Shown here: positions 1 through 64,000 of the stretch, piece after piece
Position numbering within the stretch: position 1 is the first letter of the stretch
Layout of the letters: each line of letters opens with the position of its first letter
Origin: Daucus carota subsp. sativus
Lineage: Eukaryota; Streptophyta; Magnoliopsida; Apiales; Apiaceae
Reading direction: 5' to 3'
NCBI RefSeq assembly: GCF_001625215.2
Contig: NC_030385.2
Span: 33,753,598 to 33,817,597, forward strand
DNA: 64,000 nt
Translations under genes and position numbers: made by a program
The notes under the pieces: generated by a model
Seen by the model: the letters and a program-made list of their open reading frames with translations, nothing else
Databases searched by the model: none
What the model was told of the DNA's origin: nothing

Positions 1-277
1 TTAGCAGTGTGCTCAGAATATTACAACAGGTAGTACTAGCAGAACTAAAGTAGAAAAGCTTGGGAAATAGTGGACATGCTTGTAGAGAAACAGCTGCCAC
101 GAACGATATATATACATAAAATCCAGCAGAAGTTTAAATTTGGACTGATCAATAATTAATATGAATATCATATAGTCTACAACATAATGGAAGTCCAAAT
201 TTAACATCATGGTTAGAGCCCAAACCGTGCAAAATTGGAATTTTATTAAAAGGCTAAAGGATATCAATGTAACTCAC
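1..277 (-). other. MSH6 intron 1 (partial)
   Basis: AT-rich sequence downstream of the MSH6 exon 1 donor. No exon of the MutS core is visible here, so the intron continues past the left edge. Confidence 0.6.
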
Positions 278-1064
278 TTTCATTATTAATTTGATTAATC
301 AATTTGTTTCTACCAACATCCACACCACTTCTGCTCTTTTTACACGAACTCGCTTCATCTACTCCCCCATTTTTCCGTTTCTTAAACTCAAATTTCTTAA
401 CCGGCATCTTTTTCACACTACTCCCTCCCTCCTCATCCTCGTCATCCAGCTCCATGCTCTCCTCCTCATCCTCAACAACTTCTTTCTCCGCATTCTTCCC
501 CCAATCCTCATCCGTTGAATCATCCCCATCTCCACCACTCTCCACCTTCTCCTCCTCCTCGTCCTCCACCACCGACATTTTCCTCAACCTCCGAAACTTC
601 TTAACACTCCCCTCCTCAATCCACTCAACCTTCTCCTTCGACAAATCCAAAAGCTCCTCCTCCGAATCCTCATACTGCACCAAATGCTTCCCACTCTCCA
701 TATCAAAACTCTTAACACAGCCTTCATACCACATCTTATCCAACGGCCAATAAACCTTGACTCTCTTCCCAACCGCATCCTCATCCACCAATCTCCGCGG
801 CGTAATCGGAGAATGAGTGGGACCAATCACCAGTACTGGCTTACTCCGTTTACTCTGACTAGGTGAAGGAGTAGTAGTAGAGGCAGGGCTCAATTTAGAA
901 GTAATTTTAGGGTTAGGGTTAGGGTTCAATTTGGAATGCGATTTGGGGAGAATGGAAGAGGGGGAAGGCGTGGAAGAAGGTGATTTGGTGAAAAATGAAG
1001 TGATCTGTCGTTGTTGATTCACCAGCGGCGATCGGCCGTTGCTCGACCGGCGCGAGTTCGACAT
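278..1064 (-). CDS. MSH6: DNA mismatch repair protein MSH6, first exon only (5' partial gene)
   Basis: MSH6 pairs with MSH2 to recognise base mismatches and small loops after replication in the nucleus. This exon encodes the N-terminal 262 residues. Near the start is a PCNA-interacting box, QRQITSFF (about residues 19-26), which tethers MutS-alpha to the sliding clamp. A basic Ser/Pro-rich linker follows, then a Tudor-like module with VGKRVKVYWPLDKMWYEG and VQYEDSEEELLDL (about residues 98-140), as in plant MSH6, and finally an acidic and lysine-rich tail. The start is the first ATG before the PIP box. A good donor (AAA|GTGAGT) lies at 278/277, so the MutS clamp and ATPase exons are beyond the left edge. 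The 277 bases to the left are read as intron 1. Identification is strong because PIP box plus Tudor is specific to this protein. Confidence 0.9.
907..926. repeat. Telomere-like microsatellite inside MSH6 coding sequence
   Basis: Three consecutive TTAGGGT-type heptamers lie in exon 1 and encode the Asn-Pro repeat (NPNPNP) of the linker between the PIP box and the Tudor module. The linker is expected to be disordered, so length change should be tolerated. Confidence 0.75.
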
Positions 1065-1114
1065 CGGAAAATGTGCGTGTTTGTAAAGGTCTACGTATAG
1101 CTTTGTTATTTGTT

Positions 1115-1236
1115 GGTTAGCGCGGGTTGAGTGTTAAAGTGCAGTAGAGTGGGAGTAATTTGGGGGGTTTGATTAATGAGATTAGCGCGGGAATGCTAAC
1201 AGTCGGGGTTGGATTGGCGGGAAATTCTTAGGGTTT
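1115..1236 (-). promoter_or_regulatory. MSH6 promoter: E2F sites and telo-box
   Basis: A near-perfect E2F site, TTTCCCGCCAA on the minus strand (1214-1224), lies 150 bp upstream of the MSH6 ATG. Two weaker GCGCGGG cores are at 1185-1191 and 1119-1125. A telo-box AAACCCTA (minus strand, 1229-1236) lies 5 bp from the best E2F site. This combination is known from plant S-phase genes such as PCNA and ribonucleotide reductase and fits replication-coupled expression of MSH6. Confidence 0.65.
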
Positions 1237-1402
1237 GGCATCAACATTCAACGGTACTATCTTTCGTGATGGTGCTATCAACGGAAATTCTTAGTGCCTA
1301 ATGCCTATGCCATGCACTTTTCTGCAACTCTGGGTAGCAAGGTCTAAAATTGTATTTTCCAATTTTAAGTTAGGATTAATACGGAGTACGATCGAATAGT
1401 CT

Positions 1403-1518
1403 AGGTGATTAACGATTTATTCTCTCTTAGTTCAGGTTTTGGATTCGACATTATCTTAGTCAAGTGATTAACGATTTATTTTCTGTTAGTCCAAATTTTG
1501 GGTTCGACCATATCTTAG
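1403..1518. repeat. Tandem duplication, two 57-bp copies
   Basis: The blocks at 1403-1459 and 1462-1518 share GTGATTAACGATTTATT and end in TATCTTAG. They differ at roughly ten positions, so the duplication is not recent. No coding potential. Confidence 0.7.
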
Positions 1519-2231
1519 AATAGATATTCAAAGTTGTAGGACTATAAATCATATTAGTCAAAATAAAACAAAATACGAAGTATTAGGAAAAATGATAGTG
1601 ATTCTTTTTCTTTGCCATCCAAAATATCATTATGATATTTGAATTCGGACATATGTATCCTCAAAGGAGAGATGGTTGTTTGACTAAATTTATTTTTCAT
1701 AAATAAAAAATTATTTTTGGAGAGAAGTACATAAATTTATATTTTTTTCTCAAATAATTTCTTCTTCTTTTTTTTTATCAAATAACGAATGTGTTTCAAA
1801 TTTTAATGAAAAATTGATGAAAGGATGCTAAATCACTATCCTCGATAAAGTTGTAGGATGCAGTTTACAGTTTTTTAAGTTCTACTATTACACATTTATT
1901 TTTGAAGTAAAGCTGTGGTTTTCCTTTGGTTGTAAAATGTAATTACTTCTTATTCTTAGTAAAATGCAATTACCTCTTATTTAAATACTTCTCCACAAGT
2001 CAAATTGAGTATATACACATTCACATTTCTAAGATAGAAAAGAGAAAAATGCAGAGCAAAAACTAGAAATAGTACGAGTCAAACCATTCACTGGTTCAAA
2101 ATAACAATGTAATTATCCTTACATCTAAATATAAGCATTTAGCAAAAAGGGGGGGAACAGGTTTCAAAAAATAGTACTCCAGAAAGAACATCCGGCGAAA
2201 AGCCTCCAATATCAGTTTCATAAACTCATGC
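1519..2231. other. Intergenic, nothing recognised
   Basis: AT-rich sequence between the MSH6 promoter and the 3' end of RPL19. The last 100-200 bases probably include the RPL19 3' UTR, which cannot be delimited by eye. Confidence 0.5.
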
Positions 2232-4186
<1,955 letters not shown>

Positions 4187-4285
4187 TTTTCTCACCACTT
4201 GGCTGCCTGTGGTAAAATTATAGATACACCAATGGTTCCGGTTTATATCTGTGTGTATCTCTATCCACACAGTCACACGGATGTC

Positions 4286-4309
4286 TAGGGTTTTTATTTG
4301 TTTGGGCCT
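4286..4309 (-). promoter_or_regulatory. RPL19 promoter: telo-box plus site II element
   Basis: On the minus strand AAACCCTA (4286-4293) lies next to AGGCCCA (4303-4309), about 100-120 bp upstream of the L19 ATG. This telo-box/site II pair is the standard signature of plant ribosomal protein and other growth-linked promoters. Confidence 0.7.
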
Positions 4310-4399
4310 GGGCGCCCAACTTCTTTGCTTGCCCACTACATAACTACTTTTGTTATCATTCTCTCCCGGTGAAGAGGTGAATTAAATGAATCAGATTGC

Positions 4400-5927
4400 T
4401 TTATATTATTTTTTTAAAAAAACTCGAAATTATTTTCAAGTGTTTACTTTTATTTTTGGGTATTCGGATGCTGGTCATTCCCATTTTGGGCGGAACAGAT
4501 CAATATAATAACTAAAATATAATTATTTATAATTTCTATATTTTTTGAATCGGTGTCTGAACCAATATGATACTATAACTAAATATAATAAAATATGATT
4601 ATTTATAAACTTCTATGGATCCATCATGGTGTCTGAACTAATATGTTAATAATGTTTTTTTTAATAGTTTGAATTGCATATTCACTCTTTGTTTATAAGA
4701 AAATTCCGCTTTTGATAATATTCAAGTACTAATGACGGTTTTTTTTTGTTATGAAAATGGTAACATTTTTTTTGTTTTTATCTTGATTTTCATTCAGCGT
4801 TTGAATGATTTTTTTTTCCTTCAGTTTTTTAATATTCGAGAATCATGAAATTTTGTGTAAGATGAGTTTAAATTCCAAATATAGTATTAGAGTAATAAAA
4901 AATCGTAATTGTTTGTTAGGAAACTCAACTCGACTTGGTTCATTATTGAATTGGAAGAACAAAATGAGTAAGGAACCCGAGTCAAATCAAGTTTTATAAG
5001 TGTTTCTCCTTAAACTCAATTCGTAATAGAACGATCTGAACTCGTTAAATTCGAACTCTGGCTCATTAGAAATATAATAAATATAACCTTTTTTCTACTT
5101 TCTGTCTTTGGATGTTCTTTTTCTTGCATTTGCTGATATTATATGAACTGGATTTAATCACTACTTTTTAAAATTATGATGTTCAATCAAGATTTTAAAT
5201 GAGCTCAAAAAAAAATAAAAAAACAACATTGAATCATTTGAGTTGTTCATGGAGGGTTCGAATTCGACTCGCTTCGAACAACACATAAGGTTCAACAAGT
5301 TAAATACCAAACTCTACTCGGCTCATTTATATTATAATATAAATTATATTGTATTATGTAAGAATTATACTAACAAATAAAAGTATAATAAGATGAAGCC
5401 GTACGTACCCTTCAATATGTCTTCGTACGTGAATTTATAAATACAAGATCAGTCATACGTAATTTTTGGAGATTAGGGTGCCTAATTCAATTAGAAATAG
5501 GTTTCCTCGAGATAAGTCCATAGTCAAAGCGGTGGCTTGTAGACCGGTCTTTTAACGTCTTTCAAAAATTTCCGCCAAGACGGTTCTAATATGCTCGTAA
5601 GGAGAGTTCTACTCTGTTAAAAACTAGTTAACTAATTATTGGAGTTAACACTAACCGCTAATTTTCATATCTGAAAGGAGTCATACGGTATAGTCAAGGT
5701 GTAAGGACGACCCCTTGCCCCGATGAAGATATCCCCAGAATACAAAGTAAAGTCTCCCGCTAAACAACCAGAACATACAATCATTTCAATTTTCCGACGA
5801 GGTTAACCCACCACAACAAGGTCTAAATATGTGATCGTTCTTCATACAATCCCAGACAATCTTCAATAAGAATCGAAATCACTTTAAATTTGTGCATGAG
5901 GATGTTATTTTTCTATATCTAACTGTT
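4400..5927. other. Intergenic, degenerate repeats
   Basis: No gene seen. The 4915-5340 stretch has scattered ACTCG/CGAGT and AATTCGAA words that look like a decayed MITE of the kind at 54612. From 5400 to 5880 the base composition is more mixed, with a TATAAATA at about 5436. It could be an old LTR fragment into which the Copia element inserted, but no partner copy is present to show this. Confidence 0.35.
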
Positions 5928-6126
5928 TGCTAAAGAGAAATCTTGTAGAAGAAGACTAAAGCTGTATATTGCATAAGAATGTAAAGTGTACAGTACTGTG
6001 AAATGAAGACTAGAGCTACATATATACAAGCTGTAGGCTAAACTAACTAACTGAATTATTGGCGGGAAATAACTAACTACAGCTGGCTACAGCTGTCATC
6101 TATGTGGCAAAGCATGTATATTTACA
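5928..6126 (-). repeat. Copia 3' LTR
   Basis: The 199-bp left LTR copy, ending TG..CA on the minus strand and adjoining the polypurine tract. It contains GGCGGGAAAT and a TATATATG that may serve as the LTR TATA box. Confidence 0.85.
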
Positions 6127-8351
6127 GCCTCCCTCAAGTTGGTGGATATATGTGGTGATGAAGGAGCAGCATAGATTCCCAACTTGGAGAGTAAATTACT
6201 CAACTGTGGAGAAGGAATAGTCTTTGTAAATAAATCTGCTAATTGTAACTTTGTAGGCAAGTATGTGAGTTGCAATAATCCTTCCATTACTTTATCTCTT
6301 GTAAAGTGACAATCCACTTCTATGGGCTTGGTTCTTTCATGAAACACTGGATTTCTTGCTATATGCAGTGCAGATTGGTTATCACAGTGTAATGTTACTG
6401 GTTTTAAATTGTCAACACCTAGTTCATTTAGCAATCTGACTGTCCAAACAACCTCAGAGGCTGCTGCTGCCATGGCTCTGTACTCAGCCTCTGATGATGA
6501 TCTTGAAACAGTACTTTGCTTCTTAGATCTCCATGTAATAGGTGACTGACCAAAAAGCAACATATAACCAGTAATCGAACGTCTTGAATCTGGACATGAT
6601 GCCCAGTTTGAGTCAGAAAACGCCTGTAATGTTAACTCACTTGCTGCATTAAGTAGAATACCTTGACCTGCTGTCTGAGAAATATATCTGAGTGTGTGCT
6701 GTAAGGCATCCAAGTGTGATGTTCTAGGCTGCTGCATATATTGACTCAAAATCTGAACTGAATAACTCAGGTCTGGTCTTGTGTTTGTAAGGAAATTCAA
6801 TTTTCCCACAAAAGATCTGTACTCTTCTGGATCTGACAACAAACTTCCTTCTTCTGCTGATAATTTCAAAGATAAAGGAAGTGGTGTGACTGCTTTCTTT
6901 GTAAGATCATAAGGACAATCATGCAATAATTCCTTAGTGAATTTCTTCTGTGATAACACTATTCCATCAGGCAAATACATGATCTCAATACCCAGAAAGT
7001 AATGCAATAATCCCAAGTCCTTGATGCTAAAAACCTTATCTAAATGTGCTTTTACCTCTGCAATCTTAGCAACATTGTCCCCTGTGATGATGATATCATC
7101 AACATAAACAGCTACCACAGTCATTCCAGCTTCTGTCTTAGAAATGAACAAACTATAATCGTTTTTCGACTGCTTAAATCCTTGCATAATCAGTTCCATA
7201 GTTAGTTTAGCAAACCATCTTCTAGATGCTTGTTTTAACCCATAAATGCTCTTTCTGAGTCTGCAGACTTTTCCTTCTGGATTAGGTATGCCATCTGGTA
7301 CTACCATATATACTTCCTCAAATAGATCTCCATGCAAGAAAGCATTATTGACATCACATTGATGAAGTTGCCACTTTTTGCTTGCTGCTAAAGTAATCAA
7401 ACACCTCACTGTACTCATTTTTACTACAGGAGAAAAAGTTTCTTCGTAATTCACCCCATACTTTTGATTGTAACCCTTGGCAACTAACCTTGCCTTGCAC
7501 CTTTCCAATGTCCCATCTGATTTGAGTTTAGTCTTATAGACCCATCGACACCCTATAGCTTTCTTACCTTTAGGCAAATCAACTAACTCCCAAGTGTTAT
7601 TGTTTTCCAAAGCTTGAATTTCTTTATCCATAGCTTCTATCCAGAGTGGTGATTTAGATGCTTCTTGATAATTAGCTGGCTCAACAGGAATGTCTGCTTT
7701 TGCTGTACAATGGGGAAGAGGAATCTGATCATGTGCAACTAAATTGCACCAATGTTTATTAAGAACATTCTCAGTGGTCAATACACAAGAATGACACTGA
7801 TATTCCTTGAGATAAGAAGGTGGTCTTGTTTGTCTGGTGGATTGTCTAGGTACAAATGTATCAGGAGTATTTGAAGGAGAATTACCAGTAGAATTTTGAG
7901 TAGATGAGTCTGAACTACTATTACTGGAACCAGAACTGTGTACTGTAGGAGTAAAAGAATCAAACCCTTCAGTGTTGTGTTCTGTGTCTGAAATATCATT
8001 TGTATCAGAAATCTGAGCATTTGACTGAGTGATATTGTCATCATCAATTATCTGCTTTGGTGTAGTCATCAAGGGAAGAAAAATTTGGTCTAAATACTCA
8101 GCAGTAGATCCTTTGTTTTGTATGATGTGAAAAGGAAAATGACTTTCCACAAACACTACATCTCTAGTAACAGAAACAGTTGATGTCTTTAAATCAAAGA
8201 CTCTGTATCCTTTTTGAGTATTTGTATATCCCAAGAAAACACATGCATTTGCTAAAGAGAAATCTTGTAGAAGAAGACTAAAGCTGTATATTGCATAAGA
8301 ATGTAAAGTGTACATTACTGTGAAATGAAGACTAGAGCTACATATATACAA
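6096..8351 (-). CDS. Copia pol fragment: integrase tail, reverse transcriptase, RNase H
   Basis: Uninterrupted 751-codon frame. Residues 1-34 come from the 5' LTR. Residues 35-70 are the end of the integrase region (CVFLGYTNTQKGYRVFDL, then VTRDVVFVE). A Ser/Thr-rich linker follows. Reverse transcriptase spans about 237-490, with NNTWELVDLP, CRWVYKTK, DVNNAFLHGDL, IYGLKQASRRWF and the catalytic YVDD at 416-419. RNase H spans about 570-710, with FSDSNWA, SRSSSEAEYRAM, HCDNQSA and the terminal ADLFTK. All catalytic carboxylates of both domains are present. The frame stops inside the 3' LTR. Without gag, protease, integrase core or primer-binding site it cannot be autonomous. It is annotated as a retroelement fragment, not a host gene. 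Confidence 0.85.
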   Translation of the reverse strand: MYICSSSLHFTVMYTLHSYAIYSFSLLLQDFSLANACVFLGYTNTQKGYRVFDLKTSTVSVTRDVVFVESHFPFHIIQNKGSTAEYLDQIFLPLMTTPKQIIDDDNITQSNAQISDTNDISDTEHNTEGFDSFTPTVHSSGSSNSSSDSSTQNSTGNSPSNTPDTFVPRQSTRQTRPPSYLKEYQCHSCVLTTENVLNKHWCNLVAHDQIPLPHCTAKADIPVEPANYQEASKSPLWIEAMDKEIQALENNNTWELVDLPKGKKAIGCRWVYKTKLKSDGTLERCKARLVAKGYNQKYGVNYEETFSPVVKMSTVRCLITLAASKKWQLHQCDVNNAFLHGDLFEEVYMVVPDGIPNPEGKVCRLRKSIYGLKQASRRWFAKLTMELIMQGFKQSKNDYSLFISKTEAGMTVVAVYVDDIIITGDNVAKIAEVKAHLDKVFSIKDLGLLHYFLGIEIMYLPDGIVLSQKKFTKELLHDCPYDLTKKAVTPLPLSLKLSAEEGSLLSDPEEYRSFVGKLNFLTNTRPDLSYSVQILSQYMQQPRTSHLDALQHTLRYISQTAGQGILLNAASELTLQAFSDSNWASCPDSRRSITGYMLLFGQSPITWRSKKQSTVSRSSSEAEYRAMAAAASEVVWTVRLLNELGVDNLKPVTLHCDNQSALHIARNPVFHERTKPIEVDCHFTRDKVMEGLLQLTYLPTKLQLADLFTKTIPSPQLSNLLSKLGIYAAPSSPHISTNLREAVNIHALPHR

Positions 8352-8448
8352 GCTGTAGGCTAAACTAACTAACTGAATTATTGGCGGGAAATAACTAACT
8401 ACAGCTGGCTACAGCTGTCATCTATGTGGCAAAGCATGTATATTTACA
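8250..8448 (-). repeat. Copia 5' LTR
   Basis: The 199-bp right LTR copy, 198/199 identical to the left one by eye. It supplies the start codon and about the first 34 codons of the downstream RT-RNase H reading frame. Confidence 0.85.
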
Positions 8449-9823
8449 GAGGACAAGCCGACATACTACGTGATCGAGAATCGTAGATCACGCCGGATGA
8501 GCTTTCGGATGCCGAGGTCTTCATATTTTACGGAAAGAAGATCTCTCTATTTTTTTCAAAGGGTAACAACATACTCTCCTCGTGAAAGAGCCTTCTCTGT
8601 ACCATAATTTGCCAAGACATCATTTATTTAGAACCAGACCTGAAAACGTCTCCCATGTCAATATGGAGTCACCTCTCGCAATTTCATCCTATCAACGAAC
8701 ACTTGTCAAAAAAAACAAAAAAACGAACACTTTCATTATGGCTGCGCCCCTCTATTGTCACTAAAGACTCCCCTGCATCACGTATATACAGGGCTCAATC
8801 TAATTCGCACGTGCTTACTCCAGTCAGATATATACCCGACCTACTAAAAATCTAGCTAAATTTGGCTATCAGCATAATCAAAATTTAAAATGATACGGAT
8901 AAAAATTTTAACGGACTGAAATTGCAAAAAATAAAACCGAACCATGTCAAAATTATATGATACAGTTCAATTTTTTTAGTTCCGTTGATATATCATATTA
9001 TGATAAATTGAATCTAATTCTAGAAGACCTAAATACAGAAAAACTGAAGACGCTATCCATACCAATCAAACTTCACACGCCAAGTGGTTTCTGTGGGTGT
9101 CTCACCAATCTTCAAAAACCAGCAGCGCCCACCATACTTTCTCACAATTTCTAGTTCTTCTCCAAGTCCAATGTCCCGCAGAGTACTTCTTTATTTCTTT
9201 TCTTTATATTGCTTTGTACTTGTTTAATTTGCAAATCTATTGCAAATTTTTTTGTCGAACAAAAAAAATCAGATACGGCTGAACTTCTAAATAGAAATCA
9301 TGAGCATTCTGGTTCAGCTTTTGACACATTAAAACGACAACTGATGTCATTAAACCACAAAACGGAGACGTTTGCAAAACAAATTTAGCAAATTGACTAA
9401 CATCTTAGAACAATAGTATATACTTAATATTTTATTAATAATAATTAATCCTCTGTCAATGCAAGATAAGTTATAAGTTTGATTCTTCCAATCAAAAGTT
9501 TTAGAATGAATACAACTCCAAGTTATGTACTCATAAATTTGATTCTCACCAAATATGGAAGTTAAAGGAAATAAACATTCAATTCTGACCTAATCAGACA
9601 TATTAGAACAGATCGTTAAGTTTAGAACCATACTACAAAAAAAAAAAAAAAAAATCAGGTGAAAAACAAACTCCATAATTTATTTCAAAAATTGCGTATA
9701 TACAATTACTGAATAGAATAAATAAAATTAATCAAAACGAAATTATAAACAACATTGAAACAAGAATCCTGTTTCCAGTTATGAAACCAGTGCAGACAAC
9801 AACAAAACCACCATGTCCAAACC
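8449..9823. other. Intergenic, nothing recognised
   Basis: 8449-8600 is relatively GC-rich and may belong to the same older repeat as 5400-5927. The rest is AT-rich with a poly(A) run near 9636. No exon with coding signature was found. The 9660-9823 part probably holds the ERF 3' UTR. Confidence 0.4.
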
Positions 9824-10760
9824 TCAAACGACATCGTCAAAGCTCCAGAGATTCATCAACTCACAATCAACCACCACTTCTTGTACCTCATTCACTTGAG
9901 CTTCCACAGTTCCATCAAGATACGGAATATCATAAAATTTCATGTACACCTCATAAGCCATGAGCTCCTCAGAAAGCTTCTTCACTTCATCTAATTCTTC
10001 CTTGTGATTACTCTCCACACTCTCCTCTTCTTTCACCTCTTGTTTTAGTTCCGGTGTGAATTTTTTGTTAGAATCAGAGAAATGAACTTCATGGTCATTG
10101 GTGTCTTCATTCGGGAAGTTCACTTTGGCTTTCTTTCCTCGAATTTTGCGAGCTTCTCTGTCGTAGGCTCTTGCGGCTTCTTCAGCTGTGTTATATGTAC
10201 CCAGCCAGACTCGGACTCCTTTTCTCGGGTCTCGGATCTCAGCTGCCCATTTGCCCCAGGGACGCTGCCTTATTCCCCTGTAGAGATTTTTTCGCTGTTT
10301 TTTTACGGTGTTTTCGTGGTGCTCTTCACCTGAATAAACAAACACAAGTCCCGTTAGAAACTGGACATAATGTGAGTTCCGTGTCTGTGCAGTGGCGGAA
10401 CCAGGATTTTTTAAATGCATTTTGTGTTTATATGTCTTGATAAGATTAAACTATAAAATATTAATCTATCTTAACAACTTTCTCATTTATATTGATTTTG
10501 ACAATGTATTTTTTTTTTTTTGAAATCATAGAGAAATTTTAAACGATGATTTTTGGATTCGGATTCAGATAGTTACCTGTGTAGGGATGATGAGATCTTT
10601 TGAGAGTGTAGTGTGGCTGCTCTTGACAGAAGTCATTGAAGTCGGAGTCGAAATCATCGAGTTTAGTGGTGGAAGAAGAGGAGGGCCAGATGTCCGCGGA
10701 GGAGACACGGCGGCTGATGTTCCGAGGAATGAGATCACGGAGTATTGCACCTCCACACAT
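9824..10760 (-). CDS. Group VII ERF transcription factor (HRE/RAP2-type), two exons
   Basis: Nuclear AP2/ERF activator of the low-oxygen response. Exons are 10577-10760 and 9824-10329, giving 229 residues. The protein opens with MCGGAI, the N-terminal signature of group VII ERFs. After Met removal, Cys2 can be oxidised and the protein destroyed by the N-degron pathway, so it accumulates under hypoxia. One AP2 domain occupies about residues 77-134, with [36 protein letters not shown] and [10 protein letters not shown]. The C-terminal part is acidic and ends in [14 protein letters not shown], the kind of tail used for activation. The intron separates the degron exon from the DNA-binding exon, as is usual in this group. 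The short length and LSEELMAYE motif resemble HRE1 more than the longer RAP2.2/RAP2.12 proteins, but I cannot assign the orthologue. Confidence 0.92.
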
Positions 10761-10860
10761 TTCGAGTTTGCAGAAATTTGTACAAAATTAAAGCTGATAT
10801 GCAAGACGGAAGCTATGAGAAGAAAGACTGAATATGAATATGATAACAAGGACTTGATGG

Positions 10861-10868
10861 TTTATATA
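10861..10868 (-). promoter_or_regulatory. TATA box of the ERF gene
   Basis: TATATAAA on the minus strand, about 100 bp upstream of the MCGG start codon, at a fitting distance for a short 5' UTR. Confidence 0.6.
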
Positions 10869-10899
10869 GTGAATGTGTATTTGTACAGCTGGTGAAGCC

Positions 10900-11403
10900 A
10901 GCTTCGTGGGTTTTGCCTATTCTTTGTAGTATAGTTCAACTAGTCGTTGGAATAGTATTTTATTAACCTCTTTGTTTTACCAATCATTTAAATAAAAGTA
11001 GCCTTGTGACAATGACACCATCTGAGACTAGAAGATTTGTTCTGAGCCCTGGATAGAATTCTAAGATTGGGGGAATCTGGACCGGGGTTGGTAAAATCAA
11101 AATTCTCAACCTCTGCTCTTGTTCAAATCTAAAAATATGAGTAGTAAACTACTCCACTTGTTATATTTGTATTTTGCCAACATAGAAATCATCAAGATAT
11201 CAGAGGCAATTTATCACCTATTTAATAAAAAAAAATATTAGATATCCCAAAAAATATCTTGAAATTTTCTCAACTTAAGCGGTAATTTTTATAAAAATAA
11301 TATGAAATCCGCATGTATATACATGTGTCCACAAATTACAAACAGTGCTTGTGTCATGTCATTTAAGAAAATTTTTGAATACGGTTGAACTTTGATTAAT
11401 TAT
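10900..11403. other. Intergenic, nothing recognised
   Basis: ERF upstream region. AT-rich, no gene or repeat structure recognised. Confidence 0.4.
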
Positions 11404-11744
11404 GGTATTATTTGTGAATTAGTGGTAAGCGGTTAGTTATCGGATTGATTTAGAAGTTTTGACTAGCTGATTGAAATAGTTATTTTGAAAAGCGGATTGA
11501 ATTAACGGTTTCTTGTAAAATTGTTTAGTAAATAGCTGTTTGATTAGGCTTTTATAACATATATCAAGATTGATAACTCAAAAATCTCCTCAAAATAACT
11601 TTTTGAAAATTAGCTTTATGAGTCATAATCTCAATTTTATTCTCCAAACTATCAAACACTAATATTAGCGGATTGAAATGGTAAACCTCTGAAACATCCA
11701 AAATCTCTAATTTTACCTCAAACCTCTAACTTCCAAACACGGCC
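11404..11744. mobile_element. Tourist-like MITE, copy 1
   Basis: Imperfect ends GGTATTATTTG... and ...CAAACACGGCC. The interior is rich in AGCGGATTGAATTA, GTTTTGACTAGCTGATTGA and TTTGGTAAATAGCTG words shared with copies at 17314 and 32338. Its 341 bp equals the length of the 17314 copy after its nested insert is removed. The flanks (TAT/ATA) are a decayed 3-bp duplication. Confidence 0.7.
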
Positions 11745-12278
11745 ATATCCTGTTCAAGTAATAATTAATAAGTAATATTCTCATTAAAATAATATCTTTT
11801 TCTTATTCCAATATAATGTAAATAGTATATTTTTATTATCAATAACGTAATAGTTTTCGTTGTCTCAACATTATTGTTTTAAAAAATTTAACTGTATTTT
11901 TTTTCCCTGCTCAACACTGCTCTTATAAAAAAATTTGTTTGTGATTAATGTTCAATATCAGATATCCCTCTGTTTAAGTGTGTATATTCGGTGCATTTTA
12001 AAATCTATTTGCCTGAATAACCTGAAACACTCATGAGTATATTTTACTCCCAAGTACGGTATAGATTAAGGAATCATGTAAATGTCAAAAAGATATGTTA
12101 GATAGATTAAAAGGTAGGAAGAATTTTCACATGTACGATCGAAAAACAGGGGAAGCACATAGGTCTGGTTTAGAGTTGATGGTTTGCATAATCAACTGTG
12201 GCTGACTGGATGGCACTCAGGACTTATCGCCATTATACTTGAAATTATTGTATAAATTTGCTAGTTGCAAATATAATA
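11745..12278. other. Intergenic, nothing recognised
   Basis: AT-rich spacer between two MITEs with no recognisable gene. Confidence 0.4.
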
Positions 12279-12516
12279 CTCCCTCCATCCCAAAATGAGA
12301 TGAGCTCGTTGACTTCGGGTACGAACTTTAAAATTCATTGATCGCATAACTACATTACTTATTTTTATAATTTTATTTTTGCAAATAAAATTTCAAATAT
12401 GAAATTTTCATTTATAAAAGAAAATTTTTAAAAATAAATTTCGAAGCTAGTCGGTCAATGCACCTTAAATTACGTGCCCAAAATCAATTAGCTCATCTAA
12501 TTTAGGATGATAGGAG
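12279..12516. mobile_element. Stowaway MITE
   Basis: 238 bp, starts CTCCCTCCATCCCAAAATGA and ends with the partly decayed complement, ...GGATGATAGGAG, flanked by TA on both sides. Subterminal GATGAGCT/AGCTCATC continues the inverted repeat. Confidence 0.85.
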
Positions 12517-12581
12517 TATGTTTGACAGTTGTATACATCTAGAATTAACCCAATCGAACCTTTTTGATTTCAAGTTATACC

Positions 12582-13204
12582 CAGTGTTGTAAAAAGCGGG
12601 AATCGGACTTAGTTGGTGAGGGCACCGTCCAGCGATTAATCGGATAATCGGAGATTAATCGGAGTGATTAATCGGATCATTAATCGCAATCAATTTAATA
12701 TTATTTTTAAATTATATATATATATATTTATAAAATTATATATAGTATAAATTTATAATCATATAAAATCAAAAGAGTAATGATTTTTTATAACCCAAAA
12801 CATGTCTTTATATACATATACAAGCCTAATCATCTCATATATTTGATTCAATCTGCTAAGAAATATATATTGCAAATTTAAGTAATTAGAGTTTGGAAGT
12901 TAATATTAAAAGAGTGAAACATAATAAAAACAAATTTAAAATTTATGTGTTTTGTCTTTCTGTGCCTTTTATTTTATTTAAAATTAAATTTAAAATTTTA
13001 AAAAAATTTCATTTTTTTAAAATTTTTTTAAATTCACCGATTTTTGACCGATTTTTTCCGATTAATCCCGACTTTTGACCGATTAATCCCGATTTTCAGA
13101 AAAAACGATTTTTTCACCGATTAACGCTTAATCGAGACGGTGGCCGACCGAACAGCGATTAATCGGCGATTAATCCCGATTAATCGCCGACTTTTAGAAC
13201 ACTG
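12582..13204. mobile_element. hAT-superfamily MITE with GATTAATCG subterminal repeats
   Basis: 623 bp between perfect 8-bp target duplications GTTATACC (12574-12581 and 13205-13212). Terminal inverted repeats CAGTGTTSTAAAA. The outer 120-150 bp at each end hold about ten GATTAATCGG/GATTAATCCC words, which look like transposase-binding repeats. The middle is AT-rich and non-coding. Confidence 0.9.
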
Positions 13205-13536
13205 GTTATACCTTGAAATGCTATTCGATGCTGCTAACTGGAAGCATCCGAATCCTGTCGAGGTTACGACATTTGCGTCGCAGTACCTCGGTCCCCTCAA
13301 ATTTTTTACATTCGGGGATGGAACTCATAACACATTCTAATACTGTCATAAAATATAGTTTGATAAATTAATTAGATTTTTAAAAAAATATTTATTGTCT
13401 AAATTTTTATACAACAAATAAAAATTTTAAAAAATATTATGAAACTATATTTTATATGCGCCTTAAAATGCTTGCCGAATAATGCAAATTTTTTTTAAAG
13501 AATTGACAACATGATTAGATTTAAAGGCTCAAAAAT

Positions 13537-13608
13537 GCTATCGCCCAGGATCGAACTGGGGGCCTTTTGCGTGTAAAGCAAACGTGATAACCACTACACC
13601 ACGACAGC
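13537..13608 (-). tRNA. tRNA-Val (anticodon UAC)
   Basis: 72-nt cloverleaf. The acceptor arm GCTGTCG pairs with CGATAGC (one G-U). The D arm is GTGTAGTGGTTATCAC. The anticodon stem TTTGC/GCAAA encloses loop TTTACAC, giving UAC. The T arm is CCCAG TTCGATC CTGGG. A T5 Pol III terminator follows at 13531-13535, and the CCA end is not encoded, as expected for a nuclear gene. Intron-less. The acceptor stem differs from the plant tRNA-Val form I remember, so it may be a variant copy, but pairing is intact. Confidence 0.9.
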
Positions 13609-13753
13609 TTATATGTTCGATTTTCGTTTTATTTCATACAATACCAATATACGAATATCTTTTCCCTATAAATGAAGATGTGGAATATATACATCCCTCA
13701 GAAATCAGAATTTATTTAATACAATCAATATTATAATAACTAGTTGGGTGATC

Positions 13754-14374
13754 TCTCTTTTCTCTGGCCGCGCCTCACTCTTTTCACATCCGGGGCTTCC
13801 ACCGATTTTCCGGTGGAAAACCCCAAATCCTTCCGTTTAATTGCTTGTTCTTTGGTTGTTCTAGTTTGTTTTATTGATTTTCTCAATAAAACTCCCTTTT
13901 TGGGGAAAGTTATCTTAGATCTATATCACCGAAACTTTTGATTTTCGTTCTTATTCGCTTCTAGAGGGATTTTTGGATTTGTGAGTGGATCGATCATCTT
14001 CTAGTGTAGGTTCGTGGTGCAAACCTAATCATTTTAGTTTGCAGTTGAATTTTCTCTCGTGTGTTATTTTGATTTCTCTCCCTAGTGAAAGCGTGCGATT
14101 TTTCTCTTCTTCTATGAGAGTTGGTTTGGATTTCGATAAAAGCCTTCCGGGAATTGCATTTGTGGTTGATAGCTCAAACGGATTTTTGAAAAAGATGGTG
14201 AACACAGAGCAAAGATCTATAAATAGACCATCGTCAATTTCAACATCTCTTATTTGTCTCATCTTGGTTATGAAGACAGGCGTGTTAATCTATTCTATGT
14301 TTTTTCGACTCGATCATTCTTGTAGTTGCCGTATGACTGTTATTTATTGAATCATCTCTTTTTTTCCAAAAAAA
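13754..14374 (+). mobile_element. Poly(A)-tailed retroposon (LINE-derived or processed copy)
   Basis: About 620 bp flanked by a 16-bp target duplication, AACTAGTTGGGTGATC (13738-13753) and the same with one t/c change (14375-14390). The plus-strand 3' end is TTTTTTTCC followed by an A-run abutting the second duplication, the hallmark of target-primed reverse transcription. The interior is GC-richer than its surroundings and has several short ORFs, none recognisable, so this is not an intact LINE. It could be a LINE 5'+3' UTR deletion derivative or a retrocopy of an unknown RNA. Confidence 0.75.
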
Positions 14375-14462
14375 AACTAGCTGGGTGATCCAATATTAAT
14401 CGCATACTTTAACATCACTATTAATTATATTCAAGAAGTGGAATTTGAAAAACAATATAATA

Positions 14463-14696
14463 CTCCCTCTGTTTATTTTATATGACATTTTTGACTTGTG
14501 CACGTATCTTTAGGTGGGTTGACCGGGTAGTAAAACTTATTATTTTCAACTGATTTTTTTTGTGAATTAAAATTTTGATTACATATTTTTATTCAACACA
14601 AGAAAATTTCAAAAATAATACTTTTAACTACCCGATCAAAGCACTTAAAAGTGTGTGGGAAAAAATCAAACGTCATATATTAAAAACCAGAGGGAG
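14463..14696. mobile_element. Stowaway MITE
   Basis: 234 bp, CTCCCTCTGTTTATTTTATA at one end and the complement ending CCAGAGGGAG at the other, flanked by TA dinucleotides. Internal inverted repeats include GACATTTTTGA and TCAAACGTC. Confidence 0.8.
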
Positions 14697-17313
14697 TAGT
14701 ACATAATAACAAACATTCGTGAGTAGTTGGACAAAGCCTATATTAAACCTTAATATATGTATAGGGCCTGGGTGGTCGCCAGCTCGCCGTCCCTCTAGGC
14801 CGGGCGCAAGAACCATATGCACTCTTAAAAATTGTAGGAGGGAGAAGTATAAAGTTGATAAAGATGATTTTTCCTATAATTTCTTTTAATTTTTTTATAT
14901 TCTTTTCCATTAACTCTCTATATATTTTACTAATGTATTATTAAATCATCTAAATATTTAAATAATTAATAGTCATATTATTTAAATATTTAAATAATAT
15001 ATATATTTTAATCTAATTTTTCTTTAATTTAAATAATAAGTATTTTGTACGTGTATAAAACAATTTTCTCTTTACTATCACGCAAATGTCACTGCACGGG
15101 CGGCAAAAGTTTTGGACGATTTCCTGGGCATGATTGCTAAATGCAATTCAAAATTGCTAAATGCAAATCACGGAAATTACCCTACTATCCCTCTTATTTT
15201 TCTGTGCACTACCTGTAATCAGGTCTAGTTTTGTGTGAGATCATTTAATACAGAATAATCATCGTAATATCAGTGTTCTTTTGCTTCCATATCCTCCGCT
15301 AAATCAGTGATTTGCGTACTTCCATTTACTAACCCCTTTTTTTAACTTTTTTTATCGGATAATGATATTATTTTTGATTGATTTTATTTAAATTAAAAAA
15401 TTTTGTGTTTATATTTTTATTCATAACAAAAAAATTGAAAAAAAATAATAATCTTAATTACCCCATCAATAATTTTTATTCATAATTTTGATTATGAATA
15501 AAAAACTTAAAAATATATGTCAATCAAAACGTCAAATAAAAAAATGAAAATAGTGAAACTCGTTATTTTACCGACATTCACTATCAGAGGTCGTCTGATT
15601 TACTAAAACAAATATTTATTGTTTATTAGTGAGATTTATTTTTAAGTGAAAATCAATTTTTAATTTATATATCTGGATATCTTTTTTTAATTTAAAATTT
15701 TCGCTCAGCTCCCTAATAAACTGATAATATCTTTAATTTCAATCTCATTGATTTATCCGAGACCAGAAATTTCGTGTATAAATTTAAAAATTATAAATTA
15801 ACAATAATATTAGTTGTTGTAATAATATGAATTATAACAAATTAAACAATAATATTAAAAAACTATAATATATTTGCAAATGGAGTATAATATTAAATTT
15901 TAAAATTGAATATTATAAATTATATTTTTAAAAATTATCTTTATAATCATAAAATATTATAAATTATATTTTAAATTTTTTTTGACAGGAATTATATTTT
16001 AAAATGAATCTATACGTTTTTGTGTAATCAAATTTAAAAAACAAAAATATGTTACTAAATTTCAACTTCTCAGATTCTAACTTATAACTGAGACGTTGAG
16101 TAATAAGTTCTTTACGGGTTGGATAAACCGAATCTCACTTATATTTACACTACTAAAATAATATAAATATTTGAGTAGCTTTATATTGAACAATTTTTTA
16201 TTTTTGGAAATTATGTTATATCCTTAGATAAAAGATAATATTCAATTTTTAAACAAAATGTTAAAACATAAATTAAATTATATATTATTTTAATTATTTT
16301 ATTATGATAAATAATTTTTTAATAAAAATATTGAAATAATATGAATCATGAGAAATTAAATAGTAATGCTACTTGTTTAGGAATATAAATAAATCAAGAA
16401 TTTCAATTTTTTCTAGAATATAATAATATTTAATTTATTATTAGAGATCGAGTTATGGCCGTTAGGCCATGGCGAGAGAACTTTTAATTGAAAAGAAAAT
16501 ATTTATATCGAATAATTTTCTATATTTGAAATGTGCATATGCTAGTAGTTGAAAGATGATATTTAAATTTATAATAATGTTTATATATCATAATTATATA
16601 TAATGGTACGTTTATGTTATCTTAAATTAAGTGTTTAATTGCTTATATGTGAGAATTAATTGTAAACGAAAAATAATTTTTAATAATATATTTTCTCATA
16701 TATATGATTTAGACATATGTATATTTATTTTAAATAATATATCAAATCTCATATATGAATAATATTACAATAATAAAATAAGATAGTATTATAGACACGA
16801 GGGATTTAATGTTTTTTTTTCAGTGTAAAAAAATAAGTTATTAATATTTATTAATTAAAAATATTAATAAAATTATTATTGTCATATATTTTTGCATGAT
16901 TGATTTAATTTGGTATCGAACATTAATATTTCATTACTTAAATAGAGACAAAAAAAATAAAAAATAAATGCATCTCATACCTCCATCTCATACCCACCTC
17001 CCCACTTGGCTATCAAAAACCCATACCTTAGGGTTTAAGCTATGAGTTTCTGATTTTGTTTTTCTCAATCAAACACCAGGTATGAGTTTGGATTGGATAA
17101 ACCCCATACCTGATTTCAGAAACCCATGAACCAAACGACCCCTGAATGATTTTGTTCTTAAAACTTTATCGAATTGTCTGATTACTATACCTAGTCAGGA
17201 TCAACGAACAATTAACAGGTGGGCTAATTTTGTGGGAGGCAGCAAACTGAGTTTCTGTATTCCATCCCTCCCAAGTCCACGTTATTGTCTTCTGTTGAGA
17301 CCAGAGAGTTTAA
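14697..17313. other. Long AT-rich intergenic region
   Basis: No gene recognised. 15300-16970 is extremely AT-rich. About 16970-17150 carries CCCATACC/GGTATG inverted words and an end ...ACCAAACGACCCC, suggesting a remnant Tourist/hAT-type MITE whose other end I cannot place. Confidence 0.4.
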
Positions 17314-17920
17314 GGCCCTGTTTGAGAAATAGCGGTTAACAGTTAGCGGATCGAATTAGCTGTTTTGACTAGCTGATTGAATTACATGTTTTGACTAGTG
17401 GATTGAATTAGCTGTTTCTCGTAAAACTGTTTGGTAAATAGCTGATTGATTAGTTTTTTCTGACACAAACTAAAACCGCTAATCCAAGAAGCTCCTCAAG
17501 ATAGCTTTTTCAAAATTAGCTTTTTGGATTCAAATATCTATTTCAATCCGCCGCTAATTACCAAACACTAATACTCCCTCCATCCCAAATTAGATGAGCC
17601 TTTTGAGAAATTTTTTTATCTCAAAATAGTTGAGCTTCTCCCTTTTCAATGCATATTTATCAACCATCTTCCATCTTTATCCTCTTATATTTATTATTCC
17701 AATATACCACTAGCTAATACTACAATAAGAAGTCAACACAATAAATATGGGCAAAGGAGGAAAAAGAAACAACCATTTAATACTTCTTGATATGTGTAAA
17801 ATGAGCAAAAGGCTCATCTAAATTGGGATGGAGGGAGTATTAGCTTATTTTAGTGGTCAGATCTCTAAAACACCTCAAACCTCTAATTTTGCCCCAAACC
17901 TTTAACTTTCAAACATGGTC
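17314..17920. mobile_element. Tourist-like MITE, copy 2, with nested Stowaway
   Basis: Ends GGCCCTGTTTGAGAAATAG... and ...CTTTCAAACATGGTC, flanked by TAA on both sides (17311-17313 and 17921-17923), the 3-bp duplication of PIF/Harbinger elements. A Stowaway at 17574-17837 interrupts it. Without that insert and its TA duplication the element is 341 bp. Confidence 0.85.
17574..17837. mobile_element. Stowaway MITE nested in the Tourist-like MITE
   Basis: 264 bp with long, nearly exact terminal inverted repeats, CTCCCTCCATCCCAAATTAG at one end and the complement at the other, flanked by TA. The host element resumes cleanly on both sides when aligned with the copy at 32338. Clean ends indicate a younger insertion than its host. 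Confidence 0.9.
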
Positions 17921-18129
17921 TAAATCATGTACTATGATAATTAAAATAAGTAAGATTAGAATATTGAAATTCGGTTTTTCTATGCTGAGCGCGGAATTTT
18001 ATATAAGTTTGACTCATTTTTATTGGCTCTCATATCGTAATGATGATGGACCCCCTATTTATACAACCATCCGATCAATCAAAATCTCGCAAACATATAA
18101 AATTCTGTGCTTATCGTGTGCCACTTGAC

Positions 18130-18871
18130 TAGGGCTGTAAAATGATCCGGGTGATCCCGGGTACCCCTCTGCTCAAGTACCGGATCATATTATTTTTAGC
18201 TTGTCCAGATTTGGGTCCGGGATCGTTTTATTCGGATATAAACCAATCCCGGGTATTTGAGATTCGGATCTGAACCGGATATGATCCAGTATCGTATTTT
18301 TAATTTTTTAACCGGGTAGTTTATGATCCATCGAATATGAGCCGGATATGATCCACTAACACTAAATATCATTATTATTTCAGTTGTTCAAATAATTATC
18401 ATTTAGTCTAAGTAAACATAATATTATAAAGAATCATAATTTTAAATTAAAACTTATAGTTATATGTTGGTATATATCATTTATTAGATATATATGAAGA
18501 TAATAAGTATGATCACATTAAATAAATCATATTTTATGAAGATAAACTTAAATAAGATATTAAAATTTTATAAAACCATGACTATTTACTTACAAATATG
18601 ATGGTGTTAAAATATAATATGTATATGAGTTTGAATCGAATATGAACCGTGGATCATATTCGGTTATTCGGGTAGGATCATATTATGAAAAATTATATGA
18701 GACTGAATCTGAACGGATATAGGTGTGCTCGTATCCGGGATCATATATTATACGGGCTTAATTTTTCCGCCAGATTTGGATCGTTTTCAAAACGGATATG
18801 AGATATGTATCATATTTTCGAGTCGGATATGAGCCGAGACACCGGATAGTCCGTATCGATTTACAGCCCTA
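18130..18871. mobile_element. hAT-superfamily MITE with GGATATGATCC repeats
   Basis: 742 bp, perfect 12-bp terminal inverted repeats TAGGGCTGTAAA/TTTACAGCCCTA, and a perfect 8-bp target duplication CACTTGAC (18122-18129 and 18872-18879). Both outer parts contain many CGGATATGATCC-type words in both orientations. No transposase. The TIR resembles that of the element at 54612. Confidence 0.92.
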
Positions 18872-18879
18872 CACTTGAC

Positions 18880-19578
18880 ATAACTCATTAAAATTTGTGG
18901 CTATACTCCAAGTCCAAAATTATAAGATCCCGAAAGCAGAGGTGGAACATTTGCACCAACAAAATGCCAAAATGGATTCTGGTCTTACCAGTAAGCACCA
19001 TTTGGATATCATTACAGATGAAGAAGTAAATGGTGTAGTCCCACCCTGTTTAACACCACACAAGCTGTTTTCTCCTTTTTGTTTTTGGTTTCAACCTACC
19101 CTCTTTGTCTTATTTTTGATCCTGGTTTGAATAATTCTAAAATACAAAATGATGAAGTAACTTTATTCTATTTTAAAATTTAAAAATAAAACAATTTTTG
19201 TTCTTATATTTCAAAGAAATGACTAGGATCACCTTTTGAATTAATATTTTTTCTTAAAAAGTGGTCTTGATTTGAAATTCCGATCACCAAAATTAAAAAA
19301 AAAGATAATATTCGGCCACCAATTTATACTTCGCTCTTTAAAAAATATTTGATATTATATTATTATTAGTCTGAGAAATAAAATGTCAAAAGAGGCGTCC
19401 GAGTCAATCTACAAAGGAAGCTCCACCAAATGACATTCCACAATAATAGTGTGATTATACTGGAACTAGCCTACTATTTCTCATCTACTCTTCTTTCTGT
19501 TGCACTTTTCTTTCATGCAAAACTAATTCTTTTTCAACATCATTCAACCCCCACTCCCTTATCAACCACACAATTGCC
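18880..19578. other. Upstream region of the acidic-protein gene
   Basis: No separate gene. A 77-codon frame at 18897-19130 has no recognisable features. The last 100 bases before 19579 are pyrimidine-rich and probably 5' UTR. Confidence 0.4.
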
Positions 19579-22376
19579 ATGGACACCAACCAACAAAATT
19601 TGAAGAAGAAAAACATGTCTGTTAAGCTAGTAGCCCGAGGCGCCGGAGGAGGAGGTGGTGCTGGCCTTGCCGGAATGGTTTTGCTAGGCGGAGCGCTGGC
19701 ACTTGTCACAACATTTGCATTTAAAAGAAAACAAAAATCGGAGAAAAATAAGCAGGAGGATTCATTGAAGAAGTGCATAGTGAAGCAGGATCATGAAATT
19801 TTAGGAGGTGAAGGCCTTTCTTTTCTTGTTCAAGATTCTCTGTCACCTCATGCTGATAATCAACAGGATCATTCTGCCAGGTTTGAGAGATGTTGAATTC
19901 ACTTTCCATGCACCCTTTTAATCATATGTGAAATTAAGATTTGTCATGTCTTGTTTGTCACCAGCAGTGGGACAGTAGCCACTCAAGACGAAGTCTGCAG
20001 AAAGATTTTGTTGGTAACATTTACAATTCTGATTCCAAATCTTTATCATTTTTGCAAGCTGAATGTAGTTGATGAGTAAATATTAATATCCTATTAGAAC
20101 ATAAATGACATGCATATTATATTCTATCAGCAATTAGTATAGAGTTCTTGATCATGGTAGGTTGCTAGATGTTAAGTGATCAGTTCTCCAAAAACCTCAA
20201 GATATTGGGAATAGGGATTACCAGGATCATATTATATTCTAACACTAGATCAGGATCATTTACTAACATTAATATACTGATGAGTGTGTGCAGTTTATTT
20301 GTAACATTTTCATCGCCATTTCAGGATGAGAACAAAGAAATTATTGTTGGAAACGATGAAGAGGTGGATAATGAGGAAAAGGCTAGGGATGGCGCCTCTG
20401 GCGATGAATCCAGTATCAGTAAAGAGGAATTTCTGGTTCCGGTTGATGGTAGCTTGCTGCTCCTGAAGCCAGAGGAGGTAAATGAGAAGAATGAGTCACC
20501 AGAGGAAGTTGATGAAGAAACAATGACAGCTGATTGCAATCAGGTAGCTGATGCAAATAATGATTGGCAAGTTCAACAAAGAATTGAAGGAAATAACCAA
20601 GAACAGGTTAAGGCATCTCATGCCACTGATCAGCTTGGATTAGATGAAAAAGCACGTAAGCAAGAGGAAGAATGTGATGGTAATGGAATGACTATAATTG
20701 ATAGAGGGGAAATACTTGTTGAGGGAGGTCAGACTAATCAACCTGTAGGAATTTATGATGACTCTCATAAGCTTGATGATGAATGTGATGGAAATGGAGA
20801 GAGTATCCTCGAGGAAAGGGAAGAACCAGTTGAAGCAGCTGTGGTGGATCAGGCCAGACCAGATGACAAACTACATATGAGAGGGGAAGAATGTGATGAT
20901 GATGCTGGGATCATTACTGAGAAACATGAAGAATTGGTAGGGGAAGTTGTTGCTGCAGATGAGATAATTTTGAGTGAAGAATTAGAGGTCACCGCCATGT
21001 ATGGAGATCAAGACACTCTCTGTTCTGCTGGTACAGTACTCATGGAAAATAAAATTGAAACTTGTGATTCAAAAGAACCAGAATTGCTGCTGCCACTGAC
21101 AGACAGTTCATCAGTCATAAAACCTGGAGATAATGACCTTTCCGAGGACCATTTAGTCGTCGAAGATACAAAGATATTGAGAGGAGATGATGCGAATGAG
21201 GCAGCAGTTCAAGAAGATGAGAGCCAAGTAAAAGATAAGGAACAAACAGAATTGGTTGAAGCAAATGGAGACAACAAAGAATACTACAAGATTTGCAAAG
21301 AAAACGGCAATGATATATCTGAGGAAGCAGATGAGATTTCAGTAGAAAATGACCAACAAATGCAACCAGGGGAGGAATTTCAAAAGATCCACATCATTGA
21401 AAATGAGGAGAAGTATGATTCTGGTAATTTTTTACCAGAGATCAATTCATTTCAACATAATGGCTTCGAAGTACCAGAATTCTCCTTCCCACCCCTTGAC
21501 AGCCCATCTCTTTCCAAACCTGAAAATTTTCACAAGTATGATTCCGCAGAAACAACTCTACACGTGGGAGTCATTAACCCTGTGGAAAAAGATGGATTAG
21601 CTGAGGAAGCCTTTGCTTGCCAGATGATGTTAGAAAACAAGTCCACAGCTAAGTCTGCACAAAATGATGAAACACAGATCTGTGATGACGGCGGTGACAA
21701 TGCTGCTGCCAAAGAAGAAGAAACACTTAACACGAGTCTTGTGGATACTGCTCAGCCAACAAACTTAAGTGAAGAAGAAGATAATAATGATGACAGCAAA
21801 GAAGTGGAAGCAGTTGAGATAACCCAAAGAGAGAACTTTGAAGTAGAAAACAATCTGCACTTGCCACAGAAAGATCTTGACTATGATAATGATAATATTG
21901 GCGGAAAAGAAACTGAAAATGACGAAGGTGTGGAAGATGATTATGATGAAGAAGAAGAAGACATTGACAATAACACAGAAGAGGACGATGTTGAGGAAAG
22001 TTCAGAAACAACAGGAGACTCCTCCCTGGACTCCACCGCAGAGGCTATCTGGCCAGATGAGTCGGAGCTAGAATTTTCACAGAAAGTAAGAGATATGCAG
22101 GGTAATAAGCAGCAGGACTTGAAGGAAATTGAAGAGGAAGATAGTGATAGTTATGTCAAGTTCAACAGCCATAAGCTAGAAGATGACGACAGAGACGGTT
22201 CTGAGATGGCTTATACAGGTAAGTTATCAGCAGACACAGCAACACTAAAGCAGCCAACAAATTTTTTCAACCTGAAGTTTTGGTTTCTGGCATTACTGGT
22301 GCCGTTTCTGCTCCTACTCTTGCTTTCCACATCTCAACTGAGCCACTTCGCTTCCTTCGAATATCATCTGGAGTGA
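19579..22376 (+). CDS. Acidic membrane protein of unknown function, three exons
   Basis: Exons 19579-19880, 19965-20013 (49 nt) and 20325-22376 join in phase to 800 residues. I do not recognise the family. A basic N-terminus (KKKNMSVKLVARG) and Gly-rich stretch lead into a hydrophobic segment, about residues 30-48 (LAGMVLLGGALALVTTFAF), followed by basic KRKQKSEKNK. The bulk, about residues 118-770, is strongly Glu/Asp-rich, low-complexity and probably disordered, with repeated EECDGNG motifs and an acidic run near the end (EDDYDEEEEDIDNN). A second hydrophobic segment lies at the C-terminus (FWFLALLVPFLLLLLL). This suggests anchoring at both ends with the acidic part in the cytosol, which is inference. 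Exon 2 has alternative acceptors CAG/CAGCAG 3 nt apart. It is the only plus-strand gene and is convergent with RSH1. Confidence 0.75.
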
Positions 22377-23118
22377 ATAGCTTTTGATTTTTCATCAGCT
22401 TAAAGAACAATGAGCTATTCTTTTATATGTACAAGTCGAATCAATAATATAACCGAGGTCGAGGTCGTTTATCCGTAAAGTTCCAGTTACATGCTATCTT
22501 CTTATGCTGTTTGATAGGTTTGAGCATGAAGAAAAAAAGTGGGCTCCGAGTAAACCAGATGTATCCAACACTGATGTACGTCACAATGATATATAGTATT
22601 AGTATGATATTAGTTGGTTTAGAAGCAGCTAGTGATAGTTATACTTGTATCCAATCAGACCTGGTTTTCTTAACCTCCATCACAAAATTCACTACTTCAT
22701 ACTTTTTAACTAAAATAATAGAACTACCAAGTATTGTATATTTTTTAGTTGACAACCTCATAATCTAGAGGTCTGCCAGAATTTCAGAATTCAAAACATC
22801 GGCCAGGATAACTGGGCTCGCCAGCTGATAAAGAAACATGAACAAAATATGCTACGTATATGGTGATCTTTTACACCTTCGTTACCTTCATATTTAATGT
22901 TATACTAAAACTTGCAGGTACCTTGCCTGTACATGTATACTTCATACTATCACTCTTCTCAATATATACAGTCCTCACAACCCACCCTTGATCATTGGCT
23001 TAGTATTTATTTTGTTGTTTTCGACCTATACAAAACAACTACAAAAAAAAAAACTCATTTCCAGGGGACAAAACTGCATACCAAGCCTGTGCTAGCTTGG
23101 CGAAGACCCAACAATTTA
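22377..23118. other. Convergent 3' intergenic region
   Basis: Lies between the stop codons of the acidic-protein gene (plus) and RSH1 (minus), so it should hold both 3' UTRs. No gene recognised. Confidence 0.5.
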
Positions 23119-26100
23119 TCAACATTCTCGAATCTGATGATTTTCTGTTGTGCCGGGCCAGCTACAACCCGTTGACCATCCCAAAACACCAAGAATTAGA
23201 TCTACTTTTGAACAAAGACTTACCTGCATAAGGATATATGTCAGAGGCAATCATAAATAACATCATTTCATATATGCACACATTTGCTACACTTACCAGA
23301 CTGTCCAGGTTTGTTTCTATCTGAAATAAAATGACAGACATTCCTCTTCCTCTGTCAACCTCAGCCTGAAAACTCCAAAATGGATATATTAGCTTCGGGA
23401 ACTTCAAAAGAAAAACATAATCGATACCTGGTAGTTCTAAGCAATCTTACTCACCACACAAGAGCATATTGTGATGCCTATATCAGCCAACAACACTGTA
23501 ATGTCAGCCATCATGCCTGGAAAATATTATAAAAAAAAAGGAAAAAGAAATTGAAATTTAGTATAGCAACAGTTTTTTATTATTGCAATTTCAAGGACAT
23601 CAAAACACAGTTGGCATAATATCATCGCATCCTGAAAAGACAGAGCATGAACATACCTCTTCGATCTATACACACCACACAAAACCACTGGACAGAGTGC
23701 CCTTCAAGTTTGTCCCACGATGCAACTTTGGAAGCTCGCCAGTTCTCTAAACCAGGCAGTACTTCCTTGTACATCGGAATATTAGCAAGTATCATCTCAG
23801 CAACACCATTTCCTTGTGATAGCAACTCTCCTTTTGCTTTTAGACTCACATGCTGCATATGCTTGCTATGGTTTCCATTTAACTTAGGAACTTTGACACT
23901 GCCATTTTCAACTTTAAAAACATCTTCCTCACTTAATTTTGAAGACGTTAATTTCATCACATTCCTTAGGATTTTTTCCCATGTGTATTTACTCCCTTTA
24001 GAATAATCCGAAACTTCTTCTACACAATCCTCCTCTTCAGAATCAGCAACAAATTCATTTACTGAGTCGGCTGTTAACTCGGATGCAGATAAAGCAGCCT
24101 GCTCTTTTAAAAACTGAATGGAACATCAAGTTTTTATTAGTAAAGAGTCAGGGTACAAAGTTATCTATATTCAATATATATTGACAACCTTACTTTCATA
24201 ATCTTGTGTCTTGCACTACGTGTTTTTGCATGCTGTAGCCACTGCTTATGCCTCTGAAAAGCAGACTTGCTAGAGAGTGCCTGTAAAATGCAGTTTGCTA
24301 GCTATAAAAAGGAGTCCAGTATAAATTAAGAATATGCCTGACAAAGGGTGCTGGACCACTCTTTTCACAGGAGAAGTCTTTTACCAAGCTATCATGAAAG
24401 TTCAGATAACTATAACGTTTCTAAAGCAACAGTTCACAACACTCTAGTTCCAAAATAAAAAATCACATAAATTTATTTACACTTTTCTTACAAAGGCTTT
24501 CCAAATAAAAAAAATGGCTTAGAGATACTTTTTATCACATTATTTAGTGCACATGTTACTAAGATGGTTTGTAGCTTCCACAAAATACATGGCTAGTACT
24601 TCAATACTTGTTCTGTTCTGATGTATTTTGACAACTCATTCAGCCCAAGAGCCAACCCTCAAAGGTAAACTAAACGGTTCTCAAACACTTGTACCCATTT
24701 CGTGAACAATAACTGTTACCGGGGAGAAAAAGGAGAGAACGTGTTTTGATTTATGGAGAAAAATATGGGAAATGAAACTCACATTATAGGTTATTACTTC
24801 CACCACCTCAGCATTTGCAAGCACATGTAAAGGAGTTACCAGATTACCATTAACCTGCAAAAATAAAAAGACTTGAAATGATACTTTGTTATTTAGCACA
24901 AGAATAATATTAACTAATACTCTGTTTGTCAAGGATAGATCCCTTCCCCATAAAGCAGAATAATACCTTCGCAGCCACCATTTTGTTACCAATTTCAGTG
25001 TGTATCATGTATGCATAGTCAATAACTGTTGCTCCCTTTGGAAGATTTTTAATCTGTAAGTAATACAATTTAAAACACTTAAGTTGGTGGAGAGCTGGGG
25101 GGTTAACAGATAAATTCATTAAATGTTAAACAAGATCAGTCTTTCACCTCTCCTCGTGGCGTAAATACAAAGACACGGCTACCTAAAAGGTCTCTGGTGA
25201 TGGTGTCTACAAACTCCCTCGAGCTCATGTTTCCAACAAACTCTTCCTGCCATTCTCTGATTGCATTAAGCCAACCAATCTGGAAGGACAAAGTAGGAGT
25301 TGATCATATACAAGTCCAGTGGGCAGCAATCTCTTAAAAGAAAACATATAATACTAAGCATTCAAAAATCATACCCTAAGAGCAACACTTGCATTGTTGA
25401 GACTCACTGTTTTACTTCTTAAACTTCTACCGTTTGGTATAGTATGTTTTACCAACCCATTAACAAATACTTTTCCACTGTAGTGAGCAGCAATTCCCCT
25501 CTCTGCTATTAAATCCATTTCTTCAGTTCTTATCTATTCAAAAAACAAAAAAAAAATGAACTTGTAAGAAAGTCGAAAGAGATAGGGAAAAACCAAATTA
25601 CCGAGTGCATTCAACACATATAGCAGTACATTTCATAGTACTTCAACGAATCAAGTATTATTGGAAACAAATTAGGTTCCCAGAAAATACCTGAACCTCC
25701 AGCCGAAACATGCTTTCATACAGAAATGGAATTACAGTTGTATGAAGACTCTGATAACCATTTGGTTTTGGGGTTGCAATGTAATCCTTCATCTGTTACA
25801 GAAGTTTAACTAAATTCCCTATTAATTTTTAAGAGACATATGAAAATAAGTAGCTATATATACTAGACATTAGCAAAGGTGATAAGAGCAAGATACCCAC
25901 AGCTCGAGGAATAGGGGTCCAGATTCCATGTACCAGACCAAGCACATGATAGCAAATCTGGAAAACAAGAAATAATGATGTTATAATTTCAAAGACGCAG
26001 AATAAATATATAGAAATGAGCTTATATTAATTTTGTTTTCTTATTTAAGAGCTACAAGTAATGAATAGGTTTGGACCTGAGTTATTAACATACCTGATGT

Positions 26101-29100
26101 GCACTACACAAAGGCCCTACACCTATGCATGGCTTTGGCTTTATAATGATCCGAAGCTGGTGATACAAATGATGAAACGTATTATTAGTAAGGAAATCAT
26201 ACCAGAGTTTCTAATTACAGCCATGGAATTCAGGTATAACAAACCTGTGCTATTTGATTGACTTCATAAATGGAGCCTTTGGATTTGAGAACAGCTTTAT
26301 AGATACTGCAATGATTCAAAGTGAAGAGTAGTGGATGTTTAAAAAATCCTCCTCAAAAACCGTCCAAAAAAAATAATGTTGAACCAAGTAAAAGGCATTA
26401 GAAAATACATGCATATATTTTACTCATGCAAGAGATACCACAGAACACAATATATGTTTGCACAATCATACTTCTGGAAGTGTACCCACGGCAAAACTAG
26501 GTCTCTGTAACAGATGTGCTCAAAAATTTATCTTACTTTGCAACTTTACATAAACTTTTTAAGAAGTTAGAAATTCAAAGAAAGTCATACAAACACCTTT
26601 TATGAATATAGTAATGTGCTGCACACTAAAAATAATAATTAAGATACTAAAACACAATCTTAAGAAAAATTGGATGTATGTTCTTATAAATACTTGAATT
26701 TTCCTCAAATCATCCTGCTCAGCCAACCATTTATCAGAAAATATGACCTGGACTTGGTGACACTTGACAATTAAAATATTTATGACATTGCATTTTGTCT
26801 ATTTCAAAGGAAAAACCAACTTCATCGTAATAGCATAACATTGTCCACCATCGAATTTAAATCAGGTGTGCCACTGCTATCGATGACTAGTTTGTTTGCT
26901 GGCAAATTAGCGATAGCTTTAGAGATAACTATCCATTGTCCGTAGACAAGTGCTGCCTAATGCAGAACGCCTCTAAAATTTAACACATACAAAATGCATG
27001 GGCTGGAGCAAACCGATACAGCAACTCAGTAGGCAGATAAAAGACATTATTAAGAAATGAACAAAAACAGTTTCAGATATACCTGTATGGCTCCTTACAG
27101 GCAGACCTAACTTCAGTTTTAATTGTCATCATGTCTAGGAACTGATCATCCTCAATCTTCTTAATCAAGATTTTATTTGCCTAGCACAAAGAAGAGTCTA
27201 ATAAGCATGTGTGACTGGCGTTATACATAGTTGCACACCGCTATTCAGTAAATCATGATATTTCCCGCACCATATGGTTGATTTGCAATGACAAAAAAAT
27301 TCAATATGTGATAAGCACAAGCATAAAGAGAGTGTATGTACCTCTACGAGTTCCTTCTCATGTTCTTTGAGGAGTTCAGCAACTCTTCTCTTGATCTTAG
27401 CATAGTCTTGAGCATTAGTGTACATAAAGGACAGGTTTTCAAGTTCAGACTGTGACGAGAAAATGGTAAATACAATCATCATTATATCAGTACAATTATA
27501 ATTATCTAAGAAAATACAGGTAAAGCAGATGGTAACCAAGTGACAAGTAGCTCATTTGGAAATATTAACACAAAGTAGTTTCGACTCAGGTGACAGGCTG
27601 ATTCTCGGAAGGAAACATATTATTCATGGATTGACCTAAGTGCACAATATACGGATTATGCAATGGATGCATTTTTATTATTCAACATCTGAAAGCTGCC
27701 ACAGGATAGTGTAAGACTGTAGAGTATTCACACACACATTTCATTACATCAACTAATCTACACTAACTCTGACTTCTTCTCTATTAATATAAAGATGCTA
27801 AATTTTTCTTCACATTTCATATGAAACTTGCAAAAAAATATTATATAAACATACATTTTACGTATAAAACCCCTAACAGTGGCATCATCTAGGTTACTTC
27901 TGTTCTACAATATTGAATAACTTCCAAAACGTAAGAAAGTGCGACACAAATGCCAATGTTTTGATTGATAGTATAAAAAGATCACAAAATCCCTGGCTCC
28001 TAAATATAAAATCATGAAAAGAAGAATAAAATTACCTTTATCTGGTGCATTCCCAGCAATTTTGCTAAAGGTGCAAAGACCTGCAAAGTCTCCATTGCAA
28101 TACTGGTCTGGACACAATATATTAATGTTAAGAGCAAACACAAAAACTTTGCTGTATACAATAAACTGAACATAATTAAGATAAAAAAAGTAGAGATATC
28201 ATGCTAAAATGCTACACCACCTGCTTATGTGGTGGCATGTGAGAAAGAGTCCGCATGTTGTGTAATCTATCAGCTAATTTGACGATAATGACACGAACCT
28301 GAAAAAGTAAATGGTTAAATTTAAAAGTAGCTGTTGCCATAAACCTGTACACAATCATAGATTGTTATGCACATAATACCTCTTGAGTCATAGCTAAAAA
28401 CATCTGTCTTAGGTCATCTGCTTTCACATCTTGCACTGAATCACTGTCGCTCTTACATTTGAGTTTTCCCAGCTTTGATACCTTAATTACCAAATAAACA
28501 AGCATAGTGTCAGCAGCTCTATAGCAACAATTTCATATGAAAGTCAATGATCCAGCACAAACTACTGGTCCCTTTATTTGCCACAGTTTCCATTAAATAC
28601 ATCTCATCAATTTGTCACAAGTTCTGGAAGGAAAAAATATTCATCTATTTATCCCCACTTACCCTGTCTACTATTAACTACCTAAGAATGTGGACCACTT
28701 ACAAAATCATTTATTTTTCAACTAATTGTCAAACTTAATCGACTTTTTCAGGGCTCACCACTCACTCTCATTGATATTCATAATTCATCGTCATACTCAT
28801 ACACCTCAATAACTGGTATTGTCAATTGTTTTTACTTTTTAATGTAAAGTGCATGAAATAAATAACACCTTTGTCTCCCCTTCTACAATGTGGCGAACAG
28901 TTTCACCAAATTCTTTATCTATCCTTTCAAATGTGACAACATTGGTGTCCTCTACTGTATCGTGCAATAAACCAGCTGCTATTGATTCCCAATCCAATTC
29001 CTGGAAGGCAAGTATATAGAGTATACGTTTAAATACTGAAGCATGCAGATATTATAATCTTTGAGACCCTGTGAACACAATTCAAGTGCAACTTCTTCAT

Positions 29101-31706
29101 TGAGCAAAACTCACTAGTTCTCCCAGTATTCGTGCAACTTCAACCGGGTGAATGATAAAGGGTTCTCCACTTCGTCTTTTTTGACCATCGTGTGCCTCAA
29201 AAGCCAGCTGTAAACATAAAACAAGGCATGTTTAATTACTGTTGTTTACAATCCAAATTTCCTTACCTTTTCTAACAACTAATCAAACATTATGTTATAT
29301 AAAACTGAAGAATCTAGAAGTTATAATAAGCAAACATATGAATATGAGTCGTTATATGGTGCACATAAACAATAACAAGCTTACATTCAATGCACTGTGA
29401 ACTAATATCAATTCCTCTGGCGGAAGATATGAAATAGCTGGCATAAGTCCCTGAGTAATCAGTAAAAGAGAAGTCAAGTTAGTATACACCTGTTTCTATA
29501 CCACTTCTAATCACAAAAGACGTCAAAATATGAGTAGCAAGATCTTGTTGACAAAATACTTCTAACAAATAATTTAGGCTAAATACAATATTTTAAATTT
29601 ACAAGGAACTGACCTCCCGTCCCAGTTTTTATGTGAGTCTTTCAGTTTTTTCCACATGTTTAGGCATATACAAGGTATAAAGAAAATTTCTAACATCATC
29701 TTTGAAAGAAAATATTATGTACACCTTAGTATGACTGCAAAGAGTCGAGGGCACGCATAAATTTGTAGTAATATACTTCAAATATTCACTTGCAAAATGT
29801 TCTGCACCTTCACGCCATGATGATAACAAATAATAGAAGATTTTCAGTTTATCTACAGGCAAAACATAATAATATGCCTTGCTCAAGTTTATATTTGAAG
29901 ATTCTGGTAAACTGCTTAATGGTAGGTTGGGCTGCCAATGAATAATCTACAGAACCAGTATAAGTTTAACTAGATTTCAGGAAGTACTACACAAAGTCTC
30001 CGAAAAAAATATATATAGACCTCAGCCTCTAATGGTCATACAAAGGCTAAGATTTTTATCAAAATCAAATGTCTGTAACAATAGCATCACTTTATATTAC
30101 AACCTATGGGCAAATAGGGTAGACGGCTTGCTTTAAAATGAATTCGCTCATCCCGTGTACTTGAAAAAAATAAAGAAGCTGTGTTCAGACAGATTCAACT
30201 TTACCCTCAGAAGGCATATAAGACAGTCATTTCTTGTGATATCAAGTTTATAGTCACTTGATGCAACAACATGCATAATTCATAGTACACTATATAGGAA
30301 GATGCTAGAAATAACCGATTATAAACATTTTGTTGCTACAAACAAGCCAATATGCCACATCATTTGGCACTGACTACACAGAAATTTTAGAAGGTTATTA
30401 TAATTAGTTTAATCTGGTATTTTTGTTAAGGGAAATATACTAAATGATTTTTAAAAAAAAGGGCAGAAGGGAAAATTACACCATACCTCCCACAAACTAT
30501 CTGGTGAAATTTCGTCATACGTCTGTGATGATTCTGATGTAGAACTGCACATTTTCCATTTTTCATGAGCATGATGAAGGCTACTAGATTTTAAGACGCT
30601 GTTCTGAGAAACAAAATGCGAAGATTCAGTTGACAATAAACCTCCCAAGTCGGTAGATTCACATCTCTGACACAAATATTAATGAAAAGCTACTGTTAGT
30701 GAGAAATCCTAGAAATATCTTCCGCATGCATAACAATAAGCCCTAAATATTTCAAATGAGTTATTGGTGTAGATTGCTGTTCTGTACTAGCATATAAGTG
30801 GAAAAACTGTCACCGAAAGAAGTGAAAGAAATTAAAGTAGCTTATGAGAAGCAGAGAAAAGCTGCCATGGATAATCAGGAATATCTTTATATTTAAACAA
30901 ATGACCTCTACCATGTAAACTTATTAGTTATTACTGACGGAAGTGGATCAAATTTTGCAGAATTATAATGCGATGATACTGTAGTTCCAAACCTCAAGAA
31001 AAACAAAATCCTACAAGTTAATATCACTTTTAAGACTATTTCCGTAACCAATGCTATTGCTGTAAATGCAAACACAACTCAACTATTAATAAACTTAGGA
31101 ACTCAATCTTCATCAGCATCCTTTGGTTTCAATAATTTAGATCAGCGCGTTAATTAGTTGATTAATGATTTCCAGGATATCGCGCCTCTAGGTTTTTATC
31201 TAACTCGAGAAGTGCCATGTCATATAAATTGAAGAAAAAAACAATATGCCAATTCAAATGCGTGCACTGTTTTACGCGATGGTCAGTTCTCTACTTGCCA
31301 TCTGCTAGAACAAAGCATTGCTGTAAATGTAATTTTATAGAACATGATTACATATAGGTCCGTCACAGCAAAAATAGTACTCTATCATATTAAAATACCT
31401 TGATTCCGGATTTTCTTCCCCTCGGTCCGAACGTCGAGACCGAAGAATGTGCAGTTGTGGCAAGAAAACCAGTTAAAGCCCTAGGAGCTTTGGAAGCACA
31501 TGAAGTAATACTGCAGTCATATTTTCCACTCCCCTCCCCTTTCCTAAACTTACATATATTCACACATTCAACTGAAACTGCACAATTCCACATCAAAAAT
31601 ACATAAATTCACCACGCATATTGAAATTCGCTAGATTATAAAATTACTTGAAATAATTTATATAAACGTAGATTAAAACAAAGCAAAATATACCTGACAT
31701 TGCCAT
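23119..31706 (-). CDS. RSH1: RSH1: chloroplast RelA/SpoT homologue, ppGpp hydrolase type, 24 coding exons
   Basis: Controls plastid (p)ppGpp. Coding exons, 5' to 3': 31694-31706, 31399-31577, 30487-30666, 29385-29450, 29115-29207, 28869-29000, 28380-28481, 28221-28298, 28036-28107, 27342-27449, 27083-27180, 26245-26305, 26094-26156, 25901-25957, 25691-25792, 25375-25533, 25148-25279, 24967-25053, 24783-24854, 24194-24280, 23657-24113, 23455-23516, 23297-23365, 23119-23223. All phases agree and sum to 877 residues, close to Arabidopsis RSH1. A plastid transit region is followed by an HD hydrolase domain (about 147-305) with FIIHP (His166), LLHD (190-191) and [10 protein letters not shown] (Asp265) intact. 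The synthetase-like domain (about 345-525) is degenerate: EVNQIAQLR replaces the canonical EVHDIxGLR. TGS is at about 550-618 ([12 protein letters not shown]) and ACT at about 787-870 ([18 protein letters not shown]). Hydrolysis without synthesis is therefore likely, as reported for Arabidopsis RSH1. Confidence 0.95.
31694..31706 (-). other. RSH1 micro-exon 1 carrying the start codon
   Basis: 13-nt coding exon, ATG GCA ATG TCA G, with donor GTATAT. It joins acceptor TTGTGCAG at 31578/31577 to read [13 protein letters not shown], matching the MSVSVECVN start of plant RSH1. The in-frame ATG inside the intron sequence (31591-31593) is the alternative start but gives a poorer match. Confidence 0.75.
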
Positions 31707-31847
31707 TTCTACTTGTAAGCATCGGAACAACTTCCTCTCATTTCATCAAAATTAACATTAAACTCTACAGGTATACACACACAAATTTATATTTGTTTGT
31801 CGAAGTTCAGCAAGAATCAAATCCCCTTAAACAATCAAATTCACTTT

Positions 31848-31850
<3 letters not shown>

Positions 31851-31893
<43 letters not shown>
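31851..31893. repeat. (AG)n microsatellite in the RSH1 5' leader
   Basis: About 21 uninterrupted AG units, read as (CT)n on the RSH1 strand. A shorter imperfect GA tract follows at about 31970-32010. Both lie 150-300 nt upstream of the RSH1 start, in the probable 5' UTR/core promoter, where CT-rich tracts are common in plants. Confidence 0.85.
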
Positions 31894-31897
<4 letters not shown>

Positions 31898-32211
31898 GTA
31901 TTAAAATTGTTGAGATATTAGGGCAAAAATCGAAGATGTGTTGAGAGAATTTGCGAAGAGATAATCTAGAGAGAGAGAGAGTGTTTAGAGAGAGAGAGAG
32001 GAGGGGGAGAAGATAGCTATATAATTTAGGGAAGGCCACATAAAAATGAAAGATTTATTTGTTTCATGGAAAATATGCAGCTGATATTATTTTATTCTAT
32101 TTTATATGGTGAAATTTTTATGAGGGGCGTATAAATCCGAATATTCAAATCAGTTGTGCTACGCTACGTTGGGAATTCATGGAGTTAAATGCCAGGCCAA
32201 TGAGATGATAC

Positions 32212-32217
32212 CACGTG
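32212..32217. promoter_or_regulatory. G-box CACGTG upstream of RSH1
   Basis: Palindromic CACGTG about 510 bp upstream of the RSH1 start, within CCACGTGTAC. Such cores bind bZIP/bHLH factors in light- and ABA-responsive promoters. One hexamer is weak evidence. Confidence 0.4.
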
Positions 32218-32337
32218 TACGATTATACTGCTGGCGTGTGCTCCCTGACTGTAATTGAGTTGTCAATAAAAACATAGTACAGCCGCGTTGTGACTTGTGA
32301 GTTTTCCTCCGTTTGTCAGTAACATAGCATACACATT

Positions 32338-32654
32338 GGCTCAGTTTGGGAATTAGCAGTTAGCGGATTGAATTAAATGTTTTGATTAGCTGATTTAAAT
32401 ATATGTTTTTACTAGCGGATTGAATTAGCAGTTTCTTATAGAACTGTTTGATAAATAGCTGTTTGATGAGTTTTTTGTGACACATACCCAAACCGCTAAC
32501 TCAAAAAACTCCTTAAACTAGCTTTTTGAACCCAAACTTCTATTTTAATCCGCTAACTACCAAACACTAACATTAGCGGATTAAAATGATCAAACCTCTG
32601 AAACACCTCAAACCTCTCATCTTACCCACAAAACCCCCACTTCCAAACACTCCC
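32338..32654. mobile_element. Tourist-like MITE, copy 3
   Basis: Starts GGCTCAGTTTGGGAATTAGC and ends ...CTTCCAAACACTCCC. It shares the AGCGGATTGAATTA and AAACACCTCAAACCTCT blocks with copies 1 and 2 and lacks the Stowaway present in copy 2. The flanks are decayed (ATT/GTT). Confidence 0.75.
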
Positions 32655-33078
32655 GTTGTTTCCGTTTCGTTTGATTGTTTTATTTTATTTGTTATTTATT
32701 TTCTCATTCAACCTTTTTTGTTTATTATCATTTTATTTTCTCATTCAACCTTTTTTGTTTATTATCATGAATTAATTCAAGAGACATGGTGATAATCAAT
32801 CATTAATAATTTGTATAGAGAAAATGAATTTCTTGACTTTCACTACATACAGAATTTGATTGAACCTGTTTAAGTTTTGTAGCATAATTAAAACGAGACG
32901 TTGAATATTTTACTTTTATAGGTTGAATTGGCGGTCAATACTGTGAAATTGTCATCAATCTTCCTGCAATAGTTTAGTTGGGACAAGTAAGGAATCACAT
33001 TCTGATTTAGAGAATATGGAAATTACATCGATGAAAATATGGTCCAATTATTATTGTGTCATTGAATGAGAATAAAAA
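32655..33078. other. Intergenic, short tandem duplication only
   Basis: AT-rich. At 32697-32765 the phrase TATTTTCTCATTCAACCTTTT is duplicated in tandem (about 37-bp period). No gene. Confidence 0.5.
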
Positions 33079-33200
33079 CTCCTCCGTCCCATTTTAAGTT
33101 AGTATGCAAATGTACGATCGTAATATATTTTATAAATAAGAGTTTAACTTTTTTTACATCCAAAACATAAAATGATTCACATGAAATAGACAACGGAGGT
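33079..33200. mobile_element. Decayed short Stowaway MITE
   Basis: CTCCTCCGTCCCATTTTAAG at the left, ATAGACAACGGAGG at the right, about 122 bp. The ends resemble other Stowaways here but the TIR is short and the TA flanks are not convincing. Confidence 0.5.
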
Positions 33201-33368
33201 TTACTGATCTGGCCACTTACACATCTCGTATCTCATAAGAATCTGAGGATATGATTGTTTGGAGTCATCAATTTTTAAATAATTATTCTATTTTTCTGAA
33301 TTATAAAGAAATTATGATCACACGTGTTCATATTTTAATCATCATTTTAGTTTATTTCTATGAGATTA

Positions 33369-33757
33369 GAGCATCTCCAACTATGAAGACCCCTTAGCTA
33401 AAAGGTGAGTTGTCATGTCAAAAATAAAAAATTTAGCCAACCACTTCAAAAATTCGCACTCCAACCACAGTAACCTGTTGTCTATAAATTTAGTCAACCT
33501 CCTATGGATGACTAAATTTGTCGAACTTCTACAGGTCTGTAACACATCTGTAGGAAGATTGCACATCATTTATTACCATATTGAACTGATATATTCTATT
33601 TTAACAATCTAAAATATTAATAACATGTTATTTTTAAATTATAGCCAACCAATATAACCAATACCATTGAAGAGAAATGTCTTACAGGTTCAACAAATTT
33701 TACATAACGTCTTACAGGTCCAATTTAGCCAACGATTATAGTCAGTTGGAGATGCTC
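33369..33757. mobile_element. Tourist-like (PIF/Harbinger) MITE, GAGCATCTCC type
   Basis: 389 bp, terminal repeats GAGCATCTCCAACT/AGTTGGAGATGCTC, and an exact 3-bp target duplication TTA on both sides. The interior is AT-rich and non-coding. Confidence 0.85.
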
Positions 33758-34000
33758 TTACAGAGGAATTATTATAACTCATATGAGAATGTATCAATAT
33801 AGGCGAATGCAATACACAATCACGTCCTTTCATGACATCTATATCCTATCATAAAAATCTAGATTAATTCATAAAAAATCCAATCAAAAATGAGATTGAA
33901 AATTATTTAGAAACATCAATTGAAGATCAATAATATGAAGATCAATGATAGATTACAATAATATTTAATACTTTACCACATAACATATCATAAGAATTTA

Positions 34001-34406
34001 GAGGAAAGTTCTATGGAGACCGCTATTTCATCGAAGACCTCGGAGACCACGTATATTCTGCAATCAAAACACTATAAAATAAATTATTTTGTAAAATATG
34101 TTCTACAAATATCATGTATTCATTAAAATTGTTGAAGATCATTTATGTTTAATAGGTAGATAATGTATGTTCTGCAAGTTTAACAAATGTTCTACAAACT
34201 AAATATATTTCATAGAACAAAACATTTTGTAATGTTCCACATGTAAAACTTATATGATATTTAAGATTTTAAATGAAATAATGATTTCATAGAACATGAT
34301 TTGCAAAACTATACGTTTTGCAATGTTTTTATGAAATATTTTACTTGCAGAACATATGTGGTCTCCGGGTCTCCGAAAAAAATGTGGTCTCCGTTGAACT
34401 TAACTC
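34001..34406. mobile_element. Mutator-like MITE
   Basis: 406 bp between perfect 10-bp direct repeats TAAGAATTTA (33991-34000 and 34407-34416). Ends GAGGAAAGTTCTATGGAGACC and the complement of GAGTTAAGTTCAACGGAGACC. GGAGACCAC words recur inside near both ends. Duplications of 9-11 bp are characteristic of Mutator-like elements. Confidence 0.8.
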
Positions 34407-34770
34407 TAAGAATTTATAGTGACTTATTAAATTTTAAAAATCGAATCGCTGAAAAACTTTACGGAGAATTAATGAACTGTAATGAGATTTTTAGAATAAT
34501 GGGCTCCGAACCCGATTTTGTCCGGTTTGTTTTTATCTTATTTTTAAAATTAATTATTTATCTCCGATATTGTAAATAGAGTAACAAATACAGAAGCTAA
34601 GTTGACTTGACTACAATAAGACAAGACAATTGAGAAACAAGGATGAATGCCTCATGAATCACGATATCTTTATGAGAGTATTTTGGAATAAGTAGTTGCG
34701 GTGTGTGTAAAACGCCAGCTAGCAATTAACGGGATTTCATCAAGATAGACAGATGGTAACTAAGGAATTA

Positions 34771-35092
34771 TGTGGGTGTTTGGGAATCGAAGAAGCCCAG
34801 CTTCTTGACTTGAGAAGTACTTCTAAAATTTTGTATACTGTTTGGGTAAATAAGCCAACCCACTTATTTGATGAGATTTTGTTCAGAAGTTGGAAGCCAA
34901 GAGTTGTAGCTTTTTTTTTTCTTCTCAGCTTTTTTACTCTCCCTTCTGTTTACAACAGCAGAATAACTTATAAATGAGGTTAATCAAACACTCCTATTAA
35001 ATTATAAATTCAAACCAACTTCTCATTTATAATCTACTTCTTTATTTTAATCAATAAGTTACTTCTTTTAATCTTAGCCAAACGGCCTCTAT
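34771..35092. mobile_element. Probable MITE (TGTTTGGG type), copy 1
   Basis: Left end GGGTGTTTGGGAATC, right end ATCTTAGCCAAACGGCCT. The interior has TGTTTGGGTAAATAAG, also seen in the element at 51105. The TIR is imperfect and no clear duplication was found, so boundaries are approximate. Confidence 0.5.
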
Positions 35093-35389
35093 ATTCTTTT
35101 TGGATGAATCACCAAGAATCAGCAAACTTAAAATATCTGACTTCATCTGAGACGTGGCAATCCTAGGAAGGGTACAAATATATATTGGACTACGCAACCA
35201 TTTCACTAATAATAACATGCTCGTCTCGGAACATCTTCGTTGAATTTTTGTATTTAAATCAATTTGTTAAGATTATCAAATGATTCGAGTTTAGGTTTTG
35301 TCTGAAATTTAGTACTAGAATACTACTATCTATTTGAGTTTCAAATGAAATTTATGTTCGTTTGAAATAATTGTGCACCTTTTAGACTT

Positions 35390-35651
35390 AGGGGTGGCAA
35401 TTTCGGGTAACGGGTCGTGTTCGTGTCAGCAATCGGGTCGATTTCGGGTCAACCTAAAATCACTTAAAATTGAATAAAACCAAAAATTGAAGTTATTACA
35501 AATGAAATTCTAGTTTCGGGTCATTTCGGGTCCATTTCGGGTCTGTCGGGTGATTTTCGGGTCACTTTCGGGTTTCTGTCTCAGTAAATCGGGTTTCGGG
35601 TTGGGTCGGGTTCGTGTCGGGTTTCGGGTCGTGTCTGATATTACCACCCCT
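35390..35651. mobile_element. hAT-like MITE with TTTCGGGTC repeats
   Basis: 262 bp, ends AGGGGTGGCAAT and ATTACCACCCCT. At least a dozen TTTCGGGTC/TCGGGT words occupy both outer parts. CTTTTAG occurs near both borders and may be a worn 8-bp duplication. Confidence 0.75.
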
Positions 35652-35801
35652 GCTTTTAGTAGAGTTGTTTGCAAGGAGAAAAAGCAATCCAAGTGAATGC
35701 GAATGCATTCTTGTTCGATGATGATTCTCATTTCATTTCTTATTCTATAGACTCAGAAATCAACAACAAGGGCGATTTTAATCATAGATATATGCATCTA
35801 A

Positions 35802-38292
35802 TTACTGGGTATTCGGGCTCATGCTTCTGAAATCTTTACTGGAACTGCTACCATCAGACAACATAGGTGATGCTTCAGCAGTAAAAGAAGTCTCCCCTTT
35901 TAGATAAGACACTACCTACAATCAACATATTGCAGATGTCATGAATAAAACTAGGATTGTGCCCGCTGCCCCGGACTCTTGACGTTCTATTATAATAAAG
36001 CACAGTTGAATATGCAACCGAATGAAAGTAGAATAGCTGATTGTCAGAATTTAACCAACCTTGCTCGCGGAGGGTCTGGATGTGTGCCTGGCCTTGATGC
36101 ATTGTGTCGCGACGTACATTACCCTCAGCATACCAAACATGTCTGGATACTCTTCTTCATCCAACATCTCATAGTATGCATGACTCGACAGTAACGGCTG
36201 AGCCTGTGAACATCTCACAGAAACAGAACAATGTTTCAGTTTCACAAAACTAGAGATTGATTCAGGTTCCAGCTCCAGAAATATTCGTTTATTTGAAAAA
36301 TACAAATAGTGTCTGTACTGAAGGCTGCAAGAAAATATTATACACTAACCCATTTGATCAAGACATTGTTATCTCGTGGGATTGATTTTTTGCAGAACAG
36401 CCTCAAGATTAAGATTCCAAAGGAAAGAATGTCTGTCTTGATTATTTTCAGCATTTCCGGATCTAATTGATGCCTGTGCAAGCAGCTAAATTGCAAGATT
36501 AATGAAATCGCTACAGAATGTATGCAATAATCTTGCATTGAATGTTACTTTCATATAAAAGACTTTAAGACAGTGTGCATTAGAGTGGATCAGATGTAAA
36601 TGATCTCTTGTTTTTTAATTGTTCAATGCAAACCTGTGGTAAAATGGTGATGATGAGTGCTCTTGTGGCAGCCATCTCGCGTGGCCAAAACCAGTGATCT
36701 GTAAGAACATTAATGAGGTATGAATTATGGAGTAATGTTAACCTCTAGTCCTCTACAAATAGCATACATATGCCAAATTTTACCTGTGGCTGTAAATCAT
36801 ATCTCAGATATATATTTGACATCTTCAGGTCACCATGAGCTACCGGACCTTGAGGACACTCTTCATGCATGTAATTAAGGCCTTGACTAATGCCGATAGC
36901 TATATTCAGTTTATCATGAAATGTCAACTGCCATGGTTTCCCTCCTGACCCTGCATCCATACAAAAAAATTCAGCAATTAATCAGTACTATAAGTCGAGG
37001 ATTGAAATTGCTCATATTCGTCTGAAACCAAGAGTACGATAACCACTCACCATACAGGAATCTTTCCAGAGTCCCTTTGGTAGTAAAGGGGAAAGCCAGA
37101 GATATGGCATTTGCTGTCTGGTGGTACCCAATCAACCCGAAAATATTTTTATGATGCATAGACACCGCCACCAGTTTTTCAGCTTCAAGGATGCTACTTA
37201 ACTTACTGCTAAATGTTTTCACTAAAACTTCAGATCTATGAATGGGTATATGACCTCTGAACATCTGGAAATTTTCATTCTGATCTTTATTAGTAATATC
37301 CTTAAAGTCACTTGTAACATCCGCAATCAATTCCCAAGAACTTAATTCTAATGAATATCCCAGTGCATCATTAGCCTCAATAATTTCTCTGGAGGTGGCC
37401 CCATCAAGTCCTCTACGCGGACAGCTTTCAGCAGCTGCCCGTGTCAGATTTTCACCTTGTGTGCTTGTACTTGCTTGATCAGATGATAATTTGAAAGGTT
37501 GGTCAAAAATAAGTTGGGGCAATGTATGATAAATATGTGGTTCTCCAGTCAATTCAGGCTTTGGAGGCAAACAATTGTGTAACACAGGTTCTTCAGTATC
37601 ACTTACCAACACTAAAGACATCAATGTGATACAATTGATTTCATTCAGCTGGAAGCCGTTTTCATCTGCAAAACACCTGCGACGACAAAAACAAAGACAA
37701 GCCTTGAGTTTTCTGAGGATTTTTTATTTACTAATCCATAAAAAAAAAAGATATTTAGCTGATAAGAAAGAGACCGGTCCATGACTATCCATTTAGCTCG
37801 AGCACAGTCTGCCTCGTTGATAATTATAGACTTTGGTTGGTGATCAACAGCAATCTTCAACATAAATTTTACCTGAACAGGGTGTCAATAGACTCGATGA
37901 ATATTTCAGAGTTCCCTGTTAAAATACCAGTCACGAAAAATAGGACTTACACCATTAGTTTTGCATTCCTCATGAAACGGCTTAAAAATATCAATAAGCG
38001 TCTGCGTTTTTGTATTGATTTCTGTTTGCAACTTGAGGTGATCAACAGCCGGTGGCTTGCCACTTTTATGATCCCTTAAAAGACAACAATTACCACCAGT
38101 ATCTGGAGATGAAGCTGGTTCTCCTAAATTAAAAACCACGAGAACGAGAACTTCATCTTTTTCTACTAAACCTGCATCATGCAACGCCCATAACAGAGGT
38201 GCATATCCTCCACTCTTCCCTTTCGACACTTTAAAACCATCTAGAACCACCATTACTGTTTTGGCACCATTTCTCAACTTCTGGTGCATCAT
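35802..38292 (-). CDS. Universal stress protein-protein kinase fusion (probable pseudokinase), eight exons
   Basis: Exons, 5' to 3': 37951-38292, 37775-37872, 37051-37676, 36784-36950, 36634-36698, 36350-36473 (or from 36485), 36060-36203, 35802-35915. Phases agree and give 559 residues (563 with the longer exon 6). Residues 1-170 resemble the nucleotide-binding USP fold of plant cytoplasmic kinases (VMVVLDG near the start, WIVMDR near 145). A linker is followed by a kinase domain from about 255. VLVKTF keeps the ATP-anchoring Lys, and the catalytic loop reads HGDLKMSN (394-401), keeping the Asp. The DFG motif is ITGFGHA (GFG at 414-416), so the Mg-binding Asp is lost, and I see no Gly-rich loop. 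It is probably a non-catalytic signalling scaffold. The C-lobe has DILSFGILILRL and RPSASKV. No signal peptide or membrane segment. Confidence 0.85.
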
Positions 38293-38941
38293 TTTCTAGA
38301 GTTGTACCGCGTAAAGGCTGACCACTTTGCGGCCATTAGCTTATAAACTACTTGTCTTGTTTCTTGTTTCTCCCACAATTTGAACTCTTCACTTTGCTTT
38401 CTCAGCATCTGGTTTTGTCTTGTTTAGCTTTCATGGTCTTTTGCAAATCGTCAATTTTAAGAAAGTTAAAAAGATATCTTAGGATTCTACGACATCCTTA
38501 AGTAGAGCAAAGGTCCGTTCAGCTATTCTTCTGAACACCGCATTATCCATTAAAATGATACCGCGACAAAACCTTGTTTAGTTTGTGATTCTTGTCGAGT
38601 TACAATCATTTGATTTACAATGCCGACGAAAGCAGGATTACTTCGTGATATATGTACAATTTTTCTTGTGGAAATGCATCAATGTTTGCACCTACCGACT
38701 AATAATGATTTATAAAAGTCGCGCAAAAAGACAGATAACAAAAAAGACTGATGGTAATTTTATTAGCAAGTCTGTCAATAACAGAAAAAGATTGATGCAT
38801 AGGTTTTTCATCTTGAACAGATGTTATGTTTACACAAGAGAAAAAACCTCCGACAACGGTGCTTCCTAGTGCAACTGAAAAGCACACTTTCGTCGGCCAG
38901 TGTCTAGATCATATAAACATAACACAATCACAGATGAATAT
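38293..38941. other. Intergenic, nothing recognised
   Basis: Promoter side of the USP-kinase gene and 3' side of the polygalacturonase gene. No additional gene or repeat. Confidence 0.5.
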
Positions 38942-40624
38942 TTATCGTGCTGGACAAGCAGGGGGGTTCATTATGCCGCTGACAGTTGGCTTGACGTTTT
39001 GACAAGCGGATTGAACAGGCAAGCTGTCTTGACTAGGAGCCCCTGCATATGAGAGATCAATGTCCACCAACTCGACACCTTCACACGGGAATGTACTACT
39101 GCAGTTGAGAGTGACTGCGACGTTTGTCAGAGAAGTACCCCTAATGTTCCTGAAGTGAATGTCGGAAAGCTTGACATTTGATCCCTGTTGCAGGTTCATT
39201 GAGTCATAGTTTTGGTCTATAATGATGGGGTTGTGAACACCGTTCATCACTAAATCATCAAAAATAATGCCAGAGGCGCTTAGCGAAGGTGACTGGCGAT
39301 AGCTCTTGATCCTGGCTCCGTTTGTTGTATTTGTCAGTGTACAATTAGTGACAGTAACTCCTCTCAAATCGGTCTCATCTTGCCATTTGCCGAGGCTTCC
39401 AACACTTAACACAGAAACAATAGCATTTTTAAGTGACTAAAGGTATATAAAATACTCCATAAGAGTAGTGCTAGGTGTACAAAATTGGGTACATAAAATT
39501 TGTACATAATGATGCGGAAATTGATGTGGTGGATTTTAATCGGGGTTGTTGATGTAAATACAGACAACTCATTCCTACAAAATTATACGGTGCCTCAGGC
39601 ATTACCTAAGTCCATGTCCGGGGCCGCATACAATTCTTGCGACGGTAACGTTGGTGTTCCCGGCACCAATAGAAACACAATCATCGCCGGTTCCAATTGT
39701 CGAATCCAGAACATTTACATTTTCTGAACGACTTACATGGACGCCATCGGTGTTTGGGCTATCTCCTGGTGCGGTGATCGTCACATTTTGAACCGTAACG
39801 TTGACACTTTGAAGCACCTTGATGTGGAAGCCTTTGCTGTTTACTGAGGCGAAGTTCTGCGCCACTGAGTTGTTTGAAGCGAAAAACACAAGCGACTAGC
39901 CACACAAAACATATCCACATAAATAATCTGAAATTTTTAACGAGATGATGAGAAATTGAAGTTAATTATTTCTTACATCAGGAAGCCGGACACCACCACC
40001 AAAGCTATCATCCTTGAGTTTCCATGTCGATGCACCTAGTCCGTCAAGAGTCCCGGGGCCAGTAACGATGACATTGTTCACGTGCTCAATGGTGATCCAC
40101 TGATTTTGAGAGTACATGCTCACATCTTCACTCCCTAACATGGTTCCTTGAACCTCGAAGGTTATTGGCGCTGCTGTGCATGGTCCTGTGAATATAATTT
40201 CCCCTGTCTTAAAAGTTCCCGCCGGGACAACAACTCTTGCTGGTCCGTTTGAGTTGCATGCATCCTTCCATGCTTTTTGAAACGACTGCAAGCACGTAAA
40301 TAATCACGATCACAATATTTATTGCAGGCAATTGTTAAAATAAATTTACTGATATGCAAGAAAATCTCATGAATATAACAATTATGCATGTTGTTGGCAT
40401 TCATGTACCATTGAGCTATCGGATTTTCCATCAGGTTTTGCCCCGTAGTTGGTGATAACAAAAACAGCTTCGCCTCCTGGTGCAACAGGCGCACCAGCAA
40501 GGCCTAATTTTACCGGCAGGTGATCTTTAAAATGATGGAATGGTTTAGCTTCAACTACAATTGAAGAGATAGCTAGAGCTATCAACAATGTAGTTGTGAG
40601 CTTAAATTCCCTGGTTCGAGCCAT
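38942..40624 (-). CDS. Polygalacturonase (GH28), four exons, complete
   Basis: Secreted enzyme that hydrolyses alpha-1,4 links in homogalacturonan. Exons 40409-40624, 39977-40285, 39606-39895 and 38942-39404 join in phase to 425 residues, normal for the family. A signal peptide (residues 1-26, hydrophobic TTTLLIALAISSIVV) precedes the mature protein, which begins with FVITNYGAKPDGKSDS. All four GH28 signatures are intact: NTDG (223-226), GDDC (245-248), GPGHG (266-270) and RIK (303-305). The compact four-exon layout and lack of a long N-terminal propeptide resemble the pollen-type exo-polygalacturonase clade. The exo mode of action is inference. Not truncated. Confidence 0.93.
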
Positions 40625-42384
40625 CTTAGCCGCCTGCCTGGGCTAGGCGCAGTTATCTCCAGCAAGGGGCAAATTTCTTTTCTGTTGCACGTCATTGCAG
40701 AAGCCTTTTAAAGGGGATAATGAAGCTAATTAATTTGAGCAAGTAGCTTATCCATTAATTTAGGAAAATTAAGGTGTGGCTGTCATTGACAATTATTCGT
40801 TTCCGCTCAATTTAGCAAAATCATAATATGCACAAAACTATTTTGGCTGACATCCACATAACCTTAAGGTGGCAAGCTAAGACTCTTATATGGCTTAATA
40901 TAAGAACCAGACTTTTTAGAGATGAGTGCATATTCTACAAAAACGCCTGAATTGAACCATTCGTTCGGTTCCCTTCAGTTCAGTAAAAGATGGTGAACTA
41001 CTTAGTAAGGCGACAATAAAACTGAAACCGAAGGAAAGTGATACTATCCTAAATAAAATCAAAATCGAAACCGAAAAATTGAACCACTTGTTCAGTCCGT
41101 CCATTTCCGGTATGAAATATCCCACCCGAAAAGCTAATTCATGTTCAACATTCGGTGATTTCATATCTAGTACTGAAAAGCTTCAGATAAGGCTCTGATG
41201 GTTAGTAAAAGTTCTTGCAAGCTTATTTCGGAGCTTGAAATAATGATGCAAGCATAGGTCATGATTTACATGAATATGCTACCACTGAAATATGTTTATG
41301 GATTCATGCTCAACTTGAGTCCCTCTGCTTGTTTTGCACGAGATGAATGTCAGGATGCTAAACTCTTCATGATTTAGGGAACTCATTTAGTTTAGTATTG
41401 AACTTGACCATAAATTAACTAGACACAAGTCACGTTCGACTTTCGTGATGAGTTACCAGATCTCCAACTTTATGTGTATCATACTATCATGGCAAGATAT
41501 CGAGCTTGTTTCGCGGCCCTGTAAGTTTGAGACTTAAATTTATTTTTTATTTTTAATTAAATTGAAAATAATCGAAAGTTTAATAAACGAAGAAAGTTGA
41601 TAAGAGGTCCAGTAATATCCTTCTTGGACATCTTATAAAAGAGTTCCCCTTTTATGCACAAACGGGTGCAAGAAAAAACCGAAAATCGACCTCCTGCAAA
41701 AAAGAAGCAGGGCTTGAATGCAGCAAAACAGGCACATAGATATCGTATCTACTTCGACCCACCTGAAATATTCATTTGCTGTACCTCCTTTTCATGTTCA
41801 ACGGTCAAACAACCTAGTTCCCCAACGGTAGCCTAATAGTAGCAAGCAGTACCAAACAATCATTCGTATCTTACATCTTTTACACTTTGAGTGCCGTATA
41901 AATTAAAAAGATGTTTTCTCGGTTTTAAGTCAGACGTTTAAAGCTGTTTCTGACTTTAAGCTGAAAAAATTTTCTGTACTCGGCGACTCCAAGTGCAAGT
42001 GATAGGAGATGAGCCAATTGTATTGCAGTAAAGAAAGACATATCATTTGCTTGGAATTTCTTGTTAAAACAACCAGATTCGACTGTTTTAGTCACAAAAG
42101 TCACAGTTACACAGCTCCATCCGATTCACACACAAACAGAATACACTAATACACAGCTAATAATCTATGCATTTCTCTGTATAACTAGATTCACAAGGCA
42201 ATGTGTATGCATCACCTTGACAAATGCACCCCTAGGTTCTAAGCTCGAGCCTTTTTTTAACCCTTCTCTTGCCCCAACATTAATAACAATACTTCTAATG
42301 TTACAACTACTTGAGATGAAATAAATTATGTAAATGATCACTTTAAATAAACCAGCTTCTTTGAATTAGCTGAGAGGGCTCATA
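40625..42384. other. Intergenic, nothing firmly recognised
   Basis: Contains the polygalacturonase upstream region, with a TTTAAAAG about 80 bp before the ATG as possible TATA, and the endo-glucanase 3' UTR. 40910-41160 has GAACCG/CGGTTC-type words like a decayed MITE but no defined ends. Confidence 0.4.
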
Positions 42385-45082
<2,698 letters not shown>

Positions 45083-45088
45083 TCAATG

Positions 45089-45096
45089 TATTTATA
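45089..45096 (-). promoter_or_regulatory. TATA box of the GH9 gene
   Basis: TATAAATA on the minus strand, 58 bp upstream of the ATG, inside TATATAAATAC. Spacing fits a very short 5' UTR. Confidence 0.6.
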
Positions 45097-45539
45097 TACC
45101 AAAAAGCTGCTACTGAACTTCCTGCTTTGTTAACATTTTAATTATTGTGCCCACTACCCATACCCATATGCTCTGAGTTTAATTTATTAGTGGTATTGTA
45201 TATAAAAACTTTATATTTAAATTATAAATTTGATATGATTATTAAGTGGCTGGTTTTTTTAAAATGTTATGATGTTAAGAAAAAAGATTTATTATCAGAA
45301 CTACTATATGAGTAAAGTACATTTTGTGTACTTACATTTTTAGCTTTCAATTTTTTATTTTTTTTTGTCTAACACATCACTCAATTCTTGAATATAAATA
45401 TATATTTTGGGTTTATAATAAATTATGAAATGTTAGAATAACAGTGGAAATACCTTTTATAAGGATGATTCGTCATCCGTTATATTTTAACAATTTTAAG
45501 AGATATTGTTTATCATGTCCTAAATTATAATTTAAATTA

Positions 45540-46219
45540 GAGTTAATTACAAATTGCACCCCTTAGTTTCGCTTATTAGCAAGATGAGTTCAATAGTTTA
45601 ACATTAGACACTACACGTCCTTTTATTTTGTTTGAAAAATCACTTTGCACCCTTTCCGTTAATTTTAACCGTTACCGTTAACTTTTGCAGGGGCATTTTG
45701 GGAAATTTTATTATATTTAATTAAAATCAGACCTTCATTTAAATGTTCTGACCATCTAAACGATATTTTTCAGAAAAACTTAAAGAACAAAAATTATAGA
45801 GAATAAAAAGATCTTTTTAGAACTATAAGGTTCAAAATTATCGTAATTATTGTTATAATTATTTTTAAAAAATCGAAAATTAGCAATCTTGTAAAAACGA
45901 ACAATCGTTTTTAAATAATTATATAAATTTTGAACCTTATTGTTCTAAGAAGATCTTTTTATTCTCTACAACTTTCGCTCTTTAAGTTTTTCCGAAAAAT
46001 ATCGTTTAGATGGTCAGAAAATTTAAATAAAAATCTGATTTTTAATTAAATATAATAAATTTATCAAAATGCCCATGCAAAAGTTAACGGTAATGATTAG
46101 AATTAATAGAGAGAGGGTATTGCGCGGTTAAAAGTAAGAGGATGCAAAGTGTTTATTCCAAAACTATCAGGTGCAATGTGCAATAAGTTTAAACCAAATG
46201 TGTCACATGCAGTTAACTC
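45540..46219. mobile_element. Long-TIR foldback Mutator-like element, copy A
   Basis: 680 bp, almost entirely an inverted repeat: the left half (CTTTGCACCC, AACCGTTACCGTTAACTTTTGC, TCTGACCATCTAAACGATATTTTTC) returns as its complement in the right half around a centre near 45880. Ends GAGTTAATTAC and ...GTTAACTC. A perfect 9-bp target duplication TTTAAATTA lies at 45531-45539 and 46220-46228. Non-coding. Same terminal sequence as the element at 60504. Confidence 0.88.
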
Positions 46220-46228
46220 TTTAAATTA

Positions 46229-46549
46229 TTTGATGAAAGAAGCTAATCAAACAATGTCCTAATGTCTTATATGACAATCTCTTCAAGCCTTAAATTTCAA
46301 GATCTCTCTCTTTACACTATCTTATATTATATAATAAATTCTTATTACACACTCTCTCTCCCTATTTGTTATTATATTTTAATGATGAAAGAGAATTTTT
46401 AATAATAACACATTAAATGAATAATGTGTAAGGTGTATTGTTGAAATTGAATTTAATTAGTTAAATATATCCTAAATGAATAGGATATAGTATTTTAAAT
46501 TATATTTGAGATTTGAACTAGAACCCAATTGAACTTGCTCTAATCATTA
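46229..46549. other. Intergenic, nothing recognised
   Basis: AT-rich spacer between copy A of the foldback family and a Stowaway. Confidence 0.4.
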
Positions 46550-46776
46550 CTCCCTCCGTTCCACTAGGTTCTTTACATTACTCTTTGACACGCATTTTTA
46601 GGTTCCTATAAAGTATACTTACATTATATATATCTTTTTGAAAAATTCTCAAAAAAAGTTTAACGTTTAAACTTTTATTCGAAAAAGATTTTTTTTTTAA
46701 AAATACGTTATAAAACTATACTTTATGAGAGTCTCAAAATGCGTGCAAACAGTGTACGTAAACATCCTGGCGGATT
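46550..46776. mobile_element. Stowaway MITE with decayed right end
   Basis: Starts CTCCCTCCGTTCCACTAGGT. The body matches the element at 52382 (AGGTTCTTTACATTA, GAGTCTCAAAAT, GTAAAC). The right TIR is lost and runs into a tandem GATTGTTCTGTTCACCACAA duplication (about 46773-46811). Confidence 0.7.
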
Positions 46777-46811
46777 GTTCTGTTCACCACAAGATTGTTC
46801 TGTTCACCACA

Positions 46812-49113
46812 ATGTATTGAAAAATCCGATTTATAACTAACAAAATTAAGGAAAAGAGTTCCACATTTTCAATATGGGATTACGATATAACAAAAAGAAC
46901 CTATTTTCAAATAATCATGCACCCGTATTTTCATTCTCGATTCTAAATATCTAAAATAAAACAAATCACGGAAGACGATAGAAACAAGTGAAGATGCATG
47001 TATAGCCAAGCGTGATCGGCAGAGCATGCTCTGCAAAATCTTACTTTTGTGTTTACAAATTTGAAATAATAAACAACTCAAATTTCCCGATTTATCCATT
47101 GAGAAAAATAAAATAAAAAGGGATATACAACTCAAACTCTCAATTCTCAAAGTATTTGTCGATAGATATTCAAAGAGAAATAATATTTCCAAAAACAAAT
47201 CTTTTATTTTCAAAGCTGAAAAAATATGAAAAGACGAAATTATCTCTCACGTCGTTTTTTCTTTTACTGTTATTGTGTATGCACGAGTCAGTTTTATGTT
47301 TTCATGTTTTATTTAGTCTGGATATTAAAAATCAACTCTATATATAACATTTCTCATATTCAAAATGACCAAGCCACCACCATGGTTCTGTCGATTTTTC
47401 TTTCAAATCGTACTAGGATGTTGTTCTTTGCTTGCAATTTCCAAGAAAATGTCTCTAATATCATTTTTAGATGACATGATCTTGACTTGCTATTTTATAA
47501 TATAAAGTACAAGATCACATAACATTTGTCCTCTTTTCCTTCTTAAAACGATGATATTTCAAACTCTTAAACTATTGTGAATGTAACGTTTTACTCTTAT
47601 AACATCATGTCGTGTTACGTTTTATCGTGTCACATAAAACGTAACATGGTTTAAATTTTTTCTTCCAAAAATCAAAATCTCATATTATCCGATGTTAATA
47701 AATAGTATTTTGAGTCATTTCTGTCAACTCTTTATTTTGGCCATTACTTGTGAGTTCTGTATTATTTTTTCATTCATATTTTTTGTTTGACAATTTTGAT
47801 TTATACGCCTTACAAAATAAATATCTGTTCTAATATTTCTCGTGATGAGCAAGAGTCGTATTTCTCGTGATGAGCGAGAGTCGAATCGGTTGTCCCGAAA
47901 AAACAAAGAATAAATTCAGGACTCGAAGGACCCGAAAATTGAAAATTAATATTTAATATGATACATCATGCATTTGCTTCAGAAAAACTCAAAATATACA
48001 AAATTTTGACATCGATCATCTCATAAAATATGCGTTTCGCTCATACTCTGATCAAATCTTGATCCGGACAAGAACAAGAAGATTGACTCAAAGTAAAAAA
48101 GATATAAAATGAAGCGAGGACAGGAAAATGGAGCTCAAAAGGTCCAAGAAGATGGAAATGGCAGCAAGGTGTCGGCTAAAGGCAATGAAAATGAACATGG
48201 CTACATGGGGCTCGATGAGTTGAGTTGAGTTGATTGTTGAATGTGGATAATATTGAGTTTAATAAGTCGCAAAAGGACTAAATGAGGGCCATAATGCCAT
48301 ATGCTTGTGCATGTGCTGGAATCGGACACTTGTAAAACCATCACTAAATCCATCTCATTTCGCATAAGCGATCGTTCTTGATTTTATTAAACCCTTTTCC
48401 TACATAATTCCAATATATCCCATCCTATAAAATGTGCTATAGTATAGGTAAGATGTCTTATTCGTGATGGGTAAAATGATTTTTCTGAATTATATTATTT
48501 TTATTTGTCATCAAGGGAAAATGATACAGTATTAATCTTGCATCTAAATGTCTCTCTGCTCTTCCAACAATAAAATCATCCATTTAATCCACAACCCTTG
48601 CGATCTTAAAATCATAAGTTCCATAACATATACGTCCTTGTGTCTATAATGATTTTTGATAATTATGATGATCTAAAATTTAAAACTTGTAGAATCACAA
48701 AATTTTGACGATAATGATTGTCTTAAGTTGATAGAGAACTTTGCAAGACGTAGAACAGTACTAAACACAAAGAAGAACACATTTGACAATCAGAAGTTGG
48801 GTTTTTTAAAATTAAAATTGGGTTGCTTTTTTTCTAACTCGTTTTTGAAAAAAGCGGAAGTATTTATGAACTTGAAAATTGCGGAAGTTGATTTTCCATT
48901 TTCTTTTGTTATAAATTCTACTTCTTTGTAATCGTCTTCTTTAACAACACTATCAAACATATAAAAACACTTAAATATAATAAATTATATATCAACTATC
49001 AGTTACATCATCCAAACACACATTCTGATAAATTATAAATCATCGTAAATTTATCATTTATTATAATTTAAGTAATAAATAATTTATTTTAAATTCAGTC
49101 AAACTTCTAATAA
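46812..49113. other. Gene-poor intergenic region
   Basis: No gene found. A 25-bp tandem pair built on ATTTCTCGTGATGAGC is at about 47834-47883. The 48700-48930 stretch has a 67-codon frame without recognisable features. Confidence 0.4.
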
Positions 49114-49517
49114 TCTATACTATATTATAATAAGCCAACATAGGTATAATTTGTATTCGTACAAAATTTTGGTTTGGTCATCTCTTTTGTAACTACAAGT
49201 CTGTCACATGTAAACTTCTCTTACTCTTATAATATTAAAGAGTTTTATACCGTTTAAATTACAAACACTTGAGATTTAGTACAAGATAAAAACTCCACCA
49301 TTATTCTTTTAAATATAATTTATATACAATATTATAATAAATCGACATTGATATAATTTGTAGCCGTCCAAAATATATAATCAGTTGGTAAATATAATCG
49401 GGTTAAAATCCAATTCATCAATTCTAAAATACTATTAAGATGATGTTAAAATTTAAATTATAATTAATAAATTACGAATTTTATATCCGCCCGTGCTTCG
49501 CACGGATTAAAGGCTAG
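49114..49517 (+). mobile_element. Non-autonomous Helitron
   Basis: The 5' end TCTATACTATATTATAATAAG is the standard plant Helitron start (20 of these bases are conserved). The 3' end has hairpin CCGTGC-TTC-GCACGG (49491-49505) 12 nt before CTAG. The host flanks are A at left and T at right, as in insertion between A and T with no target duplication. The 5' terminal phrase ATATTATAATAA...TATAATTTGTA is repeated at about 49327-49365. 404 bp, non-coding. Confidence 0.88.
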
Positions 49518-50222
49518 TAATTTAACAAACAAAAAAAGTGTAACATGACGGATCGGGCAGAGGCTCGCGAGTTTAAACATTCATTATTCGGAAATATAAA
49601 AAAATAGTAGCAAAATGAACATGTTATATACATGCAACCCTAAAAAAAATATAAGATCTTATATTTGAACATGTTGATATTATTTTTTTTCCGATAAGAT
49701 ATAGATTAAATTATACCTATTTGTAAGGTACAAGCGAATATTTAAATATCAGTAGTTATGTAACCATGTTGATAAAAACTTATTCGTATCGATGCGCTCC
49801 CATTGTTATGGAGTGGTAATGCTTCACGATTGGCCGATTGACTGCTTTATAACCATTTTAATAATACTTCTATTGACTGCTCTACTTGCCCATATTATGA
49901 CATTGACCACTTCATAATCAGACTAATCCTTAAGAATTAGGGTGTAAACATTAGACTAATGGGGCGAGTCAGTAGGTTTTGGTCTAAATGCAGTAAGTTT
50001 GGTCAAAAAGTTAAGGAACCCGAAGCTAAATTACTGATAAGTATAATTTGATAACTTCGAGATGCTCGTTTATCCGATATGCGAGACTCGGAGTCGAACT
50101 AAGCTGTCCTAAAATTTGATTCATGCATAGTGAAATTTACCATCGGCCGAAGCCACTCATATCTCTTTCACACTAAAATGTGACAAGGTTACTAGCTATA
50201 ATCATCTTTCGATTTGAATATA
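49518..50222. other. Intergenic, nothing recognised
   Basis: AT-rich, no gene or element ends recognised. Confidence 0.4.
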
Positions 50223-50482
50223 CTCCCTCCGTCCCCTTTTACATGTCCCCGTTTGACTTTAGACTAGTCAAATTGACTATATTTTGACTGAAATTTTACA
50301 TATATCATATAATTCAAAAAATAATAAAAATTATATCATTAGAAAGTATATTTAGTGTATTTTAATATGCAACTTTCAGATTTCGAATATAATGAAGAGA
50401 TAATTTGTAATGTTTAGTCAAAATTTGGTTAATTTGACTGATCAAAAGTCAAATGGGGACATGTAAAAGGGGACGGAGGGAG
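50223..50482. mobile_element. Stowaway MITE with long TIR
   Basis: 260 bp. The terminal repeats CTCCCTCCGTCCCCTTTTAC and complement are almost perfect and extend inward through ACATGTCCCC and TTTGAC. TA flanks on both sides. Good preservation suggests a relatively recent insertion. Confidence 0.9.
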
Positions 50483-51104
50483 TAATTTATTTATCTTTAT
50501 TTATGTATTAATGCTAATAATGCTGTATTACAATACATAATATTAATATTAATTGAATTAATATTTGAATACAAAGTGAAATGAAAAAAACAAGGCACGA
50601 GGATAATGATCGGAAGAAATACAGTAGTATTACCCAGTTCAGACAACAGTAAAATTAAACAAATATTGTGAGGATAAGATCCAGGCTCCCATCATCTGCA
50701 ATATCTACAAAAAGGTTGCAGTGCTTTGACTACTTATTGTGGTGCTTTATTGAATTATTGGCAAGGGTTAATTGATACTTTAATCTTCTTATACACTGGC
50801 ATAAAACAGATTAAACGGTCAAAGTATGAAGATAATATTACAGTTAAAAAAAGTTTGGTTATAAAGTACTACTCGTAGTTGTGTTTGGTCGAGAGAAAAC
50901 CTTAAAAAAGTTACATACACAATAAGGGTTTACAACAAACGAAATAGCAATAATACCACGTTACGATGATCTTTGATTATATTATAACATAGACCGAAAA
51001 ATTAAGATGTTTTAGTTAAATTTAAATTAAATTTGTCTTTTTTGAAAAGAATTTATTTCGACAATGAAAAAGAGACCAAGAGGGTTTTTTTATATTGTTA
51101 ATGT
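50483..51104. other. Intergenic, nothing recognised
   Basis: AT-rich, no gene. Confidence 0.4.
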
Positions 51105-51352
51105 GGCAGTTTTGGTGAACTTAAAATAAGTGTTTCCTGCTTAAAATAAATAAGTGGAGTATAAGTTAAAAGCAATTTAAGACTTATAAAAGTGATAGAA
51201 GTGTTTGGTAAATAAGTAGAAGTCCAGAAACAAAAGCTAGCATTCTTAACTTTTTACAAGTGCTTCTTAACTTTTTACACAAACGGTACAAAATAAGTGT
51301 TTCTAACTTATAAGTCCAGAAGTCGGCTTTTAAGCTGTTGCCAAACAGTCCC
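51105..51352. mobile_element. Probable MITE (TGTTTGGG type), copy 2
   Basis: Left end GGCAGTTTTGGTGAACTTA, right end GCTGTTGCCAAACAGTCCC. The interior GTGTTTGGTAAATAAGTAGA is shared with the element at 34771. Both ends contain inverted AAATAAGTG/CACTTATTT-like words. Borders approximate. Confidence 0.5.
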
Positions 51353-52381
51353 AATATAATTCAAATTATTTTAATTCACAGAAACATAAATTAAAATTAT
51401 TTATACTTCAGTGTTAAATTCGATTAATTAAGGGTTTAAGTTGAAACCAAATGCGATAACTCCAATTTGTGATCGATATATGCTTGAACCAACCCTATTT
51501 TAAAATATGACGACTGGCCAGTATTAACTACCTAATAATTTTTAAATGCTTATAAAAATTACACTCGTATACACTGAAAACAAATTAAAATTGAATTACT
51601 AAAATTCGAATTAATTAAAAGCGGGTCACTTATGCCCCACAAGCCACAATTAAATACAGATAGAATAGAATAATTGCAGGTGATTGGATATGAGGTGATT
51701 AAAAAGCCTGGGTCTTGTGTCAGAAAGAAAATGGACCAGACTAGGAGCATGTTTTGCCTGGAGCATTTTAAACTTTCTATATTTTCCCCTCACATGCTAT
51801 CACATTCTCCATGCGCTGTGATTGCTTGCTTTCTCATTTGCTTTCAATTTAATACGATTATCAAACCTCTCCCGCGGCGACTACAAAATCAATGATAGGT
51901 TAGTTTGATGCCTCACTCATACTCCCGCCTCATTTTGTATCAGTAATACTGTATAACAATTCATGGATTTTGTATATATCTGATTTTAAGATTGCGTTCA
52001 TTTAAATAGAGTAAAGTAACTAAATTTGTATTATAATTTGGAATGATTAAAAAATTAATTTTTATTATTTTAATCATTTCATCCAATATTTTTTGAACTA
52101 GAAATTTAATTTACATATTTTATAAGCAATGCTCATTCAACTTTTCATCATCTTTTCTTACGACTTTCATTATAAAAATTCAGGCTTATTCATATTTAAT
52201 CAAAGGTATTCCATAATTCCTCATTTTTCCATAATTTGTTTTTAAATGTATCCATTTCATGCTCCCACATCTCATTTCATCTTCATCCGAGTGAATGCAA
52301 CTTTCCGAACAATAGAGCACCACACAGTCATTCACGAGTGACAATTTTAGATTGCAAATCGGATTCATGTCATATTTATTA
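51353..52381. other. Intergenic, nothing recognised
   Basis: Short frames only. No exon-like segment. Confidence 0.4.
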
Positions 52382-52597
52382 CCTCTCTGTCCGAGCAGGT
52401 TCTTTACATTATTTTTTTAATACGTATTGTAAGGTATAGTTTCATGATATTTTTGTAATTTTTTTCTCCGAATAAAAATTTGAGCTTTAAATTTTTATTC
52501 AAAATAAATAAATTAAAAAACGTTATGAAATATATTTTATAAGAGTCTCAAAATTCGTGCAAATAGTGAACGTAAACTATCGGATAGACGGAGGGAG
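52382..52597. mobile_element. Stowaway MITE
   Basis: 216 bp, left end CCTCTCTGTCCGAGCAGG, right end CGGATAGACGGAGGGAG, flanked by TA. Same subfamily as 46550 (AGGTTCTTTACATTAT and AAGAGTCTCAAAAT shared). Confidence 0.8.
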
Positions 52598-53318
52598 TAT
52601 ATCTATTTATGTCATTTAAAATCTCTGAATGAATATAAGTTTGCAAATATATTATTACATTCATTAAAATTTGTTAAAAAAGATATGTGAATTGCACACA
52701 CATTAAGTTATTAGTGATTTTAAAAGTTTTAGCGGTATTTATTGATCTATGAGATTTTTATTCTAATATATATTTGAATACGGGCTAAAATTAAAAAACT
52801 GAGTAATTAAAAGTTACCGAGACTTTTGTTTCAAAAAAAAAAGTGTTACCGAGACTTAAGCCAATATTCATCTATATCGAATATGTTGATTTGGCATGCA
52901 TTTGCTACCGGAAGGAAAGTTGGGTGATTTGGGGAGTACAACGTAAAGTGGGCTCATTGAAAAGCAAGTGGGCTAACTTGAAAAAATCAACAAAAAGGGG
53001 TAGGTAAAACATTTAGCAATTCTAAGTAGTTGGCGCATAAAAAGTTCTGCGGGCAAAAATATTTGGTTTGATACACCTGACCTCTTTTAAATAGACTTCA
53101 AGAAAATAATGGTACAAGCCGAATTTGAACTTGCGTCTTCGGGAACTTACTCCACAATCACCACTACAAAACTAATTTCGTACTGAAAATATAGTTGAGA
53201 TATGTAAATACTGTAAAGGTGTCCCAGACCCCGGATATTATTCTTATTACTTGGTCTTGGCTGAACTACTGAACTGGGACTACAACAAGTGAAGTCAATA
53301 CAAATGAGGCATTAACAA
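52598..53318. other. Intergenic; possible tRNA-derived SINE remnant
   Basis: Downstream of the pectin methylesterase gene. On the minus strand at about 53108-53172, TAGTGGTGATTGTGGAG is followed by CAAGTTCAAATTCGG, resembling Pol III boxes A and B about 30 nt apart. It does not fold as a tRNA, so at best it is a decayed SINE or tRNA pseudogene. Nothing else recognised. Confidence 0.3.
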
Positions 53319-56300
53319 TCAGCTCAAACCAAGAAAGAACGGAACACTAGTAGAATTTAGCCACTCTCCACCTTGTATAAAATTTCCAACGCTAAATTGG
53401 CTAGCCTCAGTTGCATTTGTGATGACTCTGTAACCAGGCCATGTCACTCTGCTACTTGTATTCGAACCCGGACCTCGGTTCGAATACTCCCCGTAGTACA
53501 GAGTAGACAATGCAAAATCCCCGTCCCATTCTAACCACCCCGCAGGCTCAATTAAATCACCTATGTTCGACCGAATAATAATTGTTCTGGAATTTAATTT
53601 CCAGGGACGTCCAATATACGATTTGAACGAAGATTGCACGGGAATTAAATCAACAGCGGCAGCAAGTTTCGAGTTGATGATTGAAATTCCAGTGTTCTGG
53701 TTAGGGTCTTCCCTTCCTTGTGCCGTGAAAATGTTTTTCTGATTCTCATTTGGTTTACGAGCATAGAGAGCGCAGTTCTGGAACACGACAGCCGCGTTGC
53801 CAAATATGAAATCGACGGTGCCATACACGTCACATTCGCGATAAAATTGTCGTAGGGAGTGGACGTAGAGGGTGTCTTGGTAGCCTACGAAGCTGCATTG
53901 GTAAAATGCTGAGAGATCTGATCCGCTTCGTAGCGCCACTGCTTGGTGTTTGCTTGGTCCAGCATAGTTTTCGAATGTGATTCCTTTGGCTATGAATCCA
54001 TTTCCCACTACAGCTGCACGTTATCGCAAACAAAACAAGTCTGTCAGATTTTAACATGATCTAACAATAAGATTTTTCCAATATGTTTCAACTTTGTAAC
54101 AAGTAAATCATAATTCAGGACTTTTTTTGAAGTTAATCACCTTATGAGGGGTCTTTTTAATATAATATTAAGACATTAAGCATAACGAAAAGTTCAGCCA
54201 TCTTTGTGGAAAGGAGCCAAGGGTGGAGATACAAGCAAGCTGCCTTCTCAGATTTCAAGCATGTTTAATGTACACATTCATCTATGCATTATGCAGTCGC
54301 TAGAGAACAAATCTTGTATAGATTTGCACAGAAAATCTCAGACAAAAGAAGTATAAGGCCACCGGTCCACCTTCAAGTAGGCACTAGTTTAATGGGTTCG
54401 CACTGGGGTCTCCAGAACGTGTGCCTAAACCTACATACACACTACTACCCTGGGGCGGTCCTATCTACATTTTACACACGTGCAAGACATCGAAGAACCA
54501 GTCCATCTAAAATTATAAGGTGTTAAAGGAAAACTTAAATTAATCTTAGACTATATTTCAACAGCTCTTAATACCAGATTTGATTAGGGCTCTTTAAATT
54601 TCAGGAGGGCCTAGGGCTGTTATTCGGTCCGGGCGAGCCGAGTTTCGAGCCGGGCATAATTCGAGCCGAGTTTTATTTAGTCGAGCCGAGCCGGCTCGTT
54701 CAAGAAAACGAGCCTAAACCTTTGCCCGAACTCGACTCGTTTATTTTCACGAGTCGAGTCGAGCTGGCTCGTTTAGTTAAACGAGCCGAGTTTAACGAGT
54801 CGGGCGAGCCGGCTCGTTTAATTTAACACTAAATCGAGCCTAAAATGCTACCCGAATCCGACTCGTTAATTTTCACGAGTCGAGCCGAGCCAGCTCGTTT
54901 AACAAAACGAGCCAAAACCTCTGCCCGAACTCGAGCTCGATTAACTAAACGAGCCGAGCCGAGCCCATCAAAACGAGTTCGAGCCGGGCGAGCTCGCGAG
55001 CTGCCCGGATCGGATTACAGCACTAGGAGGGCCTATCCTGTGGATAGTTTGTTTAAATTTGCTGCGCGCGAGTTTATTGACTTGATTGATCGAAATGTAT
55101 AGATGAGCTAATGTAGTTAACCGTGTGAACGTACATATCACCCTACCAAAAGCAGGACAATTATAACACTCCTGAAAGAGCCAGTTGTTATTGTTAGCGC
55201 AGAAGCAGGACCATGCATGCTTACCAAGATCCGTATCTCGATATCATCATCATCATCGTCTGCTCTACGTACTATCCCACCCTCGCTCGTTCACTCTACT
55301 TTGTAAAAGCTCAAACATCCCTTTCAAATTTACAAGTGGAATTCCAATCTACCCTCTTCACTGGAAAAAACAGGCCTGTGCCATGGCCAAGGGTCCATTT
55401 CTCAGGACTTAAAATGAATAGAACCTATTTTAAGCGACACGTTTATCTATAGTTAGTTTAAAAATTAAATAACTCATGAAACAGCTAAGGGAAAGCAAAG
55501 CCCGATCAAAACAGCAAGGTAAATATTTGATCCACTTGCTGCAATTAACTCAAAAAATGTAGTAATATATATTCACATAACGTAACAATGCATTATGTTG
55601 AATAAATTTAATAAGCTCAGGCCTCAGATCATAACAGATATGTTGCATATTGTTAGAATATAATATGATCTTAATAAACCGTTTACTAACAGATATTAGA
55701 AGAACTGGTCACTTAACTCGGACTCTATACATGTAAAACAACCGATAAACATGCTGTACTAGGTGAAATCAGAGATGAAGTAACTGACCAACCGTAGCAG
55801 ATCGAAACGTGGTCCAGCCATCAACAACACTCCGATTACCCTTGACGAGTGTCTTCCCAATCCCATCTCCAACCAACATCAACATCGTCTTCTTACTCTC
55901 CACCTCAACATACTCATAATAAGCCCCTGCTTTCACATGTATCACAAACCTTTTAGTACTACGATCGGGGGCCGCGGCCACCGCCTCCCCGATCGTCGTA
56001 AAATTCCCACTCCCATCTTTCGCAACCACTAGATCATATTTAACCTCCGTAGTTGCATCCACCATCGCCTTATCCTCTCTCGAAAGCCACATCGGATGGC
56101 CTCCCTCCACTCTCCCATACCCCGGAAACACTTCGTTTCTCGAAGCTTCCTTGATCTTCGTCACCATCGCCAGTGAATTGCTGACATGGCGCGAGATTTC
56201 CGTTATCGAATCCTCGATGTAGCTACGAACATTCGAGTCACTATAAGCGAAACCGTCGAGACACGTGTACTGATTCGTCCACTACAAGAAAAGCGGTTAT

Positions 56301-57296
56301 TTTCGACCGGTTATTTTCGACCGGCGGCTATTTTCGACCGTACACGGTCGAAAATAATTATTTCGACCGAACTCGGTCGAAAATACTTCCGGTCGAATTT
56401 AATTGGTCGAAAATAATTCCGGTCGAATTTAGTTGGTCGAAAATAGACATAAATTCGACCATTTTTTTAGTTGGTCGAAAAATTTGATGGCAAAATAAAG
56501 GGGGGAAAGTTCCCGCCCAAAAAATTTCAACTAATTTCGACTATTTTTGGTCGAAATTATTAATTTCGACCAAAAAAGGTCGAAATTAATAATTTCGACC
56601 AAATATGGTCGAATTTATTTTGGCCACAAAATTGAGGGGGAAAGTTCCCGCCCAAAAATTTTGAGCGGGAAAATTGCCGCCTAATTATGTTCAAAAAAAT
56701 TTGAACTAATTTCGACCATTTCTGGTCGAAATTATTATACAAATTCTTGCATAGATCAACATAAAAATTAAAACAGACATGACCAGATTTTGACGGTCGA
56801 AAATAGCCGCTTTTCTTGTAGTGGTCATTGCGCCGCTGAGGAGCGTTTGCAAGTCGTAGTAGTGCTTGGAAGAAGATTTGTTGGAGGAGAGATCAGAGAC
56901 GGCTGCGTTGAGTTCGGTGACGGTGTTGTTGAGTAGCTCAACGCAGTCTTGGAGTGCGCGCTTGTCGCGGGCGTCCAAGTGGGGGATTTTGCGACGGATG
57001 GTGGAGGAGTTGGAGGCGGTGGCCTTGACTTGGACGACGGTCTGGTTGACCGCGGCGGAGATGATCTGCGGCAGGGTTTTCTTGCGAAGGTTGGGGAATG
57101 TGGAGAGAGTTGAGACGCAAAGTTGAGAGTATAATGTGCCATCACAAGCTGCGCTAGCTGCTCGGATATGCAGAGATTGCGAGGATTCTAGGCTTTTAGT
57201 ATCCGTCGGAAATGACCGTTTTTCTTGTAGTGTGACGAGATTTAGTGAGGAGAATGTGAGCAATAATGCGGCAATGGTAGTGAAATGCATGGCCAT
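53319..57296 (-). CDS. Pectin methylesterase with PMEI pro-region, first exon disrupted by a CACTA element
   Basis: Secreted enzyme that de-esterifies homogalacturonan. Exon 1 is 55789-57296, broken by the transposon at 56280-56823. Exon 2 is 53319-54013. The intron (54014-55788) uses donor TTG|GTCAGT and carries a hAT MITE. Counting exon 1 without the insert and one 3-bp duplication, phases agree and the product would be 551 residues, the standard length of type-I PMEs. Residues 1-20 are a signal peptide. The PMEI-like pro-domain is at about 45-200 ([19 protein letters not shown]). The catalytic domain has [19 protein letters not shown] (Gln344), YQDTLY (Gln366, Asp367), [10 protein letters not shown] (Asp388) and GRPW. 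As it stands, translation enters the transposon after codon 157 and stops. This allele is probably null unless the insert is spliced out or excised. Confidence 0.88.
54612..55025. mobile_element. hAT-superfamily MITE in the PME intron, GAGCCGAG repeats
   Basis: 414 bp with a perfect 8-bp target duplication GGAGGGCC (54604-54611 and 55026-55033) and ends TAGGGCTGTTAT and ATTACAGCACTA. The interior is dominated by CGAGCCGAG and GGCTCGTTTA words in both orientations. The TIR is close to that of the 18130 element, although the internal repeat words differ. It lies within the pectin methylesterase intron. Confidence 0.9.
56280..56823. mobile_element. CACTA (En/Spm) non-autonomous element inside PME exon 1
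   Basis: 544 bp, terminal repeats CACTACAAGAAAAGCGGCTA-type at both ends, and a 3-bp target duplication GTC (56277-56279 and 56824-56826). More than a dozen TTTCGACC/GGTCGAAA words near both ends are typical TNPA-like binding repeats. No transposase. Crisp ends indicate a recent insertion. Confidence 0.95.
57191..57232. mobile_element. CACTA terminal fragment within PME coding sequence
   Basis: On the minus strand CACTACAAGAAAAACGGTC, then TTTCCGACGG, matches a CACTA terminus and lies in the N-terminal coding part just after the signal peptide, encoding [11 protein letters not shown]. The frame stays open. No matching opposite end is nearby, so it would be a solitary end retained after deletion. 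Confidence 0.6.
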
Positions 57297-58236
57297 ATTT
57301 GGGTAATAATGAGGTTAGGTGTTGAGCAAGGAAGTGATATAACTTATAAGTACTGGATTTGAACTTGTTGAGCCACTTGACAGCAGTGGGTGAATTGGTC
57401 AATTTTAAGCTGACATATGACAAACTCAGAAATCTTAAAGAAAAATAATAATAAGCGGTTAGGTATGAGATCTCGGACAAGATTAGATTTATATGGTTCA
57501 CTGCAGCAGATTCGGCATATTGGTCCTCATCTTTCATAAGTTTAGGGTTAATTACTTGAATTAGCTGTTACCTTGTGAAAATTAATTTATATGAAGAGCG
57601 GTGTATAAATTAATGCTAGTGCCACTTAGCTAGAGTTCAAGGCCGGGCCTACATACTCACTCAGCACTGAGCTTTAGAGTTTCAAGTGGAGAAGAAGAGC
57701 AGCTTATGATCGTGGGTGTGTCTGTGCGCAAGCTTTCTTGTCGGTGTCGACTTGAGAGATGTTGAAATAGCAAGAATTAACACTCGAGGGTTTTACCGGT
57801 AAATCATAAATCTCCGTTTTGAGATGGAGGTCATAACTTTTTGACACGTAATAATAAGTTTTTCTTATCCCATACCTACTGTATAAACAAAGAGAGTAAA
57901 AACATTGTAACGTATGACCAATTCACCATCTAGTTTTGCGAAACTTAAATGCATGCATTGAATAGAAAACACCCTCAGACGCAGCGCTGTGAGGAGTTAA
58001 TGGAATGATGGGAGGAGGATGGGAGAATGAATCCTGCAGGCATCATGCATATATCACAGATGATGCCTGATGATTTAAAATTATATATATCCCTGATTTT
58101 TGCACATCAGTTTGAATGTAAAACAACTTAAACTTAAAATTTGAAAAAACAATTTATTAAATATTGCTATCAACCTTAAATTCAATCCCGGGCTCAACAA
58201 AAAGCAAACAAGAATATTAAGGGTGAAAACTTATTA
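57297..58236. other. Upstream region of the PME gene
   Basis: No further gene. CTTATAAG on the minus strand at about 57342-57349 may be the PME TATA box (about 50 bp before the ATG). The rest is AT-rich and unremarkable. Confidence 0.4.
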
Positions 58237-58487
58237 CTCCCTCCGTTTCAATTTACATGTCTACTTTCAATAAAAAAAAAATTTCAAATTACTTGTCCAC
58301 TTCGACTTTCAATGCAAAAATCATATTTCCAAAGTCAATTCTCCTTCACACATCTCTTATTTATATTTCCTAGATCAATCTCACTCCACATATTTTGATC
58401 ATTTAATGCGATTAATTTATGAACATCTATTTTTTTTTAAACTGTGTGATTTTTTTAAAGTAAACATCTGATTTGAAACGGAGGGAG
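58237..58487. mobile_element. Stowaway MITE
   Basis: 251 bp, CTCCCTCCGTTTCAATTTAC at the left and ...GATTTGAAACGGAGGGAG at the right, TA on both sides. Confidence 0.88.
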
Positions 58488-58735
58488 TAATTTTATACTC
58501 TATAAAATTGAGGTTTTGACGTTTTCTGAGACAAGACATTAAAACAAAACATCCCTAGAAAAACGGACAACAGAGAAGGATTAAGCAGCAAACACATGTT
58601 AGATGCGCAAAAAACAAACAAGTTAAAGCCCAACCAAAAAATTAACAAGACAAATAGAAATGTAGATGCGACCAGCACACACATCTACATCTAGTAATAT
58701 TCCAGTTCCACCCTTAAAAAATTGAGGAGATCTAA

Positions 58736-59109
58736 GAGCAAGTCCAACAATGTCCTAGCAAATGCCCTATAAATATAATAAAATAATGTGTCCTAGTGAT
58801 TTAGGACATCATCTTCATATATCAACTCCAACAACATGCCTCATTATTGTGCCTTATTATTAAAATATTAATATATTTAAATTGTTATTGGAGGGAAATG
58901 AAAAGGAGAGAAGAGAGAGATGTAGTGGAATGGTAGGAAACTATTTTTTTATTGAATAGGGCATGCATATTGGTGCCTCAAAAATAAGGCAATTGTTACA
59001 TGTCCTAGTGTTTTAAGGCACCACTAGGACATTGTTGGAGCATTGATTTGCTTCACATGCCTTATATTTTGATTTAGGACATTAATATAGGGCACTCTTG
59101 GACTTGCTC
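58736..59109. mobile_element. Tourist-like MITE, GAGCAAGTCC type
   Basis: 374 bp, terminal repeats GAGCAAGTCCAA and complement ...TTGGACTTGCTC, with exact 3-bp duplication TAA (58733-58735 and 59110-59112). Internal TGTCCTAGTG/TTAGGACAT repeats in both orientations. Confidence 0.88.
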
Positions 59110-60503
59110 TAAGTTACTGTATAATTATTTTTTTTCTGATTAATAAGAAATCTCTTTAATATTAAATTGCTCGTGTTTCATACTTGTGCTTGAGACAAAA
59201 GCTTGACTTTTATACTTTCGCAAGGAAAATCTGGCAGCGGATTATACTATACCAATGTGGTGCAAGTTGCAACCATACATGTGGGCACAGTACTTCGAAA
59301 AACAACCTTTAGGGTACAAGTTTTGCTCTGTCAGGACGACAAATTCAAAAGCTAACTCTACAATACACCGTATGAAATCAGAGTGGTTGATAAATAAAAA
59401 GAGCAGTGCTCCTAAAAGTTGAAACTGTTAGTTTGTTTTCGCTCCTATAATATAGTTTTATAAATTTGTTAAAATTTTTCCGGATAAAAATATAATATCT
59501 CAATCTAAGTTCGGATTAAAAAATTAAAATAAGTTATAAGACTATATTTTGTATATACGTATCAAATTATGAAGAATTATATTTAAAAATTAGAGGACGG
59601 AGAGAAATTATACTTTTTAAACTAATGGATTCGTTATTATTTGTCGAGATAACTAAAAGATATATTTCAGGAACATTCGCATATGTCGCATTAAAAAAGA
59701 CACTAACTTGTCAAAATTTTATTAGCTAAACAGCCTGAGTAATAGCTACATCAGTCTTGCATGTATCAGAATTTTACATCCGAAAGTTTTGGAAACGATC
59801 AGACATTTTGGTTTAAAAAATATATTGAAGTATCGGGCAAAGCTTGTAAACTCAGAAGAAAATAGGCGAGAGAGAGCCCGTTTGTAATTCAAATGATCCA
59901 TCAATAGAAGAAATGGAAGAGATTGTGGACAATTGTATAATCGAACGTTTAAATTGCTTCGGGCCATGGTTTGGCCCAAATGGTCCAAGCAGATCATGGC
60001 CCAAATTGTCCTAGCAGATTCGCTGTTTAAAGATCAACACGGCAGGCCTTTCTTATATTGTCTAAACAAAAATGACCACTGCAGCAAAGTTTACAAAAAT
60101 GTGAAGGACATGTGGATCAGGGTTATATAAATTTATCGTGAATAAATAAGATTATTCTTAACTCTAAAATTGTCCAGGGTGTGAATGAGTCTAGGTGTGA
60201 ACGAGCTTGATTCGATCGTTCTTTTTAGCTTGAATAATAATATTGTCAATTAAGAAATTCAAATCAAGTCGAATATCATTAGTGTTTCATTTGAGCTTGA
60301 TAATCCAATTAAGCTTGGTTCGAATTATTATTGTGTTATATAGTTTGAATAATAATATTGTCAATTAAAAAACTCAAATCGAATCGAATAACATTAATGT
60401 TCGACTCGAATTTGACTCATAATCAAGTTGACCTCAATTCGAATGATTAAATTCGAACTTAAATCACTAAAATATAACATGTATAAGTTATTAATTTGTT
60501 TTA
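59110..60503. other. Intergenic, degenerate repeats
   Basis: No gene. 60190-60470 contains recurring TTCGAAT/ATTCGAA and AATCAAGTCGAA words like the decayed region at 4915-5340, perhaps a worn relative of the elements with text-like internal repeats. Confidence 0.4.
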
Positions 60504-61172
60504 GAGTTAATTACACTTTGTAACCCCTAGGTTTGCTCAAAACGCAGTTTAGTACTTGAACTATAAAATGTGACAATATGCACCCTAAACTTAACATTCC
60601 CGTGCAAGTTATAACCCTTGGTCACTATTCCGTCCAAATCTGCCGTTAACTTTAACTGTTTGAGAGGTAACCGTGTGTATATTAGTTTCCAACAGCTACT
60701 TTACCCCATGTGACCCCTCAAAAATTATGTATTATATTTTGAAATTATTTTTAAACACACACAACGATGTAAAAAAAATTAAAATAACTTTTAAACTATG
60801 TATCTAGATTTAGAATCTGAAAATTTATTTATTTTACATAAACGATGTAACTTATTTAAAATTTTAAAATAAATACATATTTTAAAAATTAATTTAAATT
60901 TTTTTATATCGTTGTGTGTGTTCAGAAATAATTTCAAAATATAATACATAAACTTTGAGGGGTCACAGGGGGTAAAGTAGCTGTTAGAGACTAATATACA
61001 CACTGTTACCTCTCAAATAGTTAAAGTTAACTGCAGATTTGGACGGAATAGTGACTAGGGGTTACAACTTGCACGAGAATGTTAAGTTTAGGGTGCATAT
61101 TGTCACGTTTTAAAGTTCAGATACTAAAATGCGTTTGGAGCAAACTTAGGAGTTACAAAGTGTAATTAACTC
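60504..61172. mobile_element. Long-TIR foldback Mutator-like element, copy B
   Basis: 669 bp inverted repeat. The left arm (GAGTTAATTACACTTTGTAA, CTAGGTTTGCTC, CAATATGCACCCTAAACTTAA) is mirrored in the right arm, which ends GTGTAATTAACTC. The centre is near 60830. A perfect 9-bp target duplication TTTGTTTTA lies at 60495-60503 and 61173-61181. Non-coding. It shares the GAGTTAATTAC terminus with copy A. Confidence 0.9.
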
Positions 61173-61181
61173 TTTGTTTTA

Positions 61182-61866
61182 ACATAAACTAGAAAACACT
61201 GTTTAAGTGATGAATTTTATTTGTTATTGTATATATGGAATAAGACAGTGAACATTTTTTGATATGTCGGGAAAGATATGTTTGGCACTTGATGGGGCCT
61301 TCGAATTCAACTTCTTCAGTTCGGAAAGGAGAAAGAAAGGCGCGCAGAAGGGGAAAAAAAAGAGGAAGAATTTAAATTAAGATGCCAATGTCGTAAATGT
61401 CAACAAATTCTGGCAGCCAGCCAAAAACGAAAAATATTTTAGAGCAAATAATGCAACAAAGAATTAAAATAACGTGCATGGATTGGCTGCATGCTAATTT
61501 TCAAATTTAATGCCAACTGCTTATATTTTTGTTGAATTTCTTCCGTCGTGGTTGACAAGGTTTATTAGTAGTTCGGGTAGCAATGCACTGTAGTAATATT
61601 ACGACATGTATGGGAAAAAATGGAATACTTGAGCAGTCTTCTTTCTAGTAATATAATTATTAACTACAATTGACACATTAACAACTTCTCAAAATATTGA
61701 AATGACAAAGTCTCAGATCGATGAACGCGTTTTGCAGCCTAACTTTTTGCGATCGAAGATTATAAACCTTTCATTTCAAATCTCCATTCACATGTCCGGA
61801 ACATCAAATTCCAACCGTACATGAGACTCTAGTAAATTTTGAAATTACAAAATTGATAGATATTTC
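61182..61866. other. Intergenic, nothing recognised
   Basis: AT-rich with a short GA-rich stretch near 61320-61370. No gene. Confidence 0.4.
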
Positions 61867-63002
61867 TGTTGGAACCAAGATTCTGCCGGATGCGGATATC
61901 CTGATAGGACCTGCAAAGGAGAAGAATGCGAGGGATTGTCCCCCCGATTTACCTCCGGTGTGAGAATAAGTCAGTGGTTCCAGGTGAGGTTTAATGGAAA
62001 CTGCAAGTGTTTGTGTGTGTTGTAGAGATCAAGTCAATGTTTATCTCATATTACCGGGGTATTTAAAGGGGGAGATTTCCATGTTGTAACGTCTCCCTGA
62101 TGTGGTAGGAGAGTAATGGGGTTTTAATGCGGCGTGATCCCCGCTTCCGACCGTTACAAAGATAGTGCTGGAGTAGTTTAAATGATGGGCTGGACCTCTT
62201 GGGCCTGTCCTCCAACATGTCCCCAGGCTTCGGTCGGGTCTGTGCGTGGCCGAAGTCTGAGTAGTCTCGTCGACCGACGAGAAGAGAAGTCGGATTGTAA
62301 GATCGTGGAATCGAGTCTTGGCAACCGAAGGTCTGTAGAGAATGGCCCCCGAAGCCCGATCAGTCCCGAGGCGTCGTCGACCTGCGAGGGAGGTCGAGTC
62401 TTATCGCTCCGAGTGGTCGATTCTGGCCACTAATGGCCTAACTAGTGATGTCCCGGAGCTGATGAAGAGCCCGGGACCTCGTTCCTTCATCTTCCCGACT
62501 GATCGCTTGGTATATACTGGCCGGTCATCACAGTATTGCTGCGAGCCGATTGGTTATCTTCCCTTGTCGCCAATCGGGAGAATGATTTCAAAGATCGGTT
62601 GCATCGGACGGAGGTTCTTCGGTCATACCGAAGGGCGAATAGAGGCCAGTCAAGACGATACTCAAGGCTAGAGACCAGGGGGTCGCTATTGAGAACGACG
62701 CGTCGGTCATTTGCGCTCATGAGGTCGGTCAGGACCATAGACTTCTTGTCGAAAGCACGGGCGACCTGCTAGGCCATCCGTAAGTAGCCCCGGCTTCTGA
62801 ACGTTTATATTATTGGTGTGCCTTCGGGCATCGGGCATTTTTGATTGTATTCGGGCCCCATTTTCAGGGTATTATTTTATGCATCTTTGGCTTAAATGTA
62901 TGTTGCCTTAGCGTATTTTTCCCTCAGTGCTTCTTGGGTGTTCATAACCTCAGCATAGTGCGCGTTTGGCTATTTTTTTAATTTGCCTCGGGCGTAATCT
63001 TG

Positions 63003-63866
63003 ATGTATGTCTTCGACTGACCGGTCTCAATACATGTGTTTATAGTATGTCTTCGACCGACTGGTCTCGATACGCTTTTTTGTATGTGCGTTTTCAGCCG
63101 ATGAGGCTTCGGCCCATGTGTAATTGGTGTTGTACGTCTTTAGCCGATGAAGCCTCGGTACACGTGTATTCGTACGTCTTTAGCCAATGAGGCTTCGATA
63201 CAAGTGTGTTGAATGGTAATTTTTCATGTACGTCTTGAGCCGATGTGGCTTCGGTGCATGACTGTCGTTCTCAAGTATTTGGAGGGTAACTTAACACAAG
63301 AGGTCTGATCGGGTGTATGTCTTCGACCATAACGTCTCGATACATGCTTTTAATTATGATGTATGTCTTCGACCGAAGCGTCTCGATACATGTCTTTCAA
63401 TGGTGATGCGTGTCTTCGACCGAAGCGTCTCGACACATCTCCTTTAATCGTGATGTGTGTATTTGACCGAAGCGTCTCGACACATCTCCTTTAATCGTGA
63501 TGTGTGTCTTTGACCGAAGCGTCTCGACGCATGTCTTAAATCGTGATGTGTGTCTTTGACCGAAGCGTCTCGACACATCTCTTAATTGTGATGTGTGTCT
63601 TTGACCGAAGCGTCTCGACACATCTTTAATCGTGATGTGTGTCTTTGACCGAAGCGTCTCGACACATCTTTAATCGTGATGTGTGTCTTTGAACGAAGCG
63701 TCTCGACACATGTCTTTGTATGTGCGTTTTCAGCCGATGAGGCTTCGGCACACGTTTTGTTTTAAATTCTAATGTACGTCTTTAGCCGATAAGGCTTCGG
63801 CACATGTGTAATTGGATTTAAATTCTAATTGTACGTCTTTAGCCGATGAGGCTTCGGTACATGAGT
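63003..63866. repeat. Array of about 18 hairpin-forming repeat units
   Basis: About 32-nt palindromic units separated by short spacers (period 43-47 bp in the regular part, about 63400-63710). Two related types occur. Type B (11 units) has GTCTTCGACC...GTCTCGA. Type A (7 units) has GTCTTTAGCC...GGCTTCGG. Outer stems covary: GTATGTC/GATACAT, GTGTGTC/GACACAT, GTGC/GCAC and GTAC/GTAC. Inner stems are GACC/GGTC and AGCC/GGCT. No long open frame crosses the array. Confidence 0.8.
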
Positions 63867-63890
63867 GTCATTCCCCCAGTATTCGGAGGG
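63200..63890. repeat. Higher-order duplication of the array
   Basis: The spacer AGTATTYGGAGGG occurs at 63274-63286 and again at 63878-63890, 604 bp apart. Each copy follows type A units and is followed within about 30-40 bp by a TGATCGG. The order type B, type A, spacer is thus present twice. Confidence 0.65.
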
Positions 63891-64000
63891 TTGTTTTTAG
63901 CTCAATAAAAGAGATATGATCGGATTTATCGTCCCTTGAGATAAAAACAAGCATACGAATACTCAAAATATAGAGTCCGACGGACCCGTATCTTATTCAG

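Follow-up and report, generated by a model that had tools for sequence, protein, structure and literature searches.

Tandem two-helix hairpin units in a young, gag-bearing LTR element of carrot with Retand-like relatives

Work by Macas in 2009 is said to have described hypervariable tandem repeats in the 3' UTRs of Ogre/Tat elements. For the Retand elements, the main text of PMC11963269 reports antisense TRP28 ORFs in 97% of the clusters and tandem arrays in about half of them, and states that the origin and the function of these arrays are unknown. Tandem arrays between the facing ends of integrase and an antisense gene are already known in Retand; what is new here is the form of the units, each of them a hairpin of two helices joined by a conserved, unpaired internal loop. 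We have found such units in a window of 64,000 nucleotides of carrot (Daucus carota subsp. sativus, contig NC_030385.2, positions 33,753,598 to 33,817,597), whose own numbering is used below, and we have compared them with the units of other copies in the same genome.

The hairpin array and its host element

The array is located at 63003-63862 and consists of 18 tandem hairpin units, with the 18 unit cores at 63009-63835; tandem repeats have been detected inside it, at 63314-63717 and 63720-63863. Units 1-6 (63003-63259) occur at 63003-63035, 63043-63075, 63084-63117, 63130-63163, 63170-63203 and 63226-63259, and are followed at 63260-63312 by an internal copy of the sequence that is located 3' of the last unit, i.e. 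by a longer-period duplication within the array. Units 7-15 (63313-63711) are of the GACC..CGTC kind, with a spacing of 44-47 bp, and units 16-18 (63720-63862) are of the AGCC..GGCT kind, with unit 18 aligning to the terminal hairpin of the relatives; no strand is assigned to any of these features. Because a copy of the array's own downstream flank is found inside it (63260-63312 against 63863-63929), a longer duplication has, to judge from the sequence, contributed to the growth of the array at least once; the stretch 62995-63318 can be aligned with 63583-63929 at 69%.

The common form of the unit is ATGTAT-GTCTTN-GACC-loop-GGTC-TCG-ATACAT, with many drifted forms: an outer helix and an inner helix are joined by an asymmetric, non-complementary internal loop (GTCTTN / TCG). 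The conservation of the loop letters GTCTT and TC is about that of the stems, and is lower for the final N and the G. The stability of the units is modest (-7.1 and -7.5 kcal/mol) and the folding energy gives no clear strand preference (P=0.09); folded together, the 864 nt are more stable than 20 of 20 shuffles, with z -3.84 on one strand and -3.66 on the other. A search of Rfam 15 with 61500-64000 has given nothing at the gathering score, and a single match up to E=1 (RF00468, 20.9 bits against the 63 required).

An earlier note on this DNA had described a tandem array of about 18 hairpins at 63003-63866, and the number of units and their start and end are confirmed, as is the joint change of the outer arms (TGTAT/ATACA, TGTGT/ACACA, TGTGC/GCACA and TGTAC/GTACA). 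Its inner stem, said to switch between GACC/GGTC and AGCC/GGCT, is found in part: the AGCC/GGCT kind occurs in units 3-6 and 16-18, but GACT or GACC is paired with GGTC only in units 1-2 (63003 and 63043), while in units 7-15 the inner stem is a 3-bp GAC/GTC helix with a C.C behind it, and unit 15 (GAAC) loses the third pair too. The A.C mismatches that had been pointed out in units 5 and 17 are present, but the exceptions are more than the three that had been listed: units 2, 3, 5, 6, 9, 11 and 17 have non-Watson-Crick cells among their outer pairs O2-O6, and unit 4, of the AGCC/GGCT kind, has one A.C and one C.A in its inner stem. The A.C cells of the outer pairs, located in unit 5 (two), unit 9 and unit 17, are G.U on the other strand.

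The host of the array is an LTR element of 3739 bp that extends past the end of the window (61867 to 65605). Its LTR of 351 bp at 61867-62217 (minus strand, TGTTGGA...TCCAACA) is the 3' LTR in the direction of gag; the second LTR, located by BLAST of the flanks at C5:33818852-33819202, outside the window, is a 99.43% identical copy 3.4 kb away, and the 5-bp target duplication ATTTC/ATTTC is present on both sides. The element is young. On the minus strand, a PBS-like TTGGCGCC adjoins the right LTR, and the longest listed ORF (366 aa, outside the window), which is on this strand too, is gag (PF03732, E=4.6e-12); the genomic-sense strand is therefore the minus strand, and the array is located between gag and the 3' LTR. 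No pol-like ORF occurs among the ORFs of at least 70 aa, RT having had no search of its own, and no match to integrase or to the antisense ORF has been found in the window copy (tblastn, E up to 1e-4); judged by these ORFs and matches, the copy is non-autonomous, with gag and without detectable pol.

Other repeats of the window are mentioned here as separate observations. A self-complementary stretch at 60503-61173 (aligned over 674 nt with its reverse complement, at 87.8%), foldback or MITE-like, is separated from the Retand insertion by about 0.7 kb, and a large palindrome is found at 45659-46106 (456 nt aligned at 82.9%). At 5926-8449, direct repeats of 202 bp, 99.5% identical, surround an ORF of 751 aa, which resembles a Ty1/copia polyprotein. 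Three dispersed repeat copies (11428-11740, 17331-17573 and 32353-32650) are 75-78% alike, and two of the three contain a 26-bp tandem motif (TAGCGGATTGAATTA..).

Relatives, the conserved block and other TRP28-bearing elements

A search of the carrot genome for other copies, already proposed when the array was first described, has returned at least 54 matches; stretches of 10 kb have been read at 19 places (L009 with L010, L011-L028), and short stretches at 34 further array places. Nine loci (L009, L011-L018) form a gag-only family: by tblastn (E up to 1e-4), the antisense ORF has no match at these loci, and integrase has none within the elements. The seven of them that have been measured span 3215-3882 bp, with an LTR identity of 95.25-100%, an exact 5-bp duplication in three and a 366-aa ORF on the gag strand in four. 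The arrays of the nine gag-only loci have 11-21 units each, versus 2-7 in the relatives, where the 7 of L024 belong to two arrays.

In the fuller relatives (L019-L028), homologues of the antisense ORF have been found by tblastn at ten of ten loci. A Pfam scan, which has covered L025 and one ORF of L024, identifies the latter as PF04195 (TRP28, E=8.6e-07) and finds RVT_1, RT_RNaseH, RVT_3 and rve in L025, i.e. RT, two RNase H types and integrase. The array is located between the facing ends of the antisense ORF and the integrase in eight of the ten (L019, L020, L021, L022, L024, L025, L027 and L028), with no close integrase in the stretch read at L023 and L026; the conserved block around the array begins directly after the antisense ORF, and the array adjoins pol, which the window copy is without. 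This order, antisense ORF, array and integrase, is the layout that the main text of PMC11963269 reports for Retand, and the relatives look like Retand/Tat elements, a filing that follows their domain layout and the LTR and block that they share with the window copy. Of the features concerned, the window copy itself has TG..CA LTRs, the 5-bp target duplication and the gag domain; pol (as in L025) and the antisense TRP28 ORF (as in L024) are without a match in it and present in relatives. The previous suggestion that the array is in an untranslated part of a Tat-lineage gypsy element is thus supported by the LTRs, gag and the domains of the relatives. L057 appears by eye to be a rearranged relative, with gag-like sequence close behind the array and oppositely oriented.

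The block includes elements on both sides of the array. In front of it, a single TGCC-TTCG-GGCA hairpin is located at 62819-62830 (plus strand); GCCTTCGGGC occurs at this place in 36 of the 39 relatives listed, in 1-4 copies per array, and one TGCCTTCGGGCA-type copy is present in eight of the nine gag-only loci. GCCTTCGGGC forms a cUUCGg tetraloop in the reading direction of the antisense gene only. Behind the array, the arms of stem S1 (63878-63905 and 63936-63963, plus strand; alignment columns 86-107 with 165-187) are 86% complementary, and the 5' part of stem S2 (63982-64000, plus strand) consists of GGACCCGTATC and then the conserved loop TCAGGTTGCCCC, with the 3' arm beyond the window. 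AATAAA follows 40-52 nt behind the array in six gag-only copies; it has been rejected as a general antisense poly(A) site, being present within 500 nt in only 4 of the 28 relatives listed.

The downstream block has been aligned for 42 stretches from 41 loci (327 columns; loci at least 98.5% alike were dropped, 49 to 42). Unit 18 matches the terminal hairpin of these 42 stretches, although in a few of them, such as L020 and L040, this hairpin is incomplete or its alignment poor. The terminal hairpin adopts three alternative pairings across the copies, and its pair O5 is A.C in 15, and A.G in one, of the 41 usable rows. In S1 and S2, 97.5% of 1343 cells are standard pairs, versus 35.8-48.4% when slid, the structure being predicted from the same alignment; against the tree null, the paired fraction of 0.975 compares with a mean of 0.70 and a maximum of 0.82. 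Changes on both sides are found in 50 cells versus 15.3 in shuffles, but the pairs with any two-sided change, 7 versus 6.1, show no excess. The summed covariation (85.3 versus 81.4) is narrowly above 200 of 200 tree simulations; none of the single pairs passes the tree null, with E 0.18-2.5 for the seven pairs that vary together, and in an earlier run on the flanking block of 32 relatives, none of the 25 top-ranked column pairs was in the predicted structure.

Our search for arrays in other TRP28-bearing elements has given 864 candidates for PF04195 in the genome, of which 150 were scored, with 2.5 kb read at 14 divergent places. Tandem arrays of at least three copies occur at three of the 14 (L065, L073 and L076), the other 11 being without such a TRF array, and none of the three arrays has a convincing match to the window unit (best E 0.53). 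Stems of at least 6 bp number 28 versus 4.5 in shuffles at L073, and 9 versus 1.3 at L076; the hairpin arrays of these two loci (1330-2420 in L073 and 1280-1700 in L076, on the strand of the antisense gene) share unit types, with the sequences AAGCCTTGATAGGCTT, AAAGCTTTGATAAGCTTT and GGGCTACTGTTAGCCC, unlike the window unit. In 8 and 12 of 20 of their units, respectively, AAGCC..GGCTT and AAGCT..AGCTT are found, a change of C-G to T-A without a mismatch, the right-hand partner having been left free in the pattern. At L065, a single stem of this length is found in each 96-bp unit (5 versus 0.9 shuffled), but its flank also has more of them than shuffles (5 versus 1.5). Hairpins above shuffles were found in none of the nine scanned divergent loci without a tandem array, L066 and L067 being outside the scan. 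The scan, which looks for uninterrupted stems, sees the two-helix units of the window poorly and is no fair control for them; among the few other tandem arrays listed, it places L025:243-769 (GC 0.12) and L012:8568-8677 above shuffles. A candidate A-T/T-A covariation in GGGCTNCTGTNAGCCC of L073 has been dropped: letter counts from 71 of the 252 matches of a genome pattern search are A.A, a mismatch, in 48, A.T in 11, T.A in 10 and G.A in 2.

Covariation and strand asymmetry of the units

The comparison of the units is based on a first set of 266 units at 37 loci, from which one unparsed unit and one further row were dropped, and on a later set, where 310 of 322 units were parsed (12 dropped), 162 of them distinct. 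A tight unit pattern has 85 matches in the whole genome versus 0 for the reversed control; with most of the stems left free, the matches are 198 versus 14, some of the 198 being plainly other repeats. A new unit form, AAACC..GGGTTT, occurs at at least five loci.

Two-sided changes have been counted in disjoint closest pairs of units, pooled over eight stem pairs; all P-values of this work are nominal, uncorrected for the several tests made. In the first set, 14 such changes are found where 6.2 are expected (P=0.0006); in the 158 distinct rows, 17 are found where 9.2 are expected (P=0.003), and 12 of the 17 are Watson-Crick to Watson-Crick; four slid controls on these rows give 0, 0, 0 and 2 changes of the latter kind (P of at least 0.18). 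With ten stem pairs, the counts are 28 versus 11.7 for all units, 16 versus 5.4 for the close family and, weakly, 9 versus 5.0 for the relatives alone, with 2 Watson-Crick to Watson-Crick, and 60 random non-stem pairs give 67 versus 58.6. In the tree-aware test of single pairs on all units, I1, O5 and I2 take the first three places among 465 column pairs, none being significant (E 0.53-0.94); in the window units alone, the best pair, O5, has E=0.067 against the tree-aware null, above the usual threshold. Covariation is therefore present but modest, and rests on pooling. The earlier note had staked its reading on covariation above the phylogenetic background: no single pair reaches this (best E 0.5-0.9), and the excess is seen in pooled tests only, so that the idea of a pairing kept while the sequence drifts is suggested by the pooled tests, but not by the tree-aware tests of single pairs.

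The single-sided departures from pairing are unequal on the two strands: in the 158 rows, read on the plus strand, A-C occurs 55 times versus 21 for G-T (P=0.0001). Five reruns with other tie-breaking give A-C 47-50 versus G-T 19-22 (P 0.0002-0.0035), and without O5 four of them give 39:17 to 41:18 (P 0.004-0.005), the fifth 40:20 (P=0.0135). The unpaired neighbour columns are unbiased, with 111.3 events of T>C plus G>A versus 110.8 of A>G plus C>T. Since A-C on the plus strand is G-U on the minus strand, i.e. in the genomic-sense RNA, the excess points to this RNA; a cruciform or a conversion between the arms has no reason to prefer either mismatch. Pairing in RNA and pairing as a DNA cruciform had both been proposed for the array, and the former is now favoured over the latter; conversion between the arms of a palindrome, proposed as another origin of the covariation, alone fits poorly with the strand-asymmetric departures and with the conserved, unpaired GTCTT and TC.

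The strand signal of the block conflicts with that of the array. In S1 and S2, read on the plus strand, entries into mismatch show no clear difference (Watson-Crick to G-U 23, to A-C 15), but restorations are 8 from G-U versus 0 from A-C (P=0.013), on the opposite strand to the array, and the terminal hairpin alone leans to G-T (7.5 events of Watson-Crick to G-T versus 4.6 to A-C); the block may work in both transcripts.

Possible roles and comparison with known systems

We read the array as a cis-acting feature of the genomic RNA, because the block is kept in the gag-only family, the loops are conserved and the mismatches are strand-biased. That it is part of a structured, cis-acting non-coding RNA region of a Retand-type element, located in the fuller relatives between the convergent ends of pol and the antisense gene, is a tentative reading, to which we give a little under an even chance. 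In its layout, the unit would correspond to an RNA hairpin that is bound by a protein, with the repetition serving multivalent binding, and the hairpins would most likely be a cis-acting signal of the genomic-sense RNA, either for recognition by Gag during packaging or for the export of unspliced RNA; the fold of the RNA would then be under selection, the genomic-sense strand would be the one that counts, and the array would have a role in mobilisation. The gag-only derivative would have kept the block, with more units and without detectable integrase or antisense gene, although the retention of the block and the amplification of the units in this family may be one evolutionary event.

A neutral tandem repeat, produced by slippage or by abnormal strand transfer in reverse transcription, with palindromic arms that correct each other and so mimic covariation without function, would agree with the variable number of units between copies and with the non-significant tree-aware tests of single pairs; we consider it rather unlikely, given that the correction of the arms should make the loop complementary, while GTCTTN and TCG are unpaired and mostly conserved, that a strand-symmetric process gives no excess of A-C over G-T, and that units at the same position differ by plausible steps (GACC/GGTC, AACC/TGTC and AACC/TGTT in L036, L033 and L044). 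The position of the block right behind the antisense ORF suggests another reading, in which the array is part of the 3' UTR of the antisense (TRP28) mRNA and the hairpins either shape the 3' end of this mRNA or separate the two convergent transcripts. The tetraloop of GCCTTCGGGC, directed with the antisense gene in 36 of the 39 relatives listed, and the passage of S1 and S2 through G-U on the strand of that gene (the 8 restorations versus 0, P=0.013) agree with it, and PMC7264820 reports, for Grande and weakly for Retand, that such ORFs are transcribed in antisense; the array itself, however, has the opposite asymmetry, AATAAA is near in only the 4 of 28 relatives listed, the genomic RNA must read through the block too, and the gag-only copies keep the block without a detectable antisense ORF, which makes this reading unlikely.

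At the level of DNA, the units could be imperfect palindromes bound by a dimeric protein, e.g. the TRP28 protein, which is predicted to bind DNA according to the main text of PMC11963269. Dyad symmetry, conserved linkers, many tandem copies and the regular spacing of 44-47 bp in units 7-15 are in keeping with such sites, but compensated changes of stem letters are unexpected for a fixed DNA site, the excess of A-C over G-T is left unexplained, and no antisense ORF is detected in the gag-only family; we regard DNA sites as quite improbable. The cis-acting RNA reading could be extended to an undescribed class of RNA in Retand elements, i.e. a multi-hairpin region between convergent genes, where the fold and the loop letters are kept, the helices drift and the arrays are replaced in other families by hairpins of other sequence; this extension is doubtful, and we would not expect it to hold.

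The window family and Retand, as presented in the main text of PMC11963269, have in common the features of the lineage, an array next to pol, antisense TRP28 ORFs (in the relatives of the window copy) and a number of units that varies between copies. That text reports the sizes, numbers and places of the repeats, to which the window array adds hairpin units, pooled covariation and a longer conserved structured block; in it, the terms hairpin, stem-loop, inverted and secondary structure do not occur, and palindrom occurs only in the title of a reference. The tandem repeats of the hypervariable 3' UTRs of Ogre/Tat elements, in the part of PMC7004042 consulted, are likewise short, family-specific arrays downstream of gag-pol, but they are described as seeds of satellite DNA, unlike our reading of the window array, and the terms palindrom and hairpin have 0 occurrences in the text searched. 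Among the top titles and the starts of abstracts in the open-licence literature, we have found no prior description of hairpin units in Retand arrays.

Should the arrays be folded RNA and not slippage debris, the question of their origin and function in Retand becomes testable, and the gag-only family is a natural reduced element for studying them. Retroviral CTE/RRE-like RNA elements are structured RNAs with conserved internal loops between variable helices, and they are repeated. The likeness of the Retand hairpin array to them is by analogy only; if the cis-acting reading is true, the array would be a plant retrotransposon counterpart of the retroviral export or packaging elements, which would explain why the 3' arrays of Retand are kept.
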